Positions 1 through 64,000 of a DNA stretch of 64,000 nucleotides are shown piece after piece. Numbering within the stretch: the stretch's first letter is position 1; every line of letters begins with the position of its first letter. Origin of the DNA: Psococerastis gibbosa (lineage: Eukaryota > Arthropoda > Insecta > Psocodea > Psocidae); contig OZ020491.1 in assembly GCA_963971405.1 (NCBI GenBank), positions 22,314,855 to 22,378,854 on the forward strand, written 5' to 3'. The position numbers and the translations under genes are program-made. The notes under the pieces are model-generated. The model had not been told where the DNA came from, ran no database searches, and saw nothing but the letters and a program-made list of their open reading frames with translations.

Positions 1-174
1 AATCTCAACCAAAACCTTGCAAGACAAACCAGGGGCGAGCCAAGTCAAGAACAACAGAAAATCTCTTTAACCCAATGTAATGGCCTTATGGTCAAATAAA
101 GTAACAATACATAATATTACAAGACTGTAAAGAAATTACGAATTAGTTTGGTTAGTACTTAGAGGTAGGATTAG

Positions 175-285
175 TCTTAAGTATTTTGAATGGCACTTTC
201 CATTATAAAATTATCTTGTTTACATTTTTAATACCTTAAATAAATGCCGGTATTATAATCGCCATGATCAGGCTGCAGGTTTAAC
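175..285 (+). mobile_element. Right half of an inverted-repeat MITE (TGATCATGGCG family)
   Basis: The segment ends with the terminal sequence seen at the right ends near 5010, 6655 and 51703 (GCCATGATCAGGCTGC). It is preceded by the family's internal motif, GGCACTTTCCATTATAAAAT. No left terminus is visible, so this is a half copy. The superfamily is not recognised. Confidence 0.6.
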
Positions 286-560
286 TAAAAAAAAAAATTC
301 CTTGCCTTTCGTTCGGCAACATTATTGGAAACCTTAGAAGAGTCAGTACTGTGGGTTATGTCCTTTTCACAGCACATTAACATTACGCCATTTTCAGATT
401 TATTTGTAAAGGTTAATGGCAATGGTGTAATACCATTTAACAGAGAGTGTGTTGGACTTACATTGCTGCTGTGTTAATAGTCATTAGAGGCAGGGGCCTC
501 ACAGTCATCGAACAGTTTGGGCGGAGCCCATTGGCAGGGGAAGGGGGCGACGATTCGAGG

Positions 561-974
561 GTTGGAGCTGCTCCCATCATCAGGCTAAATGGTTTCTGAA
601 GGATTGAGCCATTGCTCTTGTATTCTACTCTGAATTATTGAGTAGATCCGATACCCTACCGTTCTCCGTATAGAAATACAAGCTATCTAACCACTCGACC
701 ACGCTGTGTGTTTTTTAATTTATTTCATATTATTTGGCCAAATGACATTAATTTCGCATGAGGTATTTGTTGGAGCTACTCCCATTATCAGGCTAAATGG
801 TTTCTGGATGATTGAGCCATTGCTCTTGTATTCGACTCTGAATTATTGAGTACATCCGATACCCTACCGTTCTCCGTATAGAAATACAAGCTATCTAACC
901 AATCGACCATGCTGTGTTTTTTAATTTATTTCATATTATTTGGCCAAATGACATTAATTTCGCATGAGGTATTT
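561..974 (-). repeat. Tandem duplication of a tRNA-derived SINE (two units, period 208)
   Basis: Unit 1 spans 561-768 and unit 2 spans 769-974; they differ at only a few positions. On the minus strand each unit begins like a tRNA, with TGGTCGAGTGGTTAGATAGC as a good pol III A box (unit 1, about 681-700). About 35-50 bases on comes a B-box-like GGGTATCGGATC (about 643-656). The conserved body and absent coding frame fit a tRNA-derived SINE. The head-to-tail copy looks like a local duplication, since the junction has no poly(A) and no flanking repeat. Confidence 0.65.
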
Positions 975-975
975 T

Positions 976-2720
976 TTAATTTCGAATGGCGCCCCCAGAA
1001 GCTTGGCCCAGTCTGCCCATTTACAGGACATTTATAATAGGACATTTGCAGGTACACCTGCTAGGTTTTCCCCTCTGGTTGTCTCCTGATATATAGATCT
1101 ACATCAACGAAAATTCAACGAAAAATGTCGTACTCTCGTGGAAACCACACATACTGGCAGGTCTCGAAAATGAAGTTTCCAACGGGGTCGTACAGAATAA
1201 GACAAAAGGGTAGGGATGTGGCCTTAGAGAGCGATACGGCTAATTACTTGATTTGTTGCTGCTGCAGGCGTTCCTGGTCTCCTATCTTCCTCTTTTAACC
1301 TCCCCCCCCCCGCACTAACCCACCCCATCAACCCCCCCCCCATACTAACCCACCCCATCAACCCCCCCTAATAATCAAGTCGTCTCCCCGGGTAACTCCC
1401 TCTCATGTTTGGCAACACATTATTTTCCTTTAATTTTGCTCTCTTTTTGGCAGCGCAACTCTTCACTATGCGGGGTTATTTTAGTTTGAGAGTCTGTTAC
1501 GTCTTGTATGCGATAATAACAGACTTCATGTAGAGTTTTTAGTTGTTTCGTCATGGGGTTTTACTACTTTTACTGTGCTCAAGAATTCCTTTTGGATACT
1601 ACGACCACTTTTCGTGTTCCAGTATATCGAATCATTTTCTCAAAATTTTAACGAAATAACTAATAATACTACTTACTACCATGTAGATACCAGAGTTTAT
1701 TGGCCAACACTTTCAAACAAAACAACAACAAAGAGGATGACGTCAGCCAATCATGGAAATGGAAATTCTCCAGTGGAGAAAGGTGTGTTGAGAGCGAACC
1801 AACCAGGGCCCAGTATTTACTCGCTCCCAACACAGCTCAGTGGTACGAGGTTCGAAGTCAACGCAGCGCTGCTGAAGATGTCGACCGCAGCTGTTGACGA
1901 AACGTAAGAAGGGTTCACTTTCATATCAACCGCGGCTCATCAGCCCGAATTCTACTGGTTCTTCATACGACTCCGGCCGTGGAAGCCTTTGCAGTTATAT
2001 TAAATTATTTACAGTATACATGTACTTTGCTGGTATAAAAACTCATCACGAAAATTTGCCGCTCTATTTTCTGATGAAGGTACAATAAAAGAATCCAATT
2101 CAGCATTTATGAAATTTTTAATAATTTTTAAATAAATGAACTAAAAATATATAGGTAACTTCACTCTCATTGCCAACATTGCATTATTTTACGGATTTAA
2201 AAATTTCACCTTTGCTTCATCATAACTTTGCAACAATCTCCAAAAATGTCTTAAAGTAATAATTGAACCTTTCATATAACATCCCCTCAATTTAAAGCCC
2301 CAATGAAGCACCAAGATAAGATGAATTCCTGTATTAACCGCATCTATATAAATTCAGCCCTTAAGAAAACTGATTTGGTTAGAAATCCCGGGAGGGTTGG
2401 AATTTCGGTTGGGGTCACCCTATACTTGAGACATTAGGCAGAGGAATGTTGTATTAAGAAGGGGTTGGGGGTTGACGACAGGAAGAGTGTCTTGGGAAAG
2501 TATGACGAAACGGGAAGCTAAGGAAATTAAGTGTCACAGCGCTACATCGAGATCCCGCACATAGCCTACGCTCATCCCTAGGGGAAGCCTTGCTCTGTAT
2601 ACCAAATACTCTGGTTACCCCATGTATTCTTAGTTTTTAGGCTAGATATTTTCCTGTAGAATATTAGGTACTGTATAAAGTAATACTATTACAAAACATA
2701 TATACAGTACATACATAGTA
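976..2720. other. No gene seen; degraded repeats
   Basis: Apart from the C-rich minisatellite, the recognisable part is about 1838-1990. It contains a GAAGATGTCGAC / GACGAAACGT stretch and a CTACTGGTTCTTCA stretch that recur in altered order near 33840-33930 and 59245-59350. That indicates an old interspersed repeat of unknown class. The open frames here have no protein-like features. Confidence 0.5.
1298..1375. repeat. C-rich minisatellite
   Basis: Two to three imperfect copies of a roughly 30-base unit combine a C run with ACTAACCCACCCCATCAA. It is a simple tandem repeat with no other content. Confidence 0.7.
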
Positions 2721-2723
2721 CAC

Positions 2724-2802
2724 AACGGAGATGACTGGAGGAGTGTTGTTGAGCAGATAAGCTCACCAAGGGCTGCAGAGCCAGATGAAGAAGAAGAAGA
2801 AG
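2724..2802 (+). mobile_element. Short LINE 3' end with (GAA)n tail
   Basis: The segment runs from CGGAGATGACTGGAGGAGTG through GCAGAGCCAGATG to a run of AAG repeats. The same 3' end, preceded by recognisable ORF2 C-terminal codons, occurs at 27540-27776. The copy is therefore severely 5'-truncated. The microsatellite tail fits RTE/CR1-type LINEs. Confidence 0.65.
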
Positions 2803-3110
2803 TATAAAATAATTAATGGGAAGCCTGCTCGATCAATTTCATAGGTTTTCCACTGCCACTCGTAGGCCAAAATGCTTATGGAAATATTACCAATGTGAGG
2901 AGGTCAACGGCACATAGATTTTTACCGTTTCTTACTGCTCGTGAGTCTTTAGTGTTGTTCCTGTATGTCGATTTGGAAGGATAACTCTATTTCAAAACTA
3001 CGACGACTATGTCGAAAAATAACTTACACATGTACTACAAGTGTAACCAACTATGTTTTTGTTGTATTAAATTTTTTTTGAAGCCCACCTAAATTGAGTA
3101 TGTTTACAGG

Positions 3111-3297
3111 ACATGTAGAGTAGTGGCACAGACTTCTTTCACCCTTTCACCCGAAAGGTTGTTGGCTCGAGTCCCACACTTGCTACATTTTCGGGACAAC
3201 CTTCGGAGGGCATGTAAAGCAGGCGGCCCCTGGCTTTCCTAGTTCAGTGTAAGAGAGGGCTTTATAGCCCTAACTCCACTAGGTTGGCTTAGTAATA
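3111..3297 (+). mobile_element. tRNA-derived SINE, family 1
   Basis: The head resembles a tRNA, with the B-box-like GTTGGCTCGAGTCCC near 3163-3177. The body runs through AGAGGGCTTTATAGCCCTAAC to a 3' end GGTTGGCTTAGTAATA followed by an A-rich tail. A minus-strand copy lies at 49523-49672 and a 3' fragment at 11406-11460, which confirms an interspersed family. No coding capacity. Confidence 0.8.
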
Positions 3298-3305
3298 CAA
3301 ACAAA

Positions 3306-4340
3306 AAAAGTCAATATTTATTTAATTTATTTACTTGCCTCGTACTATGCAGCATTTCTCATTTACTGGAAATTACTGTTCTACCAGTAATTGAAACAAA
3401 CGAAACACTTGGTTTATTTCGATAATTCCTTGGGCGGCATACATTACTAATAAAATCGAAAAACTCTGTGTTTTGTTCGTTTCAACCGCTGGTACAACTG
3501 TAATGTACTATAAATGCCCTGCTATTATTCATTGAGGTACAGACTGTCGTTGTATCGAGATAATCGCACAAGCATATTTATGTAGAAAATAACCTGAAAA
3601 TAAAAAGACTAAATTAAGGCATAATAAAAATGAGAAGAAATAATAAAAATAACTTCAACTGCAGTCGCTTCCAGTCAACTGAGTTTACCGCAATCTTCCC
3701 TCTCCCCCCCCTGTTAGCCACCCTCAACCCCCAAAGGGATCAATAATTATAAAACTAAAGAAAGAAACCGCCCTTGAGAACAGCATCAGTGACAGAGAGT
3801 TAGGATCCAAGAAAAACATTTTTTTTTAAATTTTTTAACGGTCTAGAGAGAATAGATCGAACTTGGGGGAATTATACATGGGGTAGGTATTCATAATTTT
3901 TACTGGAATTTTTTATACGAAGGGTGGACGCTAAATATCTTGGCACTGGATCAGAGGTGCAATAAAAATAATTTTTCTTCGTACCCCCTTAACTACCGTC
4001 GCTCTGCGCTTTGTAAAAAATATTAATTAAAGATATCCGCGTTAGGGGGGACTAGAGGGTACAGTGAGATGTGGAGGGGGGTATCGCTTTCCAATATTAG
4101 GGGAGTCTAGATGGCTAGTGTGTACGACCTTCCTTCAAGGGGAGGACAATTTCGAAAACCCTTTTGTGTCATGTTTTTCCCTCTAACATCGTTTTCTGCC
4201 CAATACTGGAAAATGAGAAATTTATTAGTTGCATGAGTGGGCGGCTTCATGTCAATTTAGAATATTGTAGGCGTTTTCTTTTTTGAGTGGTATAGAAGGA
4301 AACAGTCCACAAATGTCTGAAATTGAGTTTATAAGGACCT
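3306..4340. other. No feature recognised
   Basis: AT-rich sequence with short C and G runs (about 3700 and 4075). No coding frame, tRNA-like promoter or terminal inverted repeat stands out. Confidence 0.4.
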
Positions 4341-4450
4341 ACTCTTGCGATTATTTTTAATCTTAAGTTGGAATTAAAAATGTAATCAAGATAATTTTTG
4401 AATGGAAAGTGCTATTCAAAATTATTTTGCTTACAATTTTAGCCCCAAGA
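4341..4450. mobile_element. Decayed internal part of the TGATCATGGCG MITE
   Basis: GGAAAGTGCTATTCAAAATT and its inverted counterparts on both sides match the middle of the MITE at 6487-6655. The termini are no longer clear. Confidence 0.45.
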
Positions 4451-4633
4451 ATTAGTTAATACTAAACGATATAAAGTTAGTCGACCCACTGATGGTTTCC
4501 TCTGGTTGAAATGTATCCATTGAATTTACGATATTATCAGAAGCAAATTCTGGCATAATTGAGGCGTATAGAAGCCAAAGCGTATAACTGCATTTCTTTT
4601 TAATTGTAAAATAACTGCACCATTGTCTACCTG

Positions 4634-4846
4634 CAGGCTGATCATGGCGATTATAATACCGGTATTTATTTAATCCGCCATTCACATACATGGATGTGCT
4701 CCAGGACTTGAACAGAGAGGTGTTGACGGAGGTGGTCAGCTTCCTGGAGAGTATCGGACAAAAGTGGTAGGACGTTGGGCAACCTCGTTGTCCAGTGAGC
4801 TCCCGATAGCAGTTTATGGATTTGGTAATGGCTGTATACCCTTAAG

Positions 4847-4878
<32 letters not shown>

Positions 4879-5010
4879 CCCCTGGTATTAAAAAAGGTAA
4901 ACAAGATAATTTTATAATGGAAAGTGCTATTCAAAATTTGTTTGTTTACAGATACAATCCTAGGGTATTTATTTAACCCCGGTATTATAACCGCCTCGAT
5001 CAGGCTGCTG
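4634..5010. mobile_element. Inverted-repeat MITE interrupted by a LINE end
   Basis: The left terminus lies at 4634 (CAGGCTGATCATGGCGATTA) and the inverted right terminus ends near 5010. Comparison with the near-perfect palindrome at 6487-6655 shows that the arm sequence TTTAATCCCCTGGTATTAAA is split here between 4676 and 4874 by foreign, poly(A)-ended DNA. Removing the insertion restores the family sequence. No long coding frame. Confidence 0.8.
4677..4873 (+). mobile_element. 5'-truncated LINE 3' end with poly(A), inserted in a MITE
   Basis: The insert ends in a pure A run of more than 25 bases and is flanked by TTAATCC (4670-4676 and 4874-4880), a 7-bp target-site duplication. The frame DVLQDLNREVLTEVVSFLES followed by a stop resembles the C-terminal tail of I/Jockey-type LINE ORF2 proteins. 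Only the last codons and 3' UTR were inserted, as expected for incomplete target-primed reverse transcription. Confidence 0.8.
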
Positions 5011-5359
5011 GAGCATTTATCAATTTAAGAGGCCAATCAGTATAACTGTAGCATGCTCAGTTCGGGAGTAAAATGCATTTGAAAATCAGTTCATCAATGA
5101 AAAATGTTGCAGTTTCTTAATAATTCAAGTGCGTTTATCTCAATATGAGTTTGACTGCAGTTGCACGCTTTGGCTCCTATACTCCTCAATTCAGAGTAGG
5201 TAAAACTAGTTCAAATATTAGGTTTAGATGCTATCATAGGGCACTTATAGCTTCAGTTTCTTGGCTCACATGAAAAATTAACTGAAATGGACTTAGCCTA
5301 GATTGCTTCCGATGTATAATTAGAAAGTGCAATAGTAAAGCAGCTTGCCGGCCGCCATA

Positions 5360-5545
5360 CCAAGTTGAATCCAGCGGACCAGAGCAGGTTCAAAGCTGCA
5401 GATAAATTGGTCGTGTGCACAGTGCCGGTAGGGAAACATGGTAGGACTTGTCCTGGTCACCTCCGAACTAATCGTGTGACTTCACTGTGTTTCCCAAGTG
5501 GTTCGGAATCCACTATAATCAGGAGGTCCACTGGAGTCCTATGGG
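5360..5545 (+). repeat. Interspersed repeat, copy 1 (pair with 55985-56185)
   Basis: Matches 55985-56185 in the same orientation, including CAAGTGGTTCGGAATCCACT and ATAATCAGGAGGTCCAC. The other copy has an extra stretch of roughly 40 bases in the middle. Both remain open in one frame (GSESTIIRRST shared), but the peptide resembles no known domain. Class unknown. Confidence 0.65.
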
Positions 5546-6195
5546 CCCACACCGTGGCCTGGGACTGTGTCAAACCATACTACTACTACTAAAGCAGCTT
5601 CAGTGAATGCAGCCGAATATTTTGGGAATCTGTTTCCTTATTGTCAGCTCTTGTAAATTTAGCCTATCTTCATTATTTTATTTCTCCTGTTTCTGGGGGG
5701 GGGGGGGGATAATGTCAAGATAATGTTCTGTGCCCTATTTTGTATACAATCCTGGCTTAATACTAGATACATATCCTCTGAAAACACCGATACCCTTTTT
5801 TCTTGGATTCCACGTACGGTACAGTATTTTGGAGACATCAGCCCAGAAAATGCCAAGAAGCATATAGTTTCTCACAGGGGACAAACCTTGTGATACTGCA
5901 TGTACGAAGTATACGAGCGCCCCGGGGATGAAGGTGGTACGGCAGGAAGCAAATTACGAGCATTTAGCTCGGCAGCAAAACATTTTCATAAATAACAACA
6001 ACACAATGGGACCCCGGGACTTCCTTGGAGCGCGTGTGAAGGATGCTTTCCGCAGTTTTTCCGGTAGGTTTCTTCCGTTAACCAGTTTCCCTTTCACCCT
6101 TAACTGAGAGGGTTGCTTTTTTTTGTTGCAAAACGGTGTTATACCATTGGAGTTTTGCATAAAAGAGAGCTGAACATGACTAAATAGTGTTCTAC

Positions 6196-6392
6196 TTCTT
6201 CATCTTCTGGCCCTACAGCCCTTGATGAGCTTTGGCCTGCTCGACAACACTCCTCCAGTCATCTCGGTTTTGTACAACGCTCTACCATCTACGAACTCCC
6301 TTCTCGCGAAGGTCAGTTTCAAACTAATCCTTCTGCAGCGTTTTCGAAGACGTCCCGCCAGTCTTCCTATCATGCTTGCTTTTTACATCATG
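6196..6392 (-). mobile_element. LINE ORF2 C-terminal relic (RTE-like)
   Basis: Read on the minus strand, this matches the LINE end at 27540-27776: a stretch for a basic RKRW-type linker, then the W..V..R.DW motif region and the 3' end GGGCTGTAGGGCCAGAAGA. It has frame damage and no upstream reverse transcriptase, so it is a 5'-truncated fossil. Confidence 0.65.
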
Positions 6393-6486
6393 GCTAACTT
6401 TAATTTCTTTTGTCCATAAAGGACATATAAAAATATCTTGGACTAGAGTTGTAGCTAGAACTTAACGTGACTTTGTTTGAGTACCT

Positions 6487-6660
6487 GCAGCCTGATCATG
6501 GCGATTATAATACCGGTATTTATTTAATCCCCTGGTATTAAAAATGTAAACAAGACAACTTTATAATGAAAACTGCTATTCAAAATTTGTTTGTTTACAT
6601 TTTTAATACCAGGGGATTAAATAAATACCGGTATTATAATCACCATGATCAGGCTGCTGA
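6487..6660. mobile_element. Near-perfect palindromic MITE (TGATCATGGCG family)
   Basis: The two arms are almost exact reverse complements for about 80 bases each: GATCATGGCGATTATAATAC at the left, the inverse at the right, with AATCCCCTGGTATTAAAAAT inside. Transcription would give a long hairpin. No obvious target-site duplication can be read. This is the best full-length reference for the damaged copies at 175-285, 4341-4450, 4634-5010, 8893-9912 and 61263-61340. Confidence 0.85.
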
Positions 6661-8892
6661 GGTAGATATTAAACATTTTCAAAAAAATCATGTTGTTTCT
6701 ATGATTTATAATATAATTTTATAATAATATTGAAATAAGTGTTAATCAAAAATTATATTTTAATTATTGCAATTCTCTTTGCTGAGAGAAATATGAAGGT
6801 TTTTCATTATTATTGTATTTTGTGAGCGATGAATGTCACTAACGAGACAAACCAGCCAGGTTTTTGAAGCGAAATAGCCGAAACGCCAAACCGTGGTTGG
6901 CACATCTAGATTCTAATTTTTCGTGCTACTTAATTCTATAAAATGTAAGTCAAAAGCCAGACAAAACTTCTGCGGGCACTTCTTCACTTTTTGCATAATC
7001 TTAACGATTTCCAAGCTCCAAAACGTTTTTGCTGGACGGGTTGTCAGCTGGAATCTTGTTAAATGTATCTTGATGTTAATTACAAAACAAATTAAATATT
7101 CTTCAGCCAAGTCGAAGGGGAGCTGTTTTTACGTCCACTAAAAACCATTCATTAGACTTACGGAATTTGGTTTTTATGTTAATATACGGCTATGAAAAAT
7201 GCACTTCTTACAGATGGAGATTTTTTGCAGATTTTGCAAATGGTAGGATAATTACCGCTAGACACATTAATTTTATTGCCTGGAGTTTACTGTTCTAAAG
7301 AGCGCCGTACTTTTTTTTTTACATAACTTAATAGGCGTGAGCGTGACTTAACCTAGCGTATAAGAGTCAGTTGCTAACTAAGCATAGTTTTTCCCTTTTT
7401 TAAGCAATAATTGGTGATTAATACTCAGATTTTCAGCAAGTAGGGTATTAATTTAGTAAAATTAAACTCTTTGCGCCTTGGATGACATTTTTTTCCAAGT
7501 GTACTTCATGATTTAGGCACCGCAAAGAAAGAGCTATAATTAACCCAGGTCCGACTAGTGTAGCCAAGTTTTTTGGTATTAATTTTTATTTTAAGAAAGG
7601 GAAATAATATTCTTCTACAATATAATTAAACTTCATGAAAACGTACTGCGTCGATTGCCGTTATTGGTGGCAAAATTGTTATGAATTGTCTGAGTGTCGG
7701 ATTTTCGTCCTATATTTAAATAAAAGTAAAGTAAGTAAAAGTAAAAAGTAAATTTATTTATCGAGAAATACATTCTAAATACATTTCATTGGTGGTTCAG
7801 AGGGGCACCTTTGGGAATTCCCGTGATGCTCGACCTAATAGATAACATTTATATTAAAACTTATTCTAAACACTTAATCTACAATAAAAAATAAAAAATA
7901 AATTCTTTTAAAATTGTGTTACAAAATAAAAGAATTAACTTCAGGTCGTGTTATTAAAATACAACGTACATATTTGAATGATTAAAATTATTAAAGTTAT
8001 TAAAATACATACGTGTTATTAAAATACAAAAATAAAATGAAATATAATAAAATGAACTTTAAAATGAACATTAACATTAACATTTTAGCATGGCAATTCA
8101 CGACAGGTAATTTCTCGGAATGACATCGTTTAATTATAAACGTTGTCTTTGTATTTAGTCTTTTATCTTTATTGATCATTATTAAGCTTTTTTTTTTTTG
8201 TTAATTTGAAGCATCTACTGTTCAGCTCGACCCCGAAATTTTGAAATAGTTAATCCATTAATTTATAAATGTTTCATCCAAGAAATCTTCTCAATAATGA
8301 TTACTTAAATTTCGGGGGAAAGAAGAGAGAGGGGTTCAAAGAGCATGTGGATGGGGGAACATCTCCAAATTTAACACTTTTACCCCGGAAAAGGAAACGA
8401 CAGAGTTCGCGGTTAAATTCAAACTCCCAAAAGATTTATGCAGAATGGAAAACAGTTGATTCGCAAGGCATTCCTCTGCTACCATGTTAAAAATTTATCC
8501 AAAGTTTTGCTGCCAAGATGGTAAGGTGTCGGTTTTGGGATAGGGGAAGAGGCGGTGTACAGGGCATGTGTCGCGCAGGCCACAGCTGGCGGTTATGCAA
8601 ATTTTAAAGCCAAGACCCCCTTTTAAATTAAATGGTAAATTTTATATGGAAAAGGTTCCCTAATATGAAAATGGCGTATTTAAAGACGTCTTGACATGTC
8701 AGAATTTTCAATTTTCCATTTCCTTCCTCCTCTCGGTACCTTATTCTTAATCAAGGAGGGTGATGTTGCCGGTTTTAAAATATACCGGATGGAAATTTTA
8801 AGTGACATCTTTTAAAGGCTTGGTTTATTTAAATGCCATCTAAAATTTGTAGAAATTTTGATTGTTGTGGAATAAACTTTTGTGGAAAGTAC
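6661..8892. other. No gene seen; possible LINE 3' UTR at 7730-7930
   Basis: Mostly AT-rich sequence. Near 7725-7760 a (GTAAA)n-like run adjoins AATTTATTTATCGAGAAATA, which could be the tail and 3' end of a minus-strand LINE. No ORF2 codons support this. The 73-residue frame at 8269-8490 has no recognisable features. Confidence 0.35.
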
Positions 8893-8944
8893 CAGCGGGA
8901 TTACTATGGCGATTACAACAGTATTGCCTTATTTTTGTTGTTAA

Positions 8945-9088
8945 GACGGGGTTTCTATTGACCTCGCATTTGAGCGTGAGCGTGACATATATTGATCTGG
9001 TAGCAGACATTTTTAGACTGTCTTTAATGTCTGCTACCACGTCGATATCACGCTCACGCTCAAATGCGATGTCAATGGAAACCCCGCC
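8945..9088. mobile_element. PIF/Harbinger-like (Tourist-type) MITE
   Basis: A 144-bp palindrome flanked by TAA (8942-8944 and 9089-9091). The arms pair from GACGGGGTTTC / GAAACCCCGCC inward through GAGCGTGAGCGTGA to a centre with GGTAGCAGACATT / AATGTCTGCTACC. A 3-bp TWA duplication with G/C-rich ends is typical of PIF/Harbinger. Non-coding; the overlapping open frames are only the palindrome read both ways. Confidence 0.75.
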
Positions 9089-9183
9089 TAACAATTTAAA
9101 CAAAACCATTTTTAATAACACTTTCCTTTATAAAATAATCTTGTTAACGTGTTTAATCCTAGGATTAAAAATAATCGTCATAG

Positions 9184-9890
9184 TTTTTTTTTTTTTTTTT
9201 TTTTTTCCTTCGTGGGGCCTACTCGTTTGAGTTCCTATAAGCGTCGACCTAGAAGGTCTTTTGCTTCCACGTTTGCCGTCTACGCCCATCTTATAACACC
9301 AGTCTTTTTGATAAATTCTAGTGTTTTTTTGATGGGATTAGATCGGATGGTTTCCTCTTCAGACCTAGGGTGGCCAAGAGTTTGGTATCGAGTTTGTCCC
9401 AGCGCTTCACATTCAAAGAGAATGTGTTCAGCTGTTTCTTCTTCAACTTCACACAGTCTGCATCTACTGTCGTTTTTCACGCCAACCCTATGCATGTGTT
9501 TGTTGAAGTGGCCGTGGCCCGTAAGCGTGCCAACCACCCTTCTAGCTTGCTCTCTACTTAAAGAGAGAAGCTGATCGGTGAGCTTTTTACTAGGACCCGG
9601 AATAACCTTCTTAGCAATTCTGCTTTCCGGGACTTTCTTCCATTCCTCTGCAGTTTTTCTCTGCACCCATTTTTGTACAGAAGTACGGGCCTGGCAATAA
9701 GCCATCCCGTACTTAGGTTCTGCACCAATGAATGGCGTTTCTGCACCTTTTCGAGCCAGCTCGTCGGCTCTTTCATTCCCATCAAAGTTCGAGTGCGCCG
9801 GGACCCAAATCAGCGAGACTGAGTTTTCCCGACACACCTTTATTAGGAGGTTGATGCAGTGCCACACCATTTTTGATGTGATCTATAATC
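9184..9890 (-). mobile_element. 5'-truncated I/Jockey-type LINE with 12-bp TSD
   Basis: The insertion is bounded by identical TAATCGTCATAG (9172-9183 and 9891-9902). On the minus strand it runs from a cut inside the RNase H coding region, through the ORF end and a short 3' UTR, to a poly(A) tail (T run at 9184-9206). The exact duplication and open frame suggest a fairly recent insertion. A shorter copy of the same family lies at 43289-43640. Confidence 0.9.
9280..9889 (-). CDS. LINE ORF2 C-terminus: RNase H domain and zinc-knuckle-like tail (partial)
   Basis: This is the C-terminal part of a LINE polyprotein, cut at its 5' side by retrotransposition. From the first Met (9870), residues 19-42 contain WVPAHSNFDGNERADELARK, the last catalytic block of retrotransposon RNase H, with the conserved His and Asp and the GNERAD signature. 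Near residues 135-153 CRLCEVEEETAEHILFEC gives a Cys/His cluster common at the end of I/Jockey/R1-group ORF2. The frame is open to the insertion edge, so the Met is not a true start. The RNase H would remove RNA from RNA/DNA hybrids during retrotransposition. No promoter remains, so expression is unlikely. Confidence 0.85.
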
Positions 9891-10096
9891 TAATCGTCAT
9901 AGTTGGTCTTCTTCCTCCTCTTTCTTGTGTTCATTTAGTAAGAAGAATTTTAATAATTTACGTAGCTATATCCTATTTGAATTTTTGCTCGAAATCTGAC
10001 TTGAGTTTTTGCGGTTGGCAATTGTTTTTTTTAAATAAATTTCTGTGAGACTGGCCTTGAAATTCACCGGTCCCACTCCTTATGATTCCTCATTGT

Positions 10097-10550
10097 AGTC
10101 AATCAATCAATCAATCAATATATTCAAAATTAAGAATACAATACAAAATATACATATTAGAAAATGAACCCTATAGGCCATGTGGCCCGTGATGGGTTCT
10201 GTCTTAGTTGCTAGGTTAGTATTATAAGATGTTAATATTATATAATTATAGAATAATAATTAAATAATAAAACAAGGTATGCGGTACATTATACATTATT
10301 TGGCAAATTGACATTCTCTTCGTTAAGCTATTCTCCCGGATATATTATGTTTATAAACTGTGGATTACTATGCAGAAATTGCTTAATTGTTTTACGGCAC
10401 TTCTTATCTGGCATTAATGTTTTAAGATCAGTTGGTAGTGCGTTAAAAGCTAAAATCCCTAAATATAAGTGGGAATGTTTGTACGAGGCTGGTTTAAAAG
10501 TAGTGAGGTCTTCTTTCATTTTAGCAGTCCAACATGGGCCCTACTGAAAA
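10097..10550 (-). mobile_element. CR1/Jockey-like LINE 3' end with (ATTG)n tail
   Basis: On the minus strand a short coding tail (10328-10519) contains YLGILAFNALPTDLKTL, which resembles the conserved 'hyN-LP' motif after the RT thumb in CR1/Jockey ORF2. A 3' UTR follows and then a CAAT/ATTG microsatellite (10098-10121). Microsatellite tails are usual for CR1-group LINEs. 5'-truncated. Confidence 0.7.
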
Positions 10551-10733
10551 ATCAAATGTAGAATAAGTACCATAATTATATCAGAGAGAGCCACCGCCAT
10601 ATAATTATCGGAGTTATTAGACTCTGACTGAGTAAACTTAAACATTGTAAAAACTGCGCAGCATTCATTTAAAAATGTCAAAACCTTGGTGTGAAATGGC
10701 ATTAAAAGCCATCCCTGAAATAATGAAAAACCT

Positions 10734-10965
10734 AATTACATAGAGGGGGTGACTCAAGAAGGGGGGCCCGTCGACCGCCAGCGAACCGACCGAGGGTCTG
10801 CTAACCCTCGGAAATAAAAATCAAGATTATAATGAATACGACGAGGAAGAAAAAAGGAGAATTCGACAAAGATACAAACAAATTAACGACGAAAACGCTG
10901 CTGAGGTTCTCTTAAAAAATCCGGGAATGAGCTTTTTTTGCATCTCCTTAGAGACCCGAGGGTAG
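10734..10965 (+). pseudogene. Open stretch of unknown origin
   Basis: A stop-to-stop frame without a usable Met reads as about 75 hydrophilic residues, including NEYDEEEKRRIRQRYKQIN. It is charged and probably helical, unlike the AT-rich noise around it. It could be an exon or a transposon ORF fragment; no family is recognised and no splice sites are convincing. Confidence 0.25.
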
Positions 10966-11194
10966 GGTGGAGAAGGGCGCGACTTGTAAGGGTAATAAAG
11001 CCAAGCGGGGAAAAATTTTCAAAGTTAGTTATCCCGGCCAGAAAGTGTCACCTAGGGAACTCTTTTTTGAAGGGTAGTACTCCTGTAGGATAATTCTGGC
11101 GGAAGATGCCATTATGGTTCTTTAAAATTTTATGGTCATCACGTTATTAAATATGTGCCATGCTTTGGAGATCATGTAGCATAGCACATTCTTA

Positions 11195-11327
11195 GGCGCA
11201 AATTCCACCGACCTCATTTGTGATAGTGATATTGGCGTGGTAACAGACATTAAAGACAGTTTAAAAATGTCTGCTACCACGTCAAATAACTATCACTGTC
11301 ACAAACGAGGTCGGTGGAATTTGCGCC
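11195..11327. mobile_element. PIF/Harbinger-like (Tourist-type) MITE with TTA duplication
   Basis: A 133-bp foldback flanked by TTA (11192-11194 and 11328-11330). Its ends are perfect inverted repeats for at least 21 bases, starting GGCGCAAATTCCACCGACC. The centre carries GGTAACAGACATT / AATGTCTGCTACC, shared with 8945-9088 and the composite at 62403-62784. Non-coding. Confidence 0.85.
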
Positions 11328-11405
11328 TTAGGAACATTTGGGGTTGGGAATTGTTGATTTGTATCTCGTACTTTGAGTTAGAATTACATATATTTGATTT
11401 GAAAT

Positions 11406-11460
11406 TGTCCCGGGCCTTCCTATAATCCTAACTACGGTAGGTTGGCTTAGTAATGGAACC
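11406..11460 (+). mobile_element. 3' fragment of SINE family 1
   Basis: CCCGGGCCTTCCTATAATCC followed by GGTTGGCTTAGTAATGG matches the 3' ends of the SINEs at 3111-3297 and 49523-49672. Confidence 0.65.
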
Positions 11461-13725
11461 AAATATATTTAGTTACTTATTTCGTTCAGTTGCCGTCGAT
11501 ACGGTACTGCTGGAAATACATAGTCATGACAGAGCAGAGCCTTGCATATTTGCTTCAAATCAAATAAATTGTATTTATTCACTAAATACAAAATTAAATT
11601 AAAGTTAATTGAATTAAATTAAAACTTTATGAGGAATTAACCAGCTAGGTCAAACTGTGTTTCCCCTTGCATTTAATTTGCTACGAGGGTGTGTAGGTGT
11701 ACGTGTAATGTATAATAATAAAGTATAATTTAGAAGAAAGTTATTAAAAATAGAAATAAGGTCTGTTCTTTATGTTGATTATAATGTCTCAGCAATTCGG
11801 CTTCTGTATAGGCTAGGAGTTCTGCACGGCATCGTTGGATGGTAGTGCCCTCGAGTAAGCGATGGTGGGATTCTGCCTAAAGCCTAGTCGAGGAGGCTAT
11901 GACCAGGACATACGAAAGCTTTTTATTTACTAGCCGTTGTTCTGAGATTTGATTGTTGTAAGAAATAAAGTAGTCCCAGTGGAAGCTGGTATTCTTGCAG
12001 GGAATGAACCCTCAAGAAAATGCGCGGGGGAGGGGGGGGGGGTAGGGGGGAGACTATTTTAATCCACAAACCCCCCTTGGGCTCAGCTGTGGGAGAGAGA
12101 TTTCTTTTCTTGAGCGATTAAAACTTCATTATAATCTACAGTCACTCTCACTCCTGTTACACTTTCTTTTATTTCAGTACCATTTCTCAAATAAATATGA
12201 ATTTACGCTTAGTCACTTCTGACGGCTGTTGAACGAAGGCAATTTTCTTGATCTTTGCTGATTTTCACTGAGTTTTATCCGGCTATCAGATCTTTCTTAT
12301 ATTTTGTGGTCAGGTTTTTGTAAATTTTGCTTTGCCGGTTCCTTTCGAATTGCAACATGTAAAGAATAATATTTATGGAATATGAAATATTTTCCTTTTG
12401 AACGCTTGGCGCTCTTTAAGTCTCAACCTCACCCATGGACCCTTTTCTACATCTCTTGTAAATGCTAGATGGACATTTTCTTTTGCCAACAACAGAATAA
12501 ACGGATCCAACAGCGAAGGTATTTACATTTACAGCAGCAATTTATGACATAAAAATATTTAACTCATAGCTGTGTGGCTATGGCAAATGATCTGCTCTTC
12601 TATCTATTACCTTAATAGACGCATTATCCGACATATTCGGCTACTTGACAGTTTTTGAAAACCCATTGAAATGAATTAGTAGATTTATTTTATACCCGTA
12701 GAAAAACAATTTCCAAAAAAGCGATACTTTGTATGGAAAAAATGTTTTTCCTCTTTAATTTAAGTTTGATGGTTGAAAATGGAGTCACGTGACTCCAAAA
12801 TGTGACGCGGTGGAATAGCCGCCTTTTGGGGAATTACTACCAGTTGCATTGGCATCCAGTGATATCAATGTCACGTAATTTCAACCCCTTGGAGTGCTGA
12901 CGTTTCGGCTCTTGTATTCCACAGCTAAAAACACCAACATGCACAGTATTTATTTATTTTTAATATTTATAATTTGTTAATGTAAAAAGGATATTGTATA
13001 GTATTATTAATCTTAACATATAAGCTACCTTATATATAGCATAGTTTATATCTAATTGTTACAGCTGCCAAGTAGCCTATACTATCAGCCCCTAAGAAAA
13101 ACTGAGTATATTGTACGATAATATTGGTAAGCCCCCGGGGCAATAAAATCACCAAAGACGTAAACCGGGAAGCTATAGTACAACACTAACACACACATAC
13201 ACGCAACCCCAAAACCAGTGGGACTAACACAATATAAAACCTCCCCACTTCCTTCTTCCGCCTCCCCATTCCGAAAATTTCATCTTATTAGCTGAGAAAA
13301 CTCAGATGAAAATTCCTGCAACCCCTTAACGCGAAATACATTGAAAGCATGGTGGAACTTTCTAAATGGTTCCAGCCACACATATAACAATTAATCTAGT
13401 GTGTAGTACTCTACAGTCTATAGCACTGCACCCTTCGCTCGCTTTAAGACTATGTTTATTGGCTGCTTTAATAATATAAATTTCTCGGCTATGCATCGGT
13501 AGGTTTGATTCAGGAAGAAAGGGTCTGAAATGGATTTCGTAAATCTTCTCTCTTGGTTGCCTTTGCTCATACAGCGTATCGCTTCTTTGAAGGAACGCTA
13601 TATGTGTGAGGAGAAGAGGTAGGTAGCTCCAAAATGGTTGTTTTGTACGAACGTACTGTTGCGATTAGGTTTCTGTCTGAACTGCATGAGCATTTAATTA
13701 TTATTATTGTTTTTTAATGTTAATA
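11461..13725. other. No gene seen
   Basis: AT-rich DNA with a G-rich run near 12026-12051. At 12781-12796 there is an exact 16-base palindrome (GGAGTCACGTGACTCC) centred on CACGTG. No coding or mobile-element signal is clear. Confidence 0.4.
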
Positions 13726-13728
13726 AAA

Positions 13729-13889
13729 GTTTAATCGTATACAAACAATTTAATGAATGCATCCGATATACGTCTTCAGTCGCCTCTGTAGGTTAGTAAC
13801 CGTATTGAGTTAAGTCACGTCTCCGATAGCATGGCGTGTAAAGATTCGCACAAGTACAAGCACGCTACTATACCTTGTCATCGAAGTTG
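13729..13889 (-). mobile_element. tRNA-derived SINE, family 2
   Basis: On the minus strand it begins CTTCGATGACAAGGTATAGT (tRNA A-box region), passes GCTATCGGAGACGTGA, and ends ATTAAATTGTTTGTATACGA. It aligns along its length with copies at 14471-14650 and 25453-25627. Its poly(A) end is eroded compared with those copies. Confidence 0.75.
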
Positions 13890-14035
13890 GTTTTGAGCAA
13901 CTTCAGAAGAGTTAACCCTGTGACTAAATTCACTCAGAGTAAAAACTGTCAATCGTTTCTGCAAGTTGGAAAAATCCTATTCGCATATGTTTAACACATG
14001 TAACAATGAATCCCGATCATCGAGAATAAAATTTA

Positions 14036-14460
14036 GATATTTCTTCTACTCTATGACGTCCGCCATTTTAATTTCCTCAAGTTAAAATTGATCAATGGTC
14101 ATAGAGTAAAATCACGCGTTGCAAACAATAACAAACTAAAATTTAACAATGGCGTTGTCTAGAGATGATAAATAATTTAAATTAATTTCCTGAGAACGAA
14201 CGAATTATTTCGTAATTTAAATCATAAAATTTCTTGTAGATTATAAAATTAAAAGAACGATGGTGGGCAAACTTAGAAATTTAAAAAAAAATTGAAAACA
14301 AAAATGATCAATTATTGAAGACAAGTGTAATGCGGTGTAAAAATATGAATGCAACATTGGTGATATTTCCATCAATGACATTATCAAAAATGAAGAAAAA
14401 CTGACAAGTGGAATAGACGCCTTAGACAAGTCTATACAAGAACTAACAAACAGATACTAG
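14036..14460 (+). repeat. Unclassified interspersed repeat R, copy 1
   Basis: Matches 58750-59180 on the same strand and 38085-38470 inverted, sharing TTAAAATTGATCAAT, CATAGAGTAAAATCACG and AAGAAAAACTGACAAGTGGA. The end reads as NDIIKNEEKLTSGIDALDKS before a TAG, and the equivalent codons survive in the other copies, suggesting that the ancestral element contained the end of a coding region. It could be part of a non-autonomous DNA transposon or a LINE; no domain is recognisable. Confidence 0.6.
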
Positions 14461-14470
14461 AGCTAGTCAG

Positions 14471-14650
14471 TTTTTTTTTTTTTTTTTTAAAGATTAATCG
14501 CATACAAACAATTTAATGAATGTATCCGATTGACCTCTTCAGTCGCCTCTGTAGGTTAGTACCCGTGTTGAGTTACGACACGTCTCCGATCGCATGGCGT
14601 GTAAAGACTCACACAAGTGCAAGCACGTTACCACCTGGCCATCGAAGCAC
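14471..14650 (-). mobile_element. tRNA-derived SINE, family 2 (best preserved copy)
   Basis: On the minus strand it starts at the A-box-like TGGCCAGGTGGTAACGTGC, continues with GCGATCGGAGACGTG and GAGGCGACTGAAGAGGT, and ends ATTAAATTGTTTGTATGCG plus an A tail (T run at 14471-14487). No open frame; probably mobilised by a LINE with poly(A) preference. Confidence 0.8.
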
Positions 14651-14652
14651 AT

Positions 14653-16170
14653 AAGTTCAGTTCCTATTACGCGCCTGAGAACATCGCAAGCTGCATTCCT
14701 TTACTTTACATATTTAATATTTTATAGACTTTATATCTAAATATAATATATAAATTAAAAGTATATAAAATGATAAATATGTAAAGTAAAGGAATATAGC
14801 TTGTGCATGATGTTATCGGACGAGTAATAGCAACTGAACTGACTTGCTCTAGTATTCCTGTATAGACTTGCCTACACAATATTTGACCCAACGAGCCGCC
14901 ACTGGTTTTGAATACATCAATCCATTTTTTGAACTGAAGCTAAATAAAATAAAAAAAGTTAGGGGGATGAAACGGAAATAAAGAAACATCAAAATTTGAG
15001 ACCACACCATGCCGAAAGCATTCGACTTTAGGATTTTACAAAACCGTCAAACTAGACATTTGCTCCCCACGCTCGAAGACGTGGAAGGCAGTCTGAATTA
15101 GTTTTTGGAAAGACTTTTCCCGCGAGGTGAGGGTTAAGACATTTCCACCCCCTCCCCCTGGAAAAGGGAAGGGTTGTTTTTATCTCAGTAACAAGGTGAA
15201 AGAATAGATGGTACTGAGGGTGAAAACTAATGTTTTAATGTTAATGAATGTATTTTAATGTAATTATCTGAATGTCAGTTCACATAACGCGTAGGTACAG
15301 CTTTTCTCCAACTATTAAATGTACCCTTTTTCAATGCTGCCAACGTTACAGCACTAAATTATTCATTTCAGCTGCGTAGCAAAATTTGCTGTAATTAATG
15401 TTGTCGGTTGTATAAAGGAAATGTTGACGTTTTCTGTTTAAGGGGATGGTTTATGTCGCAGCGATTTCTATTGTACAAAATTTTAGCTCTGTCTTTTACG
15501 TCTTTTTCTTCGTCTGTTTTACGTAATTATTTGTCAAGTTATAAGATAAGGGTGGTAACGAGGAATAGTGTTTTTTACAGTTTTCTAATGCTACTAAAAT
15601 ACTAACTCATTTCCAAAGATCAGACGCTACATGCATTTTTCAACAAAGGGTTTATTAAAAAGAAAAAACAAGATTGTTGCCACGGATGCACATTCTAAAG
15701 GGTTTTGACTTCAAGGACAAAGTTAATAGACTTTGGGTTGCACTGCTTTTACCCTAAATGCAACATTTACATCCTTATTAAAGTTACTATGAATGTTAAT
15801 AAAAATATCTTCTCCATACGCTTGGATAAGTAATTTAATTTATCGCCCAGCAGAGAAATTTCAATAATTGTCGCCTTTCGTTTTTCATAGTTTACTGATC
15901 GAGGGAAAATTATTTAATGATTAGCACTTTTGACTACCGACCATTTTTTCGTATATTCCTATTCAAACTCATGTCTTGCACAGGACCCATCGATTTTTCA
16001 ATCGGATGTCTTGCTATAATACAATACAAAACTGCTATTAAATGCAAAATTCTGTTATTTTTAAACGTTAGACGACTTAAACTTACCTACTATTGTATAT
16101 CGGGACCATAGCCTGCCAATCGAAATAAGCAGACTGGCATCCCTATGCTTATACATAGGATGCAGTATTT
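14653..16170. other. No gene seen
   Basis: Near 14699-14790 a short inverted repeat (TTTACATATTTA and its complement, flanked by GGAAT) forms a weak hairpin. The remaining AT-rich sequence shows no protein-like frame. The 65-residue frame at 15408-15605 is not supported. Confidence 0.35.
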
Positions 16171-17684
16171 CAGGGCTTTGTGATTTTTTTCATGAAATCA
16201 CAGGATCGAAGTAACAAAATATTTGCGTCCCACTTTCGGATTCTGGCCACTTGGTAGCGCTTGGGTGTTTCCCGCACAAATTTAAAAATTGAAATGTAGT
16301 AGTCAATATCAATTTAATGTGTCACTTCATATTAATAAATCCAGAATGACCCAAATTTAATGAAACCAACTAGTTTTTTGTATCATTCGCACACCTAGGC
16401 CTATCTACAGTACAACGGTCAATGAATATTAAAAAAAAAATGCTCGTGGTATCCTACGCAGTATCTAGTAATGTATGGAAGTATCACATACAATACTTCA
16501 AATTATGTCCCAAGATGAGTTTAGAAAGAGTACTGTACTTTACGTTCCGTTACGTTGCGGCAAGCATTCATTAGGGCCTTTTCGTACAGGTCACTGGGGT
16601 TTGACATTTTAAACCAAAACCCTGTATGAGGAAAGTGACAAAAAACGTCTTTGCGTGGTGTTCATTAAGCATACTGTCACAGTAGACAATGTAATGGACA
16701 TTTTCACAACCCCTATTTATTCAGACAGGTAGTTCCTCACTAACGCAATACGGTGACACCCACCATGTTCCCTTCCTTTTGACTCTGTAAGCCATGGGTA
16801 ACAAGTGAAAACTCAAGATGAGTTCAATGAAAAAGGCTTTTAAAATACAGCATAATGCAATAACATTAATGTAATAACAAATATACAGTAATTTACAGTG
16901 AAGAGACTTTTTCCTTCTGGTAGGAATTGTCTTGCATTGACTTAATGTTTCCACTCGATTTTCCTTGCTTCAACATTTTCTCGACGCCTCCTCTGCTCCT
17001 GTTCCTCGAAATCTGTTTCCCTAAAATTGTCAATAATATTAGCCTACCGATACATACCAATTAAAATATGACAACCTATTTTGTTTTAGTTAATGTATGC
17101 TGCAGTGGGCCCATAGAGGGAAGTCGCAAATTATTACTTCGCGAGCCCCATGCATGCAAAGGCTTAAAAATAGGCTGTACAGTAACTTGTTATACTCAGG
17201 TGTGTTTGGGGGGTGAGTTAAGTGACTTAATTTGGCTACAAGACGGCAAAAATGCAACACATACAACATTTTAAGAAGGATTAAAGCTATTGTGGGTTGA
17301 ATATAAATTACTAACTTACCCTTTAGAAGTATTATTGTAGGCCTACTGTACTTTACATAATGTGTAGCATAGTGTGAAGTTTTCAATCCAACAACCGAAC
17401 TTATTTTGTTAGTAAAGTAGGTATTGCTGTAGAGATTGAATCAATAAATAATTTTTATCATTTTTGTTTATCAAAAGCCCACTCATTTATGCTGCGTTGT
17501 TTTTGTTTTGAAAATGAATGTTGACTTCAAAACAGGCAGCCAATAGTAAGCCAAGTTTTATAGAACGTTCGAATACACTCACAATTGTTTCTTAATAAAT
17601 TAATTTGATTGGTTAAAACTGGGACGCAAATATTTTGTGACTCGGCTCATGTGATTTTCCTAGTTGGAATCACAGACGGCCCTA
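16171..17684. mobile_element. Non-autonomous DNA transposon with long terminal inverted repeats
   Basis: The left end, CAGGGCTTTGTGATTT onward, contains ACAAAATATTTGCGTCCCA. An inverted copy of the same block lies at 17618-17684 (TGGGACGCAAATATTTTGTG, then ATCACAGACGGCCCTA). The arms pair over roughly 60 bases with mismatches and enclose about 1.4 kb without transposase codons. The CAGGG start suggests hAT-like ancestry, but no 8-bp duplication is readable, so the class is uncertain. Confidence 0.65.
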
Positions 17685-18121
17685 TACCGACTAGCATTCT
17701 ATAGTAAATATTTATTCTATGATCGGGACTGAATGAAAAAATACAATTTATTAAGTGAAACTTGTTATGATGGGCTGTTGGAATTCATTGTTATCCGTAA
17801 TTTGTCCCCTTAAAGCACACTCCGGATCGTGCAAATATTGTAATAGTACAAGCCTGTTGTGCTGACAATTGTCCTAAATGGCATAATAATGATTCACGCT
17901 GAACAGCTAGGTCTAAAGGTAGCACACGTGTGTGCCATGTGTACCTATGGCCTACTGTCATCAATGTGCGTCATTATTAGCCAATCAGAGCGCTAGTTAC
18001 ATGTCTTTTAGACTACTGATGGGTAGGATCCCTGAAGTGATAAAAGACTTGTAACAGCGACTTAGAGGACAGTCCGCAGACAATTCGCAGACAATTCGAA
18101 GACATTCACTGTTACCAGACT

Positions 18122-18240
18122 GAAGGAAATAGTAAGAGAGAACAACTACAAGATGGATTAGGGTAAGTGTCAGTATTATAATATATTATAAATTATTTAA
18201 TCATTTAAATCTCTTTTATATACAGCCTCCTTCATGGTGA
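18122..18240 (+). repeat. Repeat S, copy 1, with intron-like borders
   Basis: Aligns with 59585-59705: GAGAGAAC.A.CTACAA, then TTAGG|GTAAGTGT, an AT-rich 60-70 bases, then ACAG|CCTCCT. Both copies keep a good splice donor (GTAAGT) and acceptor (ACAG) at matching positions while the middle has diverged. It may be the spliced leader part of a transposon or gene duplicate; no coding frame identifies it. Confidence 0.5.
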
Positions 18241-18745
18241 GGTAGACCATAACAAGCCCTACGTGCTCTACTCTGTTATTTTTAATCCATTCCAAATTTT
18301 ATTATTTATTGTATCAAATAAAATTGCGAAACCACCTATTTCCGATGGCTTCTTTGACACATTTACACCGGCAATACTTATATTTCAGAGTATTTTTTGA
18401 ATACCAACAGGGGTAAACAAAGTTAGTCGAGGAGTTTGACCCAGTTAAGTAATAGCAATCGATTTTTAGCCTTCCCTTCTCTGCCTCCAACTGCAGAGCG
18501 AACCCTTCCACAGGAGATAGGGGAGTTTTTGCGTCCAAAACTCATGTGACGCAACCTTTTTGTTAATTTAGTATTTATTCCTAACCTGTGCTTTGTCCTT
18601 CCTGGAAAATATATGTCCCATGCACTGGATCAAAGGAGAAATGTGAATGTGCTTTTAGCTATATTACGTCTCTAGAAACTACCTGTATTTCGGAAATTTT
18701 GGGTGATGGATGACAAAGTTGAGTAAACAAAACCTAAACCAGCTG

Positions 18746-19860
18746 GTAATAATAATAATAATATTTTTTTTTCCCCAGCCGGTACCCCCAGCACTGGGAG
18801 CATTTAATAGAAAGAATACAATACAACATTAAAGAAAATAATCGTTTTTACCGGAATACTGCATGTAAGCCCCATAAGGGAGGCTTGTGGCAGGATTCGC
18901 CAAAAGACTACAATCAGTTATTATAGGGAGTACAAACTACATTATTACAAGTGTAAATAAAATAATAATAATACAGTTATATAGTTAGTTAATGTTAAAT
19001 AAGTTAAAGTTACCTTACATTATCCTGTATAAAATAAAATAAAAATAAATCAAAAGAATTAATCGCCATCATTTAAACAATTTATCAGCCAGTCCCCTAG
19101 ATTTCGCTTAACAGCATTGTAGCTATCCAACTCTAGAAGACTGACGGGAATCAAATTAAATACTCGGGGAATTGCCACCTTAAGCTCATGATAGCCATAC
19201 ATATTATTATGAGGCAGCTCAATATAATGTTTGTAGGTTGTTCCAGCTCTGCGACTGTACCTAGAAGGATTTATGGTCTTATATTTTGAGTTAAAATAAT
19301 TCAACAATAAAATGGCTTGAGTACGTAATAAAGTTATAGGCAATACACGATATTTCTTAAAGAAAAAATTGCTGTTTGTTTCACTGTGTAGATTATTGTC
19401 AATTGTTTTAAAGAGAGAGACCTGCAGGTTCCTAATTCTCTTGGTATAACATTCGGCTGCCGAGCCCCAAGCTACTATTCCGTACCTCAAAATTGACTCA
19501 ACTAGAGCTCGGTAAGCGATCAGCTGAATTTTTTTGTTGGTGCCTCTAAGACACGACACAGCAAAAACACAAGATCGCAATTTTCTATATATAAATTCAA
19601 CATGGTGAGACCACTTAAAGCGATCATCAATAACAATCCCTAAGTATGTCTGTACATTAACTTGGTTCAACGTCGTTACACATGCACAAGTTATGGAATC
19701 GAACGATTTCTTTTGATGTAGATGCAGACACCTCTGGTTATGAAATTTAATTTTTATATTCACATAATCAACTTTCGGTGGACGAATCACCATTGCATTG
19801 GTCTTCTTTTCATTTAATATTAGGCCATGATCATGCGCCCACTGAAGAAAACAATAAAAT
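18746..19860 (-). mobile_element. 5'-truncated CR1/Jockey-like LINE (array member A)
   Basis: On the minus strand this runs from RT thumb coding sequence, cut at the (AAT)n tract at 19866, through the ORF end at 19059 and a 285-base 3' UTR to a (AAT)n tail (18746-18763). Its 3' end CCCCAGCCGGTACCCCCAGC is repeated in member C (20381-20452), so A and C belong to one family. Confidence 0.85.
19059..19850 (-). CDS. LINE reverse transcriptase, C-terminal (thumb) fragment
   Basis: The frame is open from the insertion edge. It reads WAHDHGLILNEKKTNAMVI, the RT palm-end block with the conserved L.LN..KT, then YLGIVIDDRFKWSHHVEFI (the LG..ID..L.W..H motif), then ALVESILRYGIVAWGS (the S.L.YG...WG motif). 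These motifs mark CR1/Jockey-group LINE RT. The endonuclease and catalytic FADD core are missing, so it cannot be active. The first Met (19793) is internal. Confidence 0.85.
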   Translation of the reverse strand, partial: FLQWAHDHGLILNEKKTNAMVIRPPKVDYVNIKIKFHNQRCLHLHQKKSFDSITCACVTTLNQVNVQTYLGIVIDDRFKWSHHVEFIYRKLRSCVFAVSCLRGTNKKIQLIAYRALVESILRYGIVAWGSAAECYTKRIRNLQVSLFKTIDNNLHSETNSNFFFKKYRVLPITLLRTQAILLLNYFNSKYKTINPSRYSRRAGTTYKHYIELPHNNMYGYHELKVAIPRVFNLIPVSLLELDSYNAVKRNLGDWLINCLNDGD

Positions 19861-19861
19861 A

Positions 19862-19863
19862 AT

Positions 19864-19894
<31 letters not shown>

Positions 19895-20350
19895 TTTTTT
19901 CTTTCTTTCTTTTCCTTGTCCAGTATTGTCCATATATTACAAAAATACAATACATAATAGTACCATCCCGCATCCCCAAGCTAGCGCTTATTTGGGACAA
20001 AAGACTCATACAGTGCTGCTAAACAAGGCTTAATCATTTATTTTTGTTATTTATTTATAATGTTTATTTTATTTTTATTTTATTTTAATTTAACTTGTTA
20101 TTTTGATGTCAGTTTTTATTATTATTATTATTAACTCCCATTGACCAGCCATCTTTTTATACCCGCTTTTAACTCACCCATCTGTTTAAATTTTTTCATT
20201 TGTGGAGGAAGTTCATTAAATATCTTTGGTATAAGTTCTTTGTTTAATCTCTCTCCGTATTTGTTATATGTTATCTCAAACGTATGTTTTTGGGGGTTTC
20301 TTGTATTGTACTTCCCTTTATCATCTATTTGGTATTTTTTTTTAAAATAG
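19862..20350 (-). mobile_element. 5'-truncated LINE (array member B)
   Basis: The 3' (AAT)n tail lies at 19866-19893. Upstream on the minus strand are a 230-base 3' UTR and ORF codons ending at 20131 with KYNTRNPQKHTFEITYNKYG and IPKIFNELPPQMKK, matching the conserved C-terminal region after the RT thumb. Its 5' cut coincides with the (AAT)n tail of member C. Confidence 0.8.
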
Positions 20351-20452
20351 CTATAATAATAATAATAATAATAATAATAATTTTTTTTCCCCAGCCGGTA
20401 CCCCCAGCACTGGGAGCATTCAATAAAAAGAATACAATACAACACTAAAGAA
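20351..20452 (-). mobile_element. Severely truncated LINE 3' end (array member C)
   Basis: Only about 70 bases of 3' UTR (CCAGCCGGTACCCCCAGCAC onward) plus a T-run and (AAT)n tail at 20351-20381. It is closely similar to the 3' end of member A. It is cut at the (AAT)n tract 20453-20475. Confidence 0.8.
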
Positions 20453-20730
20453 AATAATAATAATAATAATAATAAATCGTCTTTATTGAACAGCGTATGC
20501 TGGCCAATGGCCCTTTCTTACACTAAACTGCAATAAATAGTAATAGGTTGAAATTGAATAAAATAATAGTGCCATCAACAGATAATTAAAATTTAAGTCA
20601 AATTAAAAATAAAAGCAACACAGTAATATACAGAATAATAAACATCAAAAAGAAATAATAGGCAGACTCAGTGCAAGTAGATCGTGATCATTAAACTTAT
20701 TAACGCTACCAATGATCGGGAATAGTAATC
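20453..20730 (-). mobile_element. LINE 3' UTR fragment (array member D)
   Basis: The tail (AAT)n at 20453-20475 is followed on the plus strand by TCGTCTTTATTGAACAGCG, a minus-strand 3' end with its own AATAAA-like signal. It differs in sequence from members A-C and carries no coding sequence. It ends where the SINE head begins. Confidence 0.65.
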
Positions 20731-20732
20731 GG

Positions 20733-20785
20733 CTTCGGTGACATAGTGGTAGCGTGCTTGTACTTGTTGAAGTCAATACATCATA
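20733..20785 (+). mobile_element. 5' part of SINE family 2, separated from its 3' part by a LINE
   Basis: CTTCGGTGACATAGTGGTAG then GTGCTTGTACTTG is the tRNA-like head of SINE family 2 on the plus strand. The remainder of the same SINE, in the same orientation, begins at about 25275, on the other side of the intact LINE. Confidence 0.75.
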
Positions 20786-21019
20786 GAATAGAATAGAATA
20801 GAATAGAAATAGAATAGAAAAAATTTTTATTACATCACACAGCCGTAGCCCTTATGTGTATAAATATTACATAATATAAAGCGAAAAAACAACAACAAAA
20901 ATTCCTACTGTTTATAGCCTATTGTAACTTCTTATTAAATAATTTAAATTTATATAAAAAAAAACCTACCTAACTACCAAAGAACAACGTAATATATAAA
21001 TATATCCTAACTACCATTC

Positions 21020-23878
21020 TTACAATATAATTTGGTTACAAGTTCCTCTGTATAATTCTAAGCTTTGCATAAACGGATCTAAGGTGTCATGATCATTTAG
21101 TAAATGAGTGAGCCTGTTTACTGGAGAATTTATGGCTACGTCAATCCTGTTTTGCGGCTGGTAAAATAAGTTAAAATTTCTTGTTGGAAACTGGGGTACA
21201 ATAAAATTTAGTTTGCTCAAGAAATTTTGATTGTCTTCTAGGCCATTTAATACTTTATAGATATATATGGCATCAGCAATTTTACGTCGTGCGCACAGAC
21301 TCTTCGCCTCATATTTTTCTAACAGAGTAGAATATGGTATATATGTGGGATCAATTTTATCAAACTTTCTCGTCAAATATTTTAAGAACTTTTTTTGCAC
21401 TTTTTCAATTTGTTTTATTTTGGTTTGGTGGTAAGGATTCCACACCACACTACCATATTCAAGCTTGCTTCGAACAAATGAGTTGAATAATACCATAATC
21501 GTTTTCCATTCCAGGAAATAAACTGAGCATCTTTTGATGAATCCTAACATACGATAGGCCTCATTAACTTTTTTACTTATGTGGTTTTCGAACGTTAGTT
21601 TAGAGTCAAAGATAACGCCCAGATCCTTTGTCTCTTCCTTTCTCTCTAAAGGTCTATCTAACAGTGTGTACTCATTCAATATTATATCATGTTTTAACGT
21701 ATATGTTATGATAAAGCATTTTTCTACATTTAGTTGAAGCTTATTTCTTTCACACCATTCTACCACTCTTTCTATGTCCCTTTGGAGTAATTTACAGTCA
21801 TTTCTGTCAGTAATTTTTTTACACAGTTTAAAATCATCTGCAAATAGATAACAACTGCAACTTCTTATTACCTCTGGTAGATCATTTATTATTAATAGGA
21901 AACATAACGGTCCTAGATTTGATCCTTGCGGTACCGATGAGTTAATTGAATAGGTTTCCGAGTAACTACCATTATATAATACTGTTTGTGTCCTACCACA
22001 TAAGTAAGAGTGAAAGAGTTCTATCAGTTCATCAGAAAATCCAAATTGTCTTAATTTCCTTAGTAGGACTTCGAAATCCACTAGATCGAAGGCTTTGCGA
22101 TAGTCTGTGTACACAACGTCAAATTGAAGCCTATTATTGAAGCTTAAAATAATTTCTTCTTCAAAGTTCACTAGATTTGTCACTGTTGACCGCTTACTCA
22201 TGAAACCGTACTGATGCTCAGAAATTAGTGATTTCACTTGTTGAATAATTTTTTTATACAGAATAGATTCTAATATTTTACTTGGAGTGCTCAAAAGTGA
22301 AATTGGCCTATATTGATTAATCTGTTTCGCCATCGGCGTTTTAGGTATAGGGCATACAATGGAGTTTTTCCATACGGTAGGAAACTTGTTATTTTTAAGT
22401 GACAAGTTGCAAATATACCACATTGGATCAATGAGAAAGGTTGAATATAATTTATAAAAGAATTGTGGTATTCCATCTCTTCCTTTCGATTTTTTAGGCA
22501 TTAATTTTTTAAATGCTTCAATGATATCACTCCTTTGAAGACAACCAATTTTTACCATATTAACTCCTACAGGTATTGGTTCTGAAATAATGGCCTGTAA
22601 ATCAAAGCTGGGTGGATGCTGCGCGTACACTGATTTAAAGTAGCTGGCAAATGCTTGTGTTTTTTCTTTATCGTGTAGTAAAATGTTTCCATTATTTAAC
22701 AACACTTGATCACCATTTGAATTTGACTTTTTACTTTTAATAAATTTCCAAAAATCCACTGGATTTTCCACTATATTTTTTTCTTGTTGACCATTATAAG
22801 TCCGTAAAACTTGCTTAATTTCTATTTTTAACTCGCTGCGGACTTTTGAATAAGATGCATAGTCTGAACCTAAATTAGTTTTTTTAAATTTTTTTCTTAG
22901 ACGCTCTTTCAACTTAATTTTATTTATAATTTCTTTGGTAAACCAGATAGGCCACTTGCTCTTTTTAAAAGAAATTTTAGGTACAAAGGCGTTTAATAAT
23001 TTATATATAATTTCATAAAATATTGTAACTGCAGCATCCACATCACTTTGTTGGTACAATTCTGACCAATCAACCTTGCTGATTGATTGAAGTAAGCCCT
23101 GACTATCAGCTTTCTGAAAATTATACTGAGCTTCTTTTGGAGTTTCAGGCCATTTTGCCTTAAAGGTACAAATAGTTATTTCTAAGCTTGGGTGATTTCT
23201 ATCATTTTTAACTAAAGGAAACGTCGCTTTTCCTACCGTACACACCTGCAAATTTGTCAATACATAGTCAAGATAGTATCCATTAACATTTGTCACATGG
23301 TTAAATTGGCTCAGATTGAAATATGATATATTCCTTAACACATAATTTTCCAAAGCCGGTACAGTGCCAATCATATTATTCATCCAGTATTTACTAAGAT
23401 TTTTTAAGTTAAAATCACCCATAAGTAAAATTTTACCATTAATCTCCTTCTCATATTCATGTAATTTGTCAAAAAAACTTTTAAAATGACTTCGTGGGGC
23501 GTTTACAATGAAATAAACTACTCCAATGCATAAGCAGGAGTTGGGTCTAATATATACTTTAATCCAAATGGACTCGGTGACGTCATCTTCCAAAATAAAC
23601 AATCTCTCAGTTTTATATTCCTTCTTTATGGCTATTGCCACACCCCCTCCATCACCCTTATTCGCCTTTTTCAGATCTCTATCTTTGCGATATACTGTGT
23701 AGTTTCCCCCGAAAATTTCAGAATTTAAGTACCCATCATTTAACCATGTTTCAGTAAAAGTTACACAGTCGTAGTCCGTAATGGACAAGTTCATATATAA
23801 TTCTGAAGTTTTAGTTTTGGCCCCATTTAGATTTTGATAATATATATTAAAATTATTTATATCTTTATCCATAGCCAA
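21020..23878 (-). CDS. LINE ORF2: AP endonuclease-reverse transcriptase (952 aa)
   Basis: The enzyme nicks target DNA and copies the LINE RNA in place (target-primed reverse transcription). The endonuclease covers about residues 10-235: YYQNLNG (13-19), TETWL (42-46, catalytic Glu), GDFN (154-157), DYVL (204-207) and a His at 229 in DRNHPSLE. A linker precedes the RT, about 460-740: GRDGIPQ (466-472), YRPISLL (523-529), YTDYRKAFD (590-598, catalytic Asp), VPQGSNLGPLCF (649-660) and FADD (679-682, catalytic Asp pair). Thumb motifs follow: LGVIFDSKLTFENHI (753-767) and FVRSKLEYGSVVW (801-813). No RNase H domain is seen, as in most CR1 elements. The Met at 23878 is consistent with the spacing to ORF1. 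All key residues are present. Confidence 0.96.
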   Translation of the reverse strand: MAMDKDINNFNIYYQNLNGAKTKTSELYMNLSITDYDCVTFTETWLNDGYLNSEIFGGNYTVYRKDRDLKKANKGDGGGVAIAIKKEYKTERLFILEDDVTESIWIKVYIRPNSCLCIGVVYFIVNAPRSHFKSFFDKLHEYEKEINGKILLMGDFNLKNLSKYWMNNMIGTVPALENYVLRNISYFNLSQFNHVTNVNGYYLDYVLTNLQVCTVGKATFPLVKNDRNHPSLEITICTFKAKWPETPKEAQYNFQKADSQGLLQSISKVDWSELYQQSDVDAAVTIFYEIIYKLLNAFVPKISFKKSKWPIWFTKEIINKIKLKERLRKKFKKTNLGSDYASYSKVRSELKIEIKQVLRTYNGQQEKNIVENPVDFWKFIKSKKSNSNGDQVLLNNGNILLHDKEKTQAFASYFKSVYAQHPPSFDLQAIISEPIPVGVNMVKIGCLQRSDIIEAFKKLMPKKSKGRDGIPQFFYKLYSTFLIDPMWYICNLSLKNNKFPTVWKNSIVCPIPKTPMAKQINQYRPISLLSTPSKILESILYKKIIQQVKSLISEHQYGFMSKRSTVTNLVNFEEEIILSFNNRLQFDVVYTDYRKAFDLVDFEVLLRKLRQFGFSDELIELFHSYLCGRTQTVLYNGSYSETYSINSSVPQGSNLGPLCFLLIINDLPEVIRSCSCYLFADDFKLCKKITDRNDCKLLQRDIERVVEWCERNKLQLNVEKCFIITYTLKHDIILNEYTLLDRPLERKEETKDLGVIFDSKLTFENHISKKVNEAYRMLGFIKRCSVYFLEWKTIMVLFNSFVRSKLEYGSVVWNPYHQTKIKQIEKVQKKFLKYLTRKFDKIDPTYIPYSTLLEKYEAKSLCARRKIADAIYIYKVLNGLEDNQNFLSKLNFIVPQFPTRNFNLFYQPQNRIDVAINSPVNRLTHLLNDHDTLDPFMQSLELYRGTCNQIIL

Positions 23879-24011
23879 ATTTTAACATTACATAGTCATA
23901 AACAAAATGAAAATAAATAAAAATTCTTCCTAATAGGTAATACATTACCATTGAATGGTGTACTATACTATTGTATTGGTAGTTTCCTAAATTCAAACAA
24001 TAGAAGAGTAG

Positions 24012-25007
24012 TCAGTCCATTGCCTTGATGCCAGTTGGGATGTCAGCAGGAGTTTTAATTAGTAGCACCGGCGAGCCCTCGCTTTTCCTCATATGCACGT
24101 TTCCATTAGAATCAACCCAGCAGTATGCGAAGTTATGTTTTTTCTTTGCCTCTCTTGCTCTCCAATACAGTTCTTTTCTCCATGGACTCAGGTTTACATT
24201 AATATATATTTTTTCATCATCACTCCCTCCTATTATATTATTACTCACTAGACCCGTAACCTTCTTTTTTAGCCATACATCTCTTACACGTTTAGATATA
24301 AATTGGACAAGAATTGCCTTCCTTTTATTTACCAGCTTAGATGTTCGATATAGGCTGTCCACCTCCCCCTCTTCATAGTTTATCATTAGTTCCCTGGCTA
24401 GGGTTTTCATGATATCATGCAAATTTTCACCATGTCTCTCTTGTATTCCTGAAATCTCAATATTTTTGTTTTTGCTTATTTGTTCCTGGTCACACAATGT
24501 TAGTCTCATCTTCATTAAATCCGTTCTAACAGCAAAATTCTCTTTCTCCAACTCACTGATTTTATTTTGATATGTAGTCAATCTCTTGTCATGAGCTTTA
24601 ACTTTATCATCAAGAGCGTTTAATTTAATTAATATTTCATCAGACTTATCTGATTGATACTGTATTGCCACCACCAATTTGTTTAGTAGAGAACATACGT
24701 TCTTAATTTGATTTCCCATTTCCTCCAGTGATTCTGTTTTTATTTCCTCTAAAATTGGCAAATCAATTTCTGACTCCGCTCCTGAATTCTTAGTTCTATT
24801 TTTCATGATATCAGTACACGTTGTACATACCCATTTCTTCTTTTCCGCATCTGATTTGGCTCTGTATCCTCTGGCTGATAAACTGCTACACTCTAAATGG
24901 TATTTTCCTCCACATAGACCATGGCATACTACTTCTATAGAGCCTATGTGAATTTGTTCATTGCAACGCTTGCAAATCGACATGATTTGATTGGAAAACC
25001 TTTTCAA
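24012..25007 (-). CDS. LINE ORF1: PHD-finger / coiled-coil / FP25K-like protein (331 aa)
   Basis: ORF1 proteins of CR1-group LINEs bind the element RNA and form the ribonucleoprotein that carries ORF2. Residues 12-64 give a full C4HC3 PHD finger: C12, C15, C28, C32, H37, C40, C61, C64. A hydrophilic stretch and a long coiled coil follow (about 85-178, for example KISELEKENFAVRTDLMKMR). Residues 180-320 match the domain shared with the baculovirus FP25K protein in many LINE ORF1s: IEISGIQE, a YRTSK block, ILVQFISKRVRDVWL and IYINVNLSPWRKELYWRARE. Length and order are normal for the group. A second Met at residue 9 lies just before the finger and could also start translation. ORF2 begins 133 bases downstream, so it needs reinitiation or a separate start. 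Confidence 0.92.
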   Translation of the reverse strand: MKRFSNQIMSICKRCNEQIHIGSIEVVCHGLCGGKYHLECSSLSARGYRAKSDAEKKKWVCTTCTDIMKNRTKNSGAESEIDLPILEEIKTESLEEMGNQIKNVCSLLNKLVVAIQYQSDKSDEILIKLNALDDKVKAHDKRLTTYQNKISELEKENFAVRTDLMKMRLTLCDQEQISKNKNIEISGIQERHGENLHDIMKTLARELMINYEEGEVDSLYRTSKLVNKRKAILVQFISKRVRDVWLKKKVTGLVSNNIIGGSDDEKIYINVNLSPWRKELYWRAREAKKKHNFAYCWVDSNGNVHMRKSEGSPVLLIKTPADIPTGIKAMD

Positions 25008-25274
25008 TATTCAGTTGGCAAATCGTGATTTAACAAGGAAAAACAACTGTGAGATCCAGAGTGTATCCAGTCTAAGTTAACTTCTTGCACTAGCTTGTAC
25101 ACTAATATAATTTTTTGTATATTTTGTCACTTTTATGGTTTCTTTAGTTCACGTTAGTTTCTTCCTATCTCTGAATAGTTATTTTCACTACTAAATTGCA
25201 AACTGTTCAAGTATTTGAGTTTTAAAAGTAATGTTAATTATTGTTGTTATTCCGTTTCAACGCATGCGCACTGA

Positions 25275-25410
25275 CTTCATGCGATCGGAGACGTGCTGTA
25301 ACTCAACACAAGCACTGTTTAAGTTGCTTAGTGAGGCGACTGAGGAGGTTATTCGGATAAATTTATTATATTATATATATTAAATTGTTTGTAAGCAATT
25401 GTATTAATCC
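25275..25410 (+). mobile_element. 3' part of SINE family 2, other side of the LINE
   Basis: CATGCGATCGGAGACGTGCT, then GAGGCGACTGAGGAGGTTAT, then ATTAAATTGTTTGTAAG follow the SINE family 2 order from its middle to its 3' end. With the head at 20733-20785 this makes one collinear SINE split by 4.5 kb of LINE. Confidence 0.75.
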
Positions 25411-25452
25411 CTTCAAATAATATTAATTAATGGCTGTCTATTTCGAAAATAC

Positions 25453-25627
25453 TTTTTTTTTTTAAATAGAAATTATTCGCATGCAAGTAACTCAATGATT
25501 GTATCCGAATTACCTCTTCAGTCGCCTCTGTAGGTAATACCTGTGTTGAGTTACGACAGGTCACCGATCGCATGATGTGTAGAGACTCGCACAAGTACGA
25601 ACAAGCTACCATTATGCCATCGAAGTC
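25453..25627 (-). mobile_element. tRNA-derived SINE, family 2
   Basis: A full minus-strand copy with a T-run (A tail) at 25453-25463 and a tRNA-like head ending near 25627. It lies about 40 bases from the 3' part of the split SINE, in the opposite orientation, so the two could pair as a hairpin. Confidence 0.75.
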
Positions 25628-26139
25628 CTAACTTAATACCTAAGCTCACTTTGGGAAATTATTGGTTAGATATTAGAGAAAATACTAATGAAAATAAAAA
25701 TTATAAATTATAGAATTATTATGCACCGGAAATAGTAAATAAGTATATTCCCCCTGCAGCTCTGCCCCCTCCTTTATGTAGTACACGCCTATAAAATTGG
25801 TAATAAAAGTTTTAACGCGACAATTTTATGCAAACCGCGATAATATTTATGTGGGGGTGTCTGATATAGCCTTATTGTCCCCCTTTTCTGGATGTGAAAT
25901 TTCACATATGAGAAAATAAAATATGATTTTTACTGCTTTCCTTAGGTAACTTACCCAATTTTTTTAAACGGGGTTTCACGGTTACACTGTCTTTTTCAGT
26001 AGAACCAATCGATTTTATTGTAAATTTATTCTAGCCGTAGGCTACAGATACCTAGGAGGGCCCAGATATTATTTTAGAAAATCTGGTGAATCGAAATAAT
26101 GGGCAAAATTTAGCGGATCTGGAGGAAGGCTTGTAAGTT
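25628..26139. other. No feature recognised
   Basis: AT-rich sequence with no coding frame, terminal repeats or tRNA-like promoter visible. Confidence 0.35.
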
Positions 26140-26285
26140 GTTTGTATGCCCTGATTCTAAACATTACTTGTTGTAATAATAATATTGCGTGTATCTATCA
26201 AAAAACCATTACAACTTTTAATAAAACCGGTGCCGCAAAGCCAAAAAAGCGCGTTGGAATCCTTTCTATAAATAAGTAAATAAGG
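26140..26285. repeat. Interspersed repeat T, copy 1 (pair with 57165-57290)
   Basis: ATTGCGTGTATCTATCAAAA, ACCGGTGCCGCAAAGC and GCGCGTTGGAA recur at 57165-57290 with AATAATAAT at the left in both. The AAT run suggests a minus-strand LINE 3' end with an (ATT)n tail; no coding sequence confirms it. Confidence 0.55.
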
Positions 26286-26384
26286 ACAAAACTGGGCAAT
26301 GAATGACTATACATGTAAAAACACATTACTGGCAACAGAAATTTATTCTGAGGGAACCCTAGCATTGATTATGCGATGTATTGT

Positions 26385-26724
26385 GACTGAATGGATACAG
26401 AAACTGAGTTGCTGCTGACTAATATACTTCGGCCATGTGATGAGGACCGAAAAGTATCGCCTTCTGCAAGGGAAGATAGAAGGACAGATGGCTCCCGTCA
26501 GAAGAACATCCTGGATGAAGAACTTTGGCAAGAACACGACTTCCCTTTTCAGAGCAGGAGTCTCCAAGGTCTAACTCCGCAATGATCTTTGCTGGAAGCC
26601 CTGATAACGGAATCACCGACGGAGATGAACGGCTTCATGGAGACATATCTCTTTTCTGGTCATCGCGTCACCAAATGGTTAACCTGTCAAGGGTGGGCGT
26701 TGGCTAGCAAGTAAGTAAGTAAGT
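26385..26724 (+). mobile_element. LINE ORF2 C-terminal relic with (AAGT)n tail
   Basis: The plus strand reads HVMRTEKYRLLQGKIEGQ then TSWMKNFGKNTTSLFRAGV, the 'GHV.R...Y.LLQ.I..GKIEG...R...SWL.NLR' region after the RT of a common arthropod LINE group. After further decayed codons it ends in four AAGT repeats (26709-26724). The frame is broken near the LFRA block. The related ends at 27981-28085 and 47900-48020 are minus-strand copies of the same region. Confidence 0.75.
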
Positions 26725-27539
26725 ATGAAAGATATAATTAGCCACTTCGAGAAGGCTGCCCTGAAAGACCAGAAGCCTTAACCCTCGCCCCGCCAATGGG
26801 GGGGGGGGCGTATTTCCTGTGCAGGCGTTACCGTTCCGGTCCGGGGCCCTCAAGAGACGGAGTCCAGCCCCTTAGGGACCCGTAGCTTAGTTAGTTATGG
26901 AGCTAACTTGTATTTTATTGACTTTAGATGTCATTGTTGGGATATGGCCCCTCTTTCCGTTTCCTAATCAAACATTTTTACTTTTTTTCCCTCGTTTTTA
27001 TAAACTGAAAAGAAAATGCACAAGCTCTTATTGTGACGGCTGAAATTGGATTGAGTTAGTCCTTAATGATGTATTCTTTACTGAAAATTGGAGAAATTAC
27101 GCTACTTGTCTTAAAGCATTTTTGAAAAGTGAAGTACGTTTTTGTTTTACTAAAGGGAGGTGGTGAAGCCTTATAAGTGTAAACATATCTCATGAAGTAC
27201 CAATTGTAGAGCTTTCAAAAGTTACAGGACAAACACTAACAATATTTTGGAGAATTTTGATATTATGTTAACACAGACCGGCCATAATAATTATTGAGTA
27301 TTATTTGTACAAAATGATTGGTGTGGTGTTCCTGAGGAAAGAGTCAAAAAATGTCGTCAATTGGTGTTAGGGGAGGCCAGCTTTGATATCATATATCAAA
27401 TGTAGAGGGGCATTTTTTCTAGTAATATAATGGCTGGTTTCGACGGCAATCGATATTTTCTGTGAAAATAGACTTGATGCAAAAAACGTGTATAATGGAG
27501 GTACTCCGATTTGCTCTTAATATATACTTGTAGGCTGTA
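26725..27539. other. No gene seen
   Basis: Contains a G run near 26798 and AT-rich DNA; nothing coding or repetitive was recognised. Confidence 0.35.
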
Positions 27540-27776
27540 ATATGACACGTCATAAGAATGTCAGACGATCGCATGCCGAAAAGATGTACAAAGCAAGCAT
27601 GACAGGAAGACGACTGACCATACGTTCTCGAAAACGCTGCTGGAAGGATGAGTTGGAAACTGGCCTTCGCGAGTTGGGAGTCCGTAGATGGTGGGGCTCT
27701 GTACAAAACCGAGATGACTGGAGTAGTGTTCTCGAGTAGGCCAAAGCCCATCAAGGGATGTAGAGCCAGAAGAAGA
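27540..27776 (+). mobile_element. LINE ORF2 C-terminal relic (RTE-like), best copy
   Basis: The plus strand reads RSRKRCWKDELETGLRELGV, then WWGSVQNRDDWSSVLE, a stop, and a 3' end running into AGAAGAAGAAG. This is the 'GR.R.RW.D.V..DL..LG......A.DR..WR' block near the end of RTE/CR1-type ORF2. Other ends of this family lie at 2724-2802, 6196-6392, 37645-37765 and 45541-45745. Confidence 0.75.
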
Positions 27777-27980
27777 AGCATAATAGGGTGTAGACAAGTA
27801 GAGAAAGCGCGGCTGCCGGACATGTCGCTGACCATAACATCCCAAATACGGTAGTGGTCAATTTCGAGGTACTCAGGCCTAGAACCTCATTTGGGTGTCG
27901 TGCCATGTCGTTAATTTATTTATTTATTTGATTTTAGAGTAGTACCGCCCACTGATGAGCTCTTCTTCTTATTCTTATAA

Positions 27981-28085
27981 GCCTCTTCTAGCGAAGATAA
28001 TCATGGCGATTTGGGTCTTGGAGACTGCTGCTCTGAAAAGGGCGAAAGTGCTGTTGTCAAACCACTGACGCAGGTTTTACAATCA
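27981..28085 (-). mobile_element. LINE ORF2 C-terminal relic
   Basis: The minus strand reads TLRQWFDNSTFALFRAAVSK followed by TQIAMIIFARRG, the 'LR.W.....LFRAA..K..IAMMIAN' end of the LINE group seen at 26385-26724. No tail or flanking duplication is evident. Confidence 0.7.
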
Positions 28086-28663
28086 GGGTGTACTTCTTCT
28101 GCCGAGAGCCCTCTGTCCTTGGATTATAACATGCAGAAGGTGATATTTTTCGATCCTCAATTTTAGTTTCCGTTTCTTAACCACCAACTCACCAGCTCAA
28201 CTAATACTTAATACTCCACTTCTATAAGCTAAACCTATAGAAATCCAACTGTTGCGGTACCATTTTAAAAAGCGTATTCTTCTGATTTATAAAAGCGCCT
28301 TTACCTTTTTAAAATGTTGTTATCAGCAAATTTTCACCCCTAAACGGCCAAAGGGCGTAAAGCTCGGACAGTATTGCGGCTTTCGTAGGAAACGAGCGGT
28401 ATTATCCGCCACAAAGCCGCTGGAAATGGATTTAAACGGCTTAGACGTGATGTTAAAAAATAAAGTCGTGTGAAGGGTTGGATCACAGCCACCTGTTGAG
28501 AAGCTCATACAAAAAATTCATAAGGAGGCACATCCTTTCAAGCCTTCGCAGAGAATTTTCCTTACTGACATGTCTCTTATTTTCATGACGTTTCTTTGTG
28601 CTTCGGTTTGATGGTTGCAGGTTGGCGGACCGCTTTCAAACCACGCGATGTCAGGTAGACACA
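28086..28663. other. No gene seen
   Basis: Includes an open frame at 28252-28473 without protein-like features. No repeat recognised. Confidence 0.3.
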
Positions 28664-28671
28664 AGGGCGGA

Positions 28672-28846
28672 TCCAGCAGAAAAAATGAGGGGGGGGAGTC
28701 ACATGTTTTATGTGTAGGTGTGCAGCCTATACCCCCACCCTTCCGAGAAATCGCTTTAGTAAAAAATGTTATGAATTTACTCATTTAGAGGGGGGGGTCA
28801 TGGCCCTCCTCATGACCTCCCCCGTGACCTCTCCCATGTGTAGGCA
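28672..28846. mobile_element. Probable hAT-like MITE (degraded)
   Basis: It begins AAGGGCGGATCCAGCAG and runs into a G tract, the typical left end of short hAT-like elements with GGCGGATCC ends. The far side is rich in C runs and GTGACCTC. The flanks GTAGACAC and GTAGGCAA match at six of eight positions, so the borders are tentative. Confidence 0.4.
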
Positions 28847-29099
28847 AGTATAAGGGGGTTGCTGAAAGATTTTCGAATTTGAAGGGCGCCTTTATTATGT
28901 TTCTTGTGTACAAATTGACAATTTCACCATACGCCACTTATTTAACGTTTCAAATGAGTTAAGCCACTTGATGTACATTTAATGTTCGAAAAAGTGCTAA
29001 AAATGATATGTTAAGCAAAACGGCGGACAAGAGAGAGTCGGACTAATCGCCAGTCATGTTTGAATTGGACGAAAATATTTCCTACATTGTAGTATTATG

Positions 29100-29132
<33 letters not shown>

Positions 29133-29280
29133 GGGGTACCTACTGGTGTTACCTGTGTGCACTTAAGCCTATTGGCCTATTATGCCCCCTACAAAAAAGT
29201 ATCTACATCACTTCTACATCACTTTCTCGAGGCCTATCTCCCTCAGGAGAGCCTGGATTTTGAGGGGATTCAGAAGTGGT
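29100..29280 (-). mobile_element. 5'-truncated LINE 3' end with poly(A)
   Basis: A T run of 27 bases (poly(A) on the minus strand) follows a 3' UTR ending AGTAGGTACCCCAATT. Upstream codons read NPLKIQALLREIGLEKVM then a stop, as in the short C-terminal tails of I/Jockey-type ORF2. No clear target-site duplication. Confidence 0.6.
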
Positions 29281-29340
29281 AGGTCTTTTACATGTTACTG
29301 TAAGCTTCCCGAGCATGCTGCTCTTCTTCGTGCAATTGCA

Positions 29341-29395
29341 TCGAACCCACGATTAGGCGTAGATCGTGGGTTCGAATCCCACCAAGCCCAGTTTT
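29341..29395 (+). ncRNA. tRNA-like T-arm (SINE or tRNA relic)
   Basis: GTGGGTTCGAATCCCAC forms a perfect T stem and loop with a consensus B box, followed by CAAGCCCA and T7, like a tRNA 3' end with pol III terminator. No matching D arm or 5' acceptor is found. An inverted CGAACCCACGAT sits just before it. The same block occurs at 52321-52385 (minus), so a SINE relic is likelier than a tRNA gene. Confidence 0.5.
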
Positions 29396-29399
29396 TTTC

Positions 29400-30052
29400 A
29401 TATCCTCTAATTTTGAAAATATTTCCTCCGGAAACGTTTTCCCCCCAATAAGCAATCTATTGGAAGTGCTGGTTGTCAGTAAGATTTCCGACGCTAACTT
29501 ACTATTGGTATTGGCGAATTGGGATCAACATAAAATCATTGTGTGCAGTATACTTGTATACAATATATTCTATTTTTTTAGCATGTACTTTGGAGGGGGC
29601 AGATTTTCCATGCACGTGACGTCCCAGTATTTTACTGAGAATTTTATTTATTACTGAGTATTTTACTGTCTTTAGTCCTCATATTGCTATAAAAATAAAC
29701 ATTTTATTACCTCCTTCAATGCCTAAATTGGCCATTAACTTACGAAGAAATGAAAATATAGAAGAAGGAAAAAAGGCCCTGGGGAGTTTCATTAACTAAA
29801 AGATGGTAAGGAGCTGAAAAAGACGCAAGCGGCTCCAGTAATGAGGGGGACATAGATGCAAATAACGCCCCAGCTTAAAGACCCCCAGAGAAGTATAGGG
29901 GGGCAAAGTGGGCGGGAAGGGGCAGATAAAAACTGTTTGATGCGGTCTCTTTGACCGAATCTACCCTCTGTCACTGATTTCTCTAACCTCATTAGCTGAC
30001 TGCACCTTGGTTGTCTGCAACGTTGCTGACTGTTTTTTATTTTTCAAACGGT

Positions 30053-30095
<43 letters not shown>

Positions 30096-31069
30096 AAATA
30101 GAGGATATTTACAAGAAAAAGATTATGTGAAAGATTTCGGCGGGTAAATGGTTATTATTGGTAAACTACTCTGAGTTGGGCTATACATATTATCTGAAAA
30201 ATGCTTCCTTATATTTCTTTGCATGATAACTGCTAATCGCGTAACACTTGCACAGTATGCCTGAGTCAACTTACCGTGATTTTCTTTGAAGTGACACAAT
30301 ATACAGTATGTGAATTGATATAAGATCTTTGAATATTGTTTTTAAAGAAAAAATATTAGCAGTTTTTTTAGTTTGTAGAGGGGGGGGGGTATACAACAGA
30401 CCGACTGTCAGACAGACCTACAGACTGGCATTTCGTAAAACCACTCTTTTGTACCTCAAAACGTGTAAATCCACTGAAATCTCGAAATTGAAAATAATCG
30501 GCATTAATAATAATTTAGAATATGAGACCATAAATGGTTTTAAACGAACACCAGTGGATTTCTTTGATAAAGTAAATTTCTTAACGTTCATTTGGGTTTT
30601 ACTAACTCATATTTCTTCAAACAACTTTTTTAAAAACACTAATTTTTGTTTATTCATTTTCCGACGTGCTTCGAAGGCACACTTTTCGTAAAAGCACACG
30701 TGTGCACCTGCAACGCCCCACAATTCGCTCACTCTTTCCACTACATTCCATCAATGTCTATGATAAAACCTCAAAAATATGAGCGGTACATTTTGAGTAG
30801 CAGCCTCGGCCGCAACTGTCACCCACTGTCAGCAGTGTTGGTTAGCTTCCCTCCCTGTCAGCGCTCAGCACCCACAGGATTTGCACGGCTTAGTTCTAGC
30901 CTTCATCTCTTCTCAACCGCGACAAGTCCTTATTTTACTCCAAACGATCCTCATATTTTCTGGAATTTTAGCGTTTTTTTTTTTTAAATAACATTTGTAC
31001 CCCGTTTCACTTTTATGGTACAGAGGCTATATAAATCGACCAGTCATTGTACATTGAATGTATAACTCC
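29400..31069. other. No gene seen; GA microsatellite and G run
   Basis: Contains (GA)n at about 30055-30092 and a G run near 30380. A CTGTCAGACAGACC stretch at 30407-30420 recalls the CTGTCTGTCTG repeat near 36370. The palindrome GCACACGTGTGC lies at about 30693-30704. Open frames at 30329-30691 and 30646-30987 show no domain. Confidence 0.35.
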
Positions 31070-31076
31070 ACTATTG

Positions 31077-31150
31077 TGGTATTGACTGAAGAGGTAATTG
31101 GATACATTCATTAAATTGTTTGTAAGTGATTAATCTTTTTGTAAAAAAAA
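31077..31150 (+). mobile_element. 3' fragment of SINE family 2
   Basis: GACTGAAGAGGTAATTGGAT then ATTAAATTGTTTGTAAGTGA and an A-rich tail match the SINE family 2 3' end. Confidence 0.65.
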
Positions 31151-31379
31151 GACTTAAAAATTAAAAAAAAAAATTAAAAAATGCCATGGGGGATTTGACT
31201 TGTTTGATTTTAAATATTTGTTTAAGCTGTTTAAGAGATTCTTATGGACATAATGTCCGAAAATACGGAATCAAGAAAAAAGTCAAAAAACACGGTACAC
31301 CAGACTCCCATGTTATCAATGTTAACTTTCCAGAACGGAGGAAGTAAAATGTTTTCGATGCTGGATGACTGGACAACGT

Positions 31380-31475
31380 AGATTAAATGTAATGTAATGA
31401 TCATAGTAAACTTTGCTTCAAATGTGGCGAGGAAGGCCACAAAAAGGACGAATGCCGACAAGAACCAAGTTGTGG
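31380..31475 (+). pseudogene. Zinc-knuckle (CCHC) fossil of a retroelement
   Basis: The plus strand reads LCFKCGEEGHKKDECRQE, an exact CX2CX4HX4C zinc knuckle as found in gag-type nucleocapsid proteins and some LINE ORF1s. No other domain or terminal repeat is recognisable around it, so the element type is undecided. It is a broken, isolated fragment. Confidence 0.55.
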
Positions 31476-31479
31476 GATG

Positions 31480-33030
31480 CGCTGAGAGAAGAGACATATG
31501 ACTAGCTCTGCCAACCACTGACGAACTAACGATCTAGGCTGCTAGCATACATGGACACATGAAAACACTCCAACTCAAACGTAAATAGGAGCCAGAAATG
31601 GAAAGATCTTATGACTATTGTAAATCATTAATTTGTTATCATAGTTTTGTAGTAGTTTTGAATTCCTTTTCTCTTCTTCTACAAGTATTTTTAATCTTTC
31701 TATACGGTTTCTCTAGTTAATTTAAAAAGAGGAAGACTATCACCGAAACGCGGGAATATAAATATGATAACGTTTCCTCTATAAGAGGGAGGAAAAACTC
31801 CAAAGAAAAATGGGATTCATGAAGGTAATGAAATTCGTATTTCAATATTGGGGAACGAGGCGGTAAGCATCAGCAGTGGAAAGACATGGCCTGATATTTT
31901 CTGATTAAGAAAAAAAATAATGAAAAAATACAAGGTCTCTTGCATACTGAATGAGCAGATAGCTATAGCAGACCTGTAATATAGTGGTAATGTATTTTCA
32001 ACGAAGTCTTTTTTTAAAGAAGAGAATGTCTTAGAATGTGTCAACGTCCCCCTATTCCATATTTTACTTGTTAATTATGTGCTTTTAACTTTTTTGTTCT
32101 ACACTGGAAAACGGGGGAGGTATTTTTCTGGGATATTCTTGCTTTGTACGCTTGTGGAGAGCTCTTGGTAGGCGAGAATAACTTCAATACTCATACATAA
32201 TATAGAATAGCATTTTATTGGCGTAATCTACTGTGTACTGGATATAAGCAAGTTTACAAGTTTTTAATATATAAATATTGTATATCAAATACACATAATT
32301 TCTCCTTCTAGCACGCCATGTTGATCGTTGGGTTTCTAAGTTAGAAAATCTGCTACTAGAATGTGAGATTCAATCATACATAGTAATAATTCACATATAT
32401 TCCGTTAAGAAGGTGGTTTAACATTGAAATTAAGGGCATGCGTGCCCCAAACTACACTTAGGCTCTATGGGGAATTTATACTAATTTCTTTTAGCCCTAG
32501 GAACACGGCAAACATATTAATGTCGCTTCAGATTTCATCAAATCATTCTTATTTAACACATATCTTTGCTGCTACCAATACTGCATTTTTGCAATATAAT
32601 TTTACAGTACCTTGAGGCTCTGTTGGCGAGGACGGCAGAAGTCTCACAGTTAAGTCTTTTGGGGATCCAAAACTTCGAGGCAAAGAATCACTCTAGAACA
32701 AGAAAAAAAAATACATTATATACAATACGTTAGTAATGGATTAAACGATCATTGCAGAGTTAAATTGCAGGGCAACTATATAGTTTCCACTGCAGTGGTA
32801 CCAGGAAATAGGTACCAGGCTAGCTGGATGACCACCCACAGAACATGCAATGAAGCAGAAGAAAGAAAGTAGTTTCCCAATGTATGCAGGAGGTTCTCGT
32901 CACAAACCCACAGTAATTCAGATGCATAACGCAAAATAATAGCTAAAATTTCATTATAAAAAGCAGATTCTTGAAGAAAATGATCGTTTCTGATACAACT
33001 TCTCGTATTGTGTAGTAGTCCTTAAATTTT
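31480..33030. other. No gene seen
   Basis: AT-rich DNA. Around 32205-32225 an ATAGAATAG stretch beside ATTTTATTGGCG could be the tail of a minus-strand LINE like that at 20783, but it is too short to claim. Confidence 0.3.
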
Positions 33031-33300
33031 GATGAACCTTAGGTGATGGCCCATAGGTCCTTTGTCCAATGCTAACGACCCCATGGATTTCGGACAATAT
33101 TTGTAATGTTTCCGTATGAATTTTTGGCCATTGGCAAACTGATATACGTTCTCGATGTCAATCTACACCGGATACAAGCGATAATGGGCAAGCCCAGACA
33201 TGCTTGCCATTGACGCAATGAAACAGGCAAAGCATGACTTAACCAAGTACAGATCAGGGATCCCCTAACCCCCCCTGTATCCGTCCTAGGTACAGATACG
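33031..33300. repeat. Interspersed repeat P, copy 1 (pair with 44885-45115)
   Basis: GCCCATAGGTC, CCCATGGATTTCGGA, CTTGGCAAACTG-like, ATACGTTCTCGATGTCAA and ACAAGCGATAATGG recur in the same order at 44885-45115. The second copy is preceded by a T run, suggesting a minus-strand retroelement 3' end. Class unknown. Confidence 0.65.
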
Positions 33301-33837
33301 AGTCAATGCGTAGTAGTAGCTTGTCTTTGTAAAATATATAATAAGTAATAAACACAGCAGCCCGGTACCGAAAATGGGCGGATTTTTATTCATATAAAGA
33401 TAGAGCATTTAGCCTTTTGACATCCATATTTGATGTCGTCTGTCCCCGTTAACCCTGTCAAATGCTAATGACTTGATTTAGCCGGAAACAAAGACGCTGA
33501 GGGTCTCTCATCCGTTGGGCGGTTCTCAAGAGAGGCTTTGCAACGTCGGTCGAAGGCCAATTACCTTCACTTGGGGTAATTATCGTCCAGGCAAAAGAGA
33601 CCGTCCCGGTGGTGGGAGTGGTTCTTTAGAATTGCCGACAACCCTTCTCTCTTATCCCTCCTTGCACTGACTTTTCATCAGTAGCTATTTGCCTTGTCTT
33701 TAACGCCGTGGTAACTACCTGTGTCAGCAATGTCGCTTGCGACTATGGGCTTCACTTGTGTATTTTGCTTTATTTAGAATTAATTTGGACGGAGAAATGT
33801 GCTTATGGCAGTTCCCACAATCTCAAAACATGTCTGA

Positions 33838-33935
33838 TGTAACTGCAAAGGCTTTCACGGTCGGGGTTGAATGAAGAACCAGTAGACTCCGGGTCCATCA
33901 GCCCAGATTCTACTGATTCTTCAAACATTTCTGAG
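33838..33935. repeat. Interspersed repeat, related to 1900-1990 and 59243-59360
   Basis: ACTGCAAAGGCTTTCACGGT, GAAGAACCAGTAGACTCCGG and CATCAGCCCAGATTCTACTG occur here and, partly inverted, near 1930-2000. The 5' part also matches 59248-59265. Unknown class. Confidence 0.5.
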
Positions 33936-34199
33936 TTTGAGCCATATACTGGTCGAACATTTTCTTGATTTCCTTCTTCGAGTAAAGATATATGCATGTT
34001 GCCTCTGCAGCCTAAGTCATTTAATATATTAACTTATTTACCATACTTATATCACAGAAGGATGCTTTGGATCAGTTTGAGGTACTACATGACGAATGGA
34101 AGGGGGCTAAAAGCTATTGAAGAAGAGAGGCAGCTGCTACCTCATATGAAAAGTAGTAGAGCGTAATGGTAGCAGTTTTAGGGTTTTTCAAGTACACGA

Positions 34200-34395
34200 A
34201 AATCTGGAACAATTGAAAGAACCAATGGAAGAGGGCAGCCAAAGAAAGTAGGTATTCATGGATCAACTGAAGGAGGGCCTAAGGGCTCGAACAAACCAAA
34301 AGCTGAAGAGGAAGGCGCAAGACCGAGAGAGCTTCAGGGTGATAGGCATGAAGTTGCAATGAATTTGATTGTGACCTCAGAAGAAGAAGAATAAA
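34200..34395 (+). mobile_element. LINE ORF2 C-terminal relic with (GAA)n tail
   Basis: The plus strand reads MDQLKEGLRARTNQKLKRKA then QDRESFRVIGMK before a stop, matching the 'D.....L......LK..A.DR..FR' end of RTE/CR1-like ORF2. A GAAGAAGAA tail ends near 34390. The upstream part is out of frame. Confidence 0.65.
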
Positions 34396-35423
34396 TCGAT
34401 AGTACAATTTTGTAAAATTGAAAAAAAAACACGTCTGGACTATCTTCTAGATTGATTTCTTATTTACAAAGGATACCTGAACTATCGCATGCAAACAAGG
34501 ATACAGAAAATGTAGAACAAAGAAACTAGTTTAAAACGAATTTCCCCCATCTCGCTGAGACAGCTCCGTTTTCTGAGTATTGTACGTGTCACTAGAATTT
34601 CTCTCTCATGGGACATCCCTCCTGCCACGTCCTTTTCTCCTCCCACGTCCTCCTGACCGTCCCTCTTCATTACCCGACACACGGAACCTTTCAAGTTGGG
34701 TCCTTCATTTAGCAGCCTTTGTGAAGTTTCTCAATATGAGGTTGAAAGTGGTGTCCCCGCGCGCTGATTTTCTTGCTACTGCTATGCTATGTCACATATC
34801 GTAACCTCTCTCGAGCTTTTGCTTTGATGTCACTTGTTTACGAACCATTTGCATTGTCTAAAATAACAAGGGTTGCTTTCCTATATTATTTTCCTTATTT
34901 TCCAAGAGAAATTGCCACTCTCGCGTGAGAATTAACCGCTAACAGTCCAGAAGATCTTAAGCGGCAAGAGGTCTTTTAAATAGTTTCGTTGTTATTGTAC
35001 ATTAAAACAATTTGACCTTAGTTTTACAATGCAAGATAACAAAATAAAATTGTGAAAATTCAGTGCCTGAACATATAAGTTAAAAAAGACCCCCTAAAAT
35101 TATTCACAATTTCGAACGCATGTTCATTGTATATGCAATCTGTCTTCAAACTCGTATAAAGAAAAAAAAATATGTTTTCCACTTAGCAGTTTATTGAATT
35201 TAAACTCAAAATGAAGGAATTGTCGCATTGGAGCCAATCAGAATCCTATTTTCCGGCAGAGGTGCGTACAAAAAAAAGAGGGGAAATTGTAATTCGAAAA
35301 ATGACTTTTTTTGAAACGCTGACTGACAAGCAGCTAACAAACCGCAAGACTTAAACAAATTTCCTTCAGCGATAAGCAACATATCCCTTCTGATGGAAGA
35401 TATTATTCTCTTTTCCTCCCCCA
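34396..35423. other. No gene seen
   Basis: Open frames at 34482-34694 and 34580-34804 are opposite-strand overlaps of one low-complexity pyrimidine-rich stretch. No support for coding. Confidence 0.3.
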
Positions 35424-36175
35424 CATCCGATGATATGCAAACCGAGTCATTTTTTATATTATTTTTTACTAACGAGTATAGCCGGAAATATGTGAATACT
35501 TTGACTGTACTTAAAATGATTTTTCTTTCAGTTGAGGGGGGGGGGGGATATTTTCTTTGACGGGTTTCTCTTAAGATTTTCTTTTTTTAATGTAATTCAA
35601 TTTTGTCATGTCAACTTTTTTTTAGGTTTTCCAAATTATTTTGATATGATATCAGCATTGGTAATGCATGTATGCTATTTCGATTTTAATTTCTATAATT
35701 AATAATTAGTAAATTAATTTCTATAATCACATCCAATGACATGCAAACTTTTCGGCTGAACTTTAAATGATTTTTCTTTTCTTTCAGTTGAGTTAAGATT
35801 TTATTTATGTAATGTCAACTTTTTTTTAGGTTTTCCAAATTATTTTGATATGATATCAGCATTGGTAAGGCATTTATGCTATTTCGATTTTAATTTCTAT
35901 AATTAATAACTAATTAATTAATTTCTATAATCACATCCAATGGCATGCAAACTTTTCGGCTGTACTTTAAATGATTTTTCTTTCAGTTGAGGGGGGGATA
36001 TTTTTTTGTCGGGTTTTTCTTAAGATTTTCTTTTTTTAATGTCATTCAATTTTGTCATGTCAACTATTTTTTTGGTTTCCAAATTAGCATCTGCTGTTGA
36101 TGTGATACCAGCATTAGTATAAGGTATGTAGGCCTATGCTATTTCGATTTCAATTTCTATAATTGCCTTCCCGCC
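35424..36175. repeat. Three-unit tandem repeat of about 200-300 bases
   Basis: Three successive copies start near 35424, 35735 and 35938. Each contains ATGCAAAC, ATGATTTTTCTTTCAGTTGA, TTTTTAGGTTTTCCAAATTA, GATATGATATCAGCATTGGT and CTATTTCGATTT. Unit 2 lacks the G-run and TCGGGTTT segment. A partial fourth copy lies at 37108-37165. Each unit keeps a TTTCTTTCAG acceptor-like motif. No coding frame. Confidence 0.75.
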
Positions 36176-36249
36176 TAAAATATTTTTTTGAATTTCTAAG
36201 GCCTCTTTGCCACGGCCGCTATGACTGACGTTGGCTGCTGTTGATATGA

Positions 36250-36530
36250 TAACAGTCCTTTTTGCTTTCCAATTTATACGTAGTATAAGGAAAGCTTTGT
36301 GACGGTCGAAATTTTCGATTACACGTTTTAAGGTCCCAGGAACCAAAAAAGTGGTTTTTAGGAAATGTCTGTCTGTCTGCCTGTCGTTCTGTCTGTCTGT
36401 CTGTGCGTCGATTTCCAGGCAAACTACTCGGTCGATTTTGATAAAATTCGGCATGTAGGTTCACAATAATCATACCTCGGTACGTTTTTTTTATTTGGGG
36501 AGGTTTATTCTCAAAAAACTCCAAAAAAAC
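36250..36530. repeat. Interspersed repeat Q with CTGT microsatellite, copy 1
   Basis: AAGGAAAGCTTTGTGA, TCGAAATTTTCGATTACACG and GGCATGTAGGTTCACAA recur at 42556-42680. Only this copy has the (CTGT)n stretch (36366-36402) and GGTCGATTTTGATAAAATT block. Class unknown. Confidence 0.6.
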
Positions 36531-37644
36531 ATGTAAAAAAATTATTTCTCAAAAACGGCTCCAATGATTTCTTTTAAATTCACATATATTGCAGTTGTTA
36601 ATTATGTTGATAAAATACGGTGGGTCGCTTGCCCCTTAATAGTTTGCTTCTGGGGGTAAAAAAATAAAAATAACTAAATTTTAATGAAAAATGAAAATGA
36701 AAAAATAATTTTTCTGCGAAACCTTTCTATAGATGATTTCTGGTATGTTTTAGGTGTTAAATAATATATATATATATAAATAAATAACCAAATTGGACAG
36801 GTTGCTTTCCCAGAAAAGTATTTGGTTTTGTACAGAAGAATGTTTTTTTGAAAAAATGATAGAAAATTCACGCTCAATAGCACTGCGTACCCTGCCAGTA
36901 TTGCTGTGTGTTAATTTGTTGGTCTGACCTATCTAGAATTTACCTCACCTCCAGTGACGTCAGGTGGACACCCCCCCCCCCCCCCCGAGATATCCGAAAT
37001 TTAACCGTAGGAAAATTATTTACCATTAAATTACTCATTTTCTCTATCTACTAATTTTGATAAATTGGAAAGCATGTTCGAGTAAACTCGGACCGGTTCT
37101 TTCTATTGGTAATGCCTTTGTAAGGTATGTATGCTATTTCGATTTCAATTGCCTTCCCGCCAAAAAAAAATTTTCATCATCTCTACATTATTCTACTAGG
37201 CCTACCTGTCCACTTCCCTCATTTGATATATCCTTAAATATAGGCAACTGTATACTACTAGTTGTTAATTTAATATGCGTGTAATTGGTGAGTTTACGAC
37301 GTGAAGAAATGGGATTAGCATTTTAGGGGTGGTTGTGCACTTATTAGCAGCACCTTAATAACGAGGGTGTAATCTTGGCTGACAGTAGGAGAAAATCTCG
37401 ATGTGGCTGGTCGTAAAACGAACCTTTACGGCCGTGTAATACGGCGCCCCCGAGATCACAGGTCTATTCTATCCCCATTTACAAATCTTCATGCTGATAT
37501 CCTCTCGTTTATTTTCTTGCATCTATTATTTCCCTAAAAGATCGGGAAGGTATCGGATGAAAATCACTTCCTACGTGTACTCATCTACACTTATTGGCCA
37601 CTCACGCTTTCTTTATTGAGATGTGGTTTTAATATACTTTAAAT
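36531..37644. other. No gene seen
   Basis: Includes a C run (36971-36986) preceded by CAGTGACGTCAGGTGG, which could be an isolated hAT-like left end, and the partial tandem-repeat copy at 37108-37165. Confidence 0.35.
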
Positions 37645-37765
37645 CGTCTTCTTCTTCTGGCTCTATAGCGCTTGACGAGCTTTGGTCTGCTCGACATCAC
37701 TCCTCCAGTTATCTCGGGTTTGAACAACGCTCCACCATCTACGGACTCCCTACCCCGAAGGCGGA
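37645..37765 (-). mobile_element. LINE ORF2 C-terminal relic (RTE-like)
   Basis: The minus strand matches 27650-27775: GGAGTCCGTAGATGGTGGAG, GAGATAACTGGAGGAGTGAT and a GAAGAAGAAG tail. 5'-truncated and out of frame. Confidence 0.65.
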
Positions 37766-37866
37766 GTAACTCAATGAAGAGCCAACGGCATAAGAATGCA
37801 GAAGACAACGGGAAACCACTGCATTGCAATTCCCTAGTATAGTCGAAGTCCATTCGATACTCTTCA

Positions 37867-38562
37867 TCAGGGGTTCCCAAACCTTTTTTTTTTCCGTGGA
37901 CCACTAGATAATACTCTATGATTTTTCACCATGGTTGTGACAGGAAAATCGTTAAATTCTTTCAATTAGTTAGTGCCTACAATTACGTGCTGGTGCTAAT
38001 ATTAATTGATTAAATGTTTCGGACTGGTATAGGTATGGTTTAGTGCCAAGACTTACTGTATTTTATTTCAAATTTCCAAAAACTCAGGTTTTTATTGTCT
38101 TGGGCGGCCATTCTACTTGTCAATTTTTCTTCAATTTTGATTATGTCATTGAGGGAAATATCATCAATAATAGACCATTTTTGTTTTCAATTTTTAAGTT
38201 TGCACTCCGTGTTTCTTTTAATTTTATAATCTACAAGAAATGTTATGATTTAATTAATGAAATAATTCGTTTGTTCTCAAGAAATTACAATTATTTATAA
38301 TCTCCAGACGACGCTATTGTTCAATTTTAGTTTTTTATTGTTCGCAAAGCGTGATTTTTATTGATTATTACTCTATGATTATTGATCAATTTTAACATGC
38401 GGGAGTTAAAATGGACAATGACATAGAGTAAAGAAAAAATTTAAACAATTATTGACGGAAAATTGACAAGCCGGCTTTTTTCTTACTTGCCCGTGGCCCG
38501 TGAACCACTTCGTGTAAATCTGTTGACCTCTGGTGGGCCATGAACCACAGGTTGGGAACATC
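37867..38562. mobile_element. Probable hAT-like element holding repeat R
   Basis: The left end CAGGGGTTCCCAAACC followed by a T run and CCGTGGACCAC is a classic hAT (Charlie-type) terminus. A complementary block, GTGGGCCATGAACCACAGG then TTGGGAAC, lies at 38532-38558. No 8-bp duplication is readable, so the right border is uncertain. The interior (38085-38470) is repeat R in reverse orientation. No transposase frame. Confidence 0.5.
38085..38470 (-). repeat. Unclassified interspersed repeat R, copy 2 (inverted)
   Basis: Reverse complement of the order seen at 14036-14460: TTGTCAATTTTTCTTCAATT, ATAATCTACAAGAAATGTTA, CGTTTGTTCTCAAGAAAT and TTACTCTATGATTATTGATC. A stretch equivalent to about 14290-14350 is shortened. 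Confidence 0.6.
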
Positions 38563-38671
38563 CCGTGGTTGGAGACCGTTATCAATATGGCTGCTAGTGT
38601 AGCCTACACAAGATAAGTACGCAATTTGGTGGGGAAAGCCAGAGATAAGTGTATCCTGCACAAGCTAAGTA

Positions 38672-38971
38672 CAGAGTTTTCGACCGGGTCCAGGTATCTG
38701 CTCTGCTATGCTGCAATGTGTAAGACTTCGATATTTTTTGCGTTGGTACTTATCTCTGATAGTTGGCTTATGGTTAACGGGTGCCTCGTACGGCAAATTA
38801 TGGTACCCGCCGCTCCAGTTAATGTATTTCTATGGTTGGGAACCCCAGCTCTACACACTTGACTTCCTTTTGGGGAGTCCGAAGTACGGTATCTACGTTT
38901 ATACGATTGCCATGATAATTGTCAATCTTCGAGAGAAGTGGCATTCGAAGAAGAAGAAACAAGAAGCTTAA
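38672..38971 (+). CDS. Possible host exon: small membrane-protein-like reading frame
   Basis: The frame is open from 38672 to a stop at 38971; the first Met is at 38708 (87 aa). The peptide has hydrophobic segments at about residues 8-25 (RYFLRWYLSLIVGLWLTG) and 60-73 (YGIYVYTIAMIIVN), an aromatic-rich middle (WYPPLQLMYFYGWEPQL), and a very basic end (REKWHSKKKKQEA) that could be a cytosolic ER-type tail. The composition is far more protein-like than the surrounding frames. I do not recognise the family. No clear splice acceptor precedes it, and it may be chance or a transposon fragment. Confidence 0.3.
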   Translation, partial: QSFRPGPGICSAMLQCVRLRYFLRWYLSLIVGLWLTGASYGKLWYPPLQLMYFYGWEPQLYTLDFLLGSPKYGIYVYTIAMIIVNLREKWHSKKKKQEA

Positions 38972-39797
38972 GTTGATTTTGCGAGAATTTGTAAGTCAAC
39001 CAACAATTTATGGATGTAAACGATATAAAAGATGTAAATATACAAACTCAACATTGCTACGAACTTTGTGCCTTCAGACAGTAAAAGCCAAGCCAATTTT
39101 AAGGATTAACAAATATAATCATGAAATTGAGATACAAAATGAGAAAATCTCATTGGTAGGTCATAAAACAAGAGCTTATGGTGCCCCGGAGATGGTATAT
39201 GCCCGTTAACGCGCTTCTTGATGGTAATTTCGAGCCTTCGGTGGGTGACCACTCCTTTTTATTTTAATGGGGTGCTTGGGGAGTGGATTATTCCCACTAA
39301 TTATGGGCATCCTTGCGACCTTTTTACATTTTCACCTCATTTTCATCCCTTCCCCTCCCCAATTAACTTTCACCTGTTGTTCTACCTGTCATTTCCGACT
39401 AATTAAGGTTCGTAATTTAAACATTTTATCGTGATAATTAATTGACGGTAATTAATTATAGAAATCTAAATTATTTCTAAATTTTGTGGTTTCAGCGATC
39501 GTCTGAACTCATGGTATTTTTTATTAAAATTTACATTGTCATTAAATTATCATAACACAGTATGTGCTAATGATATTTTACTTTTGAGAAGCTCGTCATT
39601 ATATCTTTCTTTCCCAACCATTGGATGACGGACCAAAATGTTATCAAACATTTAAGTTATTCCACAGATGTTGGTGTCTGTATTTTATATATTGGAACAT
39701 TTAAACCTAAAACAATCAATAACTATCTAAAACAACCCAGAATATCTATTACAAATTCTGACTAATTTTACAAAAATTAACTTTTTCCCTTCTCTTG
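38972..39797. other. No gene seen
   Basis: If 38672-38971 is an exon this could be its 3' UTR, but no obvious polyadenylation signal pattern decides it. The 39218-39406 frame has no features. Confidence 0.3.
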
Positions 39798-39936
39798 TTA
39801 AGAGTGTACAGCCCGTAGGCAGCCCGAAATTTAATATTTTTTATTTTTTATTTAATAACTAAGCATGTTATTAAATAAAAAGATAAAAAGTATTAAATTT
39901 CGGGTTGCCGCTTTCCTACGGGCTGTACACTCTTAA
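39798..39936. mobile_element. piggyBac-like MITE with TTAA ends
   Basis: TTAA at 39798-39801 and 39933-39936 flanks exact inverted ends GAGTGTACAGCCCGTAGG. The interior palindrome includes GCAGCCCGAAATTTAATA and its partner. A duplicated TTAA is the hallmark of piggyBac insertion. At 139 bp it is non-coding. The larger relative at 61433-61818 has the same ends. Confidence 0.85.
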
Positions 39937-41688
39937 TGTTTATAGCCTATTTAGTTTATCTAAGTATATTTAGCTAAACGTCGTGAGGGATATTTTTTTC
40001 CAATTCGAGGTTATGCATTGATTTGCTAAATTTTAAGTCCGCATCGTCTCATAAGTTAACATAAAATACAATTTTAAGACAACAGAAAGCTAAAAACAGT
40101 ACCTCGTGTATTGGATGTGCAATAGGTTTTTTCTGCAAAAGTAGAGAAAAGTCACTTACAAGTTACGGTACGTTGTTTTGCATAGCATAGTCAGTGACAT
40201 AATGTGTCATATGCAGTATTTTATTCAAATTGCTTTAAACAGTATGATAGTTGTATAGTTACAATGTACATTACACACAAACATTTATTGAATAGCTGAA
40301 TTGAATTGAACTGGATTGGACTGAATTGAATTATTTAATTGAGAAGTGAGACTTATACGAACATGAGTTGTAGTGAGATAGGTAGTGCCAAACATACGAA
40401 ATATGATCGAATAATATAATTGTGCACTTGCGCCTTATGATACTTATTCTAATCCATTAGACCCATCAATAGATTCACAATAAATTTAGAATTAATAAAT
40501 AATAATAAAATAATAATAAAATTTAAATCAAATTCCCATGCCTACCTTACGTCCTATGGGCCTTGTATTCGAAAATGGTGAATGTGCGGAGGTCAAAACC
40601 CGAACATTCAAAAGGACCTCTTGGGGGCAAATTGGGGGGACTCCTTCTAAATCGCACATAATTGGTGCTGCAAAGGCTGAATCTGACGATGTTCCTTGAG
40701 ATATAACAGGGGACCAGGGGGTGAAAGAGGTTGACAGAACGCCCATTGAGGGCTTTGTACGAGCTCATACATCATTTGCCACACCTACAGCAGCCTTATC
40801 CTGCGACCTCCTTTGTTGGAACACCCCTCTTATACAATTTCCCACCAAGAAAATGTGGCGGTCCCATCCAAAAAGTTTTTCGTATTAATAAATTAACTTG
40901 AAAACGCACCAGAAAATAAAATAATCTAGTTTTGGACTTAATTTTATACCTGTTAAGCGACATTTTTTATACTAAATTATTTGATTCAGGTCCTTAGAAA
41001 ACTTCAAGAAATTTCATCCTTATAGTGCTACCAATACTGCGAGGGAGTATGAAATTTTCCTCGGCAGCGTTCTCTTGTATGTCGATTTCTCCTGTAGTAT
41101 TCCAGTGAAGAGCATCTTCAAGTGTGCTTGAATCGGCGGCCGGACGTGATTTCTGGAGAATTTGACCTCAAAATTATTTCATATTTCCGTGCTCTGCCAT
41201 CACCTCGGATGTTTTCCTTTTGCATTTAATTTTATAATTGTCAGTTTGCTACGTTACTGTGACTGTGTTCTTATTAGCTACAGGCGTTCTGTGAAAATTG
41301 CAGGTGAAGTATCGAAATTACACGCGAAATTTCCTTAAAACATGCCTTCTTTTCCTAATACATTTTTTAATGAAACAACTAACGTTGGTTTCCAGTTGAA
41401 CACCACTTGCAAGGAAAAGGAAATAAAAAATTTTATGATGCCAATAATAATAGAAAACATCACTGTAAAAAGGAAAAAACTAATGAAGGGGAAAATGAAA
41501 AACACCGTTATATGCAAAGGTTTCCTTTAAAAATGAAAAAAAAACAAAGGGAAAGAAAGTGGAATTAAAACGCGTTATGAAATTTTTGCCTTTTTATTCT
41601 TTGAAAAGCCTGAGGACTACGCCCCCAAATTCTATCGTACTTGAATGTTTCGTTTTCCCTGAAATGTTTGCAAACCCCTTATGGCCTA
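39937..41688. other. No gene supported
   Basis: A (TGAAT)n-like tract at 40296-40335 is followed on the minus strand by two overlapping frames (40528-40768). One begins MGVLSTSFTPWSPVIS and is not AT-biased, but matches no LINE motif I recognise. A G-rich patch and AT-rich filler make up the rest. Confidence 0.3.
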
Positions 41689-41700
41689 GCTAGTAGTTGC

Positions 41701-41842
41701 TTTCAATTTTAGAAACATCCAGCCCAACAATATATTTTGCTCTTCATAATTTTTTAAAAAAAAACAGTAAAAAAGCTATTTAAGACTGCCGCACATTAGT
41801 GGCTGAATGGCTCCCCATCGCCGACGCCAAAAAAAAAAAAAA
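41701..41842 (+). mobile_element. 142-bp poly(A) retroposon with 12-bp TSD
   Basis: Flanked by identical GCTAGTAGTTGC at 41689-41700 and 41843-41854, and ending in A14. These are the exact marks of LINE-mediated retrotransposition. The inserted body (to CATCGCCGACGCC) has no coding sequence and matches nothing else in the window, so it is the 3' end of an unseen LINE or a processed transcript. Confidence 0.85.
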
Positions 41843-42006
41843 GCTAGTAGTTGCAGTTTGCCTCTCTTAACTCATTAATACCTACGCGTGTTAGGTTAGG
41901 GGTACTGAAGTACTTTAAACTTTTAATAAAAATGGTAACGGTCAGGGAGTATAGAAACGAAATAAAAAAGTAACTAAATAAACATGATTTGAAACGGAAG
42001 TTGCGT

Positions 42007-42516
42007 TTAAGAGGATATGCTACTTAAAACATTGGCACCACAAAATTATATATTTTTCATTTTGTATTTTATTAACTGAACAAGTTATTAAATATTTGTA
42101 TGATCAATGTTGTAGAAGACTACTTCGGTTATTTTTGCTTTTCGGATCCGTAGTTTTTCTAGAAATTCTATTTTACGCGATATTTTAGTCCTCAATGGTT
42201 TTTATGAAAGAACTAAGGTACCAAAAATGTAATATTTCTAAAACTTACATGAGGCAAATCCTTAATAACTAGCGTTGTTAAATAAAATGAAAAGTCAATA
42301 AAAACAACAAGTTTTGGGGTGCTCATTTTTTACGTACGTGGAAACCCCGCCTAAGTCTTAAATGTCTGCTACCACGTCACCGTTTTTGTAAATAGCCCTA
42401 GCCGGTCGGTGGAATGGGCGCATTAGAAGAAATAAGCTTACTCATATACATTTTGCTATGTGATATTTATGTGGCCGTGATATGGTGCTAATTTTTTACG
42501 TAGCATGTCCTCTTAA
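42007..42516. mobile_element. piggyBac-like MITE with TTAA ends, carrying a nested MITE
   Basis: TTAA lies at 42007-42010 and 42513-42516, with inverted ends GAGGATATGCTAC / GTAGCATGTCCTC extending about 38 bases with mismatches. The interior shares CAAGTTATTAAA, TGTTGTAGAAGACTACTTC and GATTTTACGCG-like blocks with 61433-61818 although the tips differ, so the two families exchanged ends or diverged. It is interrupted by part of a Tourist composite (42337-42424). Confidence 0.8.
42337..42424. mobile_element. Fragment of the Tourist-in-Tourist composite
   Basis: Carries GTGGAAACCCCGCCTAAGTC joined to AATGTCTGCTACCACGTCAC and ends GCCGGTCGGTGGAATGGGCG. The same junction between two MITE types occurs at 62700-62784, so this is a copy of the composite, not an independent nesting. 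Confidence 0.75.
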
Positions 42517-42555
42517 TACTATCCTATTAATACGTTATTGCTTTCCTATATTTGT

Positions 42556-42680
42556 ACGTTAGTATTAGGAAAGCTTTGTGATGATCGAGATTTTTGATTA
42601 CACGACCCCTGTAACCTGGTTTTGCATGTAGGTTCACAAAAATCATATATCAGACAATTTTTTTTTTTATTCTGGGGTAA
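42556..42680. repeat. Interspersed repeat Q, copy 2
   Basis: AGGAAAGCTTTGTGATGATC, TTTTTGATTACACG and GCATGTAGGTTCACAA match 36290-36470 with a deletion of the CTGT-rich part. Confidence 0.6.
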
Positions 42681-43288
42681 GCCAATTTAGGGTGGTTGTA
42701 CCCGTACACCATAAATAGATTATTTATCCTCAAAGTTTTGCCACCCCTAACAGTTGCCACCCAAGGCGCGCGCGTAGTCCTTTTATTCGGAAACACATCA
42801 CGGGTAACACAGTAAAATAATACGGGCCCATAGGAAAACCGGCACCGTAAGTTCAGCTTATTTATATCCAATGCATAGCCTCAAGTATCAAACTTTCAAT
42901 TCACTGAAATCTATATCCATTCAAAAATAACGATGCTTCAGTGCTGTCGCCAGAAGCTTTTTGATATACAATTTTGTTAAAAGCTGCTGCACTATCTAAT
43001 ATTAGTTCCATCTATTAACTAGATTATACCAGTGCAAAATGCATATTCTCTGATCAAAATTCTGTTTACACAGAAATTGTTTGTGTTTTGCTATTTTACT
43101 CTAAGTCCCTGTGGGCTAGTAGTAAAGGGATGGGGCAGAAAATTTTGGGGCATATCACCTGACGAGAACTAATACATTAATGTAGTCACTACTATTCTAT
43201 TGTATAATCTCATTGATAAAAGCTTAATAAAGTATACTGCCTGAAGCCTTATTTGTTAACAGGCTTTGAATAGTCAACCTTTATTGTG

Positions 43289-43640
43289 TTTTTTTTTTTT
43301 TTTTCCTTCGTGGGGCCTACTCGTTTGAGTTCCTATAAGCGTCGACCTAGAAGGTCTTTTGCTTCCACGTTTGCCGTCTACGCCCATCTTATAACACCAG
43401 TCTTTTTGATGAATTCTAGTGTTTTTGTTTTTGTGATGGGATTAGATCGGATGGTTTCCTCTTCAGACCTAGGGTGGCCAAGAGCTTGATATCGAGTTTG
43501 TCCCAGCGCTCCACATTCAAAGAGAATGTGTTCAGCTGTTTCTTCTTCAACTTCACACAGTCTGCATCTACTGTCGTTTTTCACGCCAACCCTATGCATG
43601 TGTTTGTTGAATTGGCCGTGGCCCGTAAGCGTGCCAGCTA
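43289..43640 (-). mobile_element. 5'-truncated I/Jockey-type LINE, second copy, with TSD
   Basis: Almost identical to 9184-9560: a T run (43289-43305), then CCTTCGTGGGGCCTACTCG onward. It encodes on the minus strand HRVGVKNDSRCRLCEVEEET and HILFECGALGQTRYQ. TTTATTGTG (43280-43288) recurs at 43641-43649. It is cut after the Cys cluster, so the RNase H block is absent. High similarity between the copies points to recent activity of the family. Confidence 0.88.
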
Positions 43641-43649
43641 TTTATTGTG

Positions 43650-44884
43650 TTGAAGGTATCGCATTATTTCTGAAAGCTATTTTTATCGTCTGCCAACTAT
43701 TGAAATTAAATGTATTGTAGCCTGTCTTTTAACAATTAGAGGCATTGACAATTCCTGGTAAATTCTTGCGACATGATGCAAGATTGCAGTAATAAATTGT
43801 TTCCTATAATAATTTACAATTTTACAGTTACTATTAGGTAGACCTACTTTTCATAAATCATTTGAATGATCTAATTGAACCTTAATTAAAGCTGAACATA
43901 TTCGTTTAGTGATTTTAATTGTAGTTAAAATTATGAGCTACCATAATAAAAAATTCAGATTTCAGGTAACATACTTTACTCAAATATGAAATAGTATACA
44001 GTAATAAACAGTCTAATATAGCGCATCAGGGGAAATTTAGGTCACCTACGATATCATTAAATCCTACTTTGGTGCATTCCGTCGGTACCATTGAACGCTA
44101 TTTAATTTCTCTAACTTACAGAGACTCGGACGATGTATAGCCACATCCCATAGTATGTAAGCAGTGAAGCCTCCAGTCGTAAACGATGCGAAGAAAATAG
44201 AACCCCAAAAAGCTTTTCAATGGAAACTCGTACGATCGCTACATACATACATAACGTCGTTGGAGGAACGGAATATTCCGTAATATCCTTTTCTTTTTAA
44301 CAAAGGAACGGGGCTACTTGCAAGCTCTTACATATCTAACGTGCGAAAGCATATATTCAAATAAAGACGTGCCACTAGGCAGGCACGTTTCTACCCTTCT
44401 AGTTACACGTTTCCATTGGATAGAGCTTGCCCAAACAATGTTTGCAAAGTTGCACGTCTGAGTGGAGGGGGGGGGGGCAGTGTGAAAGGCATTCAAACCA
44501 TTCCTAGGGCAGCTTTTCACCCCCTCCCTAACAACTATCCAGTAACTTTGATTATTGTTTTCGCCGAAGGTGACTTTCTCTTCTACCAGCACTGTATAGT
44601 TTCCTTTTAGGTATTAGACCATGCATGTTCTTGATCACATCTCACCCACGTTTTGCCGTATCTTGCGTGAAGCCGCTGGGTACTATTTGAGGCTTTTGAA
44701 GTAATTATCCATGCTGTTTGTCTCCTTTCTACGCAGAGTCTTCGCCTTGACTTCCTCCGATTGAATATCGAGAGACCAAACTGAGGATGATATTCTCTTG
44801 TAGGTATTGCGACAAGGTTTTAACAAGCGATCTCTGGCTATGTCTTTTTAAACTTTCCTTTTATTGTATTTTTTTTTAAAGGAC
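43650..44884. other. No gene seen
   Basis: A G run at 44467-44476; AT-rich DNA otherwise. Opposite-strand frames at 44314-44592 and 44416-44610 are not supported. Confidence 0.3.
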
Positions 44885-45115
44885 TTTTATGGACCCGGGC
44901 CCATAGGTCGCTTGTCGAATACCAACGAACCCATGGATTTCGGATATTATTTGGATTGTATCCGAATGAATTTTCGGCCCTTGGCAAACTGGTATACGTT
45001 CTCGATGTCAACCTACACCGGCTACAAGCGATAATGGACAAGCTGAGACAAGCTTACCATTGACGCAATGAAACAGGAGAAAGCATGACTTTGTATGACA
45101 AGTACAGATACGAGT
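44885..45115. repeat. Interspersed repeat P, copy 2
   Basis: Matches 33031-33300, with a T run at 44868-44877 just before it that may be the poly(A) tail of a minus-strand insertion. Confidence 0.65.
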
Positions 45116-45540
45116 GAACATTTTTTAAACATAAAATTGACTTAAGGAGCAGTCGATCAAAATCGGCACAGAACTGGTTCAGCATGGGTGGGCATGTCTC
45201 GCTCTGACCAGATTTTTCTCGAAGCTCCCTTCTGCGGATGTAGAAACCTTTCAGTGTTTCAAACCCATTTTGAAACTGATCTTTTTAAAGAGACAAAGCT
45301 GTGGTACTATTGTATTACTGGAAGCCAATGTTTTCTACTACAGGTAATGGTAGACGTCCCTATTGAAGAAGCAAAGCTTGCTGGATGCTTTTAAAACTAA
45401 AAAAATGACCCTTGTTTTATAATTCACAGACCTTTTGAAAGCAACAATCTTGTCACCGAAGAATAAATTGAGGGTAGATAACATCACATTTGCCTCAAAT
45501 TGTGTTGATGGGTAATTTTCATAGACTATTGGCTATAATT

Positions 45541-45745
45541 CCTCGAAAACGCTGGAAGGATGAGATGGAAACTGACCTTCGCGAGTAGAGCGTCCGTAGA
45601 TGTTGACGCGTTGTTCCAAACCGAGATGACTGGAGGAGTTTAGTCCAGTAGATCAAAGCTCATCAAGAGCTGTAGAAGCAGAAAAAGAAGAAGAGAAGGA
45701 GGAAAAAGAAGAAGAAGAGGGGGAGAATGAGGAAGAAGAAGAAGA
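45541..45745 (+). mobile_element. LINE ORF2 C-terminal relic with long GAA-rich tail
   Basis: CTCGAAAACGCTGGAAGGAT, GAAACTGACCTTCGCGAGTA and CCGAGATGACTGGAGGAG match 27631-27725. The tail is an expanded GAA/GGA tract (45668-45742), which gives the serine-rich minus-strand frame here. 5'-truncated and frame-damaged. Confidence 0.7.
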
Positions 45746-47899
45746 TATATGATGTAAGATGTAATATTGTGCGTCATTTTCACATGTATGTTTCACCAAT
45801 AGTACTATAAAGTCAGAAAACTTCAGTATTATGCATGAAACCATCTAGGGTGCTAATAAGGTGGTTACAGAACGTCACGAGAGGTGAAAAAGGGCTGACG
45901 TGCTCACCGGGGACTCACAGCAGGAAGGAAAGGAGCCCACTGCTGACAAATGGGTGAGATTGGGGGACAGAATGAGGTAAGAGGCAGGCAGGGGATTTCT
46001 AATTGCCAGCGACGTAAGGCAGCTGACCGCCATGAATTAGATTGTGGGCCTTTCTAGAACCCCCCTTCTTGTTCTTGCTTACTTGCCGCCATCCCTTGTT
46101 TACTTCGCTGATCCTTCAAAGAAGAGCATCGTCGAAGGTCCGTAGATATAGGCGCAAGTTAATGGTAATTAGGTTATTACTTTGATAGAAGAAGGTTCCA
46201 TTGCGCTAATGAAAGTAAAGGAGAAAGTAGTTGTAATGATGGTCTGGAAGACTCGTGAAGAAGTATCCTATCCTAATGAATTTGTAAGTCTGCACCGCAA
46301 TATTTGAGATTCGGGTCTATATCCGTGAACATTTGAGTACCTACCTAATTTTATGTAGAAAATAATACAGATAGATACTTTCAAACCTTTGTTGTTATGC
46401 GATTCAAAATTAATCAATTTTAGCGTCTTTTACGATACGTTAAGCTGTAACGCAACAACCCTTGAAATTTGATCCATAATGTCAGATCAGACATTCCAGT
46501 CTCTCGCCTAATGCAGGCTCCCTCGGATGCCCAGTGGCCATGCACCATCATCCCATCAAAGCCTGGATCTGCGGAGACCAGTGGGCTTCTGAATCCAGAC
46601 TTTTCTCAGCCTTCCTGCGTGACATTCTTTCATGGTGTCCAGCCCAGAGCCCACTTTTGTACTCTGCCACAATTACTTTTACATCTTCCGCTCCTTACAT
46701 ACTACGGTTAGCGATACGGACGCTTCCAAAGCCCTCTTTCGAGGACGTCTTGGTGAGGGTCAGTACTACCAAATTGCCTGGATCTTTGTATCCCCCCCCC
46801 CGTAATTGTTCCATTGTAGGCTCGTAATTTAAAAAAAATTAGTCAAATGTTTATTTAGGGCCTTAATGTTCGGTACAGACTACAGAGTAGTGATTAGTGG
46901 CCAGTTTTACCGTATATTAAAGGTTTTAAAGATGGTTTTACCTCTCCCTTCTTTTGAAAACTAGTGTTCTTCCGCCCAAAACATGCAATAAAATGTAGAA
47001 TTAATTCGTTGATGAAATAACTGTACAAGATTTAAGTATGGCAGTCTTTGCTCTCAAAGTCTTGCTATACCTAATATAAACGCGTGTAGAAACAAAAATA
47101 AACAACTTGGAGGGCTGTTATTTCGCTAAAGGCTTGTTTCAGCCCGTAATAGATGAAGGGGGAAACAGTAAGCAGTAGGAAGCAACCCCTTCTCTACGCC
47201 AATTAACGGTAAATGTGTAAGAGGCGTCAAAACGCGGTATACGTGTGTGGAGGGTAGCGGGAAAATTCTCCCGCCAAATTACGAACTGAGGTGTTCTCAC
47301 ATATATACTCCATCCATGTATATGATCTAATGCACTCTATGTAATTGTTTATTTTGATTATCTAATTATCTTTCTCTTCACTTACATCAAGCCCTATTAT
47401 TGTATTACTGTAAGATTCTCTACAGTAGGCTATTAACGCTGCTTTCTACCAATTTCCCATACTAAAGTTAACATCCGTCTTTAAATACTGGCAGATAAAA
47501 GTGATAAAACTCCAATAAAACCTGCATGATGGCAACCTTCTTCTACTTATCCCCAAATCCATGATAAATCCATAGCACTAAAGCAATTACTCTTGCCTTT
47601 GACATGTACTGTACATTTTATAAAGTGAAAGTTAGAAATTGTTGTGAAAGCTTAACATTAGCGAGTTTTCTTCGTTTGGCATTCACTTCTTCGTCTATCT
47701 TTCAATATTGATTGAAAGGAAACTCCTTTGATATCCTCTTCTATCAGCCAGTGTACATCTCCGTTTCTGTGCAAAACGGCTTATTTCAATAAAGGAATAA
47801 AGCTTTAACGGTTTGAATGCCATGTAATTAGAGGATAGAAATAGAATGGTATGCTAATGCATAGGATTTCGTCTGTATAGAATGTTTGTTGATAGCCTG
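45746..47899. other. No gene supported
   Basis: A relatively GC-rich patch at 46469-46830 has overlapping open frames on the plus strand. None shows a domain, and the frames compete. It could be a decayed transposon coding region. A C run lies at 46793-46801. Confidence 0.3.
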
Positions 47900-47904
47900 T
47901 ATCT

Positions 47905-48020
47905 TCTTTTCTGGCGAAGATTGGGGATCGTGGCAATTTGGACCTTTGAGACTGCTGCTCTGACAAGGGAAGTAGGGCTCCCGCTCCTGCCTCAGGGTTT
48001 CCAACCTGGATGTTCATTGT
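47905..48020 (-). mobile_element. LINE ORF2 C-terminal relic
   Basis: The minus strand gives, with frame changes, the block equivalent to LFRAAVSK..IA..IFAR of 27981-28085 (CAGAGCAGCAGTCTCAAAGG matches CAGAGCAGCAGTCTCCAAGA there). Confidence 0.55.
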
Positions 48021-48147
48021 TCTTCTTCTAATGGGAGTCCTCCATCCTTCACCAATGGATTTCTTCTTTATATTTTCGGGTCGATTACTTGTGGATTACT
48101 TACTTACTTCCCGTATCCAGGGAGACACGCATTATCACCCTTGGATT

Positions 48148-48568
48148 ACTTACTTACTTACTCTTTGGCGCTACGGCTCGTGAATGGCCTTGGCCTGCTC
48201 TGTCACATCGCGCCAGCCTGCGCGGTCTTGCGCTCTCTTTCGCCAGTCATCGACGCCAAGGATCACCAGATCCACCTCGACGTCATCCAGCCATCGCTTC
48301 CGTGACCGTCTCACTCGCCTCCTCCCATGAGGCACCTTGTGTAGGGCTGCTCTTGTTGCCCTATTTTCTGACATTTGTTCCACGTGCCCTAGCCACCTGA
48401 TGCGGGCTCTCTTGATTTCGGCTACTATCGGAGGTTCTCGGTATATATCGCGTAGAGCTCGTCATTTCTACGGATACGCCACTCTCTCTGTCTCTCCCTC
48501 TCTCCCTGATTTTGAAAAACCTTTCGGAGTACCTTGCGCTCCCACCTTTCAAGTAGCTCCTCGCTCCA
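48148..48568 (-). mobile_element. LINE ORF2 C-terminal relic with (AAGT)n tail
   Basis: The minus strand starts EELLERWERKVLRKVFQNQ, continues RARIRWLGHVEQMSENRATR and RKRWLDDVEVDLVILGVDDW, then DRAGWRDVTEQAKAIHEP and a stop. It finishes with a TTAC/AAGT tail at 48148-48160. This is the complete post-RT region of a common LINE type ('R.RI.WLGHV.RM', 'RW.DDVE.DL..LGV'). At least one frame change separates the first block from the rest. The fragment at 62930-63060 is the same family. Confidence 0.8.
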
Positions 48569-48581
48569 CATAGGTTAAGAC

Positions 48582-48872
48582 CAGGCGCGGCTCTAAAATG
48601 AGACCAAGGAGGGGGCTAAGATATGAAAGGGGGCCCGGGGGTCTTTCCCGGTTAAAAATATTTGAAGAATAGGGCTGAAATATTGAGGCTTTACGAATTT
48701 TCAGAGCAATAAGGGTTCCATATTATGTAGTTAGTTAATGCAACTGAGCACAAGGGGGGCCCGGGGGTCACCCCGGGAGAAAATTTGGGAAAAATAGGAC
48801 TGAAATAGTGGGGTTTTACGCATTTTTAGCACCCATAGCCCCTCCCCCCCCCCCCCCGTAGCTCCGCGCCTG
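48582..48872. mobile_element. hAT-like MITE with 8-bp TSD
   Basis: Flanked by GTTAAGAC at 48574-48581 and 48873-48880, which fits the hAT preference nTnnnnAn. The ends CAGGCGCGG / CCGCGCCTG are inverted. The body contains two GGGGGCCCGGGGGTC blocks and a C run. Non-coding, 291 bp. Confidence 0.85.
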
Positions 48873-48880
48873 GTTAAGAC

Positions 48881-49522
48881 TGGTCGGATTATCGCTCGTT
48901 ATAATATTTCTTGGATTACTTGATCGTATAATTTAACAGAAATATATATCTATTTATTTATTAACGCATTACAGGAAATAACGCAACAATTGTAGTGAAT
49001 TTAGTTTAAAGCATGTTAGAAATTTATTTTAAGGAATTTTGTGGAATTTCGGTTGTGTACCCTGGGGAGATAGTGACCCAGGGCAAGTTAACTGAGCGAT
49101 GAGGCTTGAGATAGTGGGAAGGAACAACATGACAAGAACATTAAGAATATCAACCCTGGTACACGGGGGAAAGGGGGATATTTTCATACATCCCCAGATT
49201 TAATCCCTCTCTCACAAACTCGAAATTTCACTTACAAGTTACAAGTTGGTAGATAACGTTGAAATGTAGCAGTCGACAATTTTTAAACTTTTTTTTTAAA
49301 TTTTTGAAAAACTTAATTAAACCGCGGTCTTTTCTTACTCCAATGAGTTAACGATATCAATATCTCAAAAATGTATACTGTGGGCTTATAGTGATGATTA
49401 ATAACAAGCATGCCGTACCTTGCATGCTAAAAACACGTGAGTTTGCATTGCATGCTGCTTCCTGATTCCCTACTACTATAGATCATATTATATATTATAT
49501 TATATATATATATATATTCTAT
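48881..49522. other. No gene seen
   Basis: AT-rich sequence ending in a TA microsatellite (49486-49517) that may be the expanded tail of the adjoining SINE. Confidence 0.35.
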
Positions 49523-49672
49523 TCCTAAGCCAACCTAGCGGAGTTAGGGCTAAAAAGCCCTCTCTTACAATAAACTAGGAAGGCCCGGGACCACCTGATT
49601 TACATGCCTTCCGAAGCATGGCCAGAAAATGTGCAGGACTTGAACCAACAACCTTTCGAGTGAGAGTCTGTC
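49523..49672 (-). mobile_element. tRNA-derived SINE, family 1
   Basis: Reverse complement of the SINE at 3111-3297: CCTAAGCCAACCTAGCGGAG, GGGCTAAAAAGCCCTCTC and a B box read on the minus strand as GTTGGTTCAAGTCC. A TA-rich tail adjoins at lower coordinates. Confidence 0.8.
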
Positions 49673-50517
49673 GGGTCAATTTCTCCTGTCAAATATCGAC
49701 ATTTTCTTTTATTACCGAAGGGGTGTTCTTTACTAAGCGAGTTATATTTCAATGTCATCAAAGATATATAAAAATCTTCTATAATATATCCGAGTTCCTC
49801 TCAAATCTGAGTCTTTATAGCACTAACCATATTCTACTATTTTATGAAAACACGTACGAATATCCCGAATAAAATTATCAATTAACTCGATTATATCATC
49901 AATAGCAATGGATCTCTTGAATAGTTCCCCGGAAAGCCGGCGACAGCCCAAGAAGAACACAAACCCCTAAAAAACCCTCCTGTAAGGAAAAAAAAACTGA
50001 GTAAACACGAAGAGGGTGGACTAGAAAAGGCTGTTGGATTCTGTCCACAAGAAAGTGGTGTGTTTAAAATTTATAGTTCACAAGTTACTGTTAGTGGTCG
50101 CTTAATTTCATTAGGACATAGTCGGGCCCCTCGAAGGACGCTCTATAAGATTTATTGGGCCGTAATGGCAACTTCAGGGGCTTTTTGACCATTCCAACTG
50201 TCTTCGGATGGCTACCCTTTGCTGGCCGTCTTTCTTACGGATTTTCCTCTTGCAGACATTCTTTGGAGGAGAAATAAGAGTGTCTATATTACAGGAGCGC
50301 TTATTTATGTTCCTACATGCATTCCGGTATGTATAGTGGCTATCTGCTTGACGGGACACAGTGCTTTTTAGTGGAATCTCTGACTTGCTGCAACGTGTCA
50401 AAGTAAACAACATGAGCACCGTGCTGTCACACTCCAAATACGACTATTTGGGACCTTCTATAGATTAGAGTATTCAGAGTGGACTTATGAGAGGGGAATT
50501 ATATATAAGCTTATAGG
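49673..50517. other. No gene supported
   Basis: Less AT-biased DNA with several interrupted frames on both strands, possibly an old coding element. No motif is recognisable. Confidence 0.3.
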
Positions 50518-50530
50518 ATGGTGCCAAATA

Positions 50531-50703
50531 GACCGCATCTTCCCCTTAATGACAGTCCTCCCTTTTAATTATGCCCACATGATCTCTAAAAGTGACTCCT
50601 ACCAGGCTATATATGACTTTCTAAGGGAAGTCCACGTAGAACTTTAACCCCACCTACCCACCATGGCTGTATGTGAACCCACAATGCCAAAAAAAAAAAA
50701 AAA
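50531..50703 (+). mobile_element. 5'-truncated LINE with poly(A) and 13-bp TSD
   Basis: Identical ATGGTGCCAAATA at 50518-50530 and 50704-50716 borders a 173-bp insert that ends in a run of A. The insert begins inside an ORF and reads PLMTVLPFNYAHMISKSDS then YQAIYDFLREVHVEL and a stop, like the short ORF2 tails of I/Jockey LINEs. A 55-base 3' UTR follows. The perfect TSD means a young insertion. Confidence 0.88.
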
Positions 50704-51205
50704 ATGGTGCCAAATACCTTATATTACTTATATTATATTAATACACTTAACATTAATTCCACATATTAACTTAGGGACAACTTAAGCACTTAAGGGACAA
50801 GGGACAACATAATGAATTGGGGGGGGGGGCAACTTAGTTACATAAGGGCTCCATGATAACGTACTTACTCAGACATCCATAGGAGCTTACTCCTACTTGC
50901 ACCATGTATCAACTCACATGGTGAATCAGTACTCATTCTGGTTCACTCTCTAGACTCTCCAAACTCTCTGTACTCTCACTAGACTCTATCCTTCTTCGAA
51001 CCCAAGGTTCGTGATTTATACATTATGGCTAAGACATACGTGACGACCGATATAACATTTACACAACAGAGGTTGGCCGTCTGTCCTCAGCCCTGAGCCT
51101 AGGCCAAGAAGAGCGTATGCTCTTGTGTTAGGCCTAGGGCGTAACACGTGCATCCTCTGAGCGTATAAATGATAGGCGCTATCAGAAATAAAAGTGTCAT
51201 TATTA

Positions 51206-51703
51206 CAGCTGCCTGATCATGGCGATTTTAATATAATATCATGCCACGTGTTGATATTAATTCAATTGTTTAAAATAAATGAACAGCAAATTTCAGAATT
51301 TCTTAAATTGTGATGTTGGCAATACTTGGAGATCTGAACTGACGCGACGCTGCCGTAGCAAATATACCGGTAAATAGCAAATATAAGCACATATCGCCCT
51401 AGAAATTAACAAGTTTTAATTTTGAATTAATATTTTAAGAGTTATAAATAATTTGTCGACACTTATCTAAGGCAGAAAAAATTAATGAAACTCACCAAAA
51501 ATATAGCCGAAGATCATTCAATTGTTTAAATAGACACAATTTGAATTTTTCCGCGCTTAGCACTCTTGCGGCGATTACCAACATCAAAAATTAAAAAATT
51601 CTGAAATTTGCTGTTCATTTATTTTAAACAAATGAATTAATACCATCTCGTGACATGGTATTATATCGACCCCTGTATTAAAATCGCCATGATCAGGCTG
51701 CTG
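51206..51703. mobile_element. 498-bp foldback MITE (TGATCATGGCG termini)
   Basis: The ends CAGCTGCCTGATCATGGCGA and the inverse pair with each other. The arms stay similar for about 130 bases, including TTGTTTAAAATAAATGAACA then GCAAATTTCAGAATTT, exact on both sides. The tips match the smaller palindromic MITEs of 4634-6660 but the interior is unrelated, so one set of termini mobilises different cargo. No TSD is readable. Confidence 0.82.
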
Positions 51704-52320
51704 GAGCTCAATGTGAGACGTCAGGTTTATAAACAAGGCTTTCAATACATCGTTTTGCTGGGTTTCGTGTACAAAAGTTTACTGTGCGGAGCAACTTTAT
51801 TTATAGGAAGAGGCTCCATGTGGCGAAAAACGTATTCTGAAATATTTATTGAAAGGTATTAAATCTTTTCTAAACCTCTGTGGTCAGTTCCCCTCCAGCA
51901 GGGGATGACAAATAGAAATTTCATTTAAATATCTTTGAACAAACTTCATTTTCCTTTTTCTTTTCTTGGTTTTGATTTTTTCTTGCTGTCTACGAAGGGT
52001 GTTTTTCATCCCTCAGAGCTCGGACTTCCCACAGCATCCTGTTGACCTTATGTCTCATTTGAATACGGTTTCCAAGTTTTTTTATCCGACCAAGAGTTAT
52101 ATAACATGTTATTTTCCTCCCTTTTTTCGACTTGGCGACACATTTCAATGTTGATATCTCTCGGTTATGTTAGTTTCTTTTTACTGGTGCACATTGGATT
52201 TTTTTTTTCAGTTAGCATTTCCATGGGCATTTAATTTCTTGACACACGCTTCTTTACGTTGAAACTGTTAATATACAGCAACATACAGTACACCCGAAAT
52301 TAGAGAATCAAGAAAAATCT
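51704..52320. other. No gene seen
   Basis: AT-rich. A minus-strand stretch at about 52000-52075 reads as plausible residues (QMRHKVNRMLWEVRALRD) but is too short to assign. Confidence 0.3.
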
Positions 52321-52385
52321 GGGCGGGATTCGAACCCACGATCTTTGCCCGGCCGTTCGTCTGCTGGCGTCTTTGCTGGCGACAT
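52321..52385 (-). ncRNA. tRNA-like SINE head or tRNA relic
   Basis: The minus strand reads GCCAGCAAAGACGCCAGCAG, then ACGGCCGGGCAAAGATC, then GTGGGTTCGAATCCCGCCCA. The T arm is perfect with a consensus B box and is followed by ATTTTT. The D-arm half is poor and no acceptor stem pairs, so a tRNA-derived SINE relic is preferred over a functional tRNA. It shares ATCGTGGGTTCGAATCCC with 29362-29379. Confidence 0.5.
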
Positions 52386-52533
52386 ATTGAAATAATTGCC
52401 GCATAGGAATACCCCGTGGTCCTACAGCTATAGCGAATTTCGCTAAAGAACTGGCTTTGTAGTCACATTGCTCTTGGCGATTCTATGAGCCCTCGTCGCC
52501 TAAGTATATCGCAAATACATTTAATACTGCTAG

Positions 52534-53059
52534 CAGTGCCGGACAAAACGTTTTGGGGCCCCCCTACCCACAATTTCTCTTAAAAAAGAGAAAACCTTTT
52601 TTAGGTTAGTTAGTTAGTTAGGTTAGGTAGTTAGCTGTCTGACCGTATTGGTTAGTTCCGACTAGCTTTCCTTTCAAGCATTTTTTTTTCCAACAGAACA
52701 GCAGAATAATATAAATTTAGTGCCACTTTTCCCCGCCAATTTCAAAAGATGTTTAGTTTTATTGTTTTTTTAAATAAATTTTTGATTAAATTATTTTTTG
52801 CTTGCATCTATTGTCAAGGCCGTAGACAGGATTTTTTTTCGGGGTGGGGGGAAGGTTTCAGAAATTCAATTGGATATTACACAGCAGTTTTTATTTTTCC
52901 TCTCAAAATCCGATTCTATCTGGTATCAAGCCATTTCATTTCGGGGGAGGGGGGGGGGAGAGGATTTGAACCCCCATGAACCCCCCCTCTTGGCTACGGC
53001 CTTGTCTATTGTGGGGCCCTTTTTAACGGTTTTTATGTCTCAGGGATAATCTGGCACTG
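52534..53059. mobile_element. hAT-like element with 8-bp TSD (outer of a nest)
   Basis: Ends CAGTGCCGGACAAA / TAATCTGGCACTG, flanked by ACTGCTAG (52526-52533) and ACTACTAG (53060-53067), seven of eight matching. A second inverted block (TTTTGGGGCCCC / GGGGCCCTTTTT) follows inward. It contains a whole younger hAT-like MITE (52815-53004). No transposase. Confidence 0.78.
52815..53004. mobile_element. hAT-like MITE with perfect 8-bp TSD (inner of a nest)
   Basis: TCTATTGT at 52807-52814 and 53005-53012 flanks ends CAAGGCCGTAG / CTACGGCCTTG. G-rich and C-rich tracts pair inside (GGGGTGGGGGG with CCCCCCCTC). Removing it and one TSD copy rejoins the outer element. 190 bp, non-coding. Confidence 0.88.
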
Positions 53060-53067
53060 ACTACTAG

Positions 53068-55040
53068 GTAGGATAATCCAGGATAATGTCTATGATTAAT
53101 AACTCTTTTCTGTTGGTGCTATGTCTGCAGCACTGTAAAGCTAGGCTATAAACTGTAAAATAGTTACCTGCTAAAGAAGAGCGTAGCCGTTAAAATGATT
53201 ATTAATTATTATTCATAATAAGTCAGTCTGAGGCATTCTCATGAGCTCAGCTGTCGGAGGCTTCTCCCCCGACAGGTTTATGTCGTGGCAGCAACCGCCA
53301 TGTTTACCTTACGGGTTCATGTCGCGGTATTTTCAAATCAGAAATTATCCTCCCTCCACGCGGCTTTCACCGAGTGCCACCTTGCATTTTCCTCGAAATT
53401 CTAAATTGTTAGTCTTACTTGAGGAGGAGGTGAATTAGTCGGGATTAGCGGAAATTTCCATATATTTTCACTCGCGGTATATTTATTTCAGCCGTTATTT
53501 TGTGTCAAATATTTTTTCTGTTGTAGCTGTTGTGATAATTTTTTTTTTATACTTTCTGAATCTGTTTACAAGGTGATCCAGACTAGTCTACAACCCCCTT
53601 AGCTTCGTTGTTATGGCGAAAATTGAGGTGTGGAAAACAACGTATCCTACCTAGCTATGTATTGTATTCGTATTTGTATTAAAAATATAAAAACTTATGT
53701 CTGCATAGGCGTACTCAAAGTACGGCTTTCCTGGGGGGGGGGGGCATATGCGGTATAATCTCAGCATTTCATTTTCAAATTTATCGTAAGAATGGGCCGT
53801 GTGTTGGGCATCAAATGAAAGTTTGTCTTAACATATTCCATTTGACAGGTATGTAGTCAGTCTGAATTTTAAGGTACATCGGGAATGTGAAGTTACATTT
53901 CAAATACCAACTCGTGGTCATTCCATACTGCATAAAATTCACTACCTATAAAACAACTGGGAATGAATTATGATTATTTAAGTTATAAAAATTGGTCATA
54001 CCGCCACGTGATTCCTGCGATACTGTACGTGATATTCCTCTGGTGGTCGCGCTCACATCACTACGGCACACGCAACTGATTTGGGCGCGAAATTCAAATT
54101 AAAAAATGATAATGATAATAATAATTAAATTGCACACATAATAAGAATAATAATTGTCCAACAACATTAAAACACATAGTTTCATTGCTTAAACCAAGGC
54201 TAATCAAATTTATGGTAAATTAAATTCTCATTATAAAATGTACACGCCCCGTTGAAATTATCAATCAAGGAAATGAATATTTAAGGCATAGCCTTTCACA
54301 AAGAAAGCCAACGAGAGCGAGTTCTCACAATCAAACGAACCCCCGTAACAAAATGAAAGGAATTTCAAGCCAAAAAGGAATTAAGGCTCAAAATTGTATT
54401 ATCGCTGGTACGAAGAACAAAAGTCAGCGCGGCATATACACCCGACAAGAGAAGGTTTCCAATGCTGAAGCCAAGAGTAGGAAAGGATTAAGTTCAAACG
54501 AGGAATGATTTGAAGGAAATGCCAGAGCTGTGTAGGTGACAAAGAGAATTTAAAGAAAATTTGAGTCTCTCATTGATTAGAAAGAAGAAAAGGGGGTCGG
54601 GAAAATGGAATTTCCCTCCGGTTTTCCCTCGCTCCTTTTCGTTTTACGGAATAGCTTTTCCTCGGGAGAGAAAAGGGTTTCAGAAGGTTTTAATGACGGA
54701 TTCGTTGGAAAGACCTATTGGCTAGTGTTCATTGCTGACCAACCCGCCCCTTTGTGGTACTAGGATGATCCGGTGATATTGAACCGCTTCTAAAATATAG
54801 GAGAGTGATTTGGGTGTAATTTGTGTGTTTAAGAGAATTTTCGGAAAATTATCTACGGTAAGAGTTCCAAGCTACTTTCATTTTTATTGGTAAGTGGGTT
54901 TTATAAGCTAGTTTTCTTAATTTGTGGTATCGTCGAATGCTACGGATACCTTAGCAAGCCCATGTTACCAATGGGGAGGTTCTCAGAATAAGCAAAAGCT
55001 GAACTCTGGTTGCATCCACATGTACAAGAAGAACTCGCCG
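53068..55040. other. No gene seen
   Basis: Contains a G run at 53732-53744 beside TACGGCTTTCC, perhaps another short hAT-like relic, and AT-rich unique-looking DNA. The 53241-53438 frame has no features. Confidence 0.3.
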
Positions 55041-55235
55041 GATCGGATATTTGCTACGACACGAGAACTTCGTCGGCTGCATCATAGAAGGAACCATAGA
55101 AGACATCAACTGTCCTGGGCGCCCGAAAAAAGAATATCTGCAGCAAGTGATGGAGGGTGTAGGGGCTAATAAATACGTGGAGCTGAAGAAGGCGGGCCAG
55201 GATCAAGGGGAGTGGAGGGGATGTGTGCGAGTAGA
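55041..55235 (+). mobile_element. LINE ORF2 C-terminal relic
   Basis: The plus strand reads LRHENFVGCIIEGTIEDINC, then GRPKKEYLQQVMEGVGANKY, then VELKKAGQDQGEWRG, matching 'LRH..F...I.EGKIEG...RGR.R..Y..Q.....G...Y..LK..A.DR..WR' of a widespread LINE C-terminus. It starts abruptly and has no tail, so it is a fragment. Confidence 0.75.
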
Positions 55236-55267
55236 TTGATTATCAGGTTTCACATTCGTATCACTGT

Positions 55268-55492
55268 CAGTGGCGGCGCTACGGGGTGCCGGAGGGGGCC
55301 TGCCCCCCCCCCAAAAGTTTCTCCGGCCCCTCCGGGGCCCCCCCCCAGTTTTGAGATAATTTACATCTTGTTAAATTGCAGAATTATTGAACGGTATACC
55401 TACTCCCAATGAAAAGTGTTTTGTTTTTTCATTGGCCCCCCCAGATAGAAGTCATGCCCCCCCCCACCTTAAAATTTCTAGCGCCGCCACTG
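55268..55492. mobile_element. hAT-like MITE with perfect 8-bp TSD
   Basis: ATCACTGT at 55260-55267 and 55493-55500 flanks exact inverted ends CAGTGGCGGCGCTA / TAGCGCCGCCACTG. The interior has paired C- and G-rich blocks. 225 bp, non-coding. Ends of the CAGTGGCGG type recur at 63601. Confidence 0.92.
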
Positions 55493-55500
55493 ATCACTGT

Positions 55501-55984
55501 GGTGTTGTAATTAAATTACAAAATTATTTGATATTATATTTTTGGTACTCACAGATACTGATGTTTTTGGAACGGCATCTTACCTGCAAATTAATGTAAT
55601 TAATTGCGACACGAAAAGAAAGAAAGAAAGAAAGAAAGAAATATATTTATCATACAATATGAAATTAATTATACAACAAACCCACTAAGAAATTAACAAT
55701 GTTCCTACTAAATATATATATGTATAAATTCCTCCGTGGGCACCTCAATCAAAACCTATGAAAGGTTTGTGTGATTGAAATTGTGATGTTTTAACATAAG
55801 AATTATCCTTTTACTTTTAGGGCTTAGAGCTTTATCTACAGCTTTATTCCAATGAAACTTTAACAAAAAAATTCTTTTATAGTTTCAACATATTTGCTTA
55901 CTTCAACATATTTTTAATGCAACATTATTAGCTATACTCCACTAAAGCCGTTGATAGCCATCGGCCTTATCATGTTGAACCCAT
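55501..55984. other. No gene seen; AAAG microsatellite
   Basis: (AAAG)n at about 55615-55640 is followed by ATATATTTATCATACAATAT, which together resemble the tail and 3' end of a minus-strand LINE. No coding support. Confidence 0.35.
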
Positions 55985-56185
55985 GAGAGCAGAGCATGTT
56001 GAAATTGCGGCGAACTTGGTAGTGTGCACAGCGTTGGCAGGGGAACATGGTGGGACATGATAACGCGCAGACTATACCAGTCAGTCTGTCGACTGTCGAG
56101 TCCTGGTCACCTCCGCTTTAATCGTGTGACTTTACTATGTTCCCCAAGTGGTTCGGAATCCACTATAATCAGGAGGTCCACCTTG
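55985..56185 (+). repeat. Interspersed repeat, copy 2 (pair with 5360-5545)
   Basis: TAGTGTGCACAG, GTCCTGGTCACCTCCG, AAGTGGTTCGGAATCCACTA and TCAGGAGGTCCACC match copy 1. This copy has the longer middle. Confidence 0.65.
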
Positions 56186-57164
56186 TCAGTCAACTCCCCT
56201 TTCCCCGAGGTGAAACGAGTCTGCCCTTAGGGTGCCTCAAGTTAACAAACAGACTCACTCCCCCCGCCAGTCTGACAGGGTGGCTTAAAGCTGAAATGCT
56301 GAAAGCAGGCGTTAGAAACAACACTAAAGCCGTTAATACCTGTCACCGTTACAAACCACACTCCCATGTAAAATGTAAGGTATATTATAGCTCCTGCCAA
56401 TCCAGCTAATATATTATTATTATCGAAATTTTGTAGGGGATGGTGCAGACAGTGGAAACAAAATTTTTGCGCCAAAACTTCCAAATCCTAAAATTTCGAC
56501 ATACGACATTTTGCAGTAACCACGACGATGTGTTTGTTTTATCCCCCCAAAAATGGGCTGGATCCGTCTCTGACGCAAACCCATCGTAAAAAAAAACTAG
56601 TGTGACACAAGCACCTGAACTCACTGTAATGAACTAGGTTAATTGATGTGGGGAGGGGAGGGGGGTAAAAGCGGCAGAAAACATTTTAGAGGGGGTGCTA
56701 TCGCTGAGATAGATGGGCCTACGCATCATCCACTCCTCCTTCTATACCGAAAACCAATTAAACCAGGATTTCTGGGCCCACTGGAGCTTAAAATTCAAAG
56801 TAGTCAGGGCTCGTGTTAATTTTAAAATCGCTTTCTTCATTCGATCAATATTAGGCCTCAAGCTTCCCTCTTCTTTGAATCCTTTCTTTAATCCGCGCTC
56901 TCTTCTCGAGTGTTTGATGTTAATAATGAACTCGGTTCAGTGTACAGGTTTACAGGTTATGTAGGTACTACCCGACCACGATCACTTCACTTCACTTATA
57001 TCTTTGTCCATTAATCCCGGAACAAGGTGAAAAAAATTAGGTATTACCATACGTATAATTATCACGCTCAAGCTTCCACTTATCGAGCGATCTTAGAGCA
57101 GTGGCACTGCAAGTCATAAATTTTAATTAATATTTAATAATAATAATCCATTATATGTAGAGTA
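56186..57164. other. No gene seen; possible hAT right end
   Basis: At 56540-56575 CCCCCCAAAAATGGGCTGG then ATCCGTCTCTG resembles the right end of a GGCGGATCC-type hAT element, without a partner. G-rich tract at 56648-56665. Confidence 0.35.
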
Positions 57165-57290
57165 CCCACTCTATAGTAATAATAATAATGCGTGTATTTA
57201 TCAAAAGGCATTACCTACAAATTATACTGAAACCGGTGCCACAAAGCGAAAAATGCGCGTTGGAACCACCACACAATTTACTGAAGTAGA
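57165..57290. repeat. Interspersed repeat T, copy 2
   Basis: AATAATAATAATGCGTGTAT, ACCGGTGCCACAAAGC and TGCGCGTTGGAA match 26170-26260. Confidence 0.55.
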
Positions 57291-58749
57291 TTATTTACTT
57301 GTTCGTCACACTACCATTACTTTTGTACTGTACCTTTGAGTAGACTTATTTGTAATATAGCCTAGTTCTTAATGATAGACGAGGTAATATCTTCATAGGA
57401 TGGCACATGGAACACTTCGTTTATTCGAAAACTTGCATAAGGGGAACACCGAGTTTATTCTACGGCCTTGCATCCTATCGGGGTAGTAGTAGTTGTTGTT
57501 CTTAGAGTGCACAACGACTCATGTTGAAATATTTCTACTCCTTGTTATTCTTAATTTCTTGCTCCTGTACGTAAAAGGGTATAAGAGCTTCATAGACCCT
57601 TGTAAAAACTAAAACAAAAGTTTCGACGCCAACTTTTACCTTAAAGAAAGCGAGCTATACAAAACAGCAGGTCACAAAGAAATACGAAGTAGAACAAGTT
57701 TGAGCACAAATCACTCTTAAACCCCCCCCCCCCTCTTACTTTACTAACGTACAGTGCATCGTCTTTTGCTGACTAAGTCCTGCGTTGCCTTTTTTTAACA
57801 GAGAAAGATTCTGATTCTTTAACAAAAATTCAGCATTTGTGTATTATAAACAAAATCACAAGATAGTGTCTCCAGAAGATTTTTTGTTTCTTGAGAGAGA
57901 CGTTGCGTGCAAAGCATTGTTTTGGGCTAAATTTCATTGCGATTCTTGCCGCACCTTATTAATTACTGGCTTGACGCCCTTGAATCTTGTTTTTCTCATT
58001 TTTGCAGTGTCTTGCCTTCGTTTTGAACTACGTAATGCAAGGAACCTCAAATACTGTGCAAGATTAGTGTCGTAGGTCAAGAATCTGTCATAAAGGTGCT
58101 TTGCGACAAGAATTTCACAGTTCAAGACTGGCAACCTGCAAGAAAAAGCAAAAACCGCCCAATACAAAGGTGTTCTTATGTCTTTTCCTCAGTGCCAGTT
58201 CCTTGCCTTGACGTTAATGAAAGCGTTTCCAAGATGTTTATAATAAGAAAGAAAAATGGGATTCTTGAAATCGTGCCGTTTAAGATGGCAAGAATAGCTC
58301 AAGGTTGAATTTTTGAAACCCTCAAATTCCTCTGGATACGCTCTCTTCATTGCTATACTGTAGTTATTAGACGTAACGGTAGCTCAGCCAGAACTGGATG
58401 TATACCTAAATTAATTCGTTACATACTATAAACGTTTCCTGAGTTGATTATAATCTCTGTAGATGCTTCTCATATCCGACTGATGTTGGTTTCGGGGGTG
58501 GTTAAAATATTTATCCGAGGTAAAGGAGATGGGCGTGCAGGATGCAAAAGGTAAGACGTATGACGCAGTCAAGTGGAGCGAAGTGGAAACGGTTAAGTGG
58601 AGACTGTAGCTCAAATACCGACGTCATAACCCACGTCGTAACTTGCGACTCGTCGCCAATAGATTGAACGCATCCAATTTCGCTTTAAAGTTGAATATGG
58701 TTTCTTTAGTGCGAGCGATTTGAACGCTGATGTGTGCATTTGTATGATA
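57291..58749. other. No gene supported
   Basis: A C run at 57721-57733. Moderately GC-balanced DNA at 57840-58310 has opposing frames (57839-58075 plus, 57934-58167 minus) with no domain. Could be an exon remnant; nothing decides it. Confidence 0.3.
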
Positions 58750-59180
58750 ATTTAAATAATTCCACTTTTCAATTTTTATTCAATAATAATTGATGTGATT
58801 TTTGTTTTACTCTGTGTCATTGTCCATTATAACTTCCGCATGTTAAAATTGATCAATAATCATAGAGTAAAATCACGCTTTGCAACCAATAACAAACTAA
58901 AATTAAACAATGGTGTCGCCTGGATATGGTAAATAATTGTAATTAATTTCTTGAGAACAAACGAATTAATCCATTATTTAAATCATAACATTTCTTGTAG
59001 ATTATAAAATTAAAAGAAGGACGGCGGGCAAACACTTACAAATTTGGAAAAAATTGAAGAAAAAAAAAGGTTAATTATTGAAGACAAGTGGAATGAGGTG
59101 TAAGAATATAAATGCAACATTGATGATATTTCCGTCAATGACATTATCGAAATTGAAGAAAAATTGACAAGTGGAATAAT
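58750..59180 (+). repeat. Unclassified interspersed repeat R, copy 3
   Basis: Aligns with 14036-14440 over its length, including GTTAAAATTGATCAATAATC, CGCTTTGCAACCAATAAC and GAAGAAAAATTGACAAGTGG. The end-of-frame peptide NDIIEIEEKLTSG parallels copy 1. Confidence 0.65.
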
Positions 59181-59242
59181 AGTTTTTCTTTTTGTATGAA
59201 GTCGATTCTCACAGGACATATCAAACGTTGAGACATATAATT

Positions 59243-59360
59243 ATAAAGGCTTTCACGGTCAAAGCAGTAGAATCCGGAATGATAGTGGTCGTTCTGAAAG
59301 CGTACTTCTAAACATTTCATCAACATCTGCTGTCGACATTTTCAGTGGAACTGCGCAGAC
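59243..59360. repeat. Interspersed repeat related to 1838-1990 and 33838-33935
   Basis: AAAGGCTTTCACGGTC matches 33846-33861. CATCTGCTGTCGACATTTTC is the complement of the GAAGATGTCGACCGCAGCTG stretch at 1876-1895. Confidence 0.45.
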
Positions 59361-59584
59361 TTCTAAGATTGTGTCTCGAAAACTCAGGAGCAACTACGCT
59401 ACCAAAACGACCATAGCATATCATCCTGGATTTTCTTGCTTCGTCACAATCGTAGAGCCGTCATAAATAGCTGCTAAACAACAGGAATGCTCGTCTACAT
59501 TTCGACAATTCAATATTTACCAACAACAGTTCATGACCTCTTTCTCAGTTCCCAGGCAAGTACGTACAAGTCACAAAGAGGAGG

Positions 59585-59705
59585 TATGAAGAGAGAACGG
59601 CTACAATGATGAGATTAGGGTAAGTGTTAATATTGTAATATATTGTATTAGTTATTAACCATTAACTTCCTTAAATGCGTACAGCCTCCTATATGGTTTC
59701 TTGAG
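59585..59705 (+). repeat. Repeat S, copy 2, with intron-like borders
   Basis: Matches 18122-18240: GAGAGAACGGCTACAA, TTAGGGTAAGTGTTAATATT and GTACAGCCTCCT. The splice-like borders are kept at the same positions. Confidence 0.5.
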
Positions 59706-61262
59706 ACTACCACACCAATCAACTTTGAGGAGAGAGCGGAGGGACTTCTATCTGCTCTTAAGAACTTATGAAGGTTTATCTGACGCGACTAAACGAGTTC
59801 CATTGTAAATTTCACGCTGAGAAGCTATTTCTATTGATGATTCTACCTATACATAAGATCCCACAGAGGAAGAAGCACAAAAGTGGTAAAAATGAAATTC
59901 ATAGTTTCCCTCTGCACTTCAAATATCGACAACGTGAAAAACATTTTTCGTACAACTACTGTAGCATTTTATAAGATGTCACAGCTTATCTGATAATATG
60001 TAGACAGTAAAAGAAAATCAGTGTTATCCTCCCTTAGTGTGAGGGTGGGTTTGCAGGCAGCTGCGACAATCTCGATCGTTCGATATCGATAACCTATCGT
60101 GTTCTCAAACAATTCCTATTCTTCGAAATCCTCTTGCCTACCTCCCGGCTACTGGTTTATATTTTTGAAGTCTTGTACCTGAGATTTCAGTCTAGCGCTA
60201 ACGCAATAAATTATTTTGAGATAGCTGGAGGAGAAAGACCTTATAGATGACGTATAAAATTAAATTGCTGCGTTGTCATTAGAAAATGATTGAAAATAAG
60301 AAATTTTCAGCAGCAATCTGATACATATTTTAGTATGTCTTATAACTATGTATTATCAATGCCACACCAGTTACCGGTAACTACGTATAGAGAAGACATA
60401 ATACAGTACAAGAAATGCACTTTCGCACAAGAATTCTACGGCTTTGTACGTAGATTCATAACAGCATAATCATCGTCAAAACTTTTTCCAAAATCCAAAT
60501 TAAGGGGAAGAGATAGCAGGTGGTGCCATGCATCCCTTGACTCCTTACGACTACCGGCAGCCATAGCATGTTAAAAATAAGGGGGAGTGTAATGGTTTAT
60601 TAGGGGGCTATATATTATTTAAGATGATTTTACTCGCGCTAGAACCCATTAGATGGTACGCCCGTATTTTAAACATTTGATTTATATGGACGAACCCCCT
60701 AAGAAACCTGACTCATGTAGATCCATTTGAAATTCTTCGCGGGCTTCCCTTCTTCTTCCAAATGTCCCGCCGCCCTCTCCCCATATCCACCCCCTCCCCA
60801 ATGATCTTGGTTAAACCTCCCTACGGCTAATTTTAGGGCTTCTCTCCCCATTGTTTTAATATGAAAGGAAGGGGTGAGTTTCATGATTCCTTTCTACCCC
60901 CCTCTCCCTTTTCCTTGTGCATATCCCAAAAAGGGTTGTTGCTTCTTGTCGTCTTCTTAGTCACTAGCCTCTCATTTGATTTGAATACTACCGATGTGTT
61001 ACATGAGAACATGCCCGTTTAAGACTGAGGTACGATAACATGAAAGACAGAAAAAATAATGTAAAGAAATAATTATATTTCTGTGCCTATACTAGTATGC
61101 AGTAAATCAGAGGGACGAAGGAAGTTACCCTATGGAGTTTTATATAAGAGAGATAGGACATTCGCTGTCTGAATCTGTGGTGGAAATTAACCACTGACTG
61201 GTCGAAGAAATTCCAACACGAGTGGGCTTACTATGGTGAATTATTTAAATCATAATCATAAC
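59706..61262. other. No gene seen
   Basis: AT-rich DNA with short C-rich patches near 60780 and 60900. No repeat or coding frame recognised. Confidence 0.3.
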
Positions 61263-61340
61263 ATTTAAGATAATGTTTTTATGGAAGGTGCTAATCAAAA
61301 TTGTTCTGTTTGCATTTTTAACGCCAAGAGCAAGGTAACA
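61263..61340. mobile_element. Decayed core of the TGATCATGGCG MITE
   Basis: GATAATGTTTTTATGGAAGG then TGCTAATCAAAATTGTTCTG resembles the centre of 6487-6655. Termini lost. Confidence 0.4.
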
Positions 61341-61432
61341 CGAATCGCCACAGAAATTTAAATACTAATTTGGCCGGGTACGAATGTCCTCGTATTGTAT
61401 GGAACTTTAAGGTAAATGATAAAATAATATTT

Positions 61433-61818
61433 TTAAGAGTCTACCGCCCGTAGGAAATTGGCAGCCCGAAATTTAGTACTTTTTATTTTTTATTTAATTA
61501 ACTAAGCAAGTTATTAAAGATTTGGCTCATTTAAGTTGTAGAAGACTACTTCATACATAATATAATAAGGTATTTTTAATTTTCGAAACTGTAGTTTTTT
61601 TCATAAACACGATTTTACGCGAAAAGTTATTGTTTATAAATTATTATCGTGTTTATGAAAAAACTACAATTTTTAAAATTAAAAATACCTTATTATATGA
61701 TGCATGAATTAGTCTTCTACAACTTAAATGAGCCAAATCTTTAATAACTTGCTCAATTAATTAAATAAAAAATATTAAATTTCGGACTGCCAATTTCCTA
61801 CGGGCTGTACACTCTTAA
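61433..61818. mobile_element. piggyBac-like foldback MITE with TTAA ends (386 bp)
   Basis: TTAA at 61433-61436 and 61815-61818. The ends GAGTCTACCGCCCGTAGG / CCTACGGGCTGTACACTC are inverted, and the arms pair nearly end to end over about 170 bases. The pairing passes through TTGGCTCATTTAAGTTGTAG and its inverse to a loop near 61625-61650. The ends equal those of 39798-39936; the interior also resembles 42007-42516. Transcription from either side would give a long double-stranded hairpin. Non-coding. Confidence 0.88.
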
Positions 61819-62402
61819 GAAATTAAATGCATGCAAAGGGACCGACATAAGCATTCTTCAGTTAAAATTAAGTGGTCATCCAACCAAGGACAAGGTCTAC
61901 CCCAGTCCTCTTCACAAAAGACACAAGTGCTTTGTTTTCAACACTGAGCTTACCAAAACTTTGAAAAATGCTTATAAAATACCAACAGCAAAAGGGGACC
62001 TTAAATCTCCCGGAATGCAGACCAGTTCCAATTACGAAATGCAAATTGTAGGCTCTAATTTTACGTATATTACATTCATCTCCGTGGAAGACTGATTTTT
62101 AGGGTAAATTCCAATAAGTTAAGCATAGGAAAGAATTATGCTTTTCGGGAAATGTAAATTTTTGATGGGTGTCAGTTTTTCCGGGGGAATTTATTTTGGA
62201 TTACATTCTTAAGCCAGTTTTTTTTTCCAATATTTAAGTGGCGGTTTTTATTTTAATAATCGGGGAGTAGGGAATGTATACATAAAGAAGACTTCAAGGG
62301 TGTTTTCTTTTCTTTTATATGTTTTGTGGATTTTAGAGACGCATTTTACAATTATAATAAAATATACTGTTGCTGTGAACAGTACAGTAACACTAATTAT
62401 TA

Positions 62403-62784
62403 GGCGCCCATTCTACCAACCGGCTAGGGCTATTTACAAAAACGGTGACGTGGTAGCAGACATTCAGGACTTAGGTGGCGTTTCCACCGACCTCGCATTG
62501 CAGAATGCAAATGACATTGACGGAAATTAGAATTTTTCTTTTTATATAAATCTATTTAAATGTTTCTACTTAACATATCCCATGACGCCATTTTTTAATT
62601 TTAGTTTGTTTGTGATTTTACTGTATGATCATTGATCAATTTTAACTATGGCATAGAGGAAATTAAACATTTCCGTCAATTCTGCAATGCGAGGTCGGTG
62701 GAAACCCCGCGCCTAAGTCTTGAATGTCTGCTACCACGTCACTGTTTTTGTAAATAGCCCTAGCCGGTCGGTGGAATGGGCGCC
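62403..62784. mobile_element. Composite: Tourist-like MITE nested in another
   Basis: The outer ends GGCGCCCATTC / GAATGGGCGCC have TTA before and TTC after. Inside, a second foldback spans 62474-62713 (GGTGGCGTTTCCACCGACC ... GGTCGGTGGAAACCCC), bordered by TTA (62471-62473) and TAA (62714-62716). The middle of the inner element (about 62590-62680) carries a piece of repeat R. Outer arms hold ACGTGGTAGCAGACATT and its inverse. 3-bp TWA duplications fit PIF/Harbinger. Non-coding. Confidence 0.8.
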
Positions 62785-62904
62785 TTCTGTCTTAATGAAC
62801 CATTTGTTTGTACCGACACTATTTTCATGAATTTGAATGGATGTTGTGAAACTATTATGTGTGGTACCTATGTAACGATTTAAGTTACCTATCTAAGCTG
62901 ATGC

Positions 62905-63060
62905 TGGTTCAAGTCCCACATTTGCCTTATTTGTAAGGCTGCTCTTGTAGCTCTAATGTCTGGCATTCCTTTCACGTGCCCGACCCACCTGATGCGGGCT
63001 CTCTTGATTTTTGGTACCAGGTACTTGGTACATCGCGTAGAGCTCTTCTCATGTAATAAC
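62905..63060 (-). mobile_element. LINE ORF2 C-terminal relic beside a SINE B box
   Basis: The minus strand reads KRARIRWVGHVKGMPDIRAT then RAALQ, the same block as 48340-48420 (RARIRWLGHVEQMSENRAT). On the plus strand, GCTGGTTCAAGTCCCAC at 62905-62921 is a SINE-type B box joined to its edge, so two retroelement pieces abut here. Confidence 0.65.
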
Positions 63061-63592
63061 CGTATTTGCTTTAATGACGGTTTAACCTCGCCCTCATATA
63101 CTGGACGTAAATTCATGTTGTACATTAAAATTAAAGTTAAACCAACTAAAGGGAATATCTTATACGGAAGGACATATCTGCCTAAAACATTAAGGGGTTC
63201 TGCAAAGGAGATGGTGGCAATTTGTGAAAGACTGACGAAGAAAGCAAGTATGAAAGATAAGGCGTCCAAGGGACGAAGCAGCAAAGAACCGACGAGGGCA
63301 ATGGTTTTGGGGCACAGGATTTTGAGGGAGAGGGGGAGGAATCTTAAAGGGTTGGCGGTTTGTTTGAGAGGTCTGTAATCGAGTTGATGACGCTGGCTGA
63401 ATGCTGATTAAGCTGTAAGATCCCATATTTCGCTTGTGGCTGTTGAATTATTTTTGTTTTTGATGTATTTTAATCGTGAGGCATAAATTTCTTTGATTCG
63501 GGAGATAAAAATTTCCGTATCATCCTGAAATCTTTAGATTTGAGAGTTTTGCTCTTAGCTATTTCAATGCGGGCTTGAAAGATTTGCTTTTA
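63061..63592. other. No gene supported
   Basis: Overlapping frames on both strands (plus-strand frame ending at 63378) run through the LINE relic and adjacent DNA and show no domain. Confidence 0.3.
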
Positions 63593-63600
63593 CAAATGTA

Positions 63601-63868
63601 CAGTGGCGGATTTACCAATAGGTAACTGAGTCAAATGCTTATATCCGCGAGTGCGTATATTGAAGAAATTTTTTTCGCATATTATTTAATAATTATCAGA
63701 TATTAAGGAATAATTTTTCAAATTTAGGCGCACATTTCCTTTTTAAATACATAAAAAATAGTGGTTTTATTAGTGAACACCCCCCCCCCCCTCACCATAC
63801 ATACAATAATTACTAATGTCCGCGACAAGGGCAGTGCCTATATCTGCACAAAGCCAAATCCGCCCCTG
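63601..63868. mobile_element. hAT-like MITE with 8-bp TSD
   Basis: CAAATGTA (63593-63600) and CTAATGTA (63869-63876) match at seven of eight. Ends CAGTGGCGGATTTA / AAATCCGCCCCTG are inverted. The interior repeats ATATCCGCGAGTGC and, inverted, a ATGTCCGCGACAAGGGCAGT region, plus a C run. 268 bp, non-coding. Confidence 0.82.
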
Positions 63869-64000
63869 CTAATGTATCGGATGAATTTTAAGTTTGAAAA
63901 TTTGTATTCTTATCCTAGTGCTGCAGTAGAGTAATCTCTTAATAAATGTAGCTGGATGTCCTCCTGGCGCTAGAGTCACTGGCTTAGGCCGGTTCCCATC

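Follow-up and report, generated by a model that had tools for sequence, protein, structure and literature searches.

The window analysed here is a 64,000-nt stretch of the Psococerastis gibbosa genome (assembly GCA_963971405.1, contig OZ020491.1, positions 22,314,855 to 22,378,854 of the forward strand), and the source assembly in which its elements were searched comprises 409 Mb in 68 contigs. Between positions 18747 and 20725, the minus strand carries the 3' ends of four LINEs in the 5' to 3' order D, C, B, A (Table 1). The initial annotation had described four such ends in a row, and they are present; it had also held that A and C share a 3' end from which B and D differ. A 96-nt direct repeat with 96% identity forms the common 3' end of A and C and joins them in one family, while the ends of B and D are distinct from A/C and from each other. 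B terminates in a GAAA-rich tract and D in GGGCCATTGGCC...CAATAAAGACGATT(TATTATT). The 5' cuts of A, B, and C each adjoin the next (ATT)n run. Of the earlier proposal that each cut coincides with the (AAT)n tail of the next element, the contact with the repeat stands and the tail does not, the repeat being no constant part of A/C or B. A single segmental duplication, which the annotation had raised as an alternative origin of the row, was rejected: A is found at 39 other places with 95-99% identity among 40 scored candidates, its copies elsewhere have other neighbours, and pieces of B lie beside only some of them.

Table 1. Features of the four-element array and of the adjoining LINE X, in window coordinates
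Feature	Position	Strand	Remark
(ATT)n run adjoining the 3' end of A	18747..18763	-	then CCAGCTGG...
Element A, 5'-truncated LINE 3' part with A-rich tail	18764..19860	-	C-terminal ORF2, hairpin-like 3' end
Open frame of A	19059..19862		267 aa, C-terminal ORF2
(ATT)n run between the cut 5' end of A and the GAAA-rich tail of B	19861..19894	-	TRF 19853..19894
Element B, 3' portion of a LINE from a second family	~19895..20352	-	ORF2-like C-terminus by eye
Open frame containing the ORF2-like C-terminus of B	20131..20517		by eye
(ATT)n run between the cut 5' end of B and the A-rich tail of C	20353..20380	-	
Element C, A-family 3' end, very short	20381..~20452	-	cut at ATTATTTTCTT-like place, reference position 4345
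(ATT)n run immediately 3' of D	20453..20475	-	possibly D's own tail
Element D, LINE-like 3' end, GTGTAAGAAAGGGCC..CAATAAAGACGA then (ATT)n	20476..~20725	-	5' limit approximate
LINE X	20783..25010	-	tail (TTCTA)n
Open frame of X	21020..23881		953 aa, APE and RT
Open frame of X	24012..25010		332 aa, PHD-like and FP domains

A 35-nt motif from the 3' end of A, allowing up to two mismatches, has 198 forward and 172 reverse matches in the genome (370 in total), and a control pattern beside it has none genome-wide. In the first 30 exact ends in genome order, CCGGCTGG leads into an A-rich tract, interrupted by G, T, or C in a few of the ends, and the tract is followed by TTATTATT in some of these ends and by other DNA in the rest. 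Because all 30 run into the A-rich tract and only some continue into TTATTATT, we take the tail of A to be A-rich, and any ATT beside A ends is most plausibly part of the flanking DNA. An (AAT)n tail for A was rejected on the same ends, in which the A-rich tract lies between the hairpin and the repeat; the suggestion that these are LINEs with ATT-rich 3' ends does not hold for A, which ends in the A-rich tract instead.

The flanks of A were tabulated in a first sample of 50 copies chosen regardless of flanks, consisting of the 30 first exact copies and the next 20 on contig C2, with one intervening C2 copy that was already included left out. Two of them (L046 and L047) have the same flanks, so that 49 are independent. 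Each copy was aligned to a full-length one to place its 5' breakpoint, and a 5' junction was scored by an (ATT)3 run no more than 20 nt upstream of the cut or 8 nt into it. At the 5' junction, ATT is present in 34 of 48 resolved copies and AAT in none (0/48), two copies having run off the fetched stretch; the corresponding counts at the 3' junction are 22/50 and 1/50. ATT is thus found on at least one side in 41/50 copies: 18 have it 5' only, 15 on both sides, 7 on the 3' side only, and 1 has ATT 5' and AAT 3'. Among the remaining copies, 7 have it on neither side and 2 lack it on the 3' side with the 5' side unresolved. Twelve further copies were taken from contig C3 (12 of the 17 listed there, 3 lying at loci already sampled and 2 being left out), and ATT was scored at 9/11 of their 5' junctions, at 7/12 of their 3' junctions, and on at least one side in 9/12. 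For the pooled sample of 62 copies, all from the three contigs C1-C3, the counts are 43/59 resolved 5' junctions, 29/62 3' junctions, and 50/62 copies with ATT on at least one side. The 5' junction alone scored in 20/62 copies (18 + 2), one more having AAT on its 3' side, and 12/62 have no (ATT)3 wherever a junction could be read, the 5' side being out of reach in 3 of them. A few of these negatives are misses of the scoring: the long ATT run of L034 was overlooked, as a T interrupts its A-tract. One full-length copy of A (L006+L062, 4.4 kb from first base to hairpin) begins directly after (ATT)7.

An (ATT)3 run occurs in only 374 of 123,288 28-bp windows from the rest of the 64,000-nt stretch (0.30%) and in 385 of 64,320 from the far flanks of A loci (0.60%), which makes the array tidier than chance, as the annotation had supposed. 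The excess at A junctions is ∼100-fold or more over this background, with a binomial tail of ∼1e-64 for 34/48 at 0.6%. The orientation of A relative to the repeat is also nearly fixed. On the forward strand genome-wide, (ATT)3 lies within 30 nt downstream of 62 of 135 A ends and (AAT)3 of 2; these counts were confined to the + strand, the reverse counts having repeated the same copy. The large excess that had been predicted for the flanks of other copies is therefore seen, almost entirely in one orientation, and the contrary outcome, copies lying mostly outside microsatellites, is not: a majority of the sampled insertions (50/62) sit at one tandem repeat motif whose background frequency is 0.3-0.6%.

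The behaviour of the other ends differs from family to family. For B, (ATT)3 lies within 30 nt downstream of 52/230 forward ends (23%), a weaker association than that of A. Its 5' junction carries ATT in 10/20 loci in a masked alignment; with the window copy included, 11 junctions have ATT, 1 has AAT, and 9 have neither (n = 21). In two loci (L088 and L096), a P end with (ATT)n immediately precedes B, which brings the 5' count to 12/20; in three of the 9 junctions with neither (L086, L093, and L098), the B 5' start rests on few other copies and is perhaps not the true end. E behaves like A on the 3' side, the only side scored, with ATT in 53 of 102 forward ends. The idea that these LINEs land on existing AAT microsatellites accordingly fits A/C and B, with the difference that the repeat, supposed to be a tail brought by the element, is here the target.

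D is of another kind. Even with two mismatches allowed, the only genomic match to its 29-nt motif is D itself, and a multicopy family of exactly this sequence was rejected; the reading of D as a LINE end is based on a few similar ends (L071, L075, L080, and L091). Under a narrow definition, (ATT)n follows 4/4 D-type ends (window D included), 5/5 J-type ends, and 5/5 P-type ends, in small, non-random samples drawn only from the A and B loci retrieved and from the window. Among 12 looser D-like ends, 6 have ATT, 5 have ATTT-type repeats, and 1 has a T-rich stretch; away from A, ATT follows 2/8. This variation could reflect an intrinsic tail that differs between subfamilies. Other ends with ATT, mostly at A loci, are F (2/4), M (5/7), N (3/4), and E (6/7). 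Ends of the D, J, and P types may bring (ATT)n as a tail and may supply the repeat, and only they, in these small samples, look like the site builders of the initial annotation, the broad D-like class reaching just 6/12. The claim that each insertion builds the landing site for the next gives way for A, B, and C, which insert into the repeat and leave it on one or both sides. The 3' ends of A, B, and E form predicted hairpins with z values of -1.7, -6.1, and -3.3, the value for the D end being -1.1; the strong hairpin of B is that of its genome copies, whose sequence was used for the fold, the window B having an altered left arm. A P-type 3' end (AAATACACGC) also lies at 57190-57199 (minus) with a short (ATT)n directly after it, as at four other loci. 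Elsewhere, at G000:C12:5272892-5275685, four E-type ends with (ATT)n are spaced at 918-928 bp, so that a unit containing E appears to be repeated in tandem.

The 5' junctions of A were examined for the way in which the element meets the repeat, and its cuts favour points where the element's own sequence is ATT-like. In the strict set of 25 copies, namely the 26 whose ATT run reaches the cut less the duplicate L047, the cuts overlap the ATT run by a mean of 2.96 nt, versus 1.07 nt for random cuts, a value that 0 of 20,000 resamplings equalled; 6/25 show no overlap. The same cut place, reference position 4345, recurs in L066, L075, L081, L082, L132, and the window C. Target-site duplications do not rise above chance: in the 18 copies whose 5' flank is free of ATT over its last 25 nt, their lengths equal those of shuffled pairs (mean 2.2 versus 2.25, longest 8). 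Within 120 bp upstream, a LINE-like 3' end is found at 24/46 resolved distinct A copies. Of the 33 with an ATT junction, 18 stand behind another LINE-like 3' end and 15 have none recognised within that distance, with the qualification that the motifs for upstream ends were chosen partly from the same flanks in which they were counted. In the DNA retrieved, (ATT)n runs away from A stand behind LINE ends in 4/17 cases by motif and in more by eye, 4/17 being an undercount. No excess of A over these general runs was demonstrated, and because (ATT)n away from A also often follows such ends, the target that we claim is the repeat and not LINE tails. Downstream of A copies L009, L011, L023, and L031, TTTCAACCTCAAGGCATTTTTTAGTT recurs right after (TTA)n, and it lies near L027; GCCACTTGGCTAA is likewise placed in L005 and L010. 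Both sequences may represent the 5' ends of additional elements inserted there.

Four other explanations were weighed against separate insertion into a pre-existing repeat. The (ATT)n could be the elements' own RNA tail, with the 5' contacts arising since such tails are common landing places. This would account for the repeat after 62/135 A ends and for the consistent (ATT)n of the narrow D-, J-, and P-type ends (4/4, 5/5, and 5/5), and for D-type ends it may well be correct. For A, however, 73 of the 135 ends have no (ATT)3 within 30 nt, the A-rich tract separates the hairpin from the repeat in the 30 ends examined, the 5' excess (34/48) cannot be A's tail, and 15/33 ATT-junction copies have no recognised LINE end upstream. 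We regard this explanation as improbable. A single event is less probable again. Template jumping, known from R2 work, yields units in head-to-tail order that are 5'-truncated, and a reverse transcriptase that ran off one RNA and jumped end to end to the next, laying down A to D together, would produce both the order of the row and the truncation of every unit. The units, however, belong to different families with an (ATT)n run between each pair, and in the same 15 of 33 copies A meets (ATT)n with no recognised partner within 120 bp upstream.

A LINE from the same genome served as a comparator. LINE X, which lies beside the array, has domains of the same kind as A, the two RT regions being 25% identical. 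Its 35-nt 3' motif has 86 forward and 90 reverse matches with up to two mismatches (176 in total). In the 75 nt downstream of 20 X loci, ATT was found at 0/20 and AAT at 1/20, and a whole-genome search for X joined to ATT gave 0 forward matches and 1 reverse match, the copy number having come from a longer motif than this pattern. X lacks ATT flanks, and the excess is therefore not general to the LINEs of this genome. A weak bias toward AT-rich DNA, or the passive persistence of copies in repeats where they do no harm, without true targeting, would agree with the report that most APE LINEs have at most a weak target preference (in the excerpted text of PMC13295347), and we give it very little credence against a ∼100-fold or greater excess, a near-strict orientation, and the absence of such an excess from X. 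Microsatellites can recombine, and recombination between (ATT)n runs could have joined separate elements, local duplication being seen in the shared flanks of L046/L047, yet the variable-length A-rich ends and 5' microhomology are what insertion predicts and the flanks of sampled copies otherwise differ, save for recurrent repeats, which makes this origin just as implausible. On the plus strand at 20722-20780, beside the tail of X, a tRNA A-box-like stretch (GTGACATAGTGGTAGCG) was noticed by eye and is perhaps a truncated tRNA-derived SINE; ARAGORN found no tRNA there.

Our preferred reading, to which we assign a probability of about 0.83 together with the machinery, priming, and microhomology joining proposed below, is that the array consists of separate target-primed insertions stacked at one (ATT)n microsatellite. 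The repeat would have been present before A inserted. For the A/C family, and less so for B and E, the machinery, which in A would be an APE-like endonuclease and an RT, is proposed to nick the strand that bears AAT, either within an (AAT/ATT)n run or at its edge; reverse transcription, we infer, then starts on the A-rich (or GAAA-rich) tail of the RNA, primed by the end so released. An RNA tail of this kind primed by the nicked AAT strand would therefore leave ATT in the sense of the element. The cDNA, usually 5'-truncated, would then share a few bases of microhomology with what remains of the ATT strand and be joined upstream by them, a step that would leave no regular target-site duplication. 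With the repeat left on one or both sides, the landing site would survive, and the next element could land in the same run in the same orientation; head-to-tail rows would form because the orientation is fixed and the repeat stays on at least one side. In the window, a D-type end, perhaps with its own (ATT)n tail, may have come first in the order of insertion and supplied the founding site. We read the distribution of ATT over the two junctions as a nick within the run or on its border. In the copies with ATT at the 5' junction only, the nick would have to lie at the edge; alternatively, the run acts in these copies only in 5' joining, after a nick nearby.

The coding content of A bears on the lineage to which this behaviour would belong. 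ORF1 matches a PHD-like model at 19.2 bits, below the Pfam cut-off of 24, and Baculo_FP_2nd at 62.3 bits; no CCHC model was found in it by Pfam at E 0.1. ORF2 matches RVT_1 at 115 bits and Exo_endo_phos at 20.4 bits, below the Pfam cut-off of 24.5, and only endonuclease-family models matched its endonuclease stretch in Pfam. In the full-length copy (L006+L062), ORF2 is broken between the APE-like stretch and the RT. Compared with solved structures up to E 1, the endonuclease stretch matched only four chains, each of which carries an R1 label (best E 0.26), and the RT matched L1 and R2 at ∼1e-12, which does not decide the clade. The R1 clade (SART, TRAS, and Waldo) has an ORF1 of the Gag type with CCHC. 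Among the Jockey superfamily, PHD-bearing ORF1s are those of the CR1 and L2 lineages, and the Jockey-lineage ORF1s all have RRM and CCHC, in a paper whose scope is the Jockey superfamily, with R1 and Tx1 outside (available part of PMC4120745). We regard A, with some reserve, as a likely LINE of the CR1/L2 lineage, a place in the R1 clade being a less likely alternative. An assignment to R4/Dong was rejected on domain order: the APE-like stretch precedes the RT, and Pfam lists no endonuclease after the RT.

Several known systems resemble A in part. Waldo and other LINE families, the subject of Kojima and Fujiwara (2004), reportedly target microsatellites, as A does. The Dong element targets the (TAA)n of an rDNA spacer (PMC2887409, in the part available), the same repeat motif as A, and differs from it in that R4 is a clade with a restriction-like endonuclease (PMC4640811, likewise), whereas in A an APE-like domain precedes the RT and Pfam found no other endonuclease. 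SART and TRAS, of the R1 clade, are like A in the fixed-orientation insertion of a LINE into a short tandem repeat, although theirs is a pentamer telomere repeat entered at a precise site, and A inserts at imprecise positions, sometimes at the edge, and with escapes; unlike them, A has a PHD-like ORF1; its endonuclease stretch matches the solved R1 structure at just E 0.26, and no other structure better. In Lepidoptera, RTE elements are described as generating microsatellites, without site specificity and with target-site duplications of 6-12 bp (available text of PMC2887409). They couple a LINE 3' end to a simple repeat and provide a model for the D/J/P builder ends; there the repeat arrives with the element, whereas for A it is the target and no duplication above chance is seen. 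The 5' joining of A fits the annealing route of ZfL2, a zebrafish L2 whose 5'-truncated inserts are joined through microhomology or annealing with short target-site duplications and for which the available part of the source describes no microsatellite targeting (PMC4245944). The HERO and Togen families are given as microsatellite-targeted LINEs, and the majority of target-specific families as early-branched, Tx1, or R1 (both in the accessible text of PMC4640811), and the site specificity of APE LINEs is said in the excerpted PMC13295347 to be limited to Tx1 and R1. No report of (ATT)n-targeted CR1/L2 elements appeared among the literature titles and abstract openings.

LINE targeting of microsatellites is thus known, and (ATT)n targeting by a likely CR1/L2 family would be new within the literature covered. 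If A belongs to CR1/L2, a young, high-copy family with a strong but incomplete (ATT)n preference would represent a separate origin of targeting caught part-way, and with X as a non-targeting comparator in the same genome, the change from a random to a site-specific LINE becomes testable. If A fell within R1, it would simply add an ordinary member to a known group. Landing in a fixed orientation at a site that survives each insertion would account for the rows of LINE ends at microsatellites, and such stacking is relevant to microsatellite markers and repeat annotation. A broader picture, which we offer as a speculation with the odds somewhat against it, is a LINE ecology of two guilds: D/J/P ends, with (ATT)n as their own tail, seed the sites, and A/C, B, E, and perhaps F and M specialise there, inserting in one orientation without spoiling the site, and stacks build up at each founder; these specialists would be the first site-specific CR1/L2 LINEs.

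Two further features of the window were noted. At 9280-9882 (minus), a 200-aa open frame resembles, by eye, the RNase H or C-terminal part of another LINE ORF2. At 35600-35983, a 204-bp unit is tandemly duplicated (1.9 copies, 95% matches).
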